From contig JACPOC010000015.1 in assembly GCA_016185125.1 (NCBI GenBank), positions 1 through 64,000 on the forward strand: a DNA stretch of 64,000 nucleotides, read 5' to 3'. Origin of the DNA: Bacteroidota bacterium. Lineage in GTDB: Bacteria; Bacteroidota; Bacteroidia; B-17B0; Aurantibacillaceae. Below are positions 1-64,000 of this stretch, piece by piece. A program made the position numbers and the translations under genes. Position 1 is the first letter of the stretch; every line of letters begins with the position of its first letter. The notes beneath the pieces were generated by a model, which was given only the letters and a program-made list of their open reading frames with translations, made no database searches and was not told where the DNA came from.

Positions 1-1
1 A

Positions 2-1375
2 TTTCCTGCGGGCAATGCCACCGATGTATTGTACGGCAACGGCACCTGGGGCAGTTTGCCTGTAACAGCTACCAGTTGGAACATAGTGGGCCATAACTTA
101 GTAGCCGCTACTACCGGCAATATTGGACTTGGAACCAACTCACCTCAATACAAATTGCACGTGGTGGGCGACGCTTTTATTTCAAACAACTTATTTGTTG
201 GCGGAGGCATTATTGTTACCGACCAATTAAAAGCTGCCGAATACGTAACCACCGGGCGCTTAACCGCCGATACCATTAAAATGGGCCTTGGCCGTGTAAT
301 TGACGGCACTACCAAAGTAGCCGGCGATTTGTACATAGACCCCACCCGCACCTTAACAGCGGGCGGAGATATTATGGCCAACAGCAAACTAACGGTGGCG
401 GGTAATGCGAGTTTTAATGGAAATTTAAAGGTTGCGGGTTTAGGAAACGGCACAGGCGATCAGGAACTGTTTGTTGATGCTAACGGAATGTTGAAAGTGC
501 CGGGTACTGGACTTCCTAACGTTTGTCAGCCTAATAATCCTGCATGGAGAAGAGGGGGTAATGTTATTTCAGGATTTGGAAATGAGGTTAGCATAGGTAC
601 TTGTAATAACTTTCCATTTATTTTAAAAGCAAATAATGTTAATCGTATGTGGATAAGCGAAATTGATGGCACTATTGGTTTTGGAACATCAGCGCCAAGT
701 AACACCGGAGGGAAGGAATTTAAGTTTGACCAAGGGGCAATTCGGTTATCGGGCAATAACACATTTGGGGGGCCAATGTTTGTATTTGGAGGCGCAACAA
801 ACCCTTACGGAGATTGGGGCATAGAATATACCGATGGCACCGGCGCACCCAATCCAGGCTTAAATTTCTGGAAGCCTTTTGCTAGCACAAATGCAAATAA
901 TAATATTTTATTTTTACACGATAATAATAGAATTGGAATAGGAACAGATAATCCTTCATCACGTTTAACTATTGATGCGTGGAGCGATGATGGAATTTTA
1001 ATTCTATCTGATCCGGGCAAAAATGCCTTAGATGTTACGGATAAAAGTACCGGAAGTGTAAATTTTAGAGTAAAAGCAAATGGTATTGCTTACGCACGCG
1101 AAATATATGTTCAAATTGGTGGTTTTCCCGACTATGTTTTTGATGCGGGTTATAAGCTGCCTAGCCTAGTAGAAACAAAAAATTATATATTATCAAATCA
1201 TCATCTAAAAAACATGCCTACCGCAGATGATGTAAAGACCGGAGCTAATATTGGAGAGATTCAAAAGGCTACTGTTGAAAAACTAGAAGAAGCGTATTTA
1301 TATATTTTCCAGTTGGAAGAAAAATTAAACCTGATGGCTGAAAAAATAAATAAATTAGAACAAAAACAAAATTAA
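2..1375 (+). CDS. Tail-fibre-like surface protein with chaperone-like C-terminus (5' partial)
   Basis: The reading frame is open to the left window edge, so the N-terminus is missing; a TTG at 29 is in frame but is probably internal, because the upstream codons (PAGNATDVL) continue the same low-complexity style. The body is rich in Gly, Asn and Thr, with phrases such as IGLGTNSPQYKLHV and IGIGTDNPSSRLTI, typical of Bacteroidota proteins resembling phage tail fibres. The last ~75 residues (YKLPSLVETKNYI, then HHLKNMP, then a predicted coiled coil) match the intramolecular-chaperone-like tail that ends such proteins. A shorter relative of this tail is encoded at 2889-3264. Function is unknown; trimeric surface adhesin or fibre is an inference. 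Confidence 0.7.
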   Translation, partial: FPAGNATDVLYGNGTWGSLPVTATSWNIVGHNLVAATTGNIGLGTNSPQYKLHVVGDAFISNNLFVGGGIIVTDQLKAAEYVTTGRLTADTIKMGLGRVIDGTTKVAGDLYIDPTRTLTAGGDIMANSKLTVAGNASFNGNLKVAGLGNGTGDQELFVDANGMLKVPGTGLPNVCQPNNPAWRRGGNVISGFGNEVSIGTCNNFPFILKANNVNRMWISEIDGTIGFGTSAPSNTGGKEFKFDQGAIRLSGNNTFGGPMFVFGGATNPYGDWGIEYTDGTGAPNPGLNFWKPFASTNANNNILFLHDNNRIGIGTDNPSSRLTIDAWSDDGILILSDPGKNALDVTDKSTGSVNFRVKANGIAYAREIYVQIGGFPDYVFDAGYKLPSLVETKNYILSNHHLKNMPTADDVKTGANIGEIQKATVEKLEEAYLYIFQLEEKLNLMAEKINKLEQKQN

Positions 1376-1454
1376 CCACCTGTGATAGTGATATGCCGAT
1401 TTTTTTATCAGCAAAAGCAATCTCTAAATCGTTCTACATTTAAAACCAAACACA

Positions 1455-2882
1455 ATGAAAAAACTACTACTCCTCATTAGCCTATTTGCACTTACAGCAA
1501 ATGCCCAATACACCAAGTTGTTTGATTTCGATGTGCCAGCTTTTGGTTCGCAACCAAGCGGACCTTTAATAACGGACGGCACATGGTTGTATGGAACTAC
1601 TTATAGTGGTGGTTTAAATAACTATGGCATAGTTTATAAAATAAAACTCGATGGCACGAGCTTTACCAAACTTTATGATTTTACAGGTACAAACAGTGAT
1701 TTTAATCCCGCTACAGGTTTACTTTTAATAGGCGACACCTTATACGGGATGACCTTTGGTCAAGGTTGGCCTGCTGGTTGTTCAATATTTAAAATCAGAA
1801 CTGATGGAAGCGGTTATAATATTTTACATTCATTTGGCTCATTCATAGGTGATGGTAACCGTCCAGAAGGAGCGTTGTATTACGACGGAAGTTCTTATTT
1901 GTACGGTACAACAATCCAAGGAGGAACTCCTAATTATAACTCCAGTAAAGGAACAGTATTTAAGATTAAATTAAATGGCACCGACTACAGTATATTAAAT
2001 AATTTTGTTGGCTCAGCTTACGGAGGGTCCTCTGCAACTCTAATTAGCGACGGCACTTATTTATATGGTGGTAATATGTTGGCAGATAATGCAAACGGTC
2101 ATAGTGCATCTATTTCTAAAATAATGCTCGATGGCAGCAATCCTTCTACAATTGCTGCAAGTACTACCACAATTAATGGCGCGGGAAAAACATCTGACAT
2201 TGTGAGCGACGGAACATACTTTTATGGTATAATTTGTGGCGGAGGGATTAACGGCAATGGAACTGTTTTTAAGGTATTGCCCAATGGCAATAACCTTACT
2301 AAGTTATTCGATTTTGGATATGGAGAAGGAGATTGTCCAGTACCATTTCCAATAAACAAACTTACTATATCTAATAACGAAATATATGGTATTACTTATA
2401 ACAATTTATTTTACTATAATATAGGTTCAAATACATTAATTAATTTATATAATTTTGGAACACAATCATCCAATAACGGAGTTTTTCCAAGTGGAGGCGT
2501 TTTAAAAATTAATAATAATTTATACGGGGTTACTTCAATAGGAGGAGCAAATAATGGTAAAGGAGTACTTTATAAGTATGATATAAGTACTGTGGGCTTA
2601 AATGAATTAGTCACTAAAAATAAAGAAGTAAACCTGTTTCCAAATCCTGCTAACGAAATATTGCATGTTGAGTTACAAAATGATGGATTAAATCCTTCTC
2701 CACTCAGAATGACAGATTGTAAATTAGAAATTGTAAACACGTTAGGGCGGGTGATGCAGACAACCACTCTACAACAATCAACAACTATTATCAATATTAA
2801 CAAGTTGCCTAATGGCATTTACACTGTAATGTTGCAAAACAACGATTGGAAATTGGTAAAAAAATTAATAATTCAACACTAA
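1455..2882 (+). CDS. Secreted GloVer-repeat protein with T9SS sorting domain
   Basis: A 475-residue protein with an N-terminal signal peptide (MKKLLLLISLFALTANAQ). Several repeats of the form LYGTTYSGG followed by GIVYKI or GTVFKI match the TIGR03803-type 'GloVer' tandem repeat, expected to form a beta-propeller. The last ~80 residues contain NLFPNPANE, then LPNGIYTVML and a final KKLIIQ, the layout of a T9SS type A C-terminal sorting domain. It is therefore probably exported by T9SS and anchored at the surface or released. The catalytic or binding role is unknown. It stands between two tail-fibre-like genes on the same strand. Confidence 0.8.
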   Translation: MKKLLLLISLFALTANAQYTKLFDFDVPAFGSQPSGPLITDGTWLYGTTYSGGLNNYGIVYKIKLDGTSFTKLYDFTGTNSDFNPATGLLLIGDTLYGMTFGQGWPAGCSIFKIRTDGSGYNILHSFGSFIGDGNRPEGALYYDGSSYLYGTTIQGGTPNYNSSKGTVFKIKLNGTDYSILNNFVGSAYGGSSATLISDGTYLYGGNMLADNANGHSASISKIMLDGSNPSTIAASTTTINGAGKTSDIVSDGTYFYGIICGGGINGNGTVFKVLPNGNNLTKLFDFGYGEGDCPVPFPINKLTISNNEIYGITYNNLFYYNIGSNTLINLYNFGTQSSNNGVFPSGGVLKINNNLYGVTSIGGANNGKGVLYKYDISTVGLNELVTKNKEVNLFPNPANEILHVELQNDGLNPSPLRMTDCKLEIVNTLGRVMQTTTLQQSTTIININKLPNGIYTVMLQNNDWKLVKKLIIQH

Positions 2883-2888
2883 AGTTTT

Positions 2889-3264
2889 ATGCAAAAACAA
2901 TTTTTATTTATTATTTTTTTGGGTTGCACAATCTTTATTAAATACAAGTACACATTTTACTAATTCCCTTTTAACCGTAAACGGAAAAATAGTGTCCAAG
3001 GAGGTTATCGTAACGCAACAGCAATGGGCAGACTATGTATTTGAAAAAAATTATAGATTAAATAATTTGGATGAATTGGAAAGCTATATAAAAGAACATA
3101 AACATTTACCAAATATTCCAAGCGCAAAAGAGATCCAAGAACAGGGAGTAAGTATAGGTGAGATGAGCAAGCTGCAAATGGAAAAAATTGAAGAACTTAC
3201 ACTTTATGTTATACAACTTAAAAACGAATTAGAACTATTAAAAAAACAAGTAAATACAAAATAG
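2889..3264 (+). pseudogene. Short tail-fibre-like protein, frameshifted in a T7 run
   Basis: An ATG at 2889 opens a signal-peptide-like start (MQKQFLFIIF), but this frame stops at 2961-2963. The neighbouring frame continues without interruption through 2923-3264 and contains YVFEKNYRLNNLDELESYI, KHLPNIPS, IGEMSKLQ and a C-terminal coiled coil, the conserved tail of Bacteroidota tail-fibre-like proteins and a relative of the C-terminus at 2-1375. Removing one T from the seven-T run at 2914-2920 joins the two parts into one 125-residue secreted protein. A GTG at 2992 could start a 90-residue fragment but would lose the signal peptide. This may be a real frameshift, a slippage-controlled gene or a sequencing error. 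Confidence 0.6.
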
Positions 3265-3302
3265 TTTCTAAGTTTACTTTTAATATATTTTCAATTTATC
3301 TT

Positions 3303-3632
3303 ATGAAAAAAGCAAGCTTCTTTTATATTCTTTTAGTAACCATTGTTACATTAACAAATTGCCAAAAGTTAATACAAACATCTTGGGTTTATTATGATGA
3401 AACAGCCTGTGCAGATCCTTGGGGCGATTCGAATAATGATGAATCTTCAAAAAAAAATAATGTAAAAAACTATTTAAAAGATAAAGACATAAAAGTTTTT
3501 GAAGTACAAATACTAAATGATGGCACTCTAGAGCTTTGTTATTCATGCGGATGTAAAACAGGTCATCGAATAAAATGCAAAATAAAAAGTAAGGATAAAG
3601 CCAACGCTATAGCATTAAATTTTTATGAATAA
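3303..3632 (+). CDS. Small putative lipoprotein, unknown function
   Basis: A 109-residue protein with a signal peptide ending in a lipobox-like LTNC, so Cys20 would be the lipidated residue. The mature part is acidic then lysine-rich and carries a Cys-x-Cys-x-Cys-like cluster (CYSCGCKTG) near residue 80-90. I do not recognise a family. It lies 38 bp after the frameshifted tail gene and 19 bp before the lipase-like gene. An A9 run near 3449-3457 lies within the coding sequence. Confidence 0.6.
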   Translation: MKKASFFYILLVTIVTLTNCQKLIQTSWVYYDETACADPWGDSNNDESSKKNNVKNYLKDKDIKVFEVQILNDGTLELCYSCGCKTGHRIKCKIKSKDKANAIALNFYE

Positions 3633-3651
3633 CATGAATTAATTATAAACA

Positions 3652-6549
3652 ATGAAATATTTAATAATAGTAATACTTACAGTTACCTACGCTTTAAATT
3701 ATGCGCAACAAAGCATTGGAGGCAGCCCGCCAAGTTTTGAACTTCAAAACTTAAAGCAAAATATAGATACAAAAATAATGCGCCCGGTTAATATAGATTC
3801 TTTAAAAACTGCGGATGAAATGGAATTATTAGGTAGCGAAATAAAACCGTATCGATTTGGATATGCAATTGATGTAAACTTTGGCTTAAGAAATTCAGGC
3901 ACATGGGATACATTAAGTAACGGCGATACCTTATACAGTAAAAGTGAAATCAATGTAATAAGCAGTAGTATTTTATCACTTTTGAGTAGTTCTTATCAAG
4001 GGTATGATTACACGTTTAATGTATTTGGAAATGGTAATATTTATGCAAATTCCTTTGGCGATTTTCCTGTCGGTGAATTTAACGGAATAACATATAATAA
4101 TGCGCAAAATGAAACTTTTGCGCAAGTTGGAGTTTGGAAAGGGTGCGGTAACACTCGGGGAAATAGTTTAAGAAAACCGTACGTAATTTTTGGAGGATAT
4201 AATCCTAAGGACGGAAAGTCTCTCGAGGCAATGGGGAATGTTGCTCCATGGTTAGCTCAAATTCTTGGGGCAATAGGTTGGATGGATGGATGGCGCGGCC
4301 CCCTGTATGAGACATATAACGGATTTTTTACCGATTTTTCAAAAAATGCGGGCGGAGGGCAGGCTTTTGGAGACAATGGTGCCAGACTTATTGATAAAAT
4401 ACGCCAGGAAGGATACGATGTTTGTATTGTAAGGTTTAAAGAGGGTATTGGATACCTTCAAACAAACGCTTACCTGGCAAGCTTGGTTTTAAAAGAAATT
4501 AATTATAAAATTATAAATGAATTTGATGGTATTGTAGACCCGGGCGCAGCACTTGACCCGGAAGCCCCCGGTTATCCAAATTCTACGAAAGTTAAACGCG
4601 CCAAGCACGAATTGGTTGTAGGCGGTTATAGTGCGGGGGCTTTAAGTGGCCGATTGGCTCTTACCCTTATGGAATACGAGCATAAAATGCGTAACCAGTG
4701 CGTATTTGAATCTGCACGTAAAAGCACTCATCACCGTACAAAAATATGGGTTGGTGTAGATCATGAAACGCAGGGCAGCAACACCCCATTAGGTATACAA
4801 ATGTTTTGGGATTTTCAACAAAGTATCTGGTTTTTACCTGCCAATGCGTCAGATATACTTAACAGTTTAGCGAGCAACGGCGCATTAAACCTTGTTAACA
4901 AAAATGGGGTGGCTACCCAAAATACCCTATATCATCTTGCTAATACATTTTACCAGGGCGGAAACTGGGCTTCGAGGCCTCATCAGGATTTTGTGAAATA
5001 TTTTAACGATTTAACAAACGTGACTTTACCATCCACACCCGCAAATCTAACAGGCTATCCCGTTTTTCCCTATCGTATCTCAGTATCACAAGGTAATGCG
5101 AATGGAATAAGTCAAACTTTAAGTACCGAAACCGACATTTTATATAACCAGTCGCCCAGCAGTTGGTGTGTTAGCCCCGCAGGTACTCTTTTTGGAGTTG
5201 GTACCTGGTTGCTTAAAGCTACCCCCTTTCGCCAGGCTACGGCGCGCGTTTTAAGCAGTTGGAATAATGATGCTTTCGATTGTAAATTAGGCACGAGTTT
5301 TAAAACAGCAATATACAGCTGGCATGTAAACTTTGGACACTGGAAATATTATGGCAGTAACCATGTTGATGACTGGTGGCTGGGCGGTGCTGCCAAAAAT
5401 TACGATGAGGCTGCTGGCAGTTCTTTACCCTCAAATTTAATATTTGCAAAAGCCCTGTTTCTTAGCTCTGATTATCCTTCGGCAGCATTTACCTCCTGTA
5501 ATTTAAAGAAGTATTCTAATAAACATACAGGCTTTGCGCCCACTGTAAGTGGTTTAGATTTACACGTACCAGGCAATAATAGCTTACCACGTTTTCCTAA
5601 CCTTAGCATAGTGCCGGGTAATGTTAGCGGTGGGCTTAATTTAATGCAGCGTAATAAATATAATGGAGTATTTGATCCATCACCTAACCATGATTATGGC
5701 TACCCACACCTCACTTTCCCCTCCAACAATTATGATTATACGCCCTACGATGCCATTTGGGCCAACACCACTAACAATAATAATTATGACCCTAATACCA
5801 TGCACGTGGAAGACCCTAATCCTTTAATTGGTGAGTTTTTAGCCGAGGAAATTGCCCCACACACGCTGTACCTGAGTAACCGCTTAATACAGGATCAGCT
5901 TATTTACTGTAGTGAGGTTGGGACAATACGCCAAAAATATTATGCCGATTTTGAAGCCCGAAATTCTATTTTGGCCGGAGACCAAAGTATTTATCAGCAT
6001 GAACCGCAACCGAACACCTATAAAAACCAAAGAACCTCACCTGGTGATTTGGTGGTGGGTGAGGGAGCCGTTGTAACTTTTCATGCAAACAATTACGATG
6101 GTTATGGTAAGGTTACTTTGGGTGCTGGTTTTAGCAGCAAGCACGGAAGCATTTTCAGGGCCTATGTGTATACCGACCCCAACCTCTGCGCGCCTTTTAG
6201 CTATGGGCAAAAAACAGCTTCCCCCATTGCGGCTCCTCCTCAAATGGTAAAAGAGGCGCGCCCTATAGTTTCTAAACGTGCTACGGCACTTAAAACCAAT
6301 GCAGTTTTTAACGAAAAAATCAACGTGGGGCTATACCCAAATCCCACAAACGGCGAGTTGATATACCTACTGAACGAGGAGATAAGCTACGATTACGAAA
6401 TTGCAAACAGCATGGGCCAGATTTTACAAAGCGGTAAAATTAGCAACTCCGTAAATAAGATAAATATTGAATACCTGCCTAAAGGAGTGTACTTAGTAAC
6501 AATAAAAAACAACAGCTATATACAAGTTGACAGAATTATCTTACAATAA
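3652..6549 (+). CDS. T9SS-secreted alpha/beta-hydrolase-like protein
   Basis: A 965-residue protein with an N-terminal signal peptide (to about YALNYAQ). The N-terminal segment (FGYAIDVNFGLRNSGTW, near residue 70-85) resembles the pro-regions of secreted Bacteroidota hydrolases. Around residue 325 a nucleophile-elbow motif GGYSAGAL (G-x-S-x-G) is followed by WVGVDHETQGSNTPLG, the acid-loop-like segment of lipase/esterase-type alpha/beta hydrolases. Near residue 790-840 is a beta-rich segment (VVGEGAVVTFHANNYDG, then GAGFSSKHGSIFRAYV) of the kind that precedes sorting domains. The end (LYPNPTNGEL, then LPKGVYLVTIKN) is a T9SS type A sorting domain. The substrate is unknown. The stop is 3 bp before the next lipoprotein gene, suggesting co-transcription. 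Confidence 0.7.
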   Translation: MKYLIIVILTVTYALNYAQQSIGGSPPSFELQNLKQNIDTKIMRPVNIDSLKTADEMELLGSEIKPYRFGYAIDVNFGLRNSGTWDTLSNGDTLYSKSEINVISSSILSLLSSSYQGYDYTFNVFGNGNIYANSFGDFPVGEFNGITYNNAQNETFAQVGVWKGCGNTRGNSLRKPYVIFGGYNPKDGKSLEAMGNVAPWLAQILGAIGWMDGWRGPLYETYNGFFTDFSKNAGGGQAFGDNGARLIDKIRQEGYDVCIVRFKEGIGYLQTNAYLASLVLKEINYKIINEFDGIVDPGAALDPEAPGYPNSTKVKRAKHELVVGGYSAGALSGRLALTLMEYEHKMRNQCVFESARKSTHHRTKIWVGVDHETQGSNTPLGIQMFWDFQQSIWFLPANASDILNSLASNGALNLVNKNGVATQNTLYHLANTFYQGGNWASRPHQDFVKYFNDLTNVTLPSTPANLTGYPVFPYRISVSQGNANGISQTLSTETDILYNQSPSSWCVSPAGTLFGVGTWLLKATPFRQATARVLSSWNNDAFDCKLGTSFKTAIYSWHVNFGHWKYYGSNHVDDWWLGGAAKNYDEAAGSSLPSNLIFAKALFLSSDYPSAAFTSCNLKKYSNKHTGFAPTVSGLDLHVPGNNSLPRFPNLSIVPGNVSGGLNLMQRNKYNGVFDPSPNHDYGYPHLTFPSNNYDYTPYDAIWANTTNNNNYDPNTMHVEDPNPLIGEFLAEEIAPHTLYLSNRLIQDQLIYCSEVGTIRQKYYADFEARNSILAGDQSIYQHEPQPNTYKNQRTSPGDLVVGEGAVVTFHANNYDGYGKVTLGAGFSSKHGSIFRAYVYTDPNLCAPFSYGQKTASPIAAPPQMVKEARPIVSKRATALKTNAVFNEKINVGLYPNPTNGELIYLLNEEISYDYEIANSMGQILQSGKISNSVNKINIEYLPKGVYLVTIKNNSYIQVDRIILQ

Positions 6550-6552
6550 AAA

Positions 6553-7266
6553 ATGAAATACAGTACACATATTTTTTTATGCCTGTTAGCTATAACTCTT
6601 TGCCATTGCAAGCGTAAAACTAATATAAGCCTTACAGCGTATAACTATGCCCTGGCCGAACCCATTGCCGGTGCTAATGTAGTAATAGTTGAACGCAAAA
6701 GCGGCGGCGGTGTTTTTAGCCCCATGTACAGTTGCAAAGAAATTGCCCAAGCCACTACCGATGCCAATGGCGAGTGCGTGTTTGATAAAACGCGTTTAAA
6801 AACACGCGAGAGCTACGATTACTTTGCCGTTGTTAATGATGCCTATGGCAAGGCTCAGAGCTACCCTTGTGGCGGTAAAACCAGTGGCTTTTTTAACGTT
6901 GGCAAAACCAACAGCCAGGTTTTAAATTACAGCGATTTTGAATGTTATTTTAAAGTTCAAACCAACAATATATTAAATCCTTCAATACCCGGTGACAGTA
7001 TATGGATGCACATTTCTTCGCCGAAATATACAGTACCAGGGGAGCCCTATCCCTTTGGCGGGGGCGGAGTATTTGTGGGGTGGGCTTATTACGGCGATAT
7101 AAATTTCCCATATCCCAGCACCGCTATTTCAAATTCTGCTGAAAAATCTAACGCCGGCAAGCACGTATTATATGTTTACAAAAAAAAGATGGGTGTTGTA
7201 ACCCAAACCTGGGATACCATAAAAATATACCCTTACACCACTAAAATAATTGAAATAAACTGGTAG
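6553..7266 (+). CDS. Putative lipoprotein, copy 1 of a tandem pair
   Basis: A 237-residue protein with a lipoprotein signal (LCHC, Cys19). The N-terminal ~85 residues resemble a carboxypeptidase-regulatory or Ig-like fold (AGANVVIVERK, then TTDANGECVFDKT, a typical 'soften-and-decorate' pattern). The first 136 residues and the last 40 are nearly identical to those of the next gene, while residues 137-197 differ. It starts with ATG 3 bp after the lipase-like gene, so the two are probably co-transcribed. No enzymatic motif is visible; a surface-exposed variable domain is an inference. Confidence 0.7.
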   Translation: MKYSTHIFLCLLAITLCHCKRKTNISLTAYNYALAEPIAGANVVIVERKSGGGVFSPMYSCKEIAQATTDANGECVFDKTRLKTRESYDYFAVVNDAYGKAQSYPCGGKTSGFFNVGKTNSQVLNYSDFECYFKVQTNNILNPSIPGDSIWMHISSPKYTVPGEPYPFGGGGVFVGWAYYGDINFPYPSTAISNSAEKSNAGKHVLYVYKKKMGVVTQTWDTIKIYPYTTKIIEINW

Positions 7267-7286
7267 TATTTACAAACCATAAAAAA

Positions 7287-7997
7287 TTGAAATACAGTAC
7301 ACATATTTTTTTATGCCTGTTAGCTATAACTCTTTGCCATTGCAAGCGCAAAACTAATATAAGCCTTACAGCCTATAACTATGCCTTGGCCGAACCCATA
7401 GCCGGTGCCAATGTGGTAATTGTTGAGCGCAAAAGCGGCGGCGGTGTTTTTAGCCCCATGTACAGTTGCAAAGAAATTTCCCAGGCCACTACCGATGCTA
7501 ATGGCGAGTGCGTATTTGATAAAACGCGTTTAAAAACACGCGAGAGCTACGATTACTTTGCCGTTGTTAATTATGCCTATGGCAAAGCTCAGAGCTACCC
7601 TTGTGGCGGTAAAACCAGTGGCTTTTTTAACGTTGGCAAAACCAACAGCCAGGTTTTAAATTACAGCGATTTTGAATGTTATTTTAAAGTTCAATATAAT
7701 AATAAACTAAATCCTGCTCAAACAGGGGATAGCTTATATTTATATATATCTTCTCCAAAATATACAGTACCAGATCAACCGTATCCGTTTGGAGGGGGGG
7801 GGGTGTTTATTAATTGGAATTTTTATGGTGACCCAGGCTATCCATATAATAGTTTAATACAAACAAATATTGTTAAATCTAACGCCGGCAAGCACGTATT
7901 ATATGTTTACAAAAAAAAGATGGGTGTTGTAACCCAAACCTGGGATACCATAAAAATATACCCTTACACCACTAAAATAATTGAAATAAACTGGTAG
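7287..7997 (+). CDS. Putative lipoprotein, copy 2 of a tandem pair (TTG start, G10 tract)
   Basis: A 236-residue paralogue of the preceding gene with the same lipobox (LCHC). The position that is ATG in copy 1 is TTG here, because one extra T precedes the TG, so initiation may be weaker. Two substitutions are visible in the first 136 residues (A to S and D to Y), a divergent centre follows (nucleotides 7695-7874), then 40 identical C-terminal residues. Within the centre the residues GGGGV are encoded by a run of ten G (7794-7803), whereas copy 1 encodes the same residues with mixed codons. Function unknown. Confidence 0.65.
   Translation: MKYSTHIFLCLLAITLCHCKRKTNISLTAYNYALAEPIAGANVVIVERKSGGGVFSPMYSCKEISQATTDANGECVFDKTRLKTRESYDYFAVVNYAYGKAQSYPCGGKTSGFFNVGKTNSQVLNYSDFECYFKVQYNNKLNPAQTGDSLYLYISSPKYTVPDQPYPFGGGGVFINWNFYGDPGYPYNSLIQTNIVKSNAGKHVLYVYKKKMGVVTQTWDTIKIYPYTTKIIEINW
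7794..7803 (+). repeat. G10 homopolymer inside lipoprotein copy 2
   Basis: Ten consecutive G residues encode part of GGGGV. The paralogue at 6553-7266 encodes the same residues with interrupted codons, so the tract is not forced by the protein sequence. Runs of this length are prone to slippage, which here would frameshift the second half of the lipoprotein. Confidence 0.85.
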
Positions 7998-8030
7998 TAT
8001 TATTAATAAAAACAATATAAAAGAACGCGT

Positions 8031-8780
8031 ATGAAAAAAGTAATTTTTACATTGGTTATTGTAACCACAATGCTAATCAGCTGTAAGAAAAAGGCTGAAA
8101 CACCGCCTCCAAACACGGGAGGCTCTACTACCGGAGGTACACCACCCGCCGCCGCCGTCGGCTACAATGGCCAGCTAAATGTATTGCAAAATGTTATTTT
8201 AGGTTTTAATTCACCGCCTCAAAATGTTATTGGTGCGCTTTTTTACGGCAGTACAGTAACTAACTCCGCTGTTTTATCTGTTAATGCGGGTACGGTACAG
8301 GTTAATGGCATCACATTAAAACAGGATAATACCAATGCCGCCGGCCCCGTGTATGCCGATAGCACTTATAACATAAGCGGGCCACCATTTAACTTAACGG
8401 CAAGCGGTAGCGGCACCGTTAACGCCATTAGTCTCTCCTACACTCTGGGCTATCCCACTATTGCCGATACGGCCTCCATCCCTTCAGTAATAACCCGCAG
8501 TTTAGGCATGAGTATAACGTTTACTAATGTTACGGTAAGCGATTCTTTAGCCTTTATGATCAGCTCCGGCTCAGCCTCGGTGAGCAAAAATTATGCAGTA
8601 GTAAATAATAGTGTCACGGTTAATTTTACATCTGCCCAACTAAGCAGCTTGGCGGCAACCAACAATGGTGGATCGTTTACAATTAATCTTTTACGAAATC
8701 ACTTTCAGGCAGTTAATTCCAAAAATTATCTTATTCAGTTGGAAAAACGATACTTTAAAGTATTAATTACAGTAAATTAA
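8031..8780 (+). CDS. Putative lipoprotein with beta-rich body, unknown function
   Basis: A 249-residue protein with signal peptide and lipobox LISC (Cys18), followed by a lysine patch and a Gly/Thr/Pro linker (residues ~22-45). The remainder is rich in Ser, Thr, Asn and Val with alternating hydrophobic residues, suggesting an all-beta secreted domain. No family is recognised. It follows the tandem lipoprotein pair by 33 bp on the same strand and is followed, 12 bp after its stop, by a C13 run. Confidence 0.65.
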   Translation: MKKVIFTLVIVTTMLISCKKKAETPPPNTGGSTTGGTPPAAAVGYNGQLNVLQNVILGFNSPPQNVIGALFYGSTVTNSAVLSVNAGTVQVNGITLKQDNTNAAGPVYADSTYNISGPPFNLTASGSGTVNAISLSYTLGYPTIADTASIPSVITRSLGMSITFTNVTVSDSLAFMISSGSASVSKNYAVVNNSVTVNFTSAQLSSLAATNNGGSFTINLLRNHFQAVNSKNYLIQLEKRYFKVLITVN

Positions 8781-8792
8781 TTATTATTAATT

Positions 8793-8805
8793 CCCCCCCC
8801 CCCCC
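8793..8805. repeat. C13 homopolymer downstream of lipoprotein gene
   Basis: Thirteen consecutive C residues in an otherwise very AT-rich spacer, 12 bp after the stop codon at 8780. No gene continues across it, so length changes would not alter a protein. Confidence 0.85.
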
Positions 8806-8892
8806 GCACAATAAACCCCAACTATCAACCGTTATAATATAAGAAACAAAATTTTTAATATTATTTTTTAGTTTTTAATAAAAATCTCAATT

Positions 8893-8970
8893 AAAAACTT
8901 ATCACTAAAAACTCATCACTAAACACTAAAAACTAAACACTAAAAACTCAACACTAAAAACCAATCACTA
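8893..8970. repeat. Short degenerate tandem repeats (CACTAAAAACT-like)
   Basis: About six imperfect copies of a motif CACTAAAAACT with variants such as CACTAAACACT and CACTAAAAACC follow one another with small spacers. No open reading frame is associated. A similar degenerate run exists at 43388-43440. Confidence 0.6.
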
Positions 8971-9080
8971 CGCAATTAAACAAGTTTTCCTCCGTTATAT
9001 CTTTATTAAAAACCAATCAAAAACTTCATCCTTCAACCCACAGCCAACCCCAACCCTTAACCGCGTTAAAAATTGAACCA

Positions 9081-9195
9081 CCTATAGGAGAAAAAACTAA
9101 TTGACACATACATGCCTCATTCTTCGGCATGCCGGTTTCTCAGCGATCTATCGGTTTTAACCCCCTATGTCAGCTCGAGGAATAATTCCCATAGG
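9081..9195. other. Non-coding segment with three small inverted repeats
   Basis: Within 115 bp are a palindrome CCTATAGG (9081-9088), a stem CATGCC/GGCATG (9111-9116 with 9126-9131) and a stem CCTATG/CATAGG (9164-9169 with 9190-9195). The local base composition is less AT-rich than the flanks. This could be the remnant of a mobile element or a structured RNA; the sequence alone does not decide. Confidence 0.35.
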
Positions 9196-9268
9196 AAAAT
9201 CAATAAAAATGACACAAAATAAGAATAAGATTCCGGATTAAGTATTTAGTGTTTAACCGGATGTTTTT

Positions 9269-9340
9269 TTCTGATCTTTTGTAGAAATTTCCTTTAAAAG
9301 ATCAGAAGCCTTTTGGATACTTTTGGGCGTCAAAAGTATC
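9269..9340. repeat. Two consecutive perfect hairpins
   Basis: The first hairpin has 12-bp perfect arms (TTCTGATCTTTT at 9269-9280 and its complement at 9296-9307) around a 15-nt loop. The second has 10-bp perfect arms (GATACTTTTG at 9316-9325 and its complement at 9331-9340) around the loop GGCGT. Neither is followed by a T-run in either direction, so they do not look like ordinary terminators. They may be a dispersed palindromic repeat family. Confidence 0.7.
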
Positions 9341-9409
9341 GAAAAAAAATAAAAACGTCAATGGTAGTGTATAGTCATGTTTAACTTGTACTAAATCATT
9401 TCCGCACAG

Positions 9410-9660
9410 GTCTTCAGCATCTGTCTCAAGCAAAGCCAATTTTGCCTCAAACATAGCCCATTTAACTGCCAATATGTCATTTTCCAACCTTAACAAAGCC
9501 CTTCTTACTTTAAACATAGTCCCTCCCTGCTCAACCATAAAACATCTCAACTCAAGCATAAGGCATCTTAACCCTAACATAGCCCATCCTGCCCTTAGCA
9601 AAGCCCCTCTCAGCTCAAACAAAGCCAAATTTGCCTGAAGCATAAGGCATTTTACCGCAG
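9410..9660. repeat. 21-bp degenerate tandem repeat (about 12 units)
   Basis: From 9431 eleven units of exactly 21 bp follow without gaps, and a partial twelfth precedes them at 9410. Units share the skeleton CAtAgCCcatct-n-n-CCTnaa (for example CATAGCCCATCCTGCCCTTA at 9578). Because 21 is a multiple of three, reading frames on both strands remain open. On the minus strand the array reads as heptads of the type MLGLRCL, MLELRCF, MFKVRRA, MFEAKLA, part of a 113-codon ORF (9302-9643) without homologues that I recognise. A real protein is doubtful; a minisatellite is certain. Confidence 0.8.
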
Positions 9661-9734
9661 TATTTGCTTCATAAAAAAAAATAAAGCATAAAGCTTAGTT
9701 TTATCCTTTTTTTGTATATTTTTAGCTCAACTAA

Positions 9735-10214
9735 ATGAAACATGTTTTAATACTATTTTCTTTCTTCTTTTCAGCCTTGCTTTGCGCGCAAACAAACTGC
9801 GCCTTTGCAAAAGATACATTTTTTATCCCCAAAGAAAATAAAACCATTAACGGAGAATTTTTAGAAACCGTTTTTAAAAACAAAACAATTATAAAGCTTA
9901 TTAAATGTGAAACCAACAGGTATTACCTTAAAATGATTGTTCCTGAAAATTTATATTTCGACAGGGTAGATGTTCTTGAAATACGCTCAGGAACCAAAAG
10001 TTTTTATGCCAAAGAAACAAAACAATTTCAATTAAATAAACATACAGGTTTTTACCTGGTTGAACTTTATAAAAATTATGTAGCAACCTTAAAAGAGGAT
10101 GGCATAACTTCTATTGTATTTAATAAAGCCGAAACAATTTTTACAAAACAAGATTGCGCTCAAGTAAAACAAATAGCCAAATGTTTTTATGATGCAGTTT
10201 CTACAAAAAAATAA
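9735..10214 (+). CDS. Secreted hypothetical protein
   Basis: A 159-residue protein with a signal peptide (MKHVLILFSFFFSALLCAQ). The mature part contains two N-terminal and two C-terminal cysteines but no motif that I recognise. It ends 6 bp before the ABC transporter gene on the same strand, so it may be a periplasmic partner of that transporter, but this is inferred only from position. Confidence 0.65.
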   Translation: MKHVLILFSFFFSALLCAQTNCAFAKDTFFIPKENKTINGEFLETVFKNKTIIKLIKCETNRYYLKMIVPENLYFDRVDVLEIRSGTKSFYAKETKQFQLNKHTGFYLVELYKNYVATLKEDGITSIVFNKAETIFTKQDCAQVKQIAKCFYDAVSTKK

Positions 10215-10220
10215 CCTAAT

Positions 10221-13200
10221 ATGAGTGAACGAATATTAAGAGCCCTGATGCAAATGTTTGCAATTATTGCAAAGGTTGACGGTATTAATAACACGGGGCG
10301 TCAAATAGTACAATCCTTTTTAAAGCAGCAATTAAGCCAGGAGCAGGTAGAAACTTACCTTGCAATTTTTGATGAGTACCTGGAATCGCATCAGCAGGCC
10401 GGTAAGAAAAAGGAAGGAGCCGCAAAACGTACTTCGGTTAATTCTGTAAAAGTTTTAAAAATCTGTAATCAAATTAATCAAGAGCTGGGGCAGCCGCAAA
10501 AAGTAATTGTTCTTTTACGTTTGTTAGAGTTTATTTATTCAAGTAACGAAATATCTGAACAGGAATACGAGTTTATTATTACCGTGGCCGAATCCTTTAA
10601 TATTCCTACGGAAGAATTTCAGGCCTTAAAATCATTTATTGAAGATAAAGCGGAAGTTATTCCCGAATCGCCCAACATTTTAATCATCAATAATACTGAA
10701 AATGGTTATAAAAATCACACCAAGCATATTTTCAGCGAAACCATTACTCAGGATATCCGCATCATGCAAATTCAAAGCGTTGGCATGTATGTGCTTCGTA
10801 TTTACGGCAACCTCGAACTGATCTTAAACGGACAGGGAATTTCCAAAGAACGCGTGCATATTTTTACGCCCGGTTCTTCCATCCGTTCCAGTAAAATAAA
10901 GCCTATTTATTACAGCGATGTTATCAGCCGTTTTTTAAGCGATGAATCACAGGCAAAAATAACCTTTGAAGTAAAAAACCTTGAATTTAAATTTAAGGGA
11001 GGAAAACTCGGTTTACGCGATGTAAATATCAATGAAGAAAGCGGTAAGCTTATTGGTATAATGGGTGGTTCCGGTGCCGGAAAATCAACTTTGCTGAATG
11101 TGCTCAACAGCATGGAAACTCCAAGCGGAGGTTCGGTAAAAATAAACGGAAAAAATATTCATACCGAAAATGAAGAAATAAAAGGTGTAATTGGCCACGT
11201 AAGCCAGGATGATCTTTTAATTGAAGAGTTAACCGTTTATCAGAATTTATTTTACAATGCCAAGTTGTGTTTCGGGAATTTATCGGATGAAGAAATCGGT
11301 AAACTTTGTAACGATCTTCTGGCCGATTTGGGTTTGAGTGAAACACGCATGCTCAAAGTGGGTTCGCCATTGGAAAAAACAATTTCCGGAGGCCAGCGCA
11401 AGCGTTTAAATATTGGCCTGGAGCTTATCCGTCAGCCAAGTGTGTTGTTTGTAGATGAGCCTACTTCCGGTTTGTCATCGCGCGATTCAGAAAATATCAT
11501 GGATCTTTTAAAAGAACTTGCTCTTAAAGGCAAACTTATTTTTGTGGTGATCCATCAACCTTCTTCCGACATTTATAAAATGTTTGATAAACTGATGATT
11601 TTGGATGTGGGCGGTTTTCCTATTTATTATGGAAATCCGGTTGATGCCGTAAGTTATTTTAAACGATTGGTTAATCATGTGAACGCCGAAGAATCAGAAT
11701 GCTGGAACTGCGGTAACGTAAACCCGGAACAGATCTTTAACATTATTGAAAGCAAAGTATTGGACGAATACGGCAATTTAACTTACACCCGTAAAGTTAA
11801 TCCTGCTGAGTGGAATGTGCATTACAAAGAATTAATTGAAAGCAATATTCACTCCGAAAAAAAGCACACCGAAATTCCTGAAAGTATTTTTAAAATCCCC
11901 AATATCTTTAAGCAATTTAAAGTATTTATAACACGCGATGTAAAAAGCAAGCTCACCAACACCCAGTATTTAATGATCAATTTACTGGAAGCTCCGGTAT
12001 TGGCCTTTATACTTGCCTTCTTTTTAAGATATTATAATACGGATGATGAAACAAGCCAAGGATATGTGTTCCGTTTAAATGAAAACATTCCGGCATATAT
12101 GTTCATGTCGGTGGTGGTAGCATTATTCATTGGCCTAACCGTTAGTGCCGAAGAAATTATTAAAGATCGTAAAATACGCAAGCGCGAATCGTTTTTGAAC
12201 CTCAGCAAAGGCAGTTATTTGTGGAGTAAAATAATTTTAATGTTCACTATTTCCGCTATTCAAACCTTAACTTTTGTTATTGTTGGAAATTATGTGTTGG
12301 GCATTAAAGGTATGTTTGCCGATTATTGGCTCATCTTATTCTCCACTTCCTGTTTCGCTAACATCTTAGGATTAAATATCAGTAGCGCCTTTAACAGCGC
12401 GGTTACTATTTATATTCTTATTCCGTTGCTAATCATTCCACAATTATTATTTGCAGGCGTTGTGGTAAAGTTTGATAAGCTTAATCCAATAGTTGCACAG
12501 CAAGGTGGCGTGCCCGTTATTGGTGAGGCTATGGCCAGCCGATGGGCATTTGAAGCCCTTGCCGTTAATCAATACAAACAAAACGAATACGAAAAGAATT
12601 TTTATAAGATCGAAAAAAGCAAAAGTATTGCCAGCTATAAAAATAATTACTGGAAGCAAAAGATTACCAATAAAATGCTTAAGCTTGATAAAGCTTTAAA
12701 TGAAGGCGCTGATAAAAAAACAATGGAAGCTGATATTAACGCGCTTCATCTGGCAATAAAAAACGAAACCGAATTTAACAACAAAGTTAAGTGCGCCGTT
12801 TTAAACGATATTACTCCGGATAAATACAACAAAGCCATTGCTACTTCCTTAAAAAACGATTACCTCAAAAATCTGGAAGAATATTATCGCAAGGTGGATA
12901 AGGCTGCCCGCGAAAGCGAAGAAAAAATTGTTCATGGTCTTATAACCAAACTTGGCGGAAACGATAATTTTGTAAAGTTCAGGGATAGTTACGAGAACGA
13001 AAGTTTAACACAAGCAGTTAAAAACGCGGGAGATATCAGCGGAGAAAAATGCCTGGAGAAAAACGGAAAGTTTATTCAAACGGTAGATCCTATTTTTGCC
13101 GATCCAACTGAATCAAAATTTGGTAGTGCGCATTTTTATGCCCCGCGCAAAAACTTCCTGGGCAGCTATTTCTCCACCTTTTGGTTTAATATTTGCGTTA

Positions 13201-13307
13201 TCTGGTTTATGAGCATTACTCTTATGTTTACTCTTTACTTTGATATATTTAAACGTGTTATTGATGGTTTAGGGAATATTAGTTTTTTACAGAAAAAAAG
13301 AGCGTAA
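10221..13307 (+). CDS. TerB-like/ABC transporter fusion (ABCG-like half transporter)
   Basis: A 1028-residue protein. Residues 1-145 are helical and resemble the TerB-like domain (MQMFAIIAKVDG, then FIYSSNEISEQEYEFI). Residues ~155-240 form a beta-rich region that may be FHA-like. Residues ~248-460 are an ABC ATPase: Walker A GGSGAGKST (282-290), signature ISGGQRKRL (about 388), Walker B VLFVDEP (about 408) and switch His near 445. Hydrophobic segments follow from about 590, as in ABC2-type permeases, with a ~200-residue charged helical insertion before the last membrane segment. The ATPase-then-permease order is that of the ABCG/White family. The substrate is unknown. Confidence 0.85.
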   Translation: MSERILRALMQMFAIIAKVDGINNTGRQIVQSFLKQQLSQEQVETYLAIFDEYLESHQQAGKKKEGAAKRTSVNSVKVLKICNQINQELGQPQKVIVLLRLLEFIYSSNEISEQEYEFIITVAESFNIPTEEFQALKSFIEDKAEVIPESPNILIINNTENGYKNHTKHIFSETITQDIRIMQIQSVGMYVLRIYGNLELILNGQGISKERVHIFTPGSSIRSSKIKPIYYSDVISRFLSDESQAKITFEVKNLEFKFKGGKLGLRDVNINEESGKLIGIMGGSGAGKSTLLNVLNSMETPSGGSVKINGKNIHTENEEIKGVIGHVSQDDLLIEELTVYQNLFYNAKLCFGNLSDEEIGKLCNDLLADLGLSETRMLKVGSPLEKTISGGQRKRLNIGLELIRQPSVLFVDEPTSGLSSRDSENIMDLLKELALKGKLIFVVIHQPSSDIYKMFDKLMILDVGGFPIYYGNPVDAVSYFKRLVNHVNAEESECWNCGNVNPEQIFNIIESKVLDEYGNLTYTRKVNPAEWNVHYKELIESNIHSEKKHTEIPESIFKIPNIFKQFKVFITRDVKSKLTNTQYLMINLLEAPVLAFILAFFLRYYNTDDETSQGYVFRLNENIPAYMFMSVVVALFIGLTVSAEEIIKDRKIRKRESFLNLSKGSYLWSKIILMFTISAIQTLTFVIVGNYVLGIKGMFADYWLILFSTSCFANILGLNISSAFNSAVTIYILIPLLIIPQLLFAGVVVKFDKLNPIVAQQGGVPVIGEAMASRWAFEALAVNQYKQNEYEKNFYKIEKSKSIASYKNNYWKQKITNKMLKLDKALNEGADKKTMEADINALHLAIKNETEFNNKVKCAVLNDITPDKYNKAIATSLKNDYLKNLEEYYRKVDKAARESEEKIVHGLITKLGGNDNFVKFRDSYENESLTQAVKNAGDISGEKCLEKNGKFIQTVDPIFADPTESKFGSAHFYAPRKNFLGSYFSTFWFNICVIWFMSITLMFTLYFDIFKRVIDGLGNISFLQKKRA

Positions 13308-13355
13308 ATTTGCTCTTAATTTCTGTTTGATTTTACAAATTTAATACTTCCAATT

Positions 13356-14228
13356 ATGCATCAATTTCCGGAAACCGAATTAATTCTTACACCCGAAAAC
13401 CGTGTGTACCATATCAACCTAAAAGCCGAAGATATTGCCGATGATGTTATTGTAGTTGGCGACCAGCACCGGGTAGCGCAAATTTCTTCGCGTTTCAGTA
13501 AAATAGATTTTAAAACCGAACACCGGGAGTTTGTAACACACACTGGCATATTTAACGGTAAAAGAATTACTGTACTCAGCACCGGTATTGGCCCTGATAA
13601 CATTGATATTGTATTAAACGAACTCGACGCGGCCGTAAATATCAATCCCGAAAAAAGAGAACTTAACAAAACTCTTCGCTCGCTCAACATCATTCGCCTT
13701 GGTACTAGTGGCGCGCTCCAAGCAGATATTCCGGTTAACGGGTTAGTGGTTAGTTCTCACGGCCTTGGCCTGGATGGTCTGCTTAATTTTTATGAATCCT
13801 GGAAAACCATTAATGAAGATGACATCAGCGAGGAGTTTATCCGCCATACCTCTTGGCTTAAAAATTTACCTTATCCTTATTGTGTAGCGGCAAGCAGCCA
13901 ATTGCTTGAAAAATTTCGTGCAGATAATCATGTAGGCATTACCGCTACTGCTCCCGGCTTTTACGGTCCCCAGGGAAGAGAGATAAGATTAAAGGCTGCC
14001 ATGCATAATCTTAATGAATCCCTTACTTCCTTTCGGTTAAATAATCAGCGCATTACGAATTTTGAAATGGAAACTTCGGCTTTATATGGCTTGGGGAAAT
14101 TACTTGGACACAATTGTTTAACCGTTTGTGTTATTATTGCCAATAGAGTTAGAAAAGAATTTACTTCTGATTATAAAAAAAGTGTTGAAGTGCTTATAGA
14201 AAATTGTTTGAACAGGTTAACCAGTTAA
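13356..14228 (+). CDS. Nucleoside phosphorylase (uridine phosphorylase-like)
   Basis: A 290-residue member of the PNP/UDP phosphorylase family, which cleaves nucleosides with phosphate to base and ribose-1-phosphate. Visible family signatures are the phosphate/ribose-binding GTSGAL in IRLGTSGALQADIPV (near residue 115), STGIGPDNIDIV (near 66) and the purine/pyrimidine-site segment NFEMETSALYGL near residue 237 (the Glu-Met-Glu core binds ribose). It lies 1 bp before pyrF, an arrangement that couples pyrimidine salvage and synthesis. Whether uridine is the true substrate cannot be read from the sequence. Confidence 0.85.
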   Translation: MHQFPETELILTPENRVYHINLKAEDIADDVIVVGDQHRVAQISSRFSKIDFKTEHREFVTHTGIFNGKRITVLSTGIGPDNIDIVLNELDAAVNINPEKRELNKTLRSLNIIRLGTSGALQADIPVNGLVVSSHGLGLDGLLNFYESWKTINEDDISEEFIRHTSWLKNLPYPYCVAASSQLLEKFRADNHVGITATAPGFYGPQGREIRLKAAMHNLNESLTSFRLNNQRITNFEMETSALYGLGKLLGHNCLTVCVIIANRVRKEFTSDYKKSVEVLIENCLNRLTS

Positions 14229-14229
14229 A

Positions 14230-15054
14230 ATGAACAGATCGGAATTAATAAATCAGATAAAAACAAAAAAAACATTTTTGTGTGTAGGGCTTGATCCCGA
14301 CATGAATAAAATACCCAAGCATATTCTCGATGAAAATGCCGAAGATCCTATTTACGAATTTAATATTCAAATAATAGATGCTGCCGCGCCTTATTGTGTG
14401 GCCTTTAAACCCAATAACGCTTTTTACGAAGCTTACGGCTTAAGCGGCATTGAGAGTCTGGAAAAAACTCTTAAGTATATCAAGAAAAATTATCCTGATC
14501 ATTTTTTAATTGCTGATGCTAAACGCGGCGATATTGGAAATACCAGTGCCATGTATGCCAACGCTTACTTTAAACGCTTAGGCGCAGATGCCATAACCGT
14601 TGCCCCGTATATGGGAAGCGATTCGGTAATGCCGTTTTTGCAGTATGAAAATAAATGGGCCATTGTGCTGGGTTTAACAAGTAACGAGGGTTCGGCCGAT
14701 TTTCAGCAAGTAACCTTTAAGGGTAAAGCATTTTACCACTATGTAATTGAAACCTGCGCCAAATGGGGCAATCAAAATAATATGATGTTTGTTGTAGGCG
14801 CTACAAAAGCCCCTATGCTTGCCGAAGTACGAACCATTGTACCCGATCATTTTCTTCTGGTTCCGGGAGTAGGTGTTCAGGGCGGAAGTTTGGAAGAGGT
14901 TTGCAAATTTGGCCTTACCAAAGATGTAGGCTTGCTTATCAACTCTAGCAGGAGCATTATTTACGCTTCGGGTGGTACAGATTTTGCAGAAAGAGCAGCA
15001 GTCGAGACCCAAAAGATCGCTTCTCAAATGAAAGAATTAATGAAAAACATCTAA
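14230..15054 (+). CDS. pyrF: Orotidine 5'-phosphate decarboxylase
   Basis: A 274-residue protein, the length of the 'type 2' OMP decarboxylase subfamily. It catalyses the last step of de novo UMP synthesis. The catalytic segment DAKRGDIGNT (Asp96, Lys98, Asp101) is intact, and the N-terminal CVGLDPD and the C-terminal LLVPGVGVQGG phosphate-binding region are present. It starts with ATG 1 bp after the nucleoside phosphorylase stop, so the two are probably translationally coupled. Confidence 0.95.
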   Translation: MNRSELINQIKTKKTFLCVGLDPDMNKIPKHILDENAEDPIYEFNIQIIDAAAPYCVAFKPNNAFYEAYGLSGIESLEKTLKYIKKNYPDHFLIADAKRGDIGNTSAMYANAYFKRLGADAITVAPYMGSDSVMPFLQYENKWAIVLGLTSNEGSADFQQVTFKGKAFYHYVIETCAKWGNQNNMMFVVGATKAPMLAEVRTIVPDHFLLVPGVGVQGGSLEEVCKFGLTKDVGLLINSSRSIIYASGGTDFAERAAVETQKIASQMKELMKNI

Positions 15055-15090
15055 TCTATAATAACCGTTTTACAATAAAAGCATTAATAA

Positions 15091-15405
15091 ATGGAAGAAA
15101 CCAATAATCAAAACCAGCCTCATTTAGATATTGAATTGAGTGAAGAAATTGCGGAAGGTATTTACTCAAACCTGGCAATAATTACACACTCACAAAGCGA
15201 ATTTGTAATTGACTTTGTAAAAATAATGCCCGGCGTGCCCAAAGCCCGTGTTAAATCAAGAATTCTTTTAACTCCCCAACATGCCAAACGCTTGGTTAAA
15301 GCTTTGGCCGAAAATCTGAGTAAATTTGAACAACAGCATGGTAAAATTAAAGATTTTGACACTCCTTTTCCAATGAATTTTAATGGCCCCACAGGTCAAG
15401 CCTGA
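15091..15405 (+). CDS. DUF3467 family protein
   Basis: A 104-residue acidic cytosolic protein matching the DUF3467 pattern: EIAEGIYSNLAIITHSQSEF, then DFVKIMPG and VKSRILLTPQHAKRLVKALA. Members are widespread in Bacteroidota and of unknown role. It follows pyrF by 36 bp on the same strand. Confidence 0.85.
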   Translation: MEETNNQNQPHLDIELSEEIAEGIYSNLAIITHSQSEFVIDFVKIMPGVPKARVKSRILLTPQHAKRLVKALAENLSKFEQQHGKIKDFDTPFPMNFNGPTGQA

Positions 15406-15755
15406 TAAAAATCATTAAGAACGGCAAGGCTTTAAGCCGAATCAGTATTAATAATCCTTAGTAATAGAGTTTTCTATTACTTCTTGGTGCACTCAAATAA
15501 CCCTCCTTTAATTCGTTTTTATAGAAGTTGAAAGTTTTTAAAGGAAACTTTAAAAGCTTCCTTACATTCAACTCATTATTTCTTCAAAAAAATAAATAAT
15601 GATTAAAACTTAGGGTTCAAACCATCATTTTTTATAACTAATTCATTTACAGTACTTTAAAAAGTGTTAAAATATTCATAGTTTTCAACAATTCGACGAA
15701 ATGATTGCTTCTGTATGTTTAACCCATTAACTTCATTATACCAAATTAATCGTAA
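15406..15755 (+). other. Intergenic region with three predicted stem-loops
   Basis: No gene is visible in these 350 bp. Stem-loops: GGCTT/AAGCC inside an outer CGGC/GCCG near 15421-15440; a perfect 9-bp stem AGTAATAGA/TCTATTACT with a GTTT loop near 15461-15482; and a nested stem with outer AGTTGAA (15526) and TTCAACT (15567) enclosing AAGGAA (15541) and TTCCTT (15558). The first could terminate the pyrF/DUF3467 transcript. The others may lie in the 5' leader of the giant T9SS cargo. Confidence 0.4.
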
Positions 15756-18700
15756 ATGAATAAATTTTTATTGCCTTTCGCATTCCTTCTTTTTGCAGGA
15801 ATATTTTTAAACAATTCTTTCGCACAAAAATCCAAAAAGCCGGATTATAATTGGTCGGATCCATCCGAAAATTTTTATGTAACACAGGCGCGCATGAACG
15901 CTTATTATAAAAAGTTTGAAAAAGAATTAGCAAACGAAAAAAAAGGAAGTTCCGTAACTAAAGCAACAGCTCGTAAAGTGGGTGCCGAAGAAGAGAAAGA
16001 ACTCGCCGGCTATGAATTATATAAGCGTTGGGAATACATGGTTGCCCCTCGTGTTTATCCCTCAGGCGATAAAACTTTATTTTCAAAGGCTTTTGAAGAA
16101 TATCAAGCTTACAAAATTCAAAACTCTCAACAAAAATTAATTGGAACGGGTGCTTCTGTCCTGTCAAATACATGGCAGCCAATTGGTCCTTTTGGAGATC
16201 TTACAGGTGCAAATGTGGGTCGTATTAACGCCTTAAGATTTGATCCTGCAAGTGCCACCGGATATTGGGCTTGTGCCCCCGCCGGAGGTTTGTGGAAAAC
16301 CGGTAACAATGGCAGCAGTTGGAGTACTAACACCGATCAACTAACTATCACGGGCTGTTCCGATGTGGTGTTTGATCCTACTAATTCTCAAAATATGTTT
16401 TTAGCTACCGGTGATGGCGAGGCAGGCGATAACTATAGCATTGGTGTTTTAAAATCAACCAACGGTGGTGTTACTTGGGGAAGCACAGGCTTATCTTATG
16501 CCGTTATTAACGGAGTTAAAATTTATAAATTATTAATTAACCCCTTAAATAAGAACACAATTTTTGCAGCCACATCTGCTGGTTTACAGCGCACTTCAAA
16601 CGGCGGAACTACATGGAATCCGGTAATAACCACAGGTGTAATTACAGATATTGAATACAAACCAAATGATACAACCACTGTTTACGCGGTAAGTAAAAGT
16701 TTTTATTTATCAACTAATGGCGGAACTTCTTTTTCTGCTATAACTGCAGGGTTACCCACTTCATCAGCAAATAATCGTTTAGCTATTGCGGTTACTCCTG
16801 CCAATCCGGCCTTTGTATATGTTGTTGCAAGTGCGGCTTCTAATAGTGGTTTTTTAGGTTTTTATCAGTCAACCAACAGCGGAACTTCTTTTACAAATAA
16901 AGCTACTACCCCAAATTTATTAGGATGGGCATCTGCCGGTAACGATGCGGGCGGACAAGGATGGTACACACTTTCAATTGCCGCTTCACCTACTAATGCT
17001 AATGAGGTTGTAGTTGGAGGGGTAAACATTTGGCGTACATTAAATGCCGGAACCAGTTGGAATATTTTTGCTCATTGGACGGGAACAGGCGCGCCTTATG
17101 TACACGCCGATGTACACGATCTTATTTATAAAAGCGGAACTACTTTATTTGTAGGCTGTGATGGAGGGGTGTTTGTAACGTCTAATAGCGGAAGCAGTTT
17201 TTCTGCTATGAACGGTAACATGAATATTTCTCAAATTTATAAAATCGGGCTTTCAGCAAGCACCTACAGCCGTGCAATTACCGGACATCAGGATAACGGA
17301 ACCAATATTTACAGCGGTGGCTGGAGTGGCACCATGGGGGGCGATGGCATGAATTGCTTTATCGATCAAACCAATGATAACGTGATGTATGGTGAGCAAT
17401 ATAACGGCTCTTTTAACAGAACCACCAATGGCGGCGGCAGTTGGACAGCTATTACCACAGGGATGACCGGCAACGGGGCGTGGGTAACTCCATGGCATCA
17501 AGATCCTATAGTTGCCAATGCCAACACTATTTATGGAGGCCGTCAGCAAATGTTTAAATCTACCAATCAGGGAACCAATTGGGCTCAAATAGGTACTATG
17601 GGTGGTACAGGCAGTATTGTAGAATTTGCAGTAGCGCCATCCAACAATCAGGTAATTTATGTTATTAAAGGAAATGCCTTGTATAAAACCATCGACGGAG
17701 GCACTACCTGGACCGCCGTTACAGGCACACTTCCCGTGGGCAGCGCGCAATTGAGCTGGATAACTGTTAAAGATACAGATCCAAACAGTGTTTGGGTTAC
17801 TTTTTCGGGATACTCTGCACCAGACAAAGTGTTTCAATCAACAGATGGTGCCGCCACTTGGACTAATTACTCCACCGGCCTGCCTAATTTACCTGCCAAT
17901 TGCATTACCTATTGGAATGGTACCAACAATGGCTTATACATTGGCTGTGATGTAGGAGTATATTATCGTGATGCAGGAATGACCAGTTGGGGACTATACA
18001 ACGCAGGCCTTCCAAACGTAATAGTGCAGGATATATCTATTTTTTATCCCTTAGGTAAACTGCGCATTGCAACTTATGGCAGGGGCGTGTGGGAAGCAGA
18101 TCTTTACAACAGTGGCACAATGGCTCCTATTGCCAACTTTATGGCCGATAAAACATTCATCTGTCCGGCAATGACCATAAACTTTACCGATCAATCAACT
18201 TTTGTACCTACAACCTGGAACTGGATATTTCAGGGAGGTGCGCCTGCCACTTCTACTGTGCAAAACCCTTCTATTGTTTATAATACCCCCGGAACTTACA
18301 GTGTTTCTTTAACCGCGGCCAATGCCAACGGTTCCAGTGTGTTAACCAAAACACTTTATATTACTGTTTCGCCTACCAATGTGTTGCCTTTAGTGGAAGG
18401 ATTTCAGGGAACAGGTTTTCCTCCGGCAGACTGGCAGAATTTTGATGCAGGCTCAGATAATTTAATGTGGAATAAAAGCACAACTGTTGGTAAAGCCAGC
18501 ACGGCTTCCATCCGATACGATAATTATAATTTAAATTCGGTTAATATCCGCGACGAAATGAGAACTCCAAAATATAATTTTAGTGGCTTAAGTTCCGCAA
18601 AATTATACTTTGATGTGGCTTATGCGCGTTACGATGCAATTTACAGCGATACACTGGCTGTAAGGGTAACCACCAATTGCGGTTTAAGTTATACTCAAGT

Positions 18701-20696
18701 TTATATTAAGGGTGGCCCTACTTTGGCAACCGCTCCTGATTTTAGTACTGCTATTTTTGTTCCTACAGCGGCTCAGTGGCGTACCGATACGGTATCATTA
18801 AGTGCCTTTGCCGGTCAATCTAACGTAATGGTTTCTTTTCAAAATCACGGGCAATATGGCCAGGCCTTGTATATAGATAATGTAAATATATCAGGGGTTT
18901 CGGTGAGTGCGGTACCCACTGCTTCCTTCTCTGCATTTGCTCCCAATTATTGCGTAGGGCAAGCTATTGCCTTAACCGATCAATCTACCAATAGCCCAAC
19001 AAGCTGGAACTGGCAAATGCCGGGTGCCGGAACCACCACATCGTCAGCCAGTAATCCAACGGTTACTTATGCCGCCAGTGGGGTTTATACTGTTACTTTG
19101 ATTGCTTCCAATTCAATTGGTTCCAGCAGTCCTGTAACACAAACCATTCAGGTTAACGCATTGCCAACGGTGGCTGTTTCTTCAACTGCAAACGCTATTT
19201 GTTTGGGGCAGAATATCACCTTAAGCGCAAGCGGAGCTTCTACTTACAGTTGGAATACCGGAGCAACTACAAGCAATTTGGTTGTATCACCAACAAGCAA
19301 TACTTCTTATACAGTTACCGGAACTAACGCAAGCGGCTGTAAAAATACTGCTGTAAAAAGCATAACGGTTAACGCCTTGCCTACAGTAAACATTACCGGT
19401 GGCGGAAGTTCAGTTTGCAGCGGTTCTTCAGTAAATTTAACTGCAGGTGGCGCCAATACGTATACTTGGAGCACATCGGCCACTACCGCATCGGTGGCGG
19501 TAACAGTAACAGCCAATACCACTTATTCAGTTACAGGAACCAATGCAAACGGTTGCAGTAACACAGCAGCTACTACAGTAAGTGTAAATCCAACGCCAGC
19601 CATTACTGCGCCAAACGGAGCCATTTGTCCGGGCAGTACCTTTACTATTACACCATCCGGCGCAGTTTCGTATAGTTATTCAAGTGGTTCGCAGTTTGTT
19701 TCCCCATCTACAACTACTTCTTACACAGTAACAGGTTCATCTGCACAAGGTTGTTCAGCGGTTCCGGCAGTTATTACGGTATCAGTTACATCTTTTTTGG
19801 CTGTTTCTATAACAGGGGCTAATGCCGTATGTTCAGGATCTTCGGTAATTTTAACTGCCAACGGTGCCAGCACTTATACTTGGAATAACGGTGCGCTTAC
19901 AAATACCATTTCAGTAAGCCCTTCTTCAGCCACAACTTATTCGGTATTAGGAAGCGGAGGTTCGGGTTGTACAGGAACAAATACGTATACTGTTGCTGTT
20001 AACGCCCTGCCTGTTATTTCAATTTCTCCTTCTTCTAATAATGTTTGCAGCGGACAAAGTGTTTCCCTAACCGGAAGCGGCGCAAGCACCTATACTTGGA
20101 ATACCGGTGCCACTACTAACGCCATAGCAGTAAGCCCTACTGCTAACACCTCTTATTCATTAAGCGGCACAAACGGCTCAGGCTGTACGGGTTCATCGAC
20201 CGTTAGCATTACGGTTAATTCTGCCCCTAACATTAGTGCAAGCTCCAATACCCCTTTGCTGTGTACCGGACAAAGTGCCTCTATATCCGCTACAGGTGCA
20301 GTTACATATACTTGGAGCAACGGTATGAACGGCACTCCAATTGTTGTTTCTCCAACAGTTAATACCACTTATACCGTAAACGGAACGGATGCAAACGGTT
20401 GTCAAAACAGCTCGGTAATTACTCAGTTTGTTTCTATTTGTACAGGAATAAATAATTTAAGTAATAACACCTCTGTTTTTGTGGTATATCCTAATCCAAA
20501 TAAAGGGGATTTCACGATTGAATTAAGTGAAACATCAGAAATCATTATTTATAATTTACTTGCCGAGATTATTGTAGATAAAGTTATGACTCAAGGCAAG
20601 CACAGTATTAATCTTGATAATAAAGCGGCCGGTGTTTACTTTGTAAAATCTATGTCGGGAAACAAGAGGCAGGTTGTTAAATTAATAGTACAATAA
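15756..20696 (+). CDS. Giant T9SS-secreted beta-propeller/PKD/Ig-like protein
   Basis: A 1646-residue protein with a signal peptide (to about NNSFAQ). Residues ~130-780 hold repeated Asp-box motifs (STNGGVTW, SNGGTTW, TTNGGGSW, TIDGGTTW), the hallmark of sialidase/VPS10-type propellers. A PKD domain follows (~790-875, FTDQSTFVPTTWNW), then a jelly-roll-like segment (~880-1050), a second PKD (~1055-1130), and about five Ig-like repeats of ~85 residues with the pattern CSG-x-S-V-x-L and TYTWN. A T9SS type A sorting domain closes it (VVYPNPNKGDFTIEL). It may be an adhesin or polysaccharide-binding or glycoside-active surface protein; no catalytic residues are identified. Confidence 0.85.
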   Translation: MNKFLLPFAFLLFAGIFLNNSFAQKSKKPDYNWSDPSENFYVTQARMNAYYKKFEKELANEKKGSSVTKATARKVGAEEEKELAGYELYKRWEYMVAPRVYPSGDKTLFSKAFEEYQAYKIQNSQQKLIGTGASVLSNTWQPIGPFGDLTGANVGRINALRFDPASATGYWACAPAGGLWKTGNNGSSWSTNTDQLTITGCSDVVFDPTNSQNMFLATGDGEAGDNYSIGVLKSTNGGVTWGSTGLSYAVINGVKIYKLLINPLNKNTIFAATSAGLQRTSNGGTTWNPVITTGVITDIEYKPNDTTTVYAVSKSFYLSTNGGTSFSAITAGLPTSSANNRLAIAVTPANPAFVYVVASAASNSGFLGFYQSTNSGTSFTNKATTPNLLGWASAGNDAGGQGWYTLSIAASPTNANEVVVGGVNIWRTLNAGTSWNIFAHWTGTGAPYVHADVHDLIYKSGTTLFVGCDGGVFVTSNSGSSFSAMNGNMNISQIYKIGLSASTYSRAITGHQDNGTNIYSGGWSGTMGGDGMNCFIDQTNDNVMYGEQYNGSFNRTTNGGGSWTAITTGMTGNGAWVTPWHQDPIVANANTIYGGRQQMFKSTNQGTNWAQIGTMGGTGSIVEFAVAPSNNQVIYVIKGNALYKTIDGGTTWTAVTGTLPVGSAQLSWITVKDTDPNSVWVTFSGYSAPDKVFQSTDGAATWTNYSTGLPNLPANCITYWNGTNNGLYIGCDVGVYYRDAGMTSWGLYNAGLPNVIVQDISIFYPLGKLRIATYGRGVWEADLYNSGTMAPIANFMADKTFICPAMTINFTDQSTFVPTTWNWIFQGGAPATSTVQNPSIVYNTPGTYSVSLTAANANGSSVLTKTLYITVSPTNVLPLVEGFQGTGFPPADWQNFDAGSDNLMWNKSTTVGKASTASIRYDNYNLNSVNIRDEMRTPKYNFSGLSSAKLYFDVAYARYDAIYSDTLAVRVTTNCGLSYTQVYIKGGPTLATAPDFSTAIFVPTAAQWRTDTVSLSAFAGQSNVMVSFQNHGQYGQALYIDNVNISGVSVSAVPTASFSAFAPNYCVGQAIALTDQSTNSPTSWNWQMPGAGTTTSSASNPTVTYAASGVYTVTLIASNSIGSSSPVTQTIQVNALPTVAVSSTANAICLGQNITLSASGASTYSWNTGATTSNLVVSPTSNTSYTVTGTNASGCKNTAVKSITVNALPTVNITGGGSSVCSGSSVNLTAGGANTYTWSTSATTASVAVTVTANTTYSVTGTNANGCSNTAATTVSVNPTPAITAPNGAICPGSTFTITPSGAVSYSYSSGSQFVSPSTTTSYTVTGSSAQGCSAVPAVITVSVTSFLAVSITGANAVCSGSSVILTANGASTYTWNNGALTNTISVSPSSATTYSVLGSGGSGCTGTNTYTVAVNALPVISISPSSNNVCSGQSVSLTGSGASTYTWNTGATTNAIAVSPTANTSYSLSGTNGSGCTGSSTVSITVNSAPNISASSNTPLLCTGQSASISATGAVTYTWSNGMNGTPIVVSPTVNTTYTVNGTDANGCQNSSVITQFVSICTGINNLSNNTSVFVVYPNPNKGDFTIELSETSEIIIYNLLAEIIVDKVMTQGKHSINLDNKAAGVYFVKSMSGNKRQVVKLIVQ

Positions 20697-20723
20697 TTAA
20701 AGATTAATTTTTTTTAAAAATGA

Positions 20724-20753
20724 GAACGCGTCCTTAGGGATGCGTTCTTTTTT
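20724..20753 (+). terminator. Rho-independent terminator
   Basis: A stem GAACGCGTCC/GGATGCGTTC with one wobble pair and a short TTAG-type loop is followed by six T. It lies 27 bp after the giant T9SS gene and points the same way. Confidence 0.85.
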
Positions 20754-20829
20754 GTGGAAGATCATGCCAAATAGAACAGTTCTATAATTTGTAGCAAGGA
20801 GGCCTGCAATAATACATTATCTTTACTCA

Positions 20830-21855
20830 ATGAATGCGAATATTGATCCTGCAGAAGAAAACCTGAGCGCCACCGATAAAGAGGTAGAAAGAGCTTTACG
20901 CCCGGTTGCCTTTGATGATTTCAGCGGGCAGGAAAGTGTGGTGGATAATTTGCGGGTTTTTGTGGCGGCCGCCAAACAACGTAACGAAGCATTGGATCAT
21001 GTTTTGCTGCACGGCCCTCCGGGCTTGGGTAAAACTACTTTAGCCCATATTATTACCAACGATCTTGGAGTAAATTTGAGAGTTACCAGTGGGCCTATAT
21101 TAGATAAACCCGGCGATTTGGCGGGATTATTAACAAACTTAGAGCCCTTTGATGTTTTATTTATTGATGAGATTCATCGTTTAAGTCCTATTGTGGAAGA
21201 ATATCTGTATTCCGCCATGGAAGATTATAAAATAGATATTATGATAGATAGCGGGCCAAATGCCAGAACGGTTCAGATAAAATTAAACCCATTTACTTTA
21301 GTGGGGGCAACTACCCGCAGCGGCTTGTTAACATCGCCCTTGCGAGCCCGTTTTGGCATTACCAGCCGTTTAAACTATTACGATAGTAAAGTATTAACAA
21401 GAATCGTGCAAAGAAGTTCCGCTATTTTAAATGTAGAAATCAGCGAAGAAGCTTCTTACGAAATTGCAAGAAGAAGCCGTGGAACGCCGCGCATTGCCAA
21501 CGCTTTGTTAAGAAGGGTAAGAGATTTCGCGCAAATAAAAGGTAACGGCAGTATTGATATGGAAATGGCGGCTTATTCTTTAAAAGCATTAAATGTAGAT
21601 AAAAACGGATTAGATGAAATGGATATCCGGATTTTATCCTGTATTATTGATAAATTTAAAGGCGGACCGGTAGGCATAAATACCATAAGCACAGCTGTGG
21701 GTGAAGAAGCAGGAACTATTGAAGAAGTGTACGAGCCTTTTTTAGTGCAGGAAGGTTATTTGGTAAGAACCATGCGTGGGCGCGAAGCCACAGAAATGGC
21801 CTACAAACATTTAGGTAAAAGTACGTTTAACAAAACCGGGAGTCTTTTTGATTAA
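20830..21855 (+). CDS. ruvB: Holliday junction branch migration helicase RuvB
   Basis: A 341-residue AAA+ motor that drives RuvA-bound Holliday junction migration. Walker [10 protein letters not shown] (62-70), Walker B FIDEIH (111-116), sensor 1 GATTRSG (158-164) and arginine-finger region SPLRARFG (168-175) are all present. The C-terminal winged helix includes [10 protein letters not shown]. Length is normal for the family. It starts about 130 bp after the previous gene's end, beyond a terminator, and is 5 bp upstream of the ElaA-like gene. Confidence 0.97.
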
Positions 21856-21860
21856 TAGAT

Positions 21861-22307
21861 ATGGATTTTAAATTAAAGGCCTTTGATGAATTAACTGTAA
21901 AAGAACTTTACAGTATTTTACAATTAAGAAATGAAGTTTTTGTGGTGGAGCAAAACTGCGCCTATCAAGATCTGGATGGATATGATCAGGAGGCACTTCA
22001 TTTATTTGGTTATACTGATTCGGGATTGATATCTTATGCGCGCATATTAAAACCCGGGATGTATTATCACGAAGCCGGAATTGGAAGAGTGGTTGTAAGC
22101 CCTGATCAAAGAGGCAATGCGCACGGACGCGCTTTGATAAAAAAAGCTGTTGAAGAATGCAGAAAAGCTTTTCATGCAGAAACCATTCTTATTTCGGCAC
22201 AGCAATACTTGGAACGTTTTTATAATTCCTTAGGTTTTAAAACAGAAAGCGATAGTTACCTGGAAGATAACATTCCGCATATTAAGATGAGGTGGGCTAA
22301 AAATTAG
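21861..22307 (+). CDS. ElaA-like GNAT acetyltransferase
   Basis: A 148-residue protein matching the ElaA branch of the GNAT family: LRNEVFVVEQNCAYQDLDGYD at the N-terminus and VVVSPDQRGNAHGRALI (residues ~73-89), the acetyl-CoA pyrophosphate-binding loop. The acceptor substrate is unknown. It begins 5 bp after ruvB and probably shares its transcript. It converges on the opposite-strand GNAT gene with only 14 bp between the stops. Confidence 0.85.
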   Translation: MDFKLKAFDELTVKELYSILQLRNEVFVVEQNCAYQDLDGYDQEALHLFGYTDSGLISYARILKPGMYYHEAGIGRVVVSPDQRGNAHGRALIKKAVEECRKAFHAETILISAQQYLERFYNSLGFKTESDSYLEDNIPHIKMRWAKN

Positions 22308-22321
22308 GCTCCTCAGTTTTT

Positions 22322-22816
22322 TTAACGCTTTTTCCAAACCATAATAAAATCTTTCATTAAAAAGCCATCGCCAATATCGAAGTCTTTTACCTCTTCAATT
22401 CTAAATCCGTTTTTAAAATAAAAATTAATAGACTTATGATTTTTTCGGTTAACGGTTAATGTAATCATTTGTGGCGAGAGTTCCTGAAGTAACAATTGAA
22501 AGGATTTACTTCCTATGCCTTTAGCGGAGAGATTTTGATCGATATAAAATTTATTTAAATGCCAATGGCCTTTTTTTTCTTCATGAACAGAAATAAAACC
22601 AATATTTTTTTCATCTAATTCAATGGCAAAAAATAAATGTCCTTTAATTTTAATTTGCTCTAATAAGCTTCTTTGACTATACATCATATTAAGCATATAG
22701 TCCACTTGTTCTTGCCCTATAATAGAAGGATAGTGCTGATTCCAGATAGTAGAAGCCAGATCAGAAACCACAGAAATATCTTTTTCGGTTACCGGTATTA
22801 GCTTTAAATCCTCCAT
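22322..22816 (-). CDS. GNAT family N-acetyltransferase
   Basis: A 164-residue GNAT protein: the acetyl-CoA-binding loop is seen in FYIDQNLSAKGIGSKSFQLL (residues ~90-109), preceded by IGFISVHEEKKGHWHLNKFY and followed by TVNRKNHKSINFYFKNGF, a typical beta6-alpha4 segment. Substrate unknown. It is divergent from smpB, with start codons 21 bp apart, and convergent with the ElaA-like gene. Confidence 0.85.
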   Translation of the reverse strand: MEDLKLIPVTEKDISVVSDLASTIWNQHYPSIIGQEQVDYMLNMMYSQRSLLEQIKIKGHLFFAIELDEKNIGFISVHEEKKGHWHLNKFYIDQNLSAKGIGSKSFQLLLQELSPQMITLTVNRKNHKSINFYFKNGFRIEEVKDFDIGDGFLMKDFIMVWKKR

Positions 22817-22837
22817 TATTAATAGTAATTTTACAGT

Positions 22838-23290
22838 GTGCCTAAGTTAAGCAATACAATTAATATTGAAAACCGCCGAGCGAAGTTTGATTATCAATTT
22901 TTAGATAAACTGATAGCGGGTTTGGTTTTACGCGGAACCGAAATAAAATCTATTCGGGAAGGAAAAGCAGGCTTATCGGACAGTTATTGTTATTTCAGGA
23001 ATGATGAATTGTACGTTAAGAATCTGCACATCAGCGAATATACAGAAGCTTCGTTTAAGCAACACGAACCTTTGCGGGAAAGAAAGCTGTTGCTGACTAA
23101 ACAGGAACTGAATAAGCTTTTAAAGAAGGTGAAAGATGCCGGCTTAACTATTGTACCAGTGCGGCTTTTTATTACCGAAAGAGGTTTTGCCAAATTAGAG
23201 ATTGCTCTTGCAAAAGGTAAAAAGGAATTTGATAAGCGCGATGATATTAAGAAAAAGGATATTGAGCGCGAAATGCAGCGGAAGTTTTAA
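22838..23290 (+). CDS. smpB: SsrA-binding protein SmpB
   Basis: A 150-residue protein that binds tmRNA and delivers it to stalled ribosomes. Characteristic segments are [38 protein letters not shown] and the lysine/arginine-rich C-terminal tail [20 protein letters not shown]. The start is a GTG at 22838 because no ATG lies in frame near it. The tmRNA gene itself is not in this window. Confidence 0.95.
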
Positions 23291-23366
23291 TTTATATTTC
23301 AGCAAGTGCTATGTTTCAACTGTACGTTGAGTATGCGGTTGAGTAGCAATAGCTCATTACAAACTC

Positions 23367-23792
23367 TTATTTTACATAATTGGGTGACTCGCACTTCTGC
23401 CAATATTCAATAATAATTTGAAGAATATTTTTAATTTCATTAATGCCAGAGGGTTTAATAAAAAATCCCTGTACCGATTTTGAGTAGGCATCTATTATGT
23501 GTTTTTGTTCGGCTGTTGTTGAAAAGAATAAATAAGGAATAGATTTTATGCGAAGATCTTCATTTTCGTATATCTTCTCGCGAAGTTCCATGCCATTTAA
23601 TTTAGGCATATTGATATCTGAAAAAATAATAAAGGGTTCTAGGGCTGTTGAAGTTAAATAATTAAGCGCCTCTTCGCCATCACCAAAAAAAAGAATATCG
23701 TTTTTGTATCCCAGCTCTTCAAATACAATCCCGAAAATCTCCTGATCATCCCGATCATCTTCTATAATTATTATTGGTCCTGTTTTATTCAT
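23367..23792 (-). CDS. Single-domain response regulator (CheY-like)
   Basis: A 141-residue receiver domain with no output domain. The acidic pocket is EDD (residues 11-13), the phosphoacceptor is Asp59 in FSDINMP, and the conserved Thr/Ser and Lys appear in LFFSTTAEQ and GFFIKPSG. It is the type usually found as a partner of an orphan hybrid kinase; no kinase gene is nearby. It is a monocistronic minus-strand gene downstream of smpB. Confidence 0.9.
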   Translation of the reverse strand: MNKTGPIIIIEDDRDDQEIFGIVFEELGYKNDILFFGDGEEALNYLTSTALEPFIIFSDINMPKLNGMELREKIYENEDLRIKSIPYLFFSTTAEQKHIIDAYSKSVQGFFIKPSGINEIKNILQIIIEYWQKCESPNYVK

Positions 23793-23887
23793 ACATTTTT
23801 TTGTATTCTTTAAAGGAACATTTTATTAAGCAATAATCAAAGAATTTTGGTAGTATAAAACCGGGAACTAACATAATTTGGCCATCT

Positions 23888-24904
23888 TTAATTATTAATG
23901 CCTTTTATTCTTTCTAATAATTTATTCAGTATATCTGGCTTAACGGAGTGAAACCTGCCCTGTTGCAAAGCAATACGGTTATTGGATGTTTTTTCAATAT
24001 TAAATCTAAACACAAAGGGAGCCTCGGGTTGATACCAGCCTCCTAACTGACCAAAGCGCAGGTCGCTAAAAACAAGATGTGAATTTTCGTGTGTAACGGT
24101 ATAATAACCTTTTGAAAAACGAATCAACTTTTTAATTTCATCATCATTTTTGTAGGTGAGTAATAAAGAATCGTTTCTGTTTATTTTTTTATAATGAACA
24201 GAAGAAGTTTTATCAAAAACGGAATAATAGCCAATATAAAAATCATTTTGTTTTCTTACAATAACGTTATAAAGTAAATTGTTGAGAGGGGTAGGGGTAG
24301 TCATGTATTCATCGTAAATAATATTTTGATTAGCAAGATCTTTTTCAACATGATGTTTAACATACAATTTATTGAAAATACAAATACAGAGATAAACACC
24401 TGAGACAGTTAAAACAGCATACACTATCCGCGATCTCCGTGTAGAATTTCTCTTTAAAATTATTAAAACCAGCGCACCAATCAGTAATGGGATTAATAAA
24501 AGTGGATCTAGGATGAATAAGGTATTAAAACTAACGCGGTGGTGGTTAAATGGCTCAAACCAACCTGTGCCATAAGCGGTAAAGGCATCAAGTATAATAT
24601 GGGTAAATAAACCACTGCTAATAAGCAATAACCAACGGTTAAATATCATTGCCTTGTTTTTGGTGTATTTTAAAAAAAGCCAAGCTAAGAAAATAGAAAA
24701 TATACAATTAAAAAAGATGGAATGAGTAATACCGCGATGCGTTAGTAAAGCGTTAGCCTGCGTAGTAAAGAAATTAAAAAGCACATCCGCGTCAGGAAAA
24801 TTATGCGCTAATGCACCAACCAACATCGCTTTTTTACCCATTTGTTTCCCCGCAATGGCTTCACCCATGCAAGCGCCAAGAACAGTATGTGTGAGCGAAT
24901 CCAT
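23888..24904 (-). CDS. Membrane metal-dependent hydrolase, YdjM/DUF457 type
   Basis: A 338-residue protein. The N-terminal MDSLTHTVLGACMGEAI and HNFPDADVLFNF, followed by LTHRGITHS and the membrane segments to about residue 190, match the YdjM/DUF457 inner-membrane hydrolase family with its conserved His and Asp residues. The C-terminal third is soluble and not recognised. Its ATG overlaps the stop of the upstream phospholipase D-like gene by one base (TAATG), so the two are coupled. Confidence 0.85.
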   Translation of the reverse strand: MDSLTHTVLGACMGEAIAGKQMGKKAMLVGALAHNFPDADVLFNFFTTQANALLTHRGITHSIFFNCIFSIFLAWLFLKYTKNKAMIFNRWLLLISSGLFTHIILDAFTAYGTGWFEPFNHHRVSFNTLFILDPLLLIPLLIGALVLIILKRNSTRRSRIVYAVLTVSGVYLCICIFNKLYVKHHVEKDLANQNIIYDEYMTTPTPLNNLLYNVIVRKQNDFYIGYYSVFDKTSSVHYKKINRNDSLLLTYKNDDEIKKLIRFSKGYYTVTHENSHLVFSDLRFGQLGGWYQPEAPFVFRFNIEKTSNNRIALQQGRFHSVKPDILNKLLERIKGINN

Positions 24905-26061
24905 TATTTTTTATACCTTACTTTATGAGATTTTTTATGTACTGAAATAATCATTAAGATACGGAAAAAACTATAGGCCAGCCAAGAGATAATTTGTTTG
25001 AATTTATTTTTTTGATAGTCTCTTTTATTTAAACTTATAGGCTTGCAGGCGGTTGCAATAATATGCTGCAAATGTTCATTAAAAGCGTTAATAAATTGAA
25101 GATCCATTACATCTACATTTAATTCAAGGCTGATGTAATGACTTAAGAAGTTGAGATTATAGGATCCAACGGTAGCCCATTTATTATCTACTAGCATGGC
25201 TTTTCCATGAAGAACCGAATTTTTCCATTCAAACAATTGAATATTATTTCTGAGAAAAAAATCATACAAATAATTCTCGGCTAATTTTACGGAAACAGCA
25301 TCGGAATGGTCGGCTAAAATTATTTTTACAGTTACTCCTCTTTTTGAAGCGTTGGCCAATAATTTTCTTAAGCTTTTTCCCGGTAAAAAATAACTGGCAA
25401 CTATGGTGATGCTTTTTTGTGCGTGCAGCATTTCTTCGGTATAGCTTTGGTGAATTTCATTTTTTCCTTTCAGAAAATCATTGTGGCGAAAACGAATAAG
25501 GTGTGGGCCTGATCCGGAATGAGGAGTATTATTTTCCCAGATATTTAAAGCTTTGTTGTTTTGTTTTTTAAAATTTTTCTCGCAAAGCAAATGTAAATAC
25601 TCGCAAACATTTCCTTTGATTTGTACTGCATAATCCAGCCAGGGATTACCTTCTGAAGTGTTGTTGTATTTATTTGCAATGTTAATGCCGCCAATTATTC
25701 CAATGAATTCATCAGCCACGGCAATTTTGTAATGCAATCTTCTGCCATAATGAATATTTTCGGTTGAGAAGGTCTTGGAAAATTTCCGGAAATGTACACC
25801 TGCCATCAAAAGATCGTGGCTTGTTTTTTTTGAAAACGAATCCGATCCAAATGAATCAATCATCACATAAACGCTCACCTTTCGCTGAGCCGCACGTTTG
25901 AGTGCTTCGGTTATTCGGACACCTGTTTCATCTGTATCAAAAATATAAGTTTGTAAATGAAAAGTTTTTTTACTGTTATCGATCATCTGTTGAAGCAACT
26001 CGAAATAATTAGTACCGCTGTACACTAACTCTATATTATCGGCTTCGCTATATTTTCTCAT
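24904..26061 (-). CDS. Phospholipase D-like/cardiolipin synthase-like enzyme
   Basis: A 385-residue protein with two HKD motifs: HYKIAVAD (His110, Lys112, Asp117) followed by GG, and HGKAMLVD (His285, Lys287, Asp292). This is the pattern of bacterial cardiolipin synthases and other PLD phosphatidyltransferases. Unlike ClsA it lacks N-terminal membrane segments, as in the ClsB type. A hydrophobic segment lies near the C-terminus (IISWLAYSFFRILMIISV). The lipid substrate is inferred. Confidence 0.85.
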   Translation of the reverse strand: MRKYSEADNIELVYSGTNYFELLQQMIDNSKKTFHLQTYIFDTDETGVRITEALKRAAQRKVSVYVMIDSFGSDSFSKKTSHDLLMAGVHFRKFSKTFSTENIHYGRRLHYKIAVADEFIGIIGGINIANKYNNTSEGNPWLDYAVQIKGNVCEYLHLLCEKNFKKQNNKALNIWENNTPHSGSGPHLIRFRHNDFLKGKNEIHQSYTEEMLHAQKSITIVASYFLPGKSLRKLLANASKRGVTVKIILADHSDAVSVKLAENYLYDFFLRNNIQLFEWKNSVLHGKAMLVDNKWATVGSYNLNFLSHYISLELNVDVMDLQFINAFNEHLQHIIATACKPISLNKRDYQKNKFKQIISWLAYSFFRILMIISVHKKSHKVRYKK

Positions 26062-26168
26062 AACGGAAAAATATCCACATTAAATATAAAGATTAATGCT
26101 TTAGAACTCAATATTAATGGATTTTTTAGCAAACTTTTTTTATAAATTTGTTTAACAAAGAATAAAAG

Positions 26169-26319
26169 GAGGCTGTAGCCAGAATTGAAAAAGGGCATTC
26201 TATTTCTCATATAGATGCTCTTAATGAATTAAGTAAAAGGTAAAATATTTTCCTGTAAAATAATTTGTTCCAGGAAGGAATTAGATCAATTCAAAGACAT
26301 CTTGGCTTATTTAGAATAG
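26169..26319 (+). pseudogene. Possible toxin-antitoxin relic
   Basis: In the 329-bp spacer between two minus-strand genes, the plus strand carries two coding-like scraps. 26169-26243 reads EAVARIEKGHSISHIDALNE and ends with LSKR and a stop, similar to the C-terminus of RelB/Phd-type antitoxins. 26272-26319 reads RKELDQFKDILAYLE and a stop, similar to the N-terminal helix of ParE/RelE toxins. Neither has an intact start or full length. The remaining parts of the spacer show nothing further. Confidence 0.4.
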
Positions 26320-26390
26320 CAAGCAAGCTCCAAAAATTGTAAAGAGCACTATAATTTCCCGACTTAGTTTTATTGTGGGTAAGCTACCGC

Positions 26391-27491
26391 TTAACCAATT
26401 GGTGGCGGCACATTCATAAACAAGGATGCCAGTTCGGGCTGAGATTCTGCTGCCATCCAATTGGCCATACCCGCTTTCCAAACCTGAGAGGCGCGAACTA
26501 ACGTTCCGGAGGTTGCCATTTTCTGTAATTGTTGCATGTTAAACGGGCCGGCCTGTGCCCCATTAACCACCACGTGAAACTGCACAAGTGGAGGAGGTGT
26601 ATTTAGTCCATTATTATTCTGGGAATTCAATCCCTGGTTCATGTTACTCATAACGTTACTCATCATGTTACCCATTCCCATTCCTACCCCCATGCCAACG
26701 CCTGCGCCTCCTAAACCTTCGTTATTAGCGGCATCTTTAATAGCATTAGCGGTGTTAAACTGCGCCAGTTTATTCATATCAATAGTGTTTAAACGCGAGT
26801 AATTGAAGATTTCTTTTTTCAATTCTTCAGGCATAGAAACATTTTCTACTAAAAATTTAGTTATGGTTAGTCCATAATCATTAAAATCAACATTTAATTT
26901 TTCCTGTCCTAATTTTGAGAGCTCTTCCATATTGGCAGCGAATTTCTCAACTGGAATATTTCCTTCGCCAACCGCGTCGGTAAATTTGGTTACTATTAGA
27001 CTTCTTAATTGTTCAGCAACTTCTTCGGTACTGAAATTTTCGTTGGTGCCTGAAATTTCTTTTATAAATTTACCACCATCGGTAACCCTGAAAGCATACG
27101 AACCAAAAGCACGAAGTTCAATAAATCCAAAACGCGTGTCGTTTAAAGTAATAGGATTTTTAGTTCCCCATTTTTGCTGTATGAATTGTTTGGTGCTGAT
27201 GAAAAATATATCCGCTTTAAAAGGGCTATTAAAACCAAACTTCCAGCCTTTAAGTGTAGAGAGGACGGGCATATTCTGTGTTTCAAGCGTGTACATACCG
27301 GGTTGAAAAACATCGGCAATTTTACCTTCGTTCATAAAAACAGCTATCTGGCTTTCGCGCACAGTTAACTTTGCGCCCATTTTTATTTCGTTCTGATAAC
27401 GGGGAAATTTCCATACAATGGTGTCATTGCTGTTATCAACCCACTCAATAATATCTATAAATTCATTTCTGATCTTATCAAATAATCCCAT
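26391..27491 (-). CDS. SPFH-domain protein with C-terminal GYF-2 domain (YdjI-like)
   Basis: A 366-residue protein. Residues ~1-250 form an SPFH-like/'virion core protein' domain (GLFDKIRNEFIDIIEWVDNS, then GAKLTVRESQIAVFMNEGK), followed by a Gly/Met/Asn-rich linker (~255-295) and a GYF-2 domain (~303-360, AQAGPFNMQQLQKMATSG). Members are of unknown role, probably scaffolds. A zinc-ribbon protein of the type that often neighbours such genes is at 55102-56217, so the pair is split here. Confidence 0.85.
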   Translation of the reverse strand: MGLFDKIRNEFIDIIEWVDNSNDTIVWKFPRYQNEIKMGAKLTVRESQIAVFMNEGKIADVFQPGMYTLETQNMPVLSTLKGWKFGFNSPFKADIFFISTKQFIQQKWGTKNPITLNDTRFGFIELRAFGSYAFRVTDGGKFIKEISGTNENFSTEEVAEQLRSLIVTKFTDAVGEGNIPVEKFAANMEELSKLGQEKLNVDFNDYGLTITKFLVENVSMPEELKKEIFNYSRLNTIDMNKLAQFNTANAIKDAANNEGLGGAGVGMGVGMGMGNMMSNVMSNMNQGLNSQNNNGLNTPPPLVQFHVVVNGAQAGPFNMQQLQKMATSGTLVRASQVWKAGMANWMAAESQPELASLFMNVPPPIG

Positions 27492-27555
27492 GTCTTAATT
27501 TTTTTAATAGAGTAAATATAACATTTTTTGTTGTAGCTGAGAAGGCACTAATTAA

Positions 27556-27698
27556 CACGAATTGCACGAATGTTTAGCTAAAGATTTATCTGATTACACA
27601 GATTAATTATGTTTGTTGTGATGCGGGTTTTAGGGAGGGCAATTATGTCACGAATGACTCGAAGATTTAGCCTCAGATTTCGCGGATTACGGAAATTA
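27556..27698. repeat. Diverged direct repeat in intergenic region
   Basis: Two 50-bp copies start at 27556 and 27649, 93 bp apart. Both read CACGAAT, then CGAA, TTTAGC, AGATTT, GATTAC and ATTA at identical spacing, with substitutions between. No gene is present in 27492-27737. The motifs resemble AT-rich intergenic repeats found in many Bacteroidota. Confidence 0.65.
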
Positions 27699-27737
27699 TA
27701 AAATAACGAGCGAACTCTTTTTCTCTCGGTATTTGCT

Positions 27738-28940
27738 TTAAAAATCTTTACTTATAACATTCAGAATTTTAATAATTTTATCAATCGCCAACAATAATTC
27801 ATTATTAGAAATAACTAAGGGAGGTGCAACGCGCATAGCTGTTGGGCAAAACAAAAACCAGTCGGTGATTATACCTTGCTCTATGCAAGCTTTCATCACT
27901 TTAAAGTTTACCTCTTCGCTGCCAAATTCAATAGCTCCCATTGCACCAACGATACGCAATTCTTTTATTAAGGAATGCTTTAAATTTTCCTTAATAAAAT
28001 TTTCAATTTCTTTGCCACGCGTTACAAGGTTTTCATTTTTGATAACATCTAATACAGCATGCGCTGCGGCTACACAAACCGCGTTTCCGCCAAAGGTATT
28101 GATGTGGCCGAGAACCGGATTAGAAGTTAAACAATTCATTAATTTTTGGGAGGCGATAAAAGCGCCAATGGGCAATCCTCCACCCATACCTTTAGCAAGA
28201 AGTAAAACATCCGGTATAACAGAATAGTGTTCAAACGCGAACAATGTTCCCGTGCGGCCAAATCCTGTTTGTATCTCATCAAAAATAAGCAGCACACAAT
28301 GTTCATTGCATTTTTCGCGAAGTTTTTCCAAAAACAATTTAGCGCCTGCCCGCACGCCCGCTTCCCCTTGAATGGGCTCAACAATTACAGCGGCTGTGGT
28401 GGAGGTGATCTGATCCAGTTCTTCTGTATTATTAAATTCCAAAATTTTTACTCCGGGTAAAAGCGGCCGAAAACTATTTTTAAACGTCTCGTTACCCATT
28501 ACACTTAAAGCGCCATGTGTACTTCCGTGATAAGCGTTACTAAAACAAATGATCTCATGACGGCCGGTGACTCTCTTCGCTAATTTTAAAGCACCTTCTA
28601 CAGCTTCGCTACCCCCCGTTGTAAAGTAAATATTGTTAAGATTTGGAGGAAGAAAATCGCTTAAAGCTTTTGCATATTTAACTTGTGGTGACTGATTAAA
28701 TTCGCCATACACCATCAAGTGCATAAATTTTTGGGATTGTTGCTGAATTGCTTTTACTACTGTAGGGTGACAATGACCCACATTACTTACTGAAATTCCG
28801 CTGATAAGATCAATATATTCTTTTCCATTTACATCCGTTAGAGTACAACCTTTTGCATGCGCAATGTTTATATCCACTCCCAAAAAGGGAAGATCGGAAG
28901 TTTGCGCTACGTGCCGAAGAAAAAGTTCTCGCTGATTCAT
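27738..28940 (-). CDS. Class III aminotransferase, acetylornithine/ornithine type
   Basis: A 400-residue PLP enzyme of the acetylornithine/ornithine aminotransferase group. PLP-binding Lys250 lies in LLAKGMGGGLPIGA, Asp221 in IFDEIQTGFGRTG, and the substrate-region motif FTTGGSEAVEGALKLAK is at 107-122. Genuine ArgD and RocD cannot be separated by eye, and no other arginine genes are nearby. It follows the methyltransferase gene by 35 bp on the same strand. Confidence 0.88.
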   Translation of the reverse strand: MNQRELFLRHVAQTSDLPFLGVDINIAHAKGCTLTDVNGKEYIDLISGISVSNVGHCHPTVVKAIQQQSQKFMHLMVYGEFNQSPQVKYAKALSDFLPPNLNNIYFTTGGSEAVEGALKLAKRVTGRHEIICFSNAYHGSTHGALSVMGNETFKNSFRPLLPGVKILEFNNTEELDQITSTTAAVIVEPIQGEAGVRAGAKLFLEKLREKCNEHCVLLIFDEIQTGFGRTGTLFAFEHYSVIPDVLLLAKGMGGGLPIGAFIASQKLMNCLTSNPVLGHINTFGGNAVCVAAAHAVLDVIKNENLVTRGKEIENFIKENLKHSLIKELRIVGAMGAIEFGSEEVNFKVMKACIEQGIITDWFLFCPTAMRVAPPLVISNNELLLAIDKIIKILNVISKDF

Positions 28941-28975
28941 TTGTAAAGTTATTTTTAACAGATAACCAATATCAA

Positions 28976-29572
28976 TTATTTGTTAATCTTCTCTAAATTA
29001 ATAAATAACTCCCTTCCCTCTCTGGGATTAATTGAATTATAACAATTTTCATAAATTTTTATTTTAAAATAATCTCTAAAATAGTTTACATACTCTTCCT
29101 TATTTCCGCCATAAGGAGGTTTATCTGCATTTAAAGAATCGTTAAATAAAAGGCCTACCAACTTACCTTTTGCCTTTAGTAAAGAGGCGGCTTTTTGGAA
29201 ATACTTGTTACGTAAGGAAGGATGAATGGCGCAAAAAAAAGTTTGTTCAATGATGAGATCGAACTTAAGGCTCTCTATCTTAAAAAAATCCATCTGCATT
29301 AAATTTTGAGGTTTTATTTGCGGACAACGTTTCTGTAAATTTTTTAAAGGGGTTTGGGCAAAATCGCAAACAAAAACATTTTCAAATCCGGCGTTTACAA
29401 GATATTCGGCTTCGTAAGCGTTACCCGCACCGGGAATTAAAATATAAGTTTGTTTATCTTTAATCTGATCAAAATAATGTTGAAGTGGCGCAGTGATAGA
29501 TCCTGTATCCCATGAAAAATCATTGTTGAGATAGCGCTTGTTCCAATAATCTATGCTGAGGAGGCGGCTCAA
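28976..29572 (-). CDS. TPMT-like SAM-dependent methyltransferase
   Basis: A 198-residue protein resembling the thiopurine S-methyltransferase family: DYWNKRYLNNDFSWDTG at the N-terminus (the W-x2-R and W-x-W-like positions), and a motif I YILIPGAGNAYEAEYL followed by VFVCDF. The start is a TTG at 29572-29570 that overlaps the TGA stop of the CorC-like gene (TTGA), giving a translationally coupled pair. The substrate is unknown. Confidence 0.85.
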   Translation of the reverse strand: MSRLLSIDYWNKRYLNNDFSWDTGSITAPLQHYFDQIKDKQTYILIPGAGNAYEAEYLVNAGFENVFVCDFAQTPLKNLQKRCPQIKPQNLMQMDFFKIESLKFDLIIEQTFFCAIHPSLRNKYFQKAASLLKAKGKLVGLLFNDSLNADKPPYGGNKEEYVNYFRDYFKIKIYENCYNSINPREGRELFINLEKINK

Positions 29573-30858
29573 ATATTTTCTTTTACCAGTAATTTAATAC
29601 TTTCAACACTTTGACGATTACGAGTAATTACAGTTATCTCATAGCCATCTTTAATTCGCTTATCGTTTACGGCAGGAATTCTTCCAAAAATAAAATTAAT
29701 GTAACCTGATACTGTTTCGTAATGAGTATTCTCGGGTAAAGCAATTGGCAGCACATCGTTTACATCCACTATGGTGGCTTGCGCGTTTACTATAAATTCA
29801 CTGTCGCTTTTCTTTTCAACGTTTGGCTTCTCTTCATCATGTTCATCCTGAATTTCGCCCACCAATTCTTCAATAATATCTTCCATGGTAATAATGCCGG
29901 CAGTAGAACCAAATTCATTTGTTACAATGGCCATTTGAATATGGTGCTTTTGAAAATCGCGAAGCAGTTCATTTATTTTCATGCTCTCGGGAACAAAATG
30001 GGCGGGACGCATAATGTCTTTTAGTGTACGGAATTTATTATCAATTAAGGCTTTTAAAAGATCTTTGCTGTGAATAATTCCAATTACATGGTCAATATCG
30101 CCGAGATAAATGGGGAGGCGAGAAAAACCTTCTTCAATTACAATTTTAGTTATTTCGTTTCGGCCTAATTCCACATCAATTGCCACCACTCGGTTTTGAG
30201 GCACCATAATCTGCTTTACAATACGATCATCAAAATCAAAAACATTTTGTATTAATTCATTTTCGCTTGGCTTAATTGCTCCGCCTTCTTCACTTTCAGT
30301 TAAAATCATACGCAACTCTTCCTCGCTGTGAACATCTTCTTCGCCCAATTTTTTAATGCCAACGATGCGTAAAATTAAATTAGATGTTTTATTGAGCGAC
30401 CAGATAAAAGGACTAAAAATAAAATAAAAAATACGCATAGGCCATGCAATGAGCAGGGTAGTTGGCAAGCAGTATTTAATACCTATCATTTTAGGAATCT
30501 GCTCGCCTAAGGTAACATGAAAAAAAGTTAACAAGGCCAGCGCAATTGGTAAAGAAATGCTGTGAATGGTTGCTTCTGTAAGTCCCCATTTGGTAAAAGA
30601 TTTTTCAACAATTTGCGAGATGACTTCTTCGCCAACCGCACCTAAGGCCAAGGAGGCCAGTGTAATTCCCAGCTGAGTGGCAGATAAATAGGCGTCTAAT
30701 TTTTCGAGAAGAGATTTAGCGAGTTTGGCTCGGCCGCTTCCTTTTTGAGCTTTAAGATCAAGTTGCGAAGCTCTTACTTTAACTAAAGCAAATTCGGCGG
30801 CAACAAAAAAACCATTTAGCAGAACAAGTAAAAAGGTTATAAACAGATTGCCAACCAT
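29569..30858 (-). CDS. CNNM/CorC-type transporter-associated protein (DUF21-CBS-CorC)
   Basis: A 429-residue protein with the hemolysin/CorC layout: an N-terminal membrane domain (DUF21, residues ~1-190), a CBS pair (~200-330, including MVPQNRVVAIDVE and IVTNEFGSTAGIITMEDIIEE) and a C-terminal CorC/HlyC domain (~345-429). The family functions in magnesium or cobalt efflux. Its stop codon overlaps the methyltransferase start. Confidence 0.92.
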   Translation of the reverse strand: MVGNLFITFLLVLLNGFFVAAEFALVKVRASQLDLKAQKGSGRAKLAKSLLEKLDAYLSATQLGITLASLALGAVGEEVISQIVEKSFTKWGLTEATIHSISLPIALALLTFFHVTLGEQIPKMIGIKYCLPTTLLIAWPMRIFYFIFSPFIWSLNKTSNLILRIVGIKKLGEEDVHSEEELRMILTESEEGGAIKPSENELIQNVFDFDDRIVKQIMVPQNRVVAIDVELGRNEITKIVIEEGFSRLPIYLGDIDHVIGIIHSKDLLKALIDNKFRTLKDIMRPAHFVPESMKINELLRDFQKHHIQMAIVTNEFGSTAGIITMEDIIEELVGEIQDEHDEEKPNVEKKSDSEFIVNAQATIVDVNDVLPIALPENTHYETVSGYINFIFGRIPAVNDKRIKDGYEITVITRNRQSVESIKLLVKENI

Positions 30859-30907
30859 TAGGGTTTAATAAATAATTTAGTGAAATATAAAAAACGGAAG
30901 ATGCGGA

Positions 30908-31258
30908 TCAATGTTGTATCTTTTTAATTTGTTCTTCCTTTAGAACAATAATTTCCTTTAAGAGTCCAATCTCTTCGTTGAGCTGTCCTTTATTTTTCAA
31001 GGAATCATCTCCCGTCCATAATTTATTTATATAATATGGTTTTTCGGTATAATTAATTTCAGAATCGCCGGATCTAAAAAAGCTGTATAAGGGCACGCGC
31101 AATGCTTTTGAGATAAGTTCAAGATTTCGCAGCTCGAGGGTTTTATTATTTAAGGCGTTGGTGAGATCATCTTCGCTCATGTTTAAATACTCGGCCAGTT
31201 GCGAGAAGGTGTAATTCTCCTTTTTTAAGATCTCGATAAGCCTGCTTTTAATTTCCAT
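30908..31258 (-). CDS. XRE-like helix-turn-helix transcriptional regulator
   Basis: A 116-residue protein. Residues ~1-62 form an HTH domain (MEIKSRLIEILKKENYTFSQ, then LAEYLNMSEDDLTNALNNKT, then LELISKALRVPLYSFF). The C-terminal part is short and charged, ending in a coiled-coil-like segment. It is preceded by a perfect inverted repeat (31288-31310) in its promoter and is therefore probably autoregulated. Confidence 0.85.
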   Translation of the reverse strand: MEIKSRLIEILKKENYTFSQLAEYLNMSEDDLTNALNNKTLELRNLELISKALRVPLYSFFRSGDSEINYTEKPYYINKLWTGDDSLKNKGQLNEEIGLLKEIIVLKEEQIKKIQH

Positions 31259-31272
31259 TGTTATATCTTAAA

Positions 31273-31310
31273 CAAATTTAATATTTTTTTGAAACGTAAT
31301 TGGTTTCAAA
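31273..31310 (-). promoter_or_regulatory. Promoter/operator of HTH regulator
   Basis: On the minus strand TAAATTTG (31280-31273) is a perfect match to the Bacteroidota -7 box (TAnnTTTG), 14 bp upstream of the start codon. Immediately upstream is an inverted repeat with 8-bp perfect arms, TTTGAAAC and GTTTCAAA, separated by 7 bp (31288-31310). Its position suggests that the regulator binds here and represses itself. Confidence 0.65.
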
Positions 31311-31311
31311 C

Positions 31312-31348
31312 AAAATAAAAAAAAAGGCCGGTTTTTAAACCAGCCTTT
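31312..31348 (-). terminator. Rho-independent terminator of rplS
   Basis: On the minus strand a stem AAAGGCTGGTTT/AAACCGGCCTTT with one wobble and a 2-nt loop is followed by a T-rich tract. It lies 19 bp after the rplS stop and directly before the operator of the next gene. Confidence 0.85.
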
Positions 31349-31366
31349 GAACAAGTGCTTAAATTA

Positions 31367-31732
31367 TTAATCTTTTTTAGTATTTTGAATTTTTTCGCGA
31401 ATACGAGCGGCTTTACCGGTACGCTCACGAAGATAAAATAACTTGGCGCGACGCACCACACCTACTTTATTTACTTCAATTTTATCAATAAAAGGAGAAG
31501 CGAAAGGAAAAATACGCTCCACTCCAACGCCATTACTTATTTTACGAACAGTGAAAGAAGCTGTTGCTTTTTCGTTTTTGCGTTGGATAACAACACCGTT
31601 AAATTGCTGAATACGCTCCTTATCACCCTCTTTAATTTTGTAAGATACTGTAATTGTATCTCCTGCTTTAAATTTAGGATGCTTGGTTTCGATTGCTAAT
31701 TGTTTTTTTACGTAGTCTAATAAAAGGCTCAT
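31367..31732 (-). CDS. rplS: 50S ribosomal protein L19
   Basis: A 121-residue protein with the typical L19 segments [50 protein letters not shown] and [11 protein letters not shown]. It is monocistronic: a clear promoter is located at 31807-31838 and a terminator at 31312-31348. Confidence 0.97.
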
Positions 31733-31806
31733 TTTACTATGGTTTTAATTATTACTGTTTAATGCATTCTTTACCTTGTGTAAACAGCGGCTTTGAAACA
31801 GGGGTG

Positions 31807-31838
31807 CAAATATAGGAATTTATTAGTAAACCTGCAAA
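31807..31838 (-). promoter_or_regulatory. Bacteroidota sigma-type promoter for rplS
   Basis: Minus strand TTTG (31838-31835), 20-bp spacer, TATATTTG (31814-31807). This matches the known -33/-7 consensus (TTTG, TAnnTTTG with 19-20 bp spacing). The leader to the rplS start would be about 65-70 nt. Confidence 0.8.
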
Positions 31839-31900
31839 TTTAAACCCAATTTACTGCTTCATAGGCTAATTTAAGACCTCCTTTTTTATTTAGTAAAATT

Positions 31901-31939
31901 AAAAAGCCAAAGAAAGGTGGTTCTCGCTTTGGCTTTTTT
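31901..31939 (-). terminator. Rho-independent (bidirectional) terminator
   Basis: AAAAAGCCAAAG and its complement CTTTGGCTTTTT flank a 14-nt loop; both ends carry A/T runs, so it can work in both directions. It lies about 75 nt downstream of the small ORF at 32016-32126 and would terminate the DUF2383 transcript. Confidence 0.8.
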
Positions 31940-32015
31940 CAATAGGTTTAAATTATTTCCGGTTTAATCCAAGTTTTTCCATTGGAGAAGGATTTGCCTC
32001 CTTGTTGGGAATTTA

Positions 32016-32126
32016 TTAGGAGTATTGCCCGGGATATTTCGACTGGTCTGTGTTTTTGCCGTCTGTTTTTTTTGCAGGAGCAGTTTTTTTTCGATTTACT
32101 AGGGTTTTGCTTTTATTTACCGGCAT
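32016..32126 (-). CDS. Possible 36-residue lysine-rich small protein
   Basis: An ATG (minus strand 32126) inside the last codons of the DUF2383 gene opens a 36-residue frame that overlaps that gene by 14 bp and ends with two consecutive TAA codons. The product starts MPVNKSK and contains KKTAPAKKTDGKN and the end DQSKYPGQYS: a basic tail then a tyrosine/proline motif. The composition is more protein-like than random sequence would be. Expression is unproved; no family is recognised. Confidence 0.4.
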   Translation of the reverse strand: MPVNKSKTLVNRKKTAPAKKTDGKNTDQSKYPGQYS

Positions 32127-32553
32127 CACGCAGGGCTTTAACCTCATCGTGGGCTTTTTGCAGTTCAGAGCGGTGCTTGCGGATTATATCTAATACTTCC
32201 GAGGGCACACTATCAGCATGCTCTAGAACCTCATCGTACGTTTTCTTGGCCACATCTTCGCCAAATTCGCAGGATGATAAAATGGCCTTGCGGTCGTTAG
32301 CGGTCATAGCTGCTTTTACATCCATCCAAACACGGTATAATTTACCCGAATTAGTGGTTTCATTTTGCTTTGGCTGATCTTCAGTATCTGAAAAAGGACG
32401 TAAACTTTCGCCAAAACCTTTGCTTTGCAAACTGTATTTTGTAAATAAAGCTTTAAGATCTGCGTCTTTGGTTTCATCAGCAGCTTTTTTGTACCCTTCG
32501 TAACGATCATTATTAATAATGATCAATGAGTTAATTGATGTGGTAGTTTCCAT
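32113..32553 (-). CDS. DUF2383 (PA2169-family) four-helix bundle protein
   Basis: A 146-residue protein, helical throughout, with INSLIIINNDRYEGYKKAAD and LKALFTKYSLQSKGFGESLR at the start, the pattern of the DUF2383/PA2169 family of ferritin-like four-helix proteins found near stress-response genes. No metal ligands are obvious. It overlaps a small ORF at its 3' end. Confidence 0.85.
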   Translation of the reverse strand: METTTSINSLIIINNDRYEGYKKAADETKDADLKALFTKYSLQSKGFGESLRPFSDTEDQPKQNETTNSGKLYRVWMDVKAAMTANDRKAILSSCEFGEDVAKKTYDEVLEHADSVPSEVLDIIRKHRSELQKAHDEVKALRDAGK

Positions 32554-32785
32554 ATATTAATTTTTTTTGGTTTATACTTTATAATTATAAAAATATTATA
32601 CCAAGTATGGTGATTAATAAACTGTGGTTTTTGAGGAAGCATATCCACATTATTTTTTATTGAATTTTAAATATTAATATTTATTAGCACCTTTGTACCT
32701 TGTGATGCGGTAATTAACAATCTATCATGAAATGCTCAAGTGTTTGTCCTGATTGTTATCGGGAAGTATACTCAAGCTTGGTAAT

Positions 32786-32866
32786 GCCCAGGTGTTGGAA
32801 TGGTATACAAGTACGCTTGAGGTGCGTATTCCGTAAGGCGTGGGAGTTCGAGTCTCCTCCTGGGTA
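32786..32866 (+). tRNA. tRNA-Leu (anticodon GAG)
   Basis: Acceptor stem GCCCAGG (32786-32792) pairs with CCTGGGT (32859-32865) followed by the discriminator A. The D-arm has TTG/CAA, the anticodon stem TACGC/GCGTA encloses TTGAGGT with anticodon GAG, the variable arm is long as in class II tRNAs, and the T-arm GGGAG-TTCGAGT-CTCCT is standard. CCA is not encoded. A terminator follows. Confidence 0.93.
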
Positions 32867-32885
32867 CTTTTACCTCGTTTAGGCT

Positions 32886-32914
32886 AAAAAAACCCCGTAA
32901 AATCGGGGTTTTTT
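32886..32914 (+). terminator. Terminator of tRNA-Leu transcript
   Basis: ACCCCG/CGGGGT stem with a short TAAAAT loop, preceded by an A-run and followed by TTTTTT, 20 bp after the tRNA. Confidence 0.88.
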
Positions 32915-33238
32915 CTTTTCTGAGCCCTTGATTGTTTTTAAAATTGAACCTCCTTTAAAAGTCTCCGGAATCCCATATTTCCACTAAGTTACAGGCCACT
33001 TTGCAGGTGTAATTGATTAGTTCTTTTGGGTTCGATAAGTTTTGCTCCAAGAGTTCGAGGTTCAAAAATGCAATAATTGTTTTAGTTGGTTATTAGAGTT
33101 CTATTACTAGAATAATATCAGAAAACAACGTTATATTTGTAAGAGAAGGTGTTTGACTAGTATTTCAAAGGTACATTGGAGTTCCTTCTGTTAATTTATA
33201 TATGAACGTTTAGGACGCTATTGATTTTCCGGCTAAAA
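32915..33238 (+). other. Intergenic region before GSCFA gene
   Basis: No gene is seen. A -7-like box TATATTTG stands at 33132-33139 without a convincing TTTG about 20 bp upstream. It could be the promoter of the GSCFA gene with a leader of about 95 nt. The 232 bp upstream of the tRNA (32554-32785) likewise hold no gene; a small stem TCCTGAT/ATCGGGA lies at about 32748-32765. Confidence 0.35.
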
Positions 33239-34183
33239 ATGCAATTCCACTTAAACTATAGGCCAACCGCTTCCAATTTTAAAATTGCTCACAGCGATGA
33301 TGTTTTCTTACTCGGATCCTGTTTTTCTGAGAACATACATCAGTACCTTCACAATTATAAATTCAAAACTCTCTCAAATCCTAATGGTATTCTTTTTAAT
33401 CCTGCAAGCATTGCCGCATGCCTTAAAAATATTCTCCATCAAAGTGATTTGAATGAGAAATACGTGTTAGAAAGAGATGGTCTGTTTTATAGTTATCTGC
33501 ACCACTCATCTGTTTCTGATTCAAATAAAAAAGAACTTCTCAAAAAAATTAATAGGGATAACCTAGCCGCTTTCTCTTTTTTAAAACAAGCCAAAGTACT
33601 CATTATTACTTTTGGCAGTGCCTATACTTTCGATCACCGTGAATTGGATGCATCGGTTGCCAATTGTCACAAGCAAAAGGGAACATTATTTCTTAAAAAA
33701 TTATTAAATGTGCATGATATTGTAACGGAATATTCGCACCTGATTCGTAAACTGTTATTATTGAATCCTGAATTGAAGATGGTGTTCACCGTTTCTCCGG
33801 TTAAATATTTAAAAGATGGAGTGGTGGAAAATAATCTCAGTAAATCTGTTTTGTTATTAGCGGTTCATGAATTGGTAAAAAATGAACATTGCTTTTATTT
33901 TCCCGCTTACGAATTGGTTAACGACGATTTGCGCGATTACCGATTTTATAAACCGGATATGGCCCACCCAAACGAACAGGCAGTAGAATATGTTTGGAAT
34001 AAATTCGCGGATTGTTTTTTTACTGACCCCACAAAAATCCTTAACAAAGAAATTCAAAAACTTAACCTTGCCCTCGCCCATAAACCAACGAACGCAACAT
34101 CTGATGAAGCTAAAAAGCTGCAAGAATTTATTTTAAAACAAAAATATATAATACAAAAATTGTTCGAAAAAAACGAATTTTAG
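33239..34183 (+). CDS. GSCFA domain protein (SGNH-like hydrolase)
   Basis: A 314-residue protein if the ATG at 33239 is used; a TTG six codons upstream also fits but is less likely. The name-giving motif is visible as FLLGSCFSENI (residues ~24-34), together with NPNGILFNP, ITFGSAYTF and the C-terminal Asp/His-containing MAHPNEQAVEYVW. The family resembles SGNH/GDSL hydrolases and is abundant in Bacteroidota. The substrate is unknown. Confidence 0.88.
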   Translation: MQFHLNYRPTASNFKIAHSDDVFLLGSCFSENIHQYLHNYKFKTLSNPNGILFNPASIAACLKNILHQSDLNEKYVLERDGLFYSYLHHSSVSDSNKKELLKKINRDNLAAFSFLKQAKVLIITFGSAYTFDHRELDASVANCHKQKGTLFLKKLLNVHDIVTEYSHLIRKLLLLNPELKMVFTVSPVKYLKDGVVENNLSKSVLLLAVHELVKNEHCFYFPAYELVNDDLRDYRFYKPDMAHPNEQAVEYVWNKFADCFFTDPTKILNKEIQKLNLALAHKPTNATSDEAKKLQEFILKQKYIIQKLFEKNEF

Positions 34184-34281
34184 GCACCCCACTTGTTAAA
34201 TTATTAAAGAGTTTAAACTTTCCGTACAATTTTTAACAAAAAAAATTGTAACCTTCACCTATCTTTTTCGTTATAAATAAA

Positions 34282-34288
34282 AAGGAGG
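34282..34288 (+). promoter_or_regulatory. Strong Shine-Dalgarno sequence (unusual here)
   Basis: AAGGAGG lies 4 bp before the ATG at 34293. Nearly all other genes in the window have no such sequence, as is usual for Bacteroidota, in which Shine-Dalgarno pairing is weakly used. Confidence 0.75.
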
Positions 34289-34292
34289 AAAT

Positions 34293-34961
34293 ATGTTAGT
34301 CCCTGCAATGAACATGGATGAGATAAGGAAGGAAGTCTATAAAGATTTTCCCTGCATATATCGCAAAGCCGGCTATGTGGCTTCAAAAGTTCTAAAAAAT
34401 TTCGGGCCAATAAAAGATAAGGTCATTTACAAAGCCTTTGATTATTGCTCTCCCTCCAAAAACAAATGGATTTACAGCCTTAAATTATCTAAATCTCAAA
34501 CTGTAATTTTTTTGCTTGCTTATTTTTATAATCAAAGTGGCTTGCATGCCTACGGGGTTTTTGGCGACAGCGATTATTTACTGCATTTCGATAAGCATTT
34601 TTTTGAACGTTATAACGAGCGCGAAAACCTCGGATTGCCTTTAAAGCACGATGTAATGCAAACGTTTGTGAAAGAGAATTTTGTTTATTCCTTTCATAAA
34701 TACGGCGAAGAGAATGGTGTTTCCAAAATGTTTTACCTTACAGAAAAGGGCATGATATTGGGCGATCGTGATGATTCAAAAAAAGTGATAAACGCACGAA
34801 CCTATTTGCCTTATCGTTTACTTACACAAAAAAAAGTTTCTTTAGCGTGTAAAGGCATTAAGGAAATGCTTGATTCCATTCTACTTTATAAGCCATCCTT
34901 ATTAAAAACAATTGATCAGTGGACGCAGGGTAATTCAGGTTTAAACTTAAGTATTAAGTAA
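34293..34961 (+). CDS. Hypothetical protein, unknown function
   Basis: A 222-residue basic cytosolic protein with no signal peptide. Segments such as DKHFFERYNERENLGLPLKH and FYLTEKGMILGDRD are aromatic- and charge-rich, but I recognise no family. It has an unusually strong Shine-Dalgarno sequence, unlike its neighbours, which may indicate a transferred gene. It stands alone between GSCFA and alaS. Confidence 0.6.
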   Translation: MLVPAMNMDEIRKEVYKDFPCIYRKAGYVASKVLKNFGPIKDKVIYKAFDYCSPSKNKWIYSLKLSKSQTVIFLLAYFYNQSGLHAYGVFGDSDYLLHFDKHFFERYNERENLGLPLKHDVMQTFVKENFVYSFHKYGEENGVSKMFYLTEKGMILGDRDDSKKVINARTYLPYRLLTQKKVSLACKGIKEMLDSILLYKPSLLKTIDQWTQGNSGLNLSIK

Positions 34962-34994
34962 GTATTATTACACGGTGAAAAACATATGCCGCTC

Positions 34995-35032
34995 GCTCCG
35001 TAGGATTTGAAATATTACAAATCCTGAGGAGC
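34995..35032. repeat. Palindromic hairpin element
   Basis: Outer arms GCTCC/GGAGC and inner perfect 8-bp arms AGGATTTG/CAAATCCT, with a 2-by-2 mismatch between them and an 8-nt AT loop. No T-run follows. It could be a dispersed palindromic repeat or part of the alaS leader. Confidence 0.6.
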
Positions 35033-35105
35033 TAAAATCTTTTATCTGATTTGCTGAACAAAATCTCCAAACAAAATTATTATCTTCGCCACTCATTTCA
35101 TTTTT

Positions 35106-37772
35106 ATGGATTCCAATAAAGTACGGCAAACATTTTTAGATTTTTTTAATAGCAAAGGCCATCAAATTGTACCCAGTGCTCCTATGGTTGTTAAAGGAGA
35201 TCCCACTCTGATGTTCAATAACAGCGGCATGGCTCCGTTTAAAGATATTTTTTTAGGAAACGCTCCCATTAAATACCCGCGCATTGCCGATACTCAAAAA
35301 TGTTTGCGTGTGAGCGGTAAGCATAACGACTTGGAAGAAGTAGGGGTTGATACCTATCACCACACTATGTTTGAAATGCTTGGTAACTGGAGCTTTGGCG
35401 ATTACTTTAAAAAAGAAGCTATCAGTTGGGCTTGGGAATTGCTGACTGATGTTTATAAAATTGAAAAAGACCGCTTGTATGTTACCGTTTTTGAAGGAAA
35501 TAAAGAAGATGGATTGGAATTTGATCAGGAAGCTTATGATACATGGAAACAGTTTGTAAATGAAGACCGTATTTTAAACGGAAATAAAAAAGATAATTTT
35601 TGGGAAATGGGTGATATGGGTCCATGCGGGCCTTGTACAGAAATACATTACGATGGCAGAAGTGATGAAGACCGGAAAAAAGTAAGCGGGGCAACGTTGG
35701 TAAATAACGATGATCCGCAGGTGATTGAAATATGGAACAATGTGTTTATGGAATTTGAGCGTAAAGCCGATGGTTCTCTGGTAAAATTACCAAAACAACA
35801 CGTTGATACAGGAATGGGGTTTGAACGTTTGGTGCGTGTGCTTCAAGGTAAACAAAGTAATTACGATACCGATGTGTTCACGCCTTTAATACATAAAATT
35901 GAAGAACTGAGTAATCACCGTTATCAGCCTTTAAATGAAGCACAACATAAAAAACAGCAATTGGTAAATATTGCCATGCGTGTTATTGCCGATCATATTC
36001 GCACAATTTCATTCAGCATTGCCGATGGTCAGTTACCCGGAAATACAGGAGCGGGCTATGTTATCAGAAGAATTTTACGCCGTGCCATCCGTTATGGTTA
36101 TCAGACATTAAATTTAAAAGAGCCGTTCATGTACCGCATTGTGCCTGTTTTGGCTAACCAAATGGGCGCGGCTTTTCCTGAATTGCATACGCAAAAGCTG
36201 TTGATTGAAAAAGTGATTAAAGAAGAAGAACTTTCCTTTTATAAAACGCTTGATATTGGTTTGAAAAGAATTGATCAGGTTTGTTTAGATACCAACTCCG
36301 CCAACAAAAAAATAATTGACGGCAAAGTGGTTTTTGAGTTGTACGATACATTTGGCTTTCCGGTTGATTTAACTTCCTTGATAGCTCGCGGTTATGATTT
36401 GAGCATTGATGAGGAAGGTTTTAAAAAATACCTTGAAGAGCAAAAAGCCCGTTCGCGCGCGGCTACCGCAATGGATACAGACGATTGGATGTATGTGGAG
36501 GAAAACAAAAAGTTAACAGAAAGCAGAGAAAGAGAAACCGAGTTTATAGGCTATAACGAAACTGAATGCGAGACTTCCATTATACGTTTTAGAAAAGTAA
36601 AGGCGAAGAATAAAGAGCAATTTCATCTGGTGTTGAATAAAACTCCCTTTTATGCCGAAAGTGGCGGCCAGGTGGGAGACACCGGGGTACTTGAAAATGT
36701 AAATGAAAAAATAGCCATTACCGATACGCGAAAAGAGAACGGGGTCATCATTCATTTTTGCGATAAGTTACCCGAAAAATTAGAAGCTAAATTTACTGCA
36801 AAAGTTAATGGTAATAAACGTTTAAATACTACCAATAATCACTCGGCTACTCATTTACTGCACGCTGCATTACGCATTGTGCTTGGAACACATGTAGAGC
36901 AAAAAGGAAGTTTGGTTAATCAGGATTATTTGCGTTTCGACTTCTCTCATTTTTCAAAAATTACCGATGAAGAAATTCAAAGGATTGAAAAAATGGTGAA
37001 TACTAAGATCAGAGAAAACATTGCCGCAGACATTAAGCAGATGAGCGTTGATGATGCCAAGAAAACAGGAGCCATGGCCTTATTCGGCGAAAAGTATGGC
37101 GATGTTGTTAGAGTGGTAACCTTTGATAAAAATTATTCCATTGAACTATGCGGTGGCTGCCATGTGGAAGCAACCGGACAAATAGGTTATTTTAAAATTA
37201 TTTCAGAAAGTGCGGTAGCCGCTGGAATACGAAGAATAGAAGCTGTAACCTCAGTTAAAGCGGAAGAATTTTTTGAAAGCCAAACCAACCTGCTTCACGA
37301 AGTAAAAACGCTTTTAAAAAACCCTAAAGATCTTGTAAAAAGTGTTTCTGGCTTAATAGAGGAGAACCATGAATTGCAAAAGCAACTCGCTTTATTTTAT
37401 AAAGAAAAAGCTTCGGCAATTAAAAAAGAACTTTTAAGCAAGATTGAAAAGCGCGGCGACATTAATTTTTTGGTTGCAAATATAAATTTTGATAATGCCG
37501 AAGAGATTAAGAATATGTTGTTTGAAATGAAGAATGAAGTTCCTAATTTATTCTGCGTGCTTGGAGCGGATATTAAAGGTAAGCCCAGCTTATCGGTTGT
37601 TATTAACGATACTCTTGTAAAAGAAAAGAGTTTTAACGCAGGCAACATTATTCGCGAGCTTGCCAAAGAAATAAACGGTGGCGGCGGCGGCCAACCTTTT
37701 TACGCGCAGGCCGGCGGTAGCAACCTCAATGGATTAGCGGTAGCTTTGGAAAAAGCGAAGAAACTTATGTGA
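35106..37772 (+). CDS. alaS: Alanyl-tRNA synthetase
   Basis: An 888-residue enzyme that charges tRNA-Ala. The class II catalytic core is N-terminal (RQTFLDFFNSKGHQIVPSAP, then YHHTMFEMLGNWSFGDYFK). The editing domain shows the zinc-type NHSATHLLHAAL and CGGCHVEATGQIG motifs, and the C-terminal C-Ala domain ends with the glycine-rich GGGGGQPFYAQAGG. Length and order are normal. Confidence 0.97.
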   Translation: MDSNKVRQTFLDFFNSKGHQIVPSAPMVVKGDPTLMFNNSGMAPFKDIFLGNAPIKYPRIADTQKCLRVSGKHNDLEEVGVDTYHHTMFEMLGNWSFGDYFKKEAISWAWELLTDVYKIEKDRLYVTVFEGNKEDGLEFDQEAYDTWKQFVNEDRILNGNKKDNFWEMGDMGPCGPCTEIHYDGRSDEDRKKVSGATLVNNDDPQVIEIWNNVFMEFERKADGSLVKLPKQHVDTGMGFERLVRVLQGKQSNYDTDVFTPLIHKIEELSNHRYQPLNEAQHKKQQLVNIAMRVIADHIRTISFSIADGQLPGNTGAGYVIRRILRRAIRYGYQTLNLKEPFMYRIVPVLANQMGAAFPELHTQKLLIEKVIKEEELSFYKTLDIGLKRIDQVCLDTNSANKKIIDGKVVFELYDTFGFPVDLTSLIARGYDLSIDEEGFKKYLEEQKARSRAATAMDTDDWMYVEENKKLTESRERETEFIGYNETECETSIIRFRKVKAKNKEQFHLVLNKTPFYAESGGQVGDTGVLENVNEKIAITDTRKENGVIIHFCDKLPEKLEAKFTAKVNGNKRLNTTNNHSATHLLHAALRIVLGTHVEQKGSLVNQDYLRFDFSHFSKITDEEIQRIEKMVNTKIRENIAADIKQMSVDDAKKTGAMALFGEKYGDVVRVVTFDKNYSIELCGGCHVEATGQIGYFKIISESAVAAGIRRIEAVTSVKAEEFFESQTNLLHEVKTLLKNPKDLVKSVSGLIEENHELQKQLALFYKEKASAIKKELLSKIEKRGDINFLVANINFDNAEEIKNMLFEMKNEVPNLFCVLGADIKGKPSLSVVINDTLVKEKSFNAGNIIRELAKEINGGGGGQPFYAQAGGSNLNGLAVALEKAKKLM

Positions 37773-37808
37773 GTTTAACAAAAATTTGCTTATTCAATTT
37801 TTTAAACT
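37772..37808. terminator. Possible AT-rich bidirectional terminator
   Basis: AGTTTAA and TTAAACT arms with partly complementary AAAAATTTG and CAATTTTT inside, between two convergent genes (alaS and the CarboxypepD_reg-like gene). The stem is low in GC. Confidence 0.35.
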
Positions 37809-37852
37809 AAATTTAAATACCATAAAAACCTCCTTATTTCTTCTGTAAAGAT

Positions 37853-38548
37853 TTATCTTGTTCTTCCTTCGGCTTTATAAGCTCTGTAACATTCCATCAC
37901 CCTGGAGTAAAGGTCAAAGCCATCATGCGACATAATAAAATAATTACTCAGGTAATAGCAGTATTTCCTAAACGCGGCGTAATCAATTTTATCATCGCCG
38001 GTTAAGCGCTTAAGTATTTCAGGGCTCAGTTTTTTCTGCACTTCCTCTTCCTCAAAAAGCTCTTCAAATATTTTGGCAAGCTTTCTTATTTGCCGGCCTT
38101 CTTTACTGTATTGCATATAAAGCGCGGTAATGGGGCTGTTAAAATAATCCAGTTTTCTTATCTTGCTTTCGTCAATTACCTTATTCATATAATCGCGCTC
38201 GTATGGTTTTATTTTAAACGAAGTAACAGTTACCGTGTTTAGGTTAATCATAGCCTGAGCCATTACTAGTTTAACAAGGCCTTGTGCATTGGGTTTTAAA
38301 TTTTTTACGGCAATATACATTTTAGCGTAGCCCACGTAAGAGCAAATGAGGGTATCTTGTTTATTGGTGCTTAGTGTAAAATTTCCGTCATTATCGCTCA
38401 TGGTGCCGTTGCCGTTGCTTTTATTAATAATGTAAACAAATGGCATGGCCGTGCTGCTGTCTTTTTCTACAACACTACCTTTAATAATTTGCTGCGCTGT
38501 AATGTTAAACGTTAGCAGCAAAAAAAATATAACTTTCAGTAACTTCAC
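37853..38548 (-). CDS. Secreted protein with carboxypeptidase-like regulatory domain
   Basis: A 231-residue protein with signal peptide (MKLLKVIFFLLLTFNITAQ). Residues ~20-110 (IIKGSVVEKDSSTAMPFVYI, NGTMSDNDGNFTL, TLICSYVGY) are a CarboxypepD_reg-like beta-sandwich, the fold at the N-terminus of many SusC/TonB-dependent receptors. Here it is followed by a helical C-terminus of ~115 residues and no barrel, so it is a free-standing protein of unknown role. Confidence 0.85.
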   Translation of the reverse strand: MKLLKVIFFLLLTFNITAQQIIKGSVVEKDSSTAMPFVYIINKSNGNGTMSDNDGNFTLSTNKQDTLICSYVGYAKMYIAVKNLKPNAQGLVKLVMAQAMINLNTVTVTSFKIKPYERDYMNKVIDESKIRKLDYFNSPITALYMQYSKEGRQIRKLAKIFEELFEEEEVQKKLSPEILKRLTGDDKIDYAAFRKYCYYLSNYFIMSHDGFDLYSRVMECYRAYKAEGRTR

Positions 38549-38666
38549 ATCTCTAAAGTATATGTATAATATTTATTTATAAACATTGGTTAATAAATTT
38601 AACCTTTTTTAGGCACACTTTAATTTTAATAAGCGGCTTAATAGCAGTAAATTTAATCTCTTCCTC

Positions 38667-40376
38667 ATGGATAGTTTTATAGTATCAGCACGCAAGTACC
38701 GCCCCCAGCACTTTAACACAGTGGTTGGCCAGGCACATATTACCAATACTTTAAAAAACGCCATTGCAAATAATCAGTTAGCGCAGGCTTATTTGTTTTG
38801 CGGCCCGCGTGGAGTAGGAAAAACTACTTGCGCCAGAATTTTTGCCAAAACAATAAATTGCACGGGTTTAGAAGCCAATGGAGAAGCTTGTGATAAGTGT
38901 GAATCATGCGTTTCTTTTAATTCGGGAGCATCTTTAAATGTATATGAATTAGATGCGGCCAGTAATAACTCGGTGGATGATATCAGAAACCTGGTAGATC
39001 AGGTACGTTTTAGTCCGCAGTTAGGCGAATACAAAGTTTACGTTATTGATGAGGTTCACATGCTTAGTACGGCGGCTTTTAATGCCTTTCTTAAAACCTT
39101 GGAAGAGCCGCCAAAGCACGCCAAATTTATATTAGCCACTACCGAAAAGCATAAAATCATTCCCACTATTTTATCGCGTTGCCAGGTTTTTAATTTTAAC
39201 AGAATAAAAACCGAAGATATTAGTAATCACCTGGCCTTTATGGCGGGCAACGAACATGTTACTTTTGAGCCGGAAGCCCTGCACATTATTGCGCAGAAGG
39301 CAGATGGAGGCTTGCGCGACGCCTGTTCTATTTTTGATCAGATGGTTGCTTTTACCGGCAATCATTTAAGCTACAAGCAGGTTGTTGAAAATTTGCATGT
39401 GTTGGATTACGATTATTATTTTAAAATAACAGATGCCTTTTTAAATCAGGGTCTTCCGGAAATCATGCTCACCTTTGATGATATTTTAAAAAAGGGATTT
39501 GACGCCCATAATTTTTTAATAGGCCTGGGCGAACATTTACGTAACATTTTGGTAAGTAAAGATGTTCAAACCATTTCGTTACTAGAAGTGAGTGAAAGCC
39601 TCAAGCAACGTTACGCGCAACAGGCTCAGCTTTGCCCTTTAAATTTTTTATTAAAGTCGCTTGCCCTTATAAGTAAAACAGATGTAAATTTTAAGTCCGC
39701 CAAAAATCAACGGCTGCTTGTGGAAATGGCACTGATGCAACTTACCTTTTTAACCGCGTCGGCAGATGCGGAAAAAAAAAATGATGAATCTGAAGGGGTA
39801 GGGTCTGAATCTTCTGCAAATTCTGCCGCTAATACGGGGCAAAAAATAACCGCTTTAAAAGAACCTGAAATTAAGTTTGCGCAAAAGCCAACGGGCTCAT
39901 TTAATAACTCAAAAATAAAATCCGAATTCAGTTTAAATGAAGTTAACACAGGCAACAACAATAAAACCAACCTGCCCGGGCAGTTAACCGAAAAAGTAAA
40001 TACAATAAATAAAGAAGTTGGATTTGACGAAGTAAAGGCGGCTGTATTTGCTTACGCTGAAACCAAACAACAGCAAGGTTCAAGACAACTCTCAACCACA
40101 CTTACCACTTCGGTAATTACTTACGAAAAAAACATACTCTCACTAACCATTAATAACGAAACCCAAAAGGAACTGTTGCATACCATGAAGCAGGATTTTC
40201 TGGATGAGCTTCGCAAAATTTTGCACAACAATTTAATAACCCTTGAAGTAAAGATAAGTTTGCAGGCCAATCAGGCTAAGGCCTATAAACCCGCCGATAT
40301 TTTTAAAGTAATGGTTGAAAAGAATGCGGCTTTGCTCGAATTAAAAAAACGTTTTGATTTAGAGATAGATTATTAA
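38667..40376 (+). CDS. dnaX: DNA polymerase III subunit gamma/tau
   Basis: A 569-residue clamp-loader ATPase. Walker A GPRGVGKTT (46-54), zinc-binding cysteines in NCTGLEANGEACDKCESC (Cys65-Cys81), Walker B VYVIDEVHML (about 113) and domain III ending near KNQRLLVEMALMQL (about 350-363) are all present. The following linker and tau-like C-terminus (~373-569) include a Lys/Ser-rich region. An A10 tract at codons 369-372 lies exactly between these parts. Confidence 0.97.
   Translation: MDSFIVSARKYRPQHFNTVVGQAHITNTLKNAIANNQLAQAYLFCGPRGVGKTTCARIFAKTINCTGLEANGEACDKCESCVSFNSGASLNVYELDAASNNSVDDIRNLVDQVRFSPQLGEYKVYVIDEVHMLSTAAFNAFLKTLEEPPKHAKFILATTEKHKIIPTILSRCQVFNFNRIKTEDISNHLAFMAGNEHVTFEPEALHIIAQKADGGLRDACSIFDQMVAFTGNHLSYKQVVENLHVLDYDYYFKITDAFLNQGLPEIMLTFDDILKKGFDAHNFLIGLGEHLRNILVSKDVQTISLLEVSESLKQRYAQQAQLCPLNFLLKSLALISKTDVNFKSAKNQRLLVEMALMQLTFLTASADAEKKNDESEGVGSESSANSAANTGQKITALKEPEIKFAQKPTGSFNNSKIKSEFSLNEVNTGNNNKTNLPGQLTEKVNTINKEVGFDEVKAAVFAYAETKQQQGSRQLSTTLTTSVITYEKNILSLTINNETQKELLHTMKQDFLDELRKILHNNLITLEVKISLQANQAKAYKPADIFKVMVEKNAALLELKKRFDLEIDY
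39772..39781 (+). other. dnaX: A10 slippery tract in dnaX (candidate gamma/tau switch)
   Basis: Ten A residues encode the end of E-K-K-N (codons 369-372), just after domain III. In the -1 frame (or after one extra A) the next codon is TGA, giving a ~372-residue product. In the +1 frame (one A fewer) the frame ends at a TAG after about six codons. Thermus dnaX uses transcriptional slippage at a similar A run to make gamma, and E. coli uses ribosomal frameshifting at A-AAA-AAG. Confidence 0.7.
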
Positions 40377-40398
40377 AATATTTAATTAATATTACCTT

Positions 40399-43341
40399 AT
40401 GATTTCTACTATTAAAAAAACCGCAGTACTGATTTTAATAACCGGCAGTACATTGGCTCAAAAACCCGTGAGTAATATCAAATCGACTGAAACTAAAGGA
40501 GCGCCACTTCAATACGAACAGGCGGTAAACGACCCTTTAAACGCAAGGATTTACACACTCAAAAACGGAATGAAGGTTTATTTTTCGGTTTATAAGGATG
40601 CGCCGCGCATTCAAACGTATATTGGAGTAAAAGCCGGAAGTAAAAATGATCCGGCCCAGGCCACAGGTTTGGCGCATTATCTTGAGCACATGGTTTTTAA
40701 AGGAACCGATGTTTTTGGAACTAAAGATTATAAAAAAGAAAGCGCGGAGATTAAAAAAATTTCTGATCTGTATGAAACTTATCGTAAAACAAAAGACACC
40801 GGGCAACGCAAGAAAATCTATCACCGAATTGACAGTATTAGTGGTGTAGCCGCCAAGTACGCTATTGCAAACGAGTACGATAAAATGCTTGCGGCTATTG
40901 GGGCTGTAGGAACTAACGCTTACACTTCATTTGATCAAACAGTATATGTAAATGATATTCCCAGTAATCAAATCGAAAATTGGTTAAATATAGAATCAGA
41001 ACGGTTTAAGAAAATTGTTTTAAGATTATTTCATACAGAGTTGGAAGCTGTTTATGAAGAAAAGAATCGCGGGCTTGACAGTGATGAAAATAAAGTTTAC
41101 GAAGCCTTGATGGAAGGCTTATTTAAGAACCATACTTACGGCACGCAAACTACAATTGGTACCATTGAGCACCTGAAAAACCCCTCTATGGTAGAGATAA
41201 ATAATTTTTTCGATAAATATTATATAGCCAATAATATGGCCATAGTTATGAGTGGTGATTTTGATCCGGATAAAACAATTGTTCAGATTGAAAAAGCCTT
41301 TGGTTCTTATAAAGCTAAACCGGTTAATACCTACACGTTTCAACCTGAATTGCCTATAACTTCCCGCAGAGTTTATAACCTTACAGGACCCGATCCTTCC
41401 AATGTTAACATTGCTTGGCGTGTTGGCGGCATGGGTACCCGCGACGAGGAATTAGGTTCGCTTCTTGCCTCGGTGTTATATAATCGTACTGCGGGTTTAA
41501 TGGATCTTAATCTTAATCAAGCTCAAAAAGTTTTAAGCAGTAATGATTTTATGTACCCGTTAAAGGATTATGGTATGTTTGCCATGGGCGGCGAGCCAAA
41601 AGAAGGACAAAGTTTGGAAGAGGTTGAAAAATTATTAATGAGCCAGCTTGAGTTAATTAAAAAAGGAGAATTTCCGGATTGGTTAATACCCGCTGTAATT
41701 ACAGATCTTAAGCTTAAAGAAACCAAAGAGCTCGAATTTAATCAAACCAGAGCCAACACCATGTTGGACGCTTTTTTAAACGACCTTAAGTGGCAGGATG
41801 AAGTGAACAGGATGGATAGAATATCAAAGATTACCAAGCAAGAGCTTATAGATTTTGCTAATAAAAATTTCAGCGATAAAAATTGCGTGGTGGTTTACAA
41901 ACGTATTGGCCAAGATACTACTGTTTTAAAAGTAGAGAAGCCAAGCATTACCCCCGTAGATGTTGACAGAGACCATTCCTCGCCATTTGTAGAAAATATT
42001 ATGAAGGCTAAAACATCGGTAATTGAGCCACTGTTTATTGATTATGATAAGGATATTTCTAAATCAAAAATTAAATCGAATGTTGACTTGATCTTTAATA
42101 AAAACAAAGAGAATAATTTGTTTGAACTGTATTATAAATTTGATATGGGAAGCAATAATGATAAAACTTTGCCAATAGCGGTAAAGTACATTCCTTATTT
42201 AGGAACTACCGGAATGTCGGCATCTGATGTAAAGCAGGCCTTTTATAAAAACGGTTGCTCTTTTCAAGTATTTATTGATAATGAAAACACGTGGGTTAGT
42301 CTTAATGGTTTAGCTGATAATTTTGAAAGTTCTGTAAAGTTGTTTGAAAAAGTATTGGCCGACCCTGTAGTGGATGAAACAGTTTTAAAAAGCCTTGTAG
42401 GCGATATTATTAAAGAGCGCAATGATAATAAACTGCAAAAGCGTGTTATTCTTAACAGTGCTATGTTTTACTACGCGCGTTATGGCGCAGTTAATCCGTT
42501 TTCTTATAAACCCTCCGATGAAGAGTTAAATAAAATATCAGTTAATGATATTAAAAATAAAATCAAAAGTCTTACTTCGTATGAACATAAAATATTGTAT
42601 TATGGCCCGCAGGAACCTGCCGAGTTAACTTCCATATTAAATACAGCGCATATTGTTCCGCCAAAATTAAATCCTGTTCCCGCTTCTTATAATTTTGTTG
42701 AGAAGACGCTGGATAACGCTGTTTATGTAGTTGATTTTGATATGAAGCAGGCGGAAATTGTTATGCTTTCAAATGGCGGCAATTACAACGCTTCCGAAGT
42801 GCCACTTATAACTTTATACAACGCTTATTTTGGCGGCGGCATGAGCGGCGTGGTATTTCAAGACCTTAGGGAATCAAAAGCTCTGGCTTACTCTACTTAT
42901 TCACGATTTACATTACCAAACAAATTAAGTAAACTTTCTTACAACATGTCCTACATTGGTTCGCAAGCAGATAAATTAGCGGAAGCGATGAAAGGCATGA
43001 CCGATCTTTTAAATGATATTCCCCGGGCTGAAGGTAGTTTTAATTCTTCAAAGGAATTAGTTATTCAGGAAATGCGAACACAACGAATCAATAAATCCGC
43101 AATTATTTTCGATTATTTAAAAGCGCAAGAACTTGGTTTAAAAATCGATATCAGAAAAGATATTTACGAAAAAGTAAAAACATACACCTATGAGGATGTG
43201 AAAAAATTTCAGGATTCAAATATTAAAGGCCGACCAAAAACTATTTTAGTATTGGGTAAAAAAGAGGGCTTAGATATTAAAGTGTTAGAGAAGTACGGAA
43301 CAGTAAAGTACCTTACTTTAAAAGATGTATTTGGTTATTAA
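40399..43341 (+). CDS. M16-family zinc metallopeptidase (pitrilysin-like)
   Basis: A 980-residue secreted or periplasmic peptidase with signal peptide (to about TGSTLAQ). The inverted zinc motif HYLEH (His93, Glu96, His97) is in the N-terminal M16 domain and a downstream Glu-rich EEKNRGLDSDENKVYE supplies the third ligand region. The second half (from about residue 540) is the inactive M16C-like domain, containing SYIGSQADKLAEAMKGM. This two-domain layout is normal for the family. Substrates are unknown. Confidence 0.9.
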   Translation: MISTIKKTAVLILITGSTLAQKPVSNIKSTETKGAPLQYEQAVNDPLNARIYTLKNGMKVYFSVYKDAPRIQTYIGVKAGSKNDPAQATGLAHYLEHMVFKGTDVFGTKDYKKESAEIKKISDLYETYRKTKDTGQRKKIYHRIDSISGVAAKYAIANEYDKMLAAIGAVGTNAYTSFDQTVYVNDIPSNQIENWLNIESERFKKIVLRLFHTELEAVYEEKNRGLDSDENKVYEALMEGLFKNHTYGTQTTIGTIEHLKNPSMVEINNFFDKYYIANNMAIVMSGDFDPDKTIVQIEKAFGSYKAKPVNTYTFQPELPITSRRVYNLTGPDPSNVNIAWRVGGMGTRDEELGSLLASVLYNRTAGLMDLNLNQAQKVLSSNDFMYPLKDYGMFAMGGEPKEGQSLEEVEKLLMSQLELIKKGEFPDWLIPAVITDLKLKETKELEFNQTRANTMLDAFLNDLKWQDEVNRMDRISKITKQELIDFANKNFSDKNCVVVYKRIGQDTTVLKVEKPSITPVDVDRDHSSPFVENIMKAKTSVIEPLFIDYDKDISKSKIKSNVDLIFNKNKENNLFELYYKFDMGSNNDKTLPIAVKYIPYLGTTGMSASDVKQAFYKNGCSFQVFIDNENTWVSLNGLADNFESSVKLFEKVLADPVVDETVLKSLVGDIIKERNDNKLQKRVILNSAMFYYARYGAVNPFSYKPSDEELNKISVNDIKNKIKSLTSYEHKILYYGPQEPAELTSILNTAHIVPPKLNPVPASYNFVEKTLDNAVYVVDFDMKQAEIVMLSNGGNYNASEVPLITLYNAYFGGGMSGVVFQDLRESKALAYSTYSRFTLPNKLSKLSYNMSYIGSQADKLAEAMKGMTDLLNDIPRAEGSFNSSKELVIQEMRTQRINKSAIIFDYLKAQELGLKIDIRKDIYEKVKTYTYEDVKKFQDSNIKGRPKTILVLGKKEGLDIKVLEKYGTVKYLTLKDVFGY

Positions 43342-43387
43342 GAAATGAGGTAAGATTTATGAAACAAGATTTATGATTTACCGCGCC

Positions 43388-43440
43388 CTTCTAAAATCGA
43401 ACTTCTAAATTTAACCTCTAAAATCTAACTTCTAAAATAA
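43388..43440. repeat. Short degenerate tandem repeat (CTTCTAAAATCGAA-like)
   Basis: Four imperfect units of 13-14 bp (CTTCTAAAATCGAA, CTTCTAAATTTAAC, CTCTAAAATCTAA, CTTCTAAAATAAA) precede the proline dehydrogenase gene. The last unit ends next to its start codon. Confidence 0.55.
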
Positions 43441-43442
43441 AT

Positions 43443-44612
43443 ATGGTTTCCTTCGATAATACTGAAAACGCGTTCAAGGCAAAAACAAATTCTCAACTGA
43501 GTAGATCATATTGGTTGTTTAAACTTATAGGTAATCAAACTATGGTTAAAATGGGAGCAAAAACAGCTCCGCTGGCATTAAACTTTGGCTTTAAAGGATT
43601 AATAAAAAGTACAATTTTTAAGCAGTTTGTTGGAGGCGAAAACATTCACGATTGCTCCGCTACCATATCCGAATTGGGTAAATATAATATTGGAACCATT
43701 TTAGATTACAGTGTTGAAGGAAAAGAAAGTGAGCAGGATTTTGATAAATGCCTCAATGAAACTTTGGAAACCATTCACAAAGCTAAAGACGATAAAAATA
43801 TTCCCTTTTGTGTTTTTAAAGTTACCGGCTTAGCACGGTTTGATCTGTTGGTAAAAGTGAGCGCCTTGCATGTACTTACTACTGAGGAGGATAAGGAATG
43901 GAATCGCGTGAAGGAAAGGGTACGCCTTATTTGTAAAACTGCAATGGATAGCGATCAGCCTGTTTTTATTGACGCGGAAGAAAGCTGGATACAATCTGCC
44001 ATTGACAGATTAGCAGATGAAAATATGGAAACTTGTAATAAGTATAAAGCTATTGTTTATAATACGTTTCAGTTTTATCGTCACGATAGGCTTAACTACT
44101 TAAAAGATACTTTTGAAAAAGCAAAAGTTGGACATTACTTTGTTGGCGCCAAATTAGTTCGCGGCGCTTATATGGAAAAGGAACGGAAGCGCGCTGTGGA
44201 AATGCATTATCCATCGCCCATTCAAGCCAACAAAGAAGCAAGCGACAAAGATTATGATGAGGCTTTGCGATTTTGTATTGAGCATATAGAGCGTATCAGC
44301 ATTTGCGCCGGAACTCATAATGAAAACAGTAGTTTGCTTTTGGTTAAATTGATGAATGAAAAAAAAGTGGATCCTCAGGATAAACGTGTGTATTTTTCTC
44401 AGCTCTTAGGTATGAGCGATCATATCAGTTATAATCTTTCTTTAAATGGATATAACGTAGCCAAATATGTTCCCTACGGCCCGGTAAAAGAAGTACTGCC
44501 TTATTTAATTCGGCGGGCTCAAGAAAACACCAGTGTAAAAGGGCAAACAGGCAGAGAATTAAATTTGATTATCAAAGAAAAAAAGCGAAGAGCTAAAGGT
44601 TATACCAAATGA
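43443..44612 (+). CDS. Proline dehydrogenase
   Basis: A 389-residue FAD enzyme converting proline to pyrroline-5-carboxylate. Visible family signatures are KLVRGAYMEKERKRA (near residue 238), GTHNENSSLLLV (near 292), QLLGMSDHISYNL and the C-terminal NVAKYVPYGPVKEVLPYLIR followed by RAQENTS. It is a stand-alone ProDH rather than a PutA fusion. It probably has its own promoter; the upstream 100 bp contain short repeats. Confidence 0.92.
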   Translation: MVSFDNTENAFKAKTNSQLSRSYWLFKLIGNQTMVKMGAKTAPLALNFGFKGLIKSTIFKQFVGGENIHDCSATISELGKYNIGTILDYSVEGKESEQDFDKCLNETLETIHKAKDDKNIPFCVFKVTGLARFDLLVKVSALHVLTTEEDKEWNRVKERVRLICKTAMDSDQPVFIDAEESWIQSAIDRLADENMETCNKYKAIVYNTFQFYRHDRLNYLKDTFEKAKVGHYFVGAKLVRGAYMEKERKRAVEMHYPSPIQANKEASDKDYDEALRFCIEHIERISICAGTHNENSSLLLVKLMNEKKVDPQDKRVYFSQLLGMSDHISYNLSLNGYNVAKYVPYGPVKEVLPYLIRRAQENTSVKGQTGRELNLIIKEKKRRAKGYTK

Positions 44613-44768
44613 ATTTATGATTGAGGCTAAAGATACGAAGTGATTTTTTATCGAGACGATGTTTAAAAATTGTTGCGTAGCATTGCCTATGGAACTATTT
44701 TTTAAATAAGTATGGATATAAAAGGACGAGTATATTGGACTAAATTATAGATTTATTTGAGGTATTAA

Positions 44769-46052
44769 TCAAAGACCTTTTAAAAATGGTACAAGCGCCT
44801 GAAAATAACTTTCAGCAGTTTTTAAAAGTCGGTCACTTGTTTTGATGCCGTATTTTTCTGTATCGTAACGCATCAAGTCGCTGCATTCTTTATAAGAATC
44901 CTGATACAAAGCTTCTCCGTAAACTAAAGGAGAATTAATAATTCTGCAAAGTAAAAGATTTCTTGCAAACACGCCTTTGCTTTCTGTTATTAAGCAATTA
45001 TCTTTTAAATACTCCGCATCAAATTGTGTGGCAATATCTATTTTTAAATTTTTATTAAAATTAAGTACTGTTTGAGCAGCCAATTTTTCAGATTGATTTA
45101 ATTGTTTGGTTAAAAGCATTCGCAGAAAATGAAGTTTTGTTTCGGTGCGCTCCATGTTATCGTGGGTAAAGGCTCCGCCAATAAAAGCCATGGTATAATC
45201 TTTATCGCTCATTTTTTTCCATGGAGCATTTTTTTCGTCTACGTTATAATGAATGATAACAGATACATGTGGCTTAAACTGATTAATCTTTTTTGCACGA
45301 TTAGCAAGATCATAATCCCTGAAAAAATCTTTAAAAAATTTAGCAGGCTCTTCTTTAATTAATTTGTTATAGCGTTCAGAGCCTAGAAAATCAACACTTT
45401 TTAAACTATCAAGTACGCGGTTTTTATGAAGTAATAACCAATCTTTAAAACTGCAATTAAATGAGGTGTAATTATTTTGATTACGGGTTAAAAATACGGT
45501 GGCTCCGAGTTCTTCCAGCATTTTTTGTAAGAGTTGCGCGGTATTAAAATTTAGTTCACTTTCAAAAAGTTTAATGGTATCTGTGGGAAGATTAACGCTG
45601 TCTTTTATAAAATACAGAAACTTCTGTTCTATTTGCGCGTCCTCTAAATTCGTTCCAAAATGTCCGGGATCAATAGCCACTCTGTAACCGTTTAAAGGTA
45701 ATTTTTTCTTTCCTTTTGGAATTTTTTTGCGATCATCAATGTATATCCAAACGCTATCACGCTGCCGTTTGCTGTATTTTTTAGTGCCTTTTAACCGTAA
45801 CAACTCCTCCTGTTGCTTGTAGGGAGTGTGCTCTAAAAAATCGGCGAGCATGTTTATTTCGCCTGCGTAAATCGTAAATTCTTTATTGCCTTTAAAGTTG
45901 CAGATACTTATTTCATTATCTTCAAACTTAACTATGTTATTTAAGCCTCCTTTAAAATTAAGATAATTATTAAATCGTTCTTTGCATTGCTTAATGGTTT
46001 GACCTTTGCATAAAGCAACCGTTAAAATTATTATAAATGCAATTTTATTCAC
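44769..46052 (-). CDS. N-acetylmuramoyl-L-alanine amidase (AmiC-type)
   Basis: A 427-residue protein with signal peptide (MNKIAFIIILTVALCKGQ). The zinc amidase domain shows VAIDPGH (His131), the Glu in FESELNFN (about 164-166), His in SVIIHYN and the catalytic Glu in ITESKGVF. It cleaves cell-wall peptides from MurNAc in the periplasm. About 100 residues precede the domain and may be a regulatory segment. It is divergent from arfB. Confidence 0.85.
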   Translation of the reverse strand: MNKIAFIIILTVALCKGQTIKQCKERFNNYLNFKGGLNNIVKFEDNEISICNFKGNKEFTIYAGEINMLADFLEHTPYKQQEELLRLKGTKKYSKRQRDSVWIYIDDRKKIPKGKKKLPLNGYRVAIDPGHFGTNLEDAQIEQKFLYFIKDSVNLPTDTIKLFESELNFNTAQLLQKMLEELGATVFLTRNQNNYTSFNCSFKDWLLLHKNRVLDSLKSVDFLGSERYNKLIKEEPAKFFKDFFRDYDLANRAKKINQFKPHVSVIIHYNVDEKNAPWKKMSDKDYTMAFIGGAFTHDNMERTETKLHFLRMLLTKQLNQSEKLAAQTVLNFNKNLKIDIATQFDAEYLKDNCLITESKGVFARNLLLCRIINSPLVYGEALYQDSYKECSDLMRYDTEKYGIKTSDRLLKTAESYFQALVPFLKGL

Positions 46053-46117
46053 CTTATCAAATTTAGATTTTTAGTAATAAAATAATTTGTAAATTCAAAA
46101 GTGTTATTAAATCGTGT

Positions 46118-46525
46118 ATGTTAACAGAAGATCAGATAAAAAATATTTTAAGAGAAACTTCATTTAAAACTTCCCGCTCCGGTGGAAAAGGCGGGCAAAA
46201 TGTGAATAAACTTGAAACCAAAGTGGAGATTGAATTTAATCTTAACAGTTCGGAATGTTTAAGTCAGGAACAGAAGGAAATCATAATCTCTAAATCTACT
46301 GCTATAAATGAAGAGGGAATCTTAAAATTGGTTTGCAGTACGCATCGAACCCAACTTGAAAATAAAGAGGAAGTAAAGGAAAAGTTAATTTCACTTTTAA
46401 ATAAGTATTTAAAACCGATGAAGAAAAGGTATGCTACTAAGCCTTCGCGCTCCAGTAAAATGAAAAAACTGGATAGTAAAAAAAAGCGTGGGGAAACTAA
46501 AAGCCTTCGTAAAAAAATTCTTTAA
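46118..46525 (+). CDS. arfB: Ribosome-rescue peptidyl-tRNA hydrolase ArfB
   Basis: A 135-residue protein with the GGQ motif in RSGGKGGQNVNKLETKVE (Gly25-Gly26-Gln27) and a basic C-terminal tail (RATKPSRS, KKLDSKKKRG) that inserts into the mRNA channel of stalled ribosomes. Together with SmpB in this window it gives the cell two rescue pathways. MBOAT begins right after its stop. Confidence 0.93.
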   Translation: MLTEDQIKNILRETSFKTSRSGGKGGQNVNKLETKVEIEFNLNSSECLSQEQKEIIISKSTAINEEGILKLVCSTHRTQLENKEEVKEKLISLLNKYLKPMKKRYATKPSRSSKMKKLDSKKKRGETKSLRKKIL

Positions 46526-47932
46526 TTGCTCTTCAACTCCCTCATATTTACTCTTTTTTTGCCATTAGTGTTTATTGGTTATTGGCTTACTCCTGCCAGA
46601 TTCAGAAACTATTTTTTGCTTGCAGCTTCCTATTATTTTTATTTTAGTTATAACCCTTGGTTTTTATTATTATTAATCGGCACCTCGGCATTCGATTATT
46701 GGTGTGCAAAGCAAATCCACAAATCAGAAGAAAGAAATGCAAGAAAAACATATTTAGTTTTAAGCCTGGTTTCTAATTTAGGAGTTCTGTTTATTTTTAA
46801 ATACTTTGTTTTTTGTTATAATTCCTCTGTTACCACGTTTCATCTTCCCCTTTCCGTTTTAAATAATTTTATTATTCCGGCCGGGCTTTCGTTTTACACT
46901 TTTCAATCGTTAAGTTATACGATTGACGTTTACAGAAGGAAGTATAAACCTAATGATACTCTTTTAGATTTTTTATTATTCGTGTCGTTTTTTCCTCACA
47001 TGGTTGCGGGTCCTATTGTGAGATACACAAGCCTAATGCCTCAGTTAAAATTGCGTTCTTATTTTAAGAACATTGATTGGCAAAGTTTTGCTTCACTTAC
47101 CATTTGGGGTTATTTTAAAAAATTGGTAATTGCAGATAATCTTAATCTGCTGGTTACTCCTGTGTTTGATAATATTACAATGTACAGCGGGGTTGAGCTT
47201 TTATTAGCCGGATTTCTATTTGTCATACAGGTTTATTGCGATTTTAGTGGGTACAGCGATATAGCAACCGGCGTGGCAAAATTGTTCAACATCAATTTAA
47301 GTTTAAACTGGCGCAGGCCATTATTTTCTTGGTCTTTACACGAATTTTGGCGCCGGAATCACATCAGTATTACAACCTGGTTTAGAGATTATTTATACAT
47401 TGGTTTAGGTGGAAATAGAGTAGGGTATAAGCGCTGGCTTTTAAATATTTTTCTTGTTTTTTTAATAAGTGGATTTTGGCATGGTTCTAACTTTACATTT
47501 ATAATATGGGGGTGTATGCACGGAATTATGTATATAATTGAGATTCTTTTAAAAAGAATTTTCCCTCAAATTATAATACCTAAAGCGCTGGGCTGGCTTT
47601 ATCTTATTTTATTTCATACCATAACACTTATAGCTTTTAGAGCTAATAGTGTAACAGATCTTACTTACATGTATAAACATATTTTTAGTGTTCAGGAATA
47701 TTATTTTTCTTTTCAAACTTTTCTTTTCACTCAGGGTAAATTCTATTTTTTAATAATGTTGTTTGCAATCTTTTTATTATTCGTAAAAGAGTTTAATGAA
47801 GAACATGCTATTGTAAATCGCTTTCCGCGTTTTTATTCAGCGCTAAAGCCTGTTGTTTATATTTTTTTTATAGCCTTAATTTTTATTTTTGGAAATTTTT
47901 CAGCTAATACTTTTATTTATTTTCAGTTTTGA
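46526..47932 (+). CDS. MBOAT family O-acyltransferase (AlgI/DltB-like)
   Basis: A 468-residue polytopic membrane protein with the AlgI-type signatures HEFWRRNHISITTWFRDYLY and SGFWHGSNFTFIIWG containing the catalytic His, and MVAGPIVRY near residue 155. It transfers acyl (usually acetyl) groups across the membrane to a glycan. The start is TTG at 46526, immediately after the arfB stop. Its stop overlaps the SGNH-like gene start, so the two are coupled. Confidence 0.9.
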   Translation: MLFNSLIFTLFLPLVFIGYWLTPARFRNYFLLAASYYFYFSYNPWFLLLLIGTSAFDYWCAKQIHKSEERNARKTYLVLSLVSNLGVLFIFKYFVFCYNSSVTTFHLPLSVLNNFIIPAGLSFYTFQSLSYTIDVYRRKYKPNDTLLDFLLFVSFFPHMVAGPIVRYTSLMPQLKLRSYFKNIDWQSFASLTIWGYFKKLVIADNLNLLVTPVFDNITMYSGVELLLAGFLFVIQVYCDFSGYSDIATGVAKLFNINLSLNWRRPLFSWSLHEFWRRNHISITTWFRDYLYIGLGGNRVGYKRWLLNIFLVFLISGFWHGSNFTFIIWGCMHGIMYIIEILLKRIFPQIIIPKALGWLYLILFHTITLIAFRANSVTDLTYMYKHIFSVQEYYFSFQTFLFTQGKFYFLIMLFAIFLLFVKEFNEEHAIVNRFPRFYSALKPVVYIFFIALIFIFGNFSANTFIYFQF

Positions 47933-48873
47933 TTAAACGCCTACTTATATATTTTATTTTTTTAACCGGTCTGTTATTTTTTATAAGGCATTTACATTAT
48001 TATGGTTTATTGAAGCAACAGAAGGGTTATTACGCAAAGTATAAAACAGCTTTTTTAGAAAAGAATGCTTTCGACGTAGTTTTTTTAGGTTCTTCGCGTG
48101 TGGAGATGCATTACAATACGCGGGTATTTGATAGTTTAACAGGCCGAAATTCTTTTAACCTTAGTTTGGCCGGAGCCACGCCCATAGTTGCGTTCGCAGC
48201 CTTAAAAGCCTATTTGTACCAGAGTAATAGCCCGGAGTATTTAATTTATGAAATAGATTATCATTTTTTAAAATACCCAAGTTGCGAAGTAAAGGAGTTT
48301 AATAATTATTTTCCGTTTTTATCAAACAAATCTTTGCGAAAAAATTTCAACCTTATCGACTCTCGCATAAATCACTTTTATTATAACCCATATTTTTCAC
48401 TTCCATATACGGGATTTAGAAATTTAAGTACTTCTTTGCACGGATGGTTAAACATTGCAAATAAAACAGATTCCCTTTTTTATAAAGGATATTTAAAAGA
48501 AGTGCTCAGGCCTCAACTTGATTTTATTCCAACTAAAGCGCAATATTCTTACTTTAATCCAATGGAAAGAAATTATTTAGATTCAATCATTATTCTATGT
48601 AAAGTAAAAAAAATCCATATTACTCTTTTAAGTTCTCCGCTTTTTGCTGGAGGAAAACTGGATGTTTCTAATAAACCCGCAATTATTTCACACCTTAAAA
48701 GTATAGCAGCCATAAACAAAATTGCCTATTTCGACCTATCTTCACTCCCTTTTTGCAATGATCGAACCTTGTTTGTAGATCACTTTCACATGAACTTTTA
48801 TGGAGCCGTTAAATTTACTGAATATTTAAGTAAACTTTATCACAATAAACTTAGGTTAAAAACGTTAAAATAG
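47929..48873 (+). CDS. Membrane-anchored SGNH-like O-acyltransferase partner
   Basis: A 314-residue protein with one N-terminal membrane anchor (LLIYFIFLTGLLFFIRH). SGNH-like residues are visible: Ser55/56 in VVFLGSSRVEMHY and the C-terminal Asp/His in FVDHFHMNFYGAV. Such proteins complete the acyl transfer started by MBOAT (as AlgJ/X and PatB do). The TTG start overlaps the MBOAT stop (TTGA). Assignment as an acyltransferase is inferred from the pair. Confidence 0.75.
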   Translation: MIKRLLIYFIFLTGLLFFIRHLHYYGLLKQQKGYYAKYKTAFLEKNAFDVVFLGSSRVEMHYNTRVFDSLTGRNSFNLSLAGATPIVAFAALKAYLYQSNSPEYLIYEIDYHFLKYPSCEVKEFNNYFPFLSNKSLRKNFNLIDSRINHFYYNPYFSLPYTGFRNLSTSLHGWLNIANKTDSLFYKGYLKEVLRPQLDFIPTKAQYSYFNPMERNYLDSIIILCKVKKIHITLLSSPLFAGGKLDVSNKPAIISHLKSIAAINKIAYFDLSSLPFCNDRTLFVDHFHMNFYGAVKFTEYLSKLYHNKLRLKTLK

Positions 48874-48915
48874 TGTATAAATTCCGGTTTTTGCCTTAAC
48901 TTTAATAAATCATTT

Positions 48916-50001
48916 ATGTTAAAATTCCTCATTCCTTCTTTTGTATTAGCAGCAATTTCTGTTAAGTCACAAATTGCGCCAAAATACAGTAACGAATTTT
49001 TAAATATTGGCGTAGGAGCCAGAGCCTTAGGTATGGGCAATGCCAACATAGCTTCGGTGCAAGGGGTTAATGCCGGTTACTGGAATCCCGCAGGTTTATT
49101 AAAGCAAAAGAACGATTTGGAAGTTGGTTTAATGCATGCTGAGTATTTCGCTGGAATTGCCAAATACGATTATATTGGCGTATCAAAATTAATTGACAGT
49201 AACAGCGTGGCCGCTTTATCTATTTTAAGGTTTGGTGTGGATAATATTCCTAATACACTCGATCTACAAGACGCCAACGGCAATATTGATTATAACCGAA
49301 TAACCACCTTTAACGCTGTGGATTTTGCAGCTCTGTTAAGTTATGCCCGGAAAATACCGCAATTAAAAGGTATTGAAGTAGGCGGCAATTTTAAAGTTAT
49401 AAGGCGTAAACTCGGTGAATTTGGCGGGGCTTGGGGTTTTGGAATGGATGCCGGAGCAATGTACAATTACAAGGAATGGAAATTTGCCGCTATGGGTCGT
49501 GATATTACCGGAACATTTAACGCTTGGAGCTATAATTTAAGCGATAAGGATATTGCAACTTTTAAACAAACGGGCAATGATGTGCCTTCCTCTTCATTAG
49601 AAATTACCGTTCCAAAATTAATTTTAGGGGGCGCAAGAACCTTTTTATTTTGGAAAAACAACATTTCGGTTTTAGGGGAAGTTAACCTTATTAATACATT
49701 TGATGGCAAGCGTAATACCGTTATTAAAACTAACTTATGGAGTTTGGAACCGGCCGTTGGAACCGAAATAGGATATAAAGGCTTTGTTTATTTACGCGGA
49801 GGTTTTGGAAATATTCAAAAACAATTAAGTGATAATGCCACCAAGTATATTACCACCTTTCAGCCTAATTTTGGCGTGGGGGTTAAATACAAGATTTTTA
49901 CCTTAGATTATGCCTTAACAGATATTGGCGACCGTTCCATCGCACTATATTCTAATATTTTTTCTTTGAAAATTGACTTTAATAAGAAGATGGGGAAGTA
50001 A
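48916..50001 (+). CDS. PorV/PorQ-family T9SS outer membrane protein (PorV2-like)
   Basis: A 361-residue protein with signal peptide (to about VKSQIAP) and the PorV/PorQ opening YSNEFLNIGVGARALGMGNANIA, then GYWNPAGLL, an outer-membrane beta-barrel of the FadL-like type. In T9SS, PorV proteins shuttle cargo to the PorU sortase. Adjacent to it is a very long C25 peptidase, the arrangement of the pair that annotation pipelines call PorV2/PorU2. It starts 42 bp after the SGNH-like gene. Confidence 0.85.
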   Translation: MLKFLIPSFVLAAISVKSQIAPKYSNEFLNIGVGARALGMGNANIASVQGVNAGYWNPAGLLKQKNDLEVGLMHAEYFAGIAKYDYIGVSKLIDSNSVAALSILRFGVDNIPNTLDLQDANGNIDYNRITTFNAVDFAALLSYARKIPQLKGIEVGGNFKVIRRKLGEFGGAWGFGMDAGAMYNYKEWKFAAMGRDITGTFNAWSYNLSDKDIATFKQTGNDVPSSSLEITVPKLILGGARTFLFWKNNISVLGEVNLINTFDGKRNTVIKTNLWSLEPAVGTEIGYKGFVYLRGGFGNIQKQLSDNATKYITTFQPNFGVGVKYKIFTLDYALTDIGDRSIALYSNIFSLKIDFNKKMGK

Positions 50002-50006
50002 AAAAC

Positions 50007-53000
50007 ATGAAAAAATTAATCTCAATAAGCATTTTTTGTTTATTGGCAATTACCCTTAAATCTCAATATGGTAATGGCTGGATTAATTATTCGCAGCAAT
50101 ATGTAAAATTCCCAATTTCAAAAGAAGGTATTTACCGAATCGATTCACTTACGCTTTCTTCCCACTATAATCTTAATACTCTCAATCCTCAAAACTTTCA
50201 AATATTTATTAAAGGCCAGGAACAAGCACTTTACATTAAAGGCGAAGCGGATGGCAAAATAAATACCGGCGATTATATTGAGTTTTATGCTAGTGCTGCT
50301 ATGGGCGATGTGGATTCGCTTCTGTATTGGAACATTAAATATCTTCCCAATCCTTATCTTCCTATTTTTAACGATACCATTTATGGATTTTTAACAGTAA
50401 ATAATAGTGTCAATAATAAACGTTACATTATAGAAACGGATACTAATTCTACCCTTTATCCTTTATCGCCTTATTTTTATTCAGAAAAAATATTCGCGCA
50501 AAAAAACAGTTATAACCGGGTGGAAGAATACGCCTCTGATGCGGCCGATCCGCGTTATACACAAGCTGAGGGCTATGGTTATAATTTCGGAATGGGTGCC
50601 AGCGTTAGTACCTCTTTCAATAATTTAAACACTTACACCTCATCCACTCTTCCCGGTTTTGTAACAGTCAGCTATTCCGGCAACAGTATAAATAATACAG
50701 TACTTACCGATCATCAAGTCAGTTTTTTTTATAAAGATCAAAGCTCTTCAAGCGTACTTTTACACGATACTGTATTTAAAGGGTTTGTGCCTGTGAAGCG
50801 TACTTTTGTGCTCAACCCGGCTAATGTTGCCAATACCAATTTCACATTAACATCAGTAGCTTCTCCTTCCTTTTCTTCTTTTTCCAATAACACCATCCTG
50901 CATTATATCCATTATTTTTATCCGCATACTTCCGATCTTAGTAATCAATCCTTTCAAAAATTATTTGTAGATAATAGTTCGGGCTCTGCAAAAAACTTCT
51001 TTAATTTTTCCAATTTTAATTTTGCAGGATCTTCGGAGGTGTTACTTTACGACATTACCAACAATAAAAAAATTGCAACTAAAATTTCGGGAGCCATGCT
51101 GGGCGCGGTTATTCCCAATGGCTCTGGCCGAAAATTGTGTGTACTGGCAGCGGAATCACAAACCATAAATATAACATCTTTAAAAAAAGTAAATAACCAA
51201 ACAGGTAGTTTTACCAATTTTACCGCGCTGGGTGGAAATAAACCTTACATCATTATTTATCATAATAAAACCAAAACAGGGGCATTACTGTATCAAAATT
51301 ACAGGCAAACTATTAACGGAGGCAGTTATAATACAATTGGCGCAGATATTGATGAGTTATATGAGCAGTTTAGCTTCGGGATAAATAAACATCCTGCTTC
51401 CATTAATAATTTTGCTCGTTACCTTAACAATAATTTACCAAGTAAACCGCTTTATTTCTTTTTAATAGGCAAGGCTATACAAAGTGCTTATTTGGCACCT
51501 TCCGATAAATCCAACCTTATTCCCTCCATGGGCATACCAAGCTGCGATAATTTGTTGATGGCAAATCTTACACCTACCACCAGCAACTGGTTAGTTCCTG
51601 AAATTCCCATTGGAAGATTGTCGGCCTTAACCAACAGTGAGGTTATAGTTTACCTTACTAAAGTTCAGCAACACGAAAGTTCCGTTCCCGCTGAATGGAA
51701 AAAGAAAGTACTTCATTTTGTTGGGGGTGATGAAGCTAATCTTGCCAACTTATTAAGTTCATACATGAGTATGTACGAACAAACAATTAAAGATACCTTG
51801 TTTGGGGCTAATGTGCTTACTTTTAAAAAAAACACCACAGCTCCAATTCAAATTAATATAAGTGATAGTATTAAAAACACCATCAGCAACGGCGCCGCAT
51901 TAATAAATTTTTTCGGACATGGTTCTGAGCAGGGATTTGACCAAGCCATTGATGATCCGGAAGTTTACAATAACCCGGGCAAATATCCTTTTATTATCGC
52001 TAACTCCTGCTATTCGGGCAATATTCATGTGGAAGGAAGGCGCTCGGTAAGCGAACGTTTTGTATTTTCAGATCAAAAAGGAAGTATTGGATTTTTGGCT
52101 TCAACTTCTCTTGGCTTTATCTATGCCTTACATAATTACACAAGCGGATTTTATCAGGCTCTATCAAGAACAAAATACAATGCCGGTATTGGCGATATTA
52201 TAAAAGAGGCTGTTTTAAAAAACTCTCAAACCACTGATCCCATTTCTCAGTTCACAGGATTGGATATGACTTTGCACGGAGATCCTGCCCTTAAAATCAC
52301 TAACGGAATTCTTCCTGATTATCAGATCAAAAACAGCAGCGTGGTATTCAATACTAAAAAATATAGCGACTCCATTGGCGTAACTATTCACATTACCAAT
52401 CTTGGCAAAGCTGTTCAGGATTCCTTTATTGTAAAAGTAGGGCGTTTTTTTCCTAACGGAGATTCTGCAATAATATTTAAAACAAAAAAAGCACCCCTGT
52501 TTAAGGATAGCGTTTCCTTTTTTACAGCAATTGATTTTAACCGCGGAATAGGACTCAATAAATTTAAAGTTAAAATAGATGAGTATAACGAAATTGCTGA
52601 AAATTTAGAAACAAATAATTCAACTAATGGCACGGTAGATGTTTTTATTCAAGGAGGCGATATCATGCCCGTGTACCCCTATAAATACGCGGTAGTTCCA
52701 AAAACTAATACCATCACCTTAAAAGCTTCCACTACCGATCCCTTTGCACCTTCGGGCACTTACCGTTTTCAGTTAGATACCTGCGATAAATTTAGTGCTC
52801 CTATACAAAATGTGTTAATTACCAGCAAAGGTGGTGTGCTTGAATGGGTGGTGAATTTGCCTTTTAAAGACAGTACCGTTTACTTTTGGAGGGTTAGTAG
52901 AGATAGTACTTTGCCAAATACGCCCTTTGCATGGCGTGAAAGCTCGTTTCAAACAATTACCACGCAACGCGGTTGGTCGCAAGCTCATTTTCATCAATTT

Positions 53001-55016
53001 AAAAATGATGCATTTCAATTTGTGAATTATAAGAAATCACAAAGAAAGTTTGTTTTTGAGAATACCAAGCACATTCTTAAAGCAAGAAATTTCTTTCAAA
53101 ATTCAGTTAATGTTTCTACTAACATTAATTATTTTTACGATAATATTACCATGGCCAGTTGGGGTTGTGGGCCTAACGGTTGGAATATTGCCGTTTTTGA
53201 TTCCATAAGTGCGCAGCCCCAATATGTTGTAAGTTTAAACTTTCCAACCCCCGGCGTGGGACCGTTTAATAGTTGCGCTTGTGTTGATTATCCTTTGCCT
53301 TATTATGCTTTTGGCGCAAATAACTATTGCGGTACAACTACTTGGAAAACAGATCTTGAACTTTTTTTAAATTCTATTTCTCCCAATAATTATGTTTTAG
53401 CCTATACGGTGGGCGAGGTGGCCCCAAATTATGCTCAGATTTCTACTTATAATAATTCATTATATAATGCTTTCGAAAGTATTGGAGCGGTAAGTATTAG
53501 AAATACTGTGGACTCGGTGCCTTATATTTTATTCGGCAGAAAAGGGATGGCGGCCGGGCAGGGTCACGAAGTTAAAGGCACTAAAAAAAGTTCTATCATT
53601 ACCCTCACCGATAGTATTCAAACGCGTTGGAACAGCGGGCATATAGCTTCCGAAATTATTGGCCCTTCTTTTAAATGGAAAAGTTTGCACTGGCGTGTAG
53701 AAAGTGTAGATGGTATTGCCGGCGACACTACCCTAATTAAAGTGGTAGGTTTTAAAAGTAATGGAGATAAAGATACCATTGCGGTTTTTGATGAGAACAA
53801 TACCGATGTTCTTAATTTGGAAAATTATGCCGATGCCTCGGTTTATCCTTACTTAAAATTAGTAGCCTTTATGAAGGATAACAAAAATCGCACTTCGCCT
53901 CAGTTAAAACGTTGGCAGGTACTCTATGACGAGGCTCCTGAGTGCGCTATTAATCCACTCAAAGGTTTCCAAAGCATCAACGATACCTTACAGGAAGGCG
54001 ACCAGGTAACCTTTACTTTTCCTATTGAAAACATTGGCGTTAAAAATTTTACAGATAGCCTTGTTATTACTTATTGGATAGAAGATAAGGATCGCAATAA
54101 AAAACCTCTGCCTCAAAAAATGAAATCAAAACCATTTGTTCCCGGACAGTTATTTATTGATACAGTTAAAATAAATACCTATCAGTTTACCGGAAACAAT
54201 TCCTTATGGCTATTTGTAAATCCTATTGGCAATTCACGTTATCAGAAAGAACAGCATCAATTTAATAATATTGGCCGCTATGGCTTTAAGGTTACTAAGG
54301 ATGTTACCAACCCTTTGTTGGATGTTACTTTTGACGGCATACGAATTTTGAATGGCGATATTGTTTCTGCCAAGCCAACTATTTTAATTACACTAAAAGA
54401 TGAAAATCAGTTTTTGAAATTGAACGATACCTCTGCCTTTACTGTTCTTCTTCAGTCACCCAATTCCTCTTCACAAAAACCTGTTTATTTCGGACAAGGT
54501 TTACAATTTATTCCGGCTAATTTGCCTAAGAACAGTTGTTCTATTATTTACACGCCGGTTTTACCGGTTGATGGAAAGTACAAATTAATTGTTCAGGCTA
54601 AAGACAGAAGTAACAATCGCTCCGGTGTTCAGAGTTATGAAATTCAATTTGAAATAAGCAATAAACCAAGCATTACCAACATTCTTAATTATCCTAATCC
54701 ATTTAGTACAAGTACCAAATTTGTATTTACATTAACCGGCAGCGAAGTACCCGAAGTATTCACCATCCAAATAATGACCATCAGCGGAAAGTTAGTGCGT
54801 GAAATTACACGTAGCGAACTTGGGCCATTACATATTGGCCGAAACATTACAGAATACTCTTGGGATGGGCGCGATGATTTTGGCGATAAATTAGCTAACG
54901 GTATATATTTATATAAAGTGCTTAATAAACTCAACGGCGAAAATATTGAAAAGTCAGGCAGCTCTGCAGATAAATTCTTTGTTAAGGAATTTGGGAAAAT
55001 GGTTATTATGAGGTAA
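50007..55016 (+). CDS. C25 (gingipain-like) peptidase, PorU2-like
   Basis: A 1669-residue protein with signal peptide (to about LLAITLKSQ). The C25 catalytic dyad is intact: His638 in NFFGHGSEQGF and Cys668 in IANSCYSGN. A CARDB-like segment (~770-870) follows, then beta-rich regions, and near the C-terminus a FlgD-like Ig domain (residues ~1560-1669, NYPNPFSTSTKF, SWDGRDDFGDKLANGIYLYK). Canonical PorU sortases are about 1100-1300 residues, so this is the long PorU2-like type. It starts 5 bp after the PorV-like gene. Confidence 0.85.
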   Translation: MKKLISISIFCLLAITLKSQYGNGWINYSQQYVKFPISKEGIYRIDSLTLSSHYNLNTLNPQNFQIFIKGQEQALYIKGEADGKINTGDYIEFYASAAMGDVDSLLYWNIKYLPNPYLPIFNDTIYGFLTVNNSVNNKRYIIETDTNSTLYPLSPYFYSEKIFAQKNSYNRVEEYASDAADPRYTQAEGYGYNFGMGASVSTSFNNLNTYTSSTLPGFVTVSYSGNSINNTVLTDHQVSFFYKDQSSSSVLLHDTVFKGFVPVKRTFVLNPANVANTNFTLTSVASPSFSSFSNNTILHYIHYFYPHTSDLSNQSFQKLFVDNSSGSAKNFFNFSNFNFAGSSEVLLYDITNNKKIATKISGAMLGAVIPNGSGRKLCVLAAESQTINITSLKKVNNQTGSFTNFTALGGNKPYIIIYHNKTKTGALLYQNYRQTINGGSYNTIGADIDELYEQFSFGINKHPASINNFARYLNNNLPSKPLYFFLIGKAIQSAYLAPSDKSNLIPSMGIPSCDNLLMANLTPTTSNWLVPEIPIGRLSALTNSEVIVYLTKVQQHESSVPAEWKKKVLHFVGGDEANLANLLSSYMSMYEQTIKDTLFGANVLTFKKNTTAPIQINISDSIKNTISNGAALINFFGHGSEQGFDQAIDDPEVYNNPGKYPFIIANSCYSGNIHVEGRRSVSERFVFSDQKGSIGFLASTSLGFIYALHNYTSGFYQALSRTKYNAGIGDIIKEAVLKNSQTTDPISQFTGLDMTLHGDPALKITNGILPDYQIKNSSVVFNTKKYSDSIGVTIHITNLGKAVQDSFIVKVGRFFPNGDSAIIFKTKKAPLFKDSVSFFTAIDFNRGIGLNKFKVKIDEYNEIAENLETNNSTNGTVDVFIQGGDIMPVYPYKYAVVPKTNTITLKASTTDPFAPSGTYRFQLDTCDKFSAPIQNVLITSKGGVLEWVVNLPFKDSTVYFWRVSRDSTLPNTPFAWRESSFQTITTQRGWSQAHFHQFKNDAFQFVNYKKSQRKFVFENTKHILKARNFFQNSVNVSTNINYFYDNITMASWGCGPNGWNIAVFDSISAQPQYVVSLNFPTPGVGPFNSCACVDYPLPYYAFGANNYCGTTTWKTDLELFLNSISPNNYVLAYTVGEVAPNYAQISTYNNSLYNAFESIGAVSIRNTVDSVPYILFGRKGMAAGQGHEVKGTKKSSIITLTDSIQTRWNSGHIASEIIGPSFKWKSLHWRVESVDGIAGDTTLIKVVGFKSNGDKDTIAVFDENNTDVLNLENYADASVYPYLKLVAFMKDNKNRTSPQLKRWQVLYDEAPECAINPLKGFQSINDTLQEGDQVTFTFPIENIGVKNFTDSLVITYWIEDKDRNKKPLPQKMKSKPFVPGQLFIDTVKINTYQFTGNNSLWLFVNPIGNSRYQKEQHQFNNIGRYGFKVTKDVTNPLLDVTFDGIRILNGDIVSAKPTILITLKDENQFLKLNDTSAFTVLLQSPNSSSQKPVYFGQGLQFIPANLPKNSCSIIYTPVLPVDGKYKLIVQAKDRSNNRSGVQSYEIQFEISNKPSITNILNYPNPFSTSTKFVFTLTGSEVPEVFTIQIMTISGKLVREITRSELGPLHIGRNITEYSWDGRDDFGDKLANGIYLYKVLNKLNGENIEKSGSSADKFFVKEFGKMVIMR

Positions 55017-55101
55017 GAGTTACCTGACTCTGACTTAATTTATATTTTTTAAATATTTTTTATCTTTTGGCTTAATTTATATATTACATCAATCAATCCA
55101 C

Positions 55102-56217
55102 ATGACTAACGACGCATTTGAACCTACGTCAGATATTGCTACCGCCATTAAATGTAAAAACTGTGGCGCTGATCTCAAATTTGCCGCCGGCTCACAGAGT
55201 TTAAATTGCGGTTATTGTAATACCAATAATGAAATTATAATTCCGGAAACCGTTATAGCTGAAAACGATTTTAATTATTTTTTAGATCAGCATGCTGCTC
55301 TAAACGAACAACAAACTTTATCTACCGTTAAGTGCGATAGCTGCGGAGCATCCACCACACTTGCGCCTAATGTTACTTCCTCTAATTGTCCGTATTGCGA
55401 TACTCCTCAAGTAATTAAAAACGCCTCAACATGCAGCGTTATTAAGCCTGCCTATATGCTGCCTTTTAAAATAGTGCGCAACGATGCTAAAAATGAGTTT
55501 ATAAAATGGGTAAACAGTTTATGGTTTGCGCCCAATAAATTAAAAGACTACGCCAAAAGCAGTGCCGAAAAACTAAAAGGCGTGTATATGCCTTATTGGA
55601 CTTACGATACCAACACAGACAGTACTTATTACGGACTTCGGGGCGAGTATTATTACGAAACACAAAGTTACAGGGATGCTAACGGCAATGTACAAACCCG
55701 CCAGGTACAACGCACCGCTTGGTTTCCGGCTAGTGGAACTGTAAACAATTCTTTCGACGATCTTTTAGTATGCGCATCTAATTCTTTACCGCAAAAATTA
55801 GTAAGTGAACTCGAGCCTTGGGATTTGCCTGAATTGGTTTCCTATAACGATAAGTTTTTGGCGGGCTTTATTACAGAAAGTTATCAAACACAGTTGAAGG
55901 AAGGTTTTGAAATTGCGAAGGGAAACATGCAAGCGGCAATTAAAACTTCGGTTAAAAGCGATATTGGTGGAGATGTACAACAGATACAATCCTTAAACAC
56001 AAATTATAATGATATAAAATTTAAGCATATACTTTTACCTCTTTGGATAAGTGCTTACCGGTATAATAATAAAGTGTACCGCTTTACGGTTAACGCGCGC
56101 ACAGGCGAAGTACAGGGCGAAAGGCCTTACAGTGCCATAAAAATATTCTTTTTTGTTTTAGCTATTCTCGCTATTTTGGGTATAGGTATTTATTTTTATT
56201 CTGAAATGCAAAATTAA
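55102..56217 (+). CDS. Zinc-ribbon protein with C-terminal membrane anchor
   Basis: A 371-residue protein. Two zinc ribbons open it: Cys18/21/36/39 (KCKNCGADLKF, NCGYCN) and Cys78/81/96/99 (VKCDSCGAS, NCPYCD). The middle contains GVYMPYWTYDTNTDS, typical of a conserved Bacteroidota/Firmicutes family sometimes annotated as a PriA-like helicase, and the end is a membrane segment (FFFVLAILAILGIGIYFY). No helicase motifs are seen. Relatives often adjoin SPFH/YdjI-like genes such as the one at 26391. Confidence 0.8.
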   Translation: MTNDAFEPTSDIATAIKCKNCGADLKFAAGSQSLNCGYCNTNNEIIIPETVIAENDFNYFLDQHAALNEQQTLSTVKCDSCGASTTLAPNVTSSNCPYCDTPQVIKNASTCSVIKPAYMLPFKIVRNDAKNEFIKWVNSLWFAPNKLKDYAKSSAEKLKGVYMPYWTYDTNTDSTYYGLRGEYYYETQSYRDANGNVQTRQVQRTAWFPASGTVNNSFDDLLVCASNSLPQKLVSELEPWDLPELVSYNDKFLAGFITESYQTQLKEGFEIAKGNMQAAIKTSVKSDIGGDVQQIQSLNTNYNDIKFKHILLPLWISAYRYNNKVYRFTVNARTGEVQGERPYSAIKIFFFVLAILAILGIGIYFYSEMQN

Positions 56218-56283
56218 AATATAGGCAATACAAAAATACTTTATATTTTTTTAAGTAGTAATTACAGTTTTTAAAAATGTTCC

Positions 56284-57333
56284 TTATATCAACGCAGGAT
56301 CGATCAAACCTATTTTTACAGAGTGCTCAATAGCCTCTGAACTGTGTACAAAATAACAGCAGTGTGTTTCTGTTTTTTTTATTTTATCAAAAAATTCCGC
56401 CGTTTCTTTTTCTTTGACTTTACTTACGTTTCGGATGTAAACAGCGAAAATTTTACCCGGGAAATCCTTAACAATGGAATGATATATTTCAGGATCGGAT
56501 TGAGAGTTATCTCCCAGCAACACATATTTATGATGAGGATAGGCTTTTAAAATACGGACTATTCGCGTGTACTTACCGGTATGTTTTCCCTGCCCCGTAT
56601 TTAACAGATCTTTAAACCTTTTAATTTGATTGAGTAAAAAAATACCCCGTGGCATTTTTTCTTTTCTGCAAAACTCTTTTATGTAATAATACAGATTCCA
56701 TTCGCTGCTGGAAACATAAAAAAATGGGTTAGGAATTCCATTCTTTCCTGATTGAGAAAGTAGTTGATAATGTTTTACCACACCCTCAAATGGTTTTCTG
56801 CTCCTTGCATTTTTTGTAAACAAAACATATAATCTTTTTCGAAGATTTCGCGAGTGAGAAATCAAAAAGGTATCATCTATATCCGAAATAAAATTATATT
56901 GGTACTCATGAGGTATAAACACAGTACAGAATCCTTGTGCAAGAACGTGGGCTTTGGACGAATTTGAAATGTATGAAACTTTTGCAGGATGCCATCCCGG
57001 AATTTGTTTGTTTTTAGGAACCCAGTCAAATTTAAAAAAGCCGTCTGCTTCGGTTTTAACTTTATGAAGTTCACCGTTCCATTCTATTTCTACATGGGCA
57101 TCTTTTATTGGTACAACTATAAACAAACGTATTAATCCAATAAAATTCAGAAAAACATTTTGAGTATAATTTTTCCTTTCTACCGGGCTTACTTTTAAAA
57201 CATGTCCGTATATTATTATTTCCCCCTTATCCCCATAGCCGTCATATACCCTTATAACAGGTTTTGTGCTGATGCGGAGCCATATAAACAGTTTTTCTAT
57301 CAATTGCGAATAAAGTATTTGTGGCTGAGGCAT
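56284..57333 (-). CDS. App1-like phosphatidate phosphatase (DUF2183)
   Basis: A 349-residue protein. The catalytic HAD-like motif DIDDT (Asp151, Asp153) in YNFISDIDDTFLISHSRNLR, the segment PFEGVVKHYQLLSQ and FYVSSSEWNLYYYIKEFC match the App1/DUF2183 family of phosphatidate phosphatases. The N-terminal ~140 residues are a separate beta-rich domain. Its start is 25 bp from that of the diacylglycerol kinase-like gene on the other strand. Confidence 0.85.
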   Translation of the reverse strand: MPQPQILYSQLIEKLFIWLRISTKPVIRVYDGYGDKGEIIIYGHVLKVSPVERKNYTQNVFLNFIGLIRLFIVVPIKDAHVEIEWNGELHKVKTEADGFFKFDWVPKNKQIPGWHPAKVSYISNSSKAHVLAQGFCTVFIPHEYQYNFISDIDDTFLISHSRNLRKRLYVLFTKNARSRKPFEGVVKHYQLLSQSGKNGIPNPFFYVSSSEWNLYYYIKEFCRKEKMPRGIFLLNQIKRFKDLLNTGQGKHTGKYTRIVRILKAYPHHKYVLLGDNSQSDPEIYHSIVKDFPGKIFAVYIRNVSKVKEKETAEFFDKIKKTETHCCYFVHSSEAIEHSVKIGLIDPALI

Positions 57334-57358
57334 GTATTTTTAATGATAAGATAAAATT

Positions 57359-58240
57359 ATGCCACAGGACAATTTGACGATTTTATTTGTTGTAAACAAG
57401 GTTTCCGGACGAAAAAATACCGATTGGGTAAAACGGATTGAAGAACATTTTATAGGCCTGCCGTATGTATTGCAGTTTTTTAAAATGCCCTTAAACAATG
57501 CCGCAGAAGGTTTAAAAGCCTCTATTAATGCGTTTAAACCACAGCGCGTTGTTGCGGTAGGCGGAGACGGTACGGTAACTTTTGTTGCCAAAGAATTAAT
57601 TGGTAAAGATATAGAAATGGGTATTTTACCCGCCGGTTCTGCCAATGGAATGGCCAGGGAACTGGGAATTGCTGTGGATATTAAAAAGGCGCTCAACATT
57701 GTGATGGAAGGTGAGGTTAAAGAGATGGATGTTATTGGTTTAAATGATACAGAGATATGCCTGCACCTGAGTGATCTTGGGTTAAACGCTCAATTGGTAA
57801 AGCATTTTGATGAGGGCAACACACGAGGGACGCTAGGGTACGCACTGGCTTTGGTAAAAACACTTTACAAGAAGCAACGCATTAAAGTTACCATACAATC
57901 AAAAGATAAAGATGTGCAGCGAAACGCTATTATGGTTATTATAGCCAACGCCAGTAAATATGGCACAGGGGCAACTATAAACCCATTAGGTAATTTATAC
58001 GACGGATTGTTTGAAGTAGTTATTGTTACCAAAATAGGTATTGCCGAAATTTTTAAAATGTTTACGGGCTTTAAAAGATTTAATCCGCAGCACATCGAAG
58101 TGTTGAGTACCAAGTCTGCTATTTTAGAAACCAAGCACAAAGCACATTTTCAAATAGACGGCGAGTATAAAGGAAAAGTTAATAAAGTATATGCAAAGAT
58201 GTTAAGGGGTAAATTGAAGCTGATTGTTCCAAAAAATTAG
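57359..58240 (+). CDS. Diacylglycerol kinase-like lipid kinase (DagK/YegS type)
   Basis: A 293-residue kinase with the conserved GGDGTV (68-73) and PAGSANGMAREL (91-102) motifs of the DAGK catalytic domain and the C-terminal QIDGEYKGKVNKV segment. It phosphorylates diacylglycerol or a similar lipid using ATP. It is divergent from the App1-like phosphatase that would reverse this reaction. Confidence 0.9.
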   Translation: MPQDNLTILFVVNKVSGRKNTDWVKRIEEHFIGLPYVLQFFKMPLNNAAEGLKASINAFKPQRVVAVGGDGTVTFVAKELIGKDIEMGILPAGSANGMARELGIAVDIKKALNIVMEGEVKEMDVIGLNDTEICLHLSDLGLNAQLVKHFDEGNTRGTLGYALALVKTLYKKQRIKVTIQSKDKDVQRNAIMVIIANASKYGTGATINPLGNLYDGLFEVVIVTKIGIAEIFKMFTGFKRFNPQHIEVLSTKSAILETKHKAHFQIDGEYKGKVNKVYAKMLRGKLKLIVPKN

Positions 58241-58433
58241 GTTCAGAAAATTTAGATGTGTAATTGAATCTTGAATTTGTTACACGCTTGTGTTACTAAC
58301 GGTTTCAGGTATTGCTGATTGCACTCTAAAAATCTCTGTTTGCAAAAAGTGTTTAAAATCCTTGCTTAATCTATTGTTTTTTAGACCTTGATTAGATATC
58401 AATTTTGCTCCATCAGCAACAAAGCCCTCATTA

Positions 58434-59069
58434 TTAAGCACCAACAGTTTTCTTTTTCTTTTTAGATTTTTTTGCTTTGGCCTTATTGGAAGCTTTAATC
58501 GCTGCTGAATCTACCGGTACTACTGTAACAGTTGGAGCTATAACCGGCGGTGGAAGTTTAGCGATTTTCTTGCGTTTTTCTTCCAAGATAATTCGGTCTG
58601 TTTCTAAAGCCTGTTTTTGAGTAGGGTTAAGGTAGCCAACGATTTTTTCGTAAAACGAGTTTTGTGCTGCCCTCAAGCCACGGTATACCGCATCTTTATT
58701 GTCAATGGTTTTTGCCTCCAACTTCAAACGTGCCTGCTTTTCAGTTTCTCTTCGGTCAGTAGCGGCAACCGTCCAAAGATCTTGCTGCGAGGCACTGAGA
58801 TTAAACCTTTCAGCTGCCATCTTTACTTCCTCTTCTAAGGTAGCTGCTTCGTATACGCTCTTATAATCTACAAAGGCGGTTTGTGTAGAGCCTGCTATAT
58901 CTGTTGTAGGTGTTGATGAATCGGTGGGTGTGCCTACCGTTGAAGCGCCTGAAACACTACCTGCTGTAGCGGTTTTGGCTGGAGTAATTGTTAAGGATGA
59001 AGAACCATTTTGCGCACCTGCCACCTGGAACATTATAACTGCCGGGAAGATAAAATACTTAAATGTCAT
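58434..59069 (-). CDS. Secreted hypothetical protein, Lys-rich tail
   Basis: A 211-residue protein with signal peptide (to about FQVAGAQ), a Ser/Thr/Ala-rich linker (~20-75), a helical region with NLSASQQDLW and YLNPTQKQALETDR (LTxxQ-like phrases recalling Spy/CpxP proteins) and a C-terminal KKSKKKKKT tail. The Spy-like similarity is weak and the function is unknown. Confidence 0.65.
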   Translation of the reverse strand: MTFKYFIFPAVIMFQVAGAQNGSSSLTITPAKTATAGSVSGASTVGTPTDSSTPTTDIAGSTQTAFVDYKSVYEAATLEEEVKMAAERFNLSASQQDLWTVAATDRRETEKQARLKLEAKTIDNKDAVYRGLRAAQNSFYEKIVGYLNPTQKQALETDRIILEEKRKKIAKLPPPVIAPTVTVVPVDSAAIKASNKAKAKKSKKKKKTVGA

Positions 59070-59258
59070 AGTTTTTGAATAAAATATAACTTAAATCACA
59101 CAAAGTCTGTGCCACCCCAGTTCAAGTATTCTTATCAATGCCTAACTCTTTTTTTAGCCAAAAAAGTATAAAAAACTAATTTATATATTTTACCCTTTTA
59201 GGATTACAATTTCACCTGAAACGATTTAGATTTATTAAATACTTGTATTTACTTCAAC

Positions 59259-59288
59259 AAAAAGGCTTCCTTTCAAAGAAGCCTTTTT
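59259..59288 (-). terminator. Rho-independent terminator of the HtrA-like gene
   Basis: AAAAAGGCTTC/GAAGCCTTTTT with an 8-nt loop; on the minus strand it ends in T5, 22 bp after the stop of the HtrA-like protease gene. Confidence 0.85.
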
Positions 59289-59310
59289 GAAGTTTAAGCT
59301 AAATTATTTG

Positions 59311-60765
59311 CTACAATTCAAATCCGTAGTAAGCTCGCGAACCGTTAGGATAATAACCTTCAATTAATATGGCACCGCTCCTGTTGCTTAATCGCTCTTT
59401 TAAATCATCGGCACTACTCACTTTTTTCTTATCAATGCTTGTTATTATAAACCCTTCCTTAATGCCCACCTGAGCTAATTTGCCGTTGCTTAATTTCCCC
59501 ACTTTTACTCCACTTTCTATTCGCAATCTCGCCAAATCTTGCTGCTCAACATTGGTAAATTCTGCGCCAAGTGCCGAAACATTTTTGTTTACTATTTCAC
59601 TTTTCTTTATCAACCTAGTGGTGTTATCAAGAGTTTTTAAAATAACAGGAAGATTTAATTCTTTATTATTTCTTAAAACAGTTGCGCTCACTTTATCACC
59701 CGGGCGGTATTTACTTATCTGTTCCTGCAATTCACTTACACTTCTTACAGTAACATCCTGTATTTTTGTTATCACATCACCTTCTTCAATGCCTGCTTCC
59801 TGAGCACTTCCGCCAACGGTTAATCCTTTTACATATATACCTGTTAACTGCTTTATGTTTTTTTCCTGCGCAAATGCAGCATTAATATCCTGAATATTAA
59901 CTCCCAAATATGCTCTCTGGACGGTACCGAATTCTATTATATCGCTCACTACTTTTTTAACAATATTTACCGGTACTGCGAAAGAATATCCCTGATAAGC
60001 ACCATTGTTAGATGCAATAGCGGTATTTATGCCTATTAACTCCCCATTGGTATTAACCAAAGCTCCACCGCTGTTACCGGGATTCACTGCCGCATCTGTT
60101 TGAATAAATGATTCTATAGGTCGCTTATTATTATCCAATATATTATTTCTGCCTTTAGCGCTAATTATGCCGGCCGTTACAGTACTTTCCAAATTAAAAG
60201 GATTTCCTACTGCCAAAGCCCATTCGCCCACCTTTACAAAGTCGCTGTTTCCATAACTTAAAAAAGGAAGTGATTTTTCTTTGATCTTAATAAGTGCCAC
60301 ATCTGTACTTGCATCCGAGCCAATAATTTCCCCCGCATAGGTTCTTCGGTCATTTAAAACAACTTCAATTTTATCTGCTCCTGCAACCACATGATTATTA
60401 GTTACAATGTATCCATCATTACTTATAATAACACCACTTCCGCTGCCTTGTTGGGTGTAGTTTTGCTGTCGTTTTTGAGGCCCGAAAAACCATTCGGCAA
60501 AGGGATCGTAATTTAAATTATTCACCTGCTCGCTGGTAGTATTTATATGTACAACGGCATTCACGGATTTTTCAGCCGCCATTGTAAAATCTGTGGCAAA
60601 AGCAGATGGAGCCGTATTGCCGGTGGTTAAATGATAGACCGGAGCATTTTGTGGCGACGACGTTTGACTGCCAACTTTAAAATCACTAAACAGAAAATGA
60701 GCGCCTGAAAGTGCTGCAAAGCCCCCAAAACAAGCAATAGCTAATGTAGAAACGAACTTTTTCAT
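59311..60765 (-). CDS. htrA: HtrA/DegP-type serine protease with two PDZ domains
   Basis: A 484-residue periplasmic protease-chaperone with signal peptide or membrane anchor (first ~25 residues). The catalytic triad is intact: His125 in NNHVVAGADK, Asp155 in STDVALIK and Ser232 in NPGNSGGALV. PDZ1 starts near 290 (AYLGVNIQ, ITGIYVKGLTVGGSAQEAGI) and PDZ2 near 395. A -7-like box TAATTTTG lies at 60805-60798 on the minus strand, about 35 bp upstream of the start. A terminator follows the gene. Confidence 0.95.
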   Translation of the reverse strand: MKKFVSTLAIACFGGFAALSGAHFLFSDFKVGSQTSSPQNAPVYHLTTGNTAPSAFATDFTMAAEKSVNAVVHINTTSEQVNNLNYDPFAEWFFGPQKRQQNYTQQGSGSGVIISNDGYIVTNNHVVAGADKIEVVLNDRRTYAGEIIGSDASTDVALIKIKEKSLPFLSYGNSDFVKVGEWALAVGNPFNLESTVTAGIISAKGRNNILDNNKRPIESFIQTDAAVNPGNSGGALVNTNGELIGINTAIASNNGAYQGYSFAVPVNIVKKVVSDIIEFGTVQRAYLGVNIQDINAAFAQEKNIKQLTGIYVKGLTVGGSAQEAGIEEGDVITKIQDVTVRSVSELQEQISKYRPGDKVSATVLRNNKELNLPVILKTLDNTTRLIKKSEIVNKNVSALGAEFTNVEQQDLARLRIESGVKVGKLSNGKLAQVGIKEGFIITSIDKKKVSSADDLKERLSNRSGAILIEGYYPNGSRAYYGFEL

Positions 60766-60885
60766 GATTCTTAGTTTTTATTTAATTATTACTAATACAA
60801 AATTACAACCAAAATATTCGTTTGAATTATTTTTAACAATCCTTAACCGCGCATTTATTTTTACTAAATTTACAATACAAATCCA

Positions 60886-61515
60886 ATGAGACTTAAGCGC
60901 AAAATTCCCACATTTATTTTTGGAGTATCCATAGGCTTGGTTATTGGCGTAGGATTTTTTATCTTTAAAATAACCGATATTTTTAATAATTTAAAAGAAA
61001 CTGCCAAAGAACAGATTACTGTTATTCAACAACCTGTTAAAAATATAAATGAGGATTCTAAAATAACCGATAAAAATAGAGAACGATTTAAAATTAATTT
61101 AGGCCACTCGCCAAAAGTAAATTATCATGAAGTAGATAGTTTAATAAAACAGGAGTCAGATTTAAATGTAGCCACTGATGAGTTATTGACGGTGAAAAAT
61201 GTAAAAATAATAAATATAGGAACCGCAGCCATGGTGGACACCTCTGCCGCAAGTGTAGCGGGAGTTGAAACTAATTTTTCAGACCTTTATTTTATTGAGT
61301 TTTGGAAAACACCCCTCAACTCCAAAGGCTACCGTTTTTCCAAAAACAAAATTATGCTGTATGGCTTTATGGATTACACAAATGTTTCTTTATATCAGCT
61401 GGATAATGACATTTATATAAAATGCACCGATCAGGTTTATAAATTACAGTTCGGAAGCGATTTTAAACAACTTGAACGTGTGATAGATTCTGATCTTCTT
61501 GCAAAAATTAATTAA
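60886..61515 (+). CDS. Single-pass membrane protein of unknown function
   Basis: A 209-residue protein with one N-terminal membrane anchor (FIFGVSIGLVIGVGFFIFKI, residues ~10-29). The rest is soluble and probably periplasmic, with a DLYFIEFWKTPLNSKGYRFS segment. No family is recognised. It is divergent from htrA and ends 6 bp before dapF on the same strand. Confidence 0.65.
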   Translation: MRLKRKIPTFIFGVSIGLVIGVGFFIFKITDIFNNLKETAKEQITVIQQPVKNINEDSKITDKNRERFKINLGHSPKVNYHEVDSLIKQESDLNVATDELLTVKNVKIINIGTAAMVDTSAASVAGVETNFSDLYFIEFWKTPLNSKGYRFSKNKIMLYGFMDYTNVSLYQLDNDIYIKCTDQVYKLQFGSDFKQLERVIDSDLLAKIN

Positions 61516-61521
61516 GCAAAA

Positions 61522-62310
61522 ATGTTATTGAATTTTAATAAATACCAAGGCACCGGTAACGATTTTATCTTAATTGATAATCGGTTGCACCAAATTTCTT
61601 TAACAACCGAACAAATAAATTTTTTATGTAATCGTCGTTTCGGTATTGGAGCTGACGGCCTTATGCTTTTAGAACTTGAACCCGGTTTTGATTTTAAAAT
61701 GGTTTATTTTAATAATGATGGCAATCAAAGCAGTATGTGTGGTAATGGCGGAAGATGCATTACAGCTTTCGCAAAACAACTTGGTTTAATTTCTGATAAA
61801 TGTAAATTTTTGGCAATAGATGGCGAACACGAAGCGGTCATTTTAATTGATGGAAAAATATCTTTAAAAATGGCGGATGTTAAAGAAATTGAAAAAAATA
61901 CCGATCATTATTTTCTTAATACAGGCTCACCTCACTACGTTAAGAGGGTAAATAACGTACACGACATCAATGTTGCGGAGGAAGGAAAAAAAATAAGATA
62001 CAATGAACGTTTTAAAAATGAAGGAACTAACGTCAACTTTATTGAACAAAAAGACGATCATATTTTTGTTCGCACTTATGAAAGAGGTGTGGAAGAGGAG
62101 ACTTTTTCTTGCGGAACGGGTGTAACGGCAGCAGCATTGGTAGCCGGGCTTGAGGGAATGCTTTTAACCAAGAATTATTGCATTGTTAAAACCCTTGGCG
62201 GAGAGTTGGAAGTTAAATTTGAAAAGGTTTTGGATGCTAATTTTTATAACATTTGGCTAAACGGGCCTGCGGAGCTTGTATATATGGGGCAAATTGAATT
62301 AAAAGAGTGA
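61522..62310 (+). CDS. dapF: Diaminopimelate epimerase
   Basis: A 262-residue enzyme that interconverts LL- and meso-diaminopimelate for lysine and peptidoglycan synthesis. The two catalytic cysteines are present: Cys73 in SMCGNGGRC and Cys197 in FSCGTGVTA. N-terminal YQGTGNDFILIDN matches the family. Its TGA overlaps the GTG start of the next gene. Confidence 0.96.
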   Translation: MLLNFNKYQGTGNDFILIDNRLHQISLTTEQINFLCNRRFGIGADGLMLLELEPGFDFKMVYFNNDGNQSSMCGNGGRCITAFAKQLGLISDKCKFLAIDGEHEAVILIDGKISLKMADVKEIEKNTDHYFLNTGSPHYVKRVNNVHDINVAEEGKKIRYNERFKNEGTNVNFIEQKDDHIFVRTYERGVEEETFSCGTGVTAAALVAGLEGMLLTKNYCIVKTLGGELEVKFEKVLDANFYNIWLNGPAELVYMGQIELKE

Positions 62311-62861
62311 CTTCCCCGAACATTTATATCCCACTTCAAACGCTTACTTTTGCCCCGAAACTGTTGGAAAAGGGATCTTGGCTTGCCATTGTTCATTCTC
62401 AACGAATTCCGCCGCATGTTGGAATGTTATTTTCAGGAAATTATAATTCCCTTACCATTAAGGAAGCTGAAATTAATATTAGCAGTGAAGTTTTCCTGAA
62501 AATGCTCTCACAAAAGAAAATAAAAACTTTATTCTTAAAATTAGCTCATCATCCAGTTTTTAGTTTAGATCATCAAATGGCTATGTTTCAAGAGCAACTT
62601 AAAAAGTTTGGTTGCGTAAAAAGCACTCAAGCCACATGTCTTTCACCGATTAAATTATTTTTTTCAGAATTTTACGCATTGCCTTTAGTCGATAAAGAAC
62701 TCCTTTTTGATTTTATTTTACGATTAAAAGAAAATAATTTTTTAGATTTTGTATGCGGACTTAATGTAGAACTCAATGATGGAGTTGAACTTCCCTTCTA
62801 TTCCAGTGAAGAGCTTAACGATAAAATTACAAGCGAACGCAGTTTATATTATAACAATTAA
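62307..62861 (+). CDS. Conserved-looking hypothetical protein in dapF operon
   Basis: A 184-residue cytosolic protein starting at a GTG that overlaps the dapF stop (GTGA). No family is recognised. Segments such as GSWLAIVHSQRIPPHVGMLF and LKLAHHPVFSLDHQMAMF are structured, with no membrane segment or signal peptide. Its stop overlaps the ATG of the GNAT gene (TAATG). This coupled position suggests a steady dapF-linked role, not yet identifiable. Confidence 0.65.
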   Translation: MTSPNIYIPLQTLTFAPKLLEKGSWLAIVHSQRIPPHVGMLFSGNYNSLTIKEAEINISSEVFLKMLSQKKIKTLFLKLAHHPVFSLDHQMAMFQEQLKKFGCVKSTQATCLSPIKLFFSEFYALPLVDKELLFDFILRLKENNFLDFVCGLNVELNDGVELPFYSSEELNDKITSERSLYYNN

Positions 62862-63391
62862 TGTTTTTAAAATCTCAAAATATTTTTTTACGAGCCATGG
62901 AACCCAGCGATGTTGAACTCTTGTATACATGGGAGAACGACAATAGCTTATGGCCCGTTAGTAATACAAACATGCCCTTTAGTAAGTTTGTACTAAATGA
63001 ATTTGTAAGCACATCGCATCAGGATATATACAGCAGTAAGCAATTACGGTTAATGGTTGCCGAAAATGTACAGAACAAAACAATTGGCTGTATTGATATT
63101 TTTGAATTTGACCCGCAAAATGCCCGAGCCGGTATTGGAATTTATATTCATAAGGATTATAGGGAAAAAGGATTTGCTAAAGAAAGTATAGATTTAATAA
63201 CTGAATACGCTTTTAAAATATTGCACCTAAAACAAATATATTCTCACATCAATCCAAATAACGAAGCCAGTCTTAAACTTTTTACTAAATCCGGTTTTGA
63301 AAAAATTGCATTAAAAAAATCATGGCAAAAAGTTTCACTAAACCTGTTCGAAGATGTGTGGTTCTTACAACTCATCAACCATGGTGATTAA
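62861..63391 (+). CDS. GNAT N-acetyltransferase (RimJ/SpeG-like)
   Basis: A 176-residue acetyltransferase resembling the RimJ/RimL/SpeG group: FLRAMEPSDVELLYTWENDN at the start, then IGIYIHKDYREKGFAKESI (acetyl-CoA loop), and YSHINPNNEASLKLFTKSGF near the end. The substrate is unknown. It shares one base with the preceding gene and overlaps the cytochrome gene by 11 bp. Confidence 0.9.
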   Translation: MFLKSQNIFLRAMEPSDVELLYTWENDNSLWPVSNTNMPFSKFVLNEFVSTSHQDIYSSKQLRLMVAENVQNKTIGCIDIFEFDPQNARAGIGIYIHKDYREKGFAKESIDLITEYAFKILHLKQIYSHINPNNEASLKLFTKSGFEKIALKKSWQKVSLNLFEDVWFLQLINHGD

Positions 63392-64000
63392 AAAAAAAAT
63401 TATAATTGTATTTCTGTGTACGGTAATCACTTTGATGCTTACTGTTTGTGATAACTCCAAAGAAAAGGTAAACTTCATCCAACCTTCTCCAACATCTTCT
63501 TATTTAAATCATGATGACTCCGCTAAATATGTTGGAATGCCAACTTGTAAAGGCTGCCATCCAAAAATATATAACACGTTTATTGAAACGGGAATGGGAA
63601 AATCGTTTGACGTTGCGGGCCGAAAAAAATCTTCTGCCGATTTTACTAGCGCAACAATACACGATAAAGCCGGCGATTTTAATTACAAAGCATTCTTGCA
63701 TAACGATAGTTTATATTTCAAAGAATACCGCACGGATAAAAACGATACTATTCACAGCAGAACGGAGCAGGTGAATTTTATTATAGGATCCGGACAACAC
63801 ACTAATTCCCATATACAAAATGTTAACGGCTACCTTACTCAAATGCCCATGACCTATTACACGCAAAAAAAACATTGGGATCTTCCACCCGGATTTGAGA
63901 AAGGTTTTAACACGCACTTTACACGCAAAATAGGATTGGAATGTATGACTTGCCACAATGGTTTTCCTGATTTTGTGATGGGTTCTGAAAATAAATACCG
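63381..64000 (+). CDS. c-type cytochrome lipoprotein (3' partial)
   Basis: The frame is open from ATG 63381 to the right edge. It begins with a lipoprotein signal (LTVC, Cys23). Two heme-binding motifs are seen, CKGCH (residues 56-60) and CMTCH (188-192), in a context (YVGMPTCKGCHPKIYNTF and IGSGQHTNSHIQNVNGYLTQ) typical of multiheme c-type cytochromes of Bacteroidota; more heme sites may lie beyond the edge. The first 11 bases overlap the GNAT gene. An outer- or inner-membrane electron carrier is inferred. Confidence 0.75.
   Translation, partial: MVIKKKIIIVFLCTVITLMLTVCDNSKEKVNFIQPSPTSSYLNHDDSAKYVGMPTCKGCHPKIYNTFIETGMGKSFDVAGRKKSSADFTSATIHDKAGDFNYKAFLHNDSLYFKEYRTDKNDTIHSRTEQVNFIIGSGQHTNSHIQNVNGYLTQMPMTYYTQKKHWDLPPGFEKGFNTHFTRKIGLECMTCHNGFPDFVMGSENKY

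Follow-up and report, generated by a model that had tools for sequence, protein, structure and literature searches.

The window, the whole stretch of 64,000 nucleotides that was analysed, contains four consecutive genes on one strand that place an MBOAT O-acyltransferase and an SGNH partner directly ahead of a PorV-family outer-membrane shuttle and a C25 sortase-like peptidase (Table 1). The MBOAT gene begins on the base after the end of arfB (0 bp between) and overlaps the SGNH gene by 4 bases, TTGA; the SGNH gene is followed after 42 bp by porV2, and porV2 after 5 bp by porU2. The four genes, their order, strand and coordinates, as described in the initial annotation, were all confirmed. Its assignment of the first two genes to the envelope acyltransferase type agrees with a PF03062 match, a conserved His, an FXYXXF motif and an SGNH fold, and its naming of the last two as PorV2 and PorU2 is borne out by NCBIfam models, the cut-offs of which both proteins exceed.

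Table 1. Genes and candidate promoter element at the locus (positions in the window)
Feature	Position	Strand	Details
arfB	46118-46525	+	NF006718 112 bits, cut-off 100
MBOAT O-acyltransferase, PorV2-linked subfamily	46526-47932	+	TTG start, 468 aa
SGNH acyltransferase partner	47929-48873	+	TTG start, 314 aa
Candidate -7-like box (Bacteroidota) TAACTTTA	48897-48904	+	TAnnTTT[AG], 19 nt 5' of porV2 ATG
porV2, PorV family FadL-type outer-membrane shuttle	48916-50001	+	361 aa; NF052325 468.6 bits, cut-off 325
porU2, C25 cysteine peptidase/sortase-like	50007-55016	+	1669 aa; NF052324 658 bits, cut-off 450

PorU2 carries a C25 peptidase domain (PF01364, E=3.4e-57), the catalytic His638 and Cys668 of which are kept in at least 98% of 93 homologs. 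The T9SS of Porphyromonas gingivalis, with its PorV, PorU and A-LPS, likewise couples a PorV-family barrel to a C25 sortase with a Cys and a His; judged by model scores, however, PorV2 and PorU2 are families separate from PorV and PorU. PorU2 scores 204 bits against the housekeeping PorU model NF033707, below its cut-off of 420, and PorV2 scores 44 bits against the ordinary PorV model, below a cut-off of 250. A separate gene on another contig (C22) encodes the housekeeping PorU, which reaches 1253 bits. In P. gingivalis, PorU cuts off the sorting domain of its cargo and couples the latter to an amine on A-LPS (PMC10202324; PMC7468200). Such attachment to a surface glycan is the established role of that enzyme, and PorU2, which we liken to it from sequence, is predicted to act as a sortase of the same kind. 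PorV2 exceeds its cut-off in 319 of the 396 genomes of the class that were sampled (~80%). The NCBI names for both proteins are putative, and no description of PorV2 or PorU2 was found in the literature searched.

The MBOAT protein matches PF03062 with E=1.4e-14 and has DltB structures as its nearest solved relatives (E=7.8e-20), but belongs to a subfamily distinct from DltB, as its score against the DltB equivalog TIGR04091 is 108.4 bits and the cut-off is 375. Across 47 homologs, His279, His319 of a WHG motif and a C-terminal FIYFQF that contains Tyr465 are near-invariant, and the FXYXXF acyl-shuttle motif is kept in 60/60 MBOAT homologs. A Pfam search with the SGNH protein gave nothing over cut-off and only a weak match to DUF1574. 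Its AlphaFold2 model (pLDDT 88) has an SGNH/GDSL fold that compares with TesA at Z 17.1 and with the Campylobacter jejuni GDSL esterase CJ0610C at Z 14.0; Foldseek matches of the model include DltD and PatB. A single N-terminal helix, residues 2-28, is a predicted membrane anchor. Residue conservation marks out GSSR (54-57) and D284-x-x-H287, and the GxS block points to Ser56 as the likely nucleophile.

Because the conserved His, the FXYXXF motif and the SGNH fold with its Ser and DxxH are all present, the pair is classed as a complete, ordinary MBOAT-SGNH envelope acyltransferase, for which transfer of an acyl group to an extracytoplasmic polymer is predicted. PatA/PatB, which O-acetylates peptidoglycan, AlgI/AlgJ and DltB/DltX/DltD likewise combine a catalytic-His MBOAT, with FXYXXF at its C-terminus or on a DltX-like peptide, and a membrane-anchored SGNH protein of the DltD/PatB fold class; here the two genes also overlap. 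In the PatA relay, the acetyl group passes from acetyl-CoA to the Tyr of the FXYXXF motif, then to the SGNH serine and on to the polymer (PMC12148441). The acyl group is probably acetyl in the present case as well, this being the usual one for MBOAT-SGNH systems. Unlike PatA/PatB, AlgI/AlgJ and DltB/DltD, the pair adjoins T9SS genes, PorV2 and PorU2, and not a polymer synthesis cluster. No report tying an MBOAT-SGNH pair to the T9SS was found in the literature searched.

Conservation of this neighbourhood was examined in 70 genomes of the order to which the window belongs, each at least 85% complete and together representing ten genera. PorV2 exceeds its cut-off in all 70. The PorV2-linked MBOAT subfamily, defined by scores of at least 460 bits (the next MBOATs score 332 or less), is present in 42, lying directly upstream of porV2 in 32 and elsewhere in 10, and is absent from 28. 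In the ten separated genomes the break falls between the SGNH gene and porV2, or the MBOAT gene lies elsewhere without an SGNH gene. Since porU2, porV2 and the MBOAT gene are each conserved in dozens of genomes of the order, the grouping is taken to be more than chance. Upstream of the pair lies arfB in genera g1 and g7, and a divergent pssA in g5 and g10, as in most carriers in other families. The presence of the pair beside porV2 has changed at least 11 times on the PorV2/PorU2 tree.

The neighbourhood appeared confined to one order in the first set of related loci, a view overturned by the class-wide search of 396 genomes. Outside the order, a high-scoring MBOAT was found in 12 genomes, 11 of which have PorV2 over cut-off, and in 11/11 of these the MBOAT gene lies near porV2/porU2. 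Nine of them carry it right in front of porV2; in G170 it lies 5.2 kb upstream of porV2 without an SGNH gene, and in G332 the MBOAT-SGNH pair is directly downstream of porU2. The linked MBOATs form one clade in the tree, and the MBOAT of the remaining genome, G222, which has no PorV2 over cut-off, falls outside it. Where a genome had both a listed PorV2 and lower-scoring MBOAT matches, their contigs were compared by hand; among the matches listed, 0 of about 70 such MBOAT paralogs lay within 20 kb of porV2. The MBOAT group occurs in 24 genomes of the class as against 319 with PorV2, so that most PorV2 genomes are without it. The conserved neighbourhood that the initial annotation had proposed to survey does extend beyond the genus, to several other families, but it is kept loosely, as 28 of the 70 PorV2 genomes of the order have no MBOAT of this group. 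The linkage of MBOAT-SGNH with PorV2-PorU2 is real but loose. Adjacency alone is nevertheless weak evidence for a shared function, because pssA, a divergent housekeeping gene, stays beside porV2 across the class and so shows that gene order changes slowly here.

More telling is the history of the site between pssA and porV2. In the concatenated MBOAT+SGNH tree, eight g10 genomes join g7 and a g10+g5 clade is rejected (AU p=7e-4), whereas the PorV2+PorU2 tree places the same eight within g10 (support 100; AU 5e-51 for the alternative). The rejection needed MBOAT plus SGNH, as the MBOAT-alone tree did not reject the g10+g5 clade (AU p=0.14), and the eight-genome group was picked after the first MBOAT tree had been viewed. 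This conflict indicates that the slot took up the pair anew, as a replacement or a regain, independently of porV2-porU2. In seven of the eight conflicting genomes the pair lies between pssA and porV2, and in three g10 relatives (G057, G063 and G064) the slot holds only a different gene, c16. The replacement could have been steered by recombination through the shared porV2 flank.

The c16 gene encodes a polytopic protein (about 375 aa) and is present in 9/70 genomes of the order, and 9/9 copies are in the slot, either alone or before the MBOAT gene. Two members have GT-C matches just under the Pfam cut-offs (PF03901, 22.1 against 23.8; PF13231, 24.2 against 26.1). A structure prediction from 4 sequences reached pLDDT 43, and no match was found among solved structures. 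O-antigen modification loci alternate periplasmic glycosyltransferases and O-acyltransferases, and likewise carry exchangeable GT-C-like and O-acyltransferase genes at one site. The slot described here differs in being chromosomal and beside a sortase pair.

The sequence between the SGNH gene and porV2 also bears on how the two pairs are expressed. A -7-like box, TAnnTTT[AG], occurs at -9 to -25 in 32 of 33 SGNH-porV2 gaps, compared with 9.1 expected by shuffling. The same motif is also over-represented ahead of divergent genes, where it occurs in 60/113 (22 expected), and of widely spaced tandem genes (51/99; 16.3 expected); tandem genes with tight spacing show no such enrichment (28/153; 23.3 expected). 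From its near-constant presence in the gap and its enrichment before wide-gap genes, we infer that porV2-porU2 probably has its own transcription start. The initial annotation had treated the four genes as potentially one co-transcribed unit. Against this stand the promoter-like box between the SGNH gene and porV2, the separation of the pairs in some genomes and the retention of PorV2 in the 28 genomes of the order that lack the MBOAT, and a single obligate operon was accordingly set aside as the default, although read-through across the gap may occur.

The locus is best read as having, next to PorV2/PorU2, an accessory and exchangeable slot for enzymes that modify glycans on the periplasmic side. 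We assign a probability of roughly 0.45 to a model in which the locus houses two separable modules, the glycan that is acylated serves PorU2 as acceptor or is a precursor of that acceptor, and the slot holds exchangeable glycan-modifying enzymes. By analogy with the known acyl relays and sortases, His319 of the MBOAT would move an acyl group, with acetyl from acetyl-CoA the probable one, onto Tyr465 of the protein's own periplasmic FIYFQF tail; Ser56 of the SGNH protein would receive it and then esterify a sugar hydroxyl of the glycan at the periplasmic face. Part of the T9SS cargo would be shuttled by PorV2, and PorU2 would cut off the sorting domain and link the cargo to a surface glycan; the acylated glycan would be this acceptor or its precursor. 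The slot 5' of porV2 would be where lineages keep exchangeable periplasmic glycan modifiers, either MBOAT-SGNH or c16. The replacement of the pair in place and a GT-C-like protein exclusive to the slot make the idea of a shared glycan more plausible than adjacency alone would. That the modified glycan is the anchor used by PorU2 is purely inferential. The suggestion in the initial annotation, that the acylation may alter the glycan receiving the cargo of this second sortase or one that it has to recognise, finds partial support. It is rather unlikely, in our estimate, that in Bacteroidota the MBOAT-SGNH and GT-C-like enzymes of the slot edit PorU2's own anchor glycan, such that lineages re-tailor their surface sugar by exchanging them. 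Precedent for a modified linker comes from P. gingivalis, in which the T9SS linker bears a C4H4O3 group on a deoxyhexose that was left unassigned there (PMC13086638), and from the variation of T9SS linking sugars between species (PMC11969387). With that group unexplained and linkers differing by species, the present locus makes the question of anchor-modifying enzymes testable, and the linked acylation module offers a practical way towards identifying the acceptor to which PorU2 joins its cargo.

The most serious competitor to the shared-glycan model, and one that we regard as quite possible though short of even odds, is that the two pairs are coincidental, slowly eroding neighbours in a locus that rearranges slowly, with the MBOAT-SGNH pair acylating an unrelated envelope polymer such as capsule, O-antigen or peptidoglycan. 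The persistence of pssA beside porV2, the frequent loss or separation of the pair implied by the 11 changes on the tree and the separate promoter-like box of porV2 would all be expected of such neighbours. Points stronger than adjacency argue the other way: the same slot has seen the pair replaced or regained, G332 keeps the linkage despite a different gene order, c16 is confined to the slot, and the other MBOATs, among the matches listed, are not near porV2. A less probable alternative, which we consider unlikely, is that the pair acylates O-glycans or another part of the PorV2/PorU2 cargo and not the anchor glycan. It draws on the same linkage evidence as the anchor model, and PMC8729774 reports protein O-glycosylation in Bacteroidota; the conserved block, however, is without a cargo gene, and only the shuttle-sortase pair is kept with MBOAT-SGNH. 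An obligate operon of all four genes, with PorU2 dependent on the acylation for recognition, is very improbable despite the common strand, short gaps and 4-base overlap, given the many genomes with PorV2-PorU2 but not the pair and the -7-like box before porV2 in all but one of the loci.

The slot has a further occupant. This polytopic protein of about 490 aa (c45), for which a Pfam/NCBIfam search returned no convincing family, occupies the slot in four of the order's genomes and lies near pssA/porV2 in five genomes of the class.

Upstream of porV2 and divergent from it, in most families of the class (related loci L040-L078 and L174-L189), lies a CDP-alcohol phosphatidyltransferase gene that, as read from its sequence, appears pssA-like, and beyond which a purS-like gene often follows. 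The conservation of this divergent gene is deep across the class. At L186, L187 and L188 (genomes G088, G190 and G238) pssA is adjoined by a gene resembling c45, which encodes a polytopic protein of about 490 aa, and three opposite-strand genes lie between it and porV2.

The porV2-porU2 junction has a 4-base overlap in most relatives; its spacing in the window is tabulated below. When about 10 kb of upstream DNA was examined, porV2 was not found adjoining the porU2 relatives of L018, L032, L058 and L075, which are possibly orphan or second copies. Three separate open frames, of 812, 291 and 602 aa, make up the porU2 of L182 (G223; 10641-15700 of the re-oriented locus), a split that reflects either decay or an assembly error.

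The MBOAT ortholog occurs by itself, with no SGNH partner, at L156-L158 (G036-G038) and at L152 and L155 (G039, G040). In G036-G038 this lone MBOAT gene is preceded by c43, a fructosamine-kinase-like gene that also precedes MBOAT within the porV2 slot of G043 and G044.

Coordinates of additional features in the window
Feature	Position	Detail
T9SS type A sorting-domain protein, 1646 aa	15756-20696	TIGR04183, 41.6 bits (cut-off 23)
porV2-porU2 gap	50002-50006	+5 bp
371-aa protein	55102-56217	zinc-ribbon-like CxxC motifs

No family match over cut-off was found for the 371-aa protein, whose gene comes after porU2 only in the window and L021 among the loci read. The 1646-aa protein weakly matches an F510_1955-type glycosylhydrolase.
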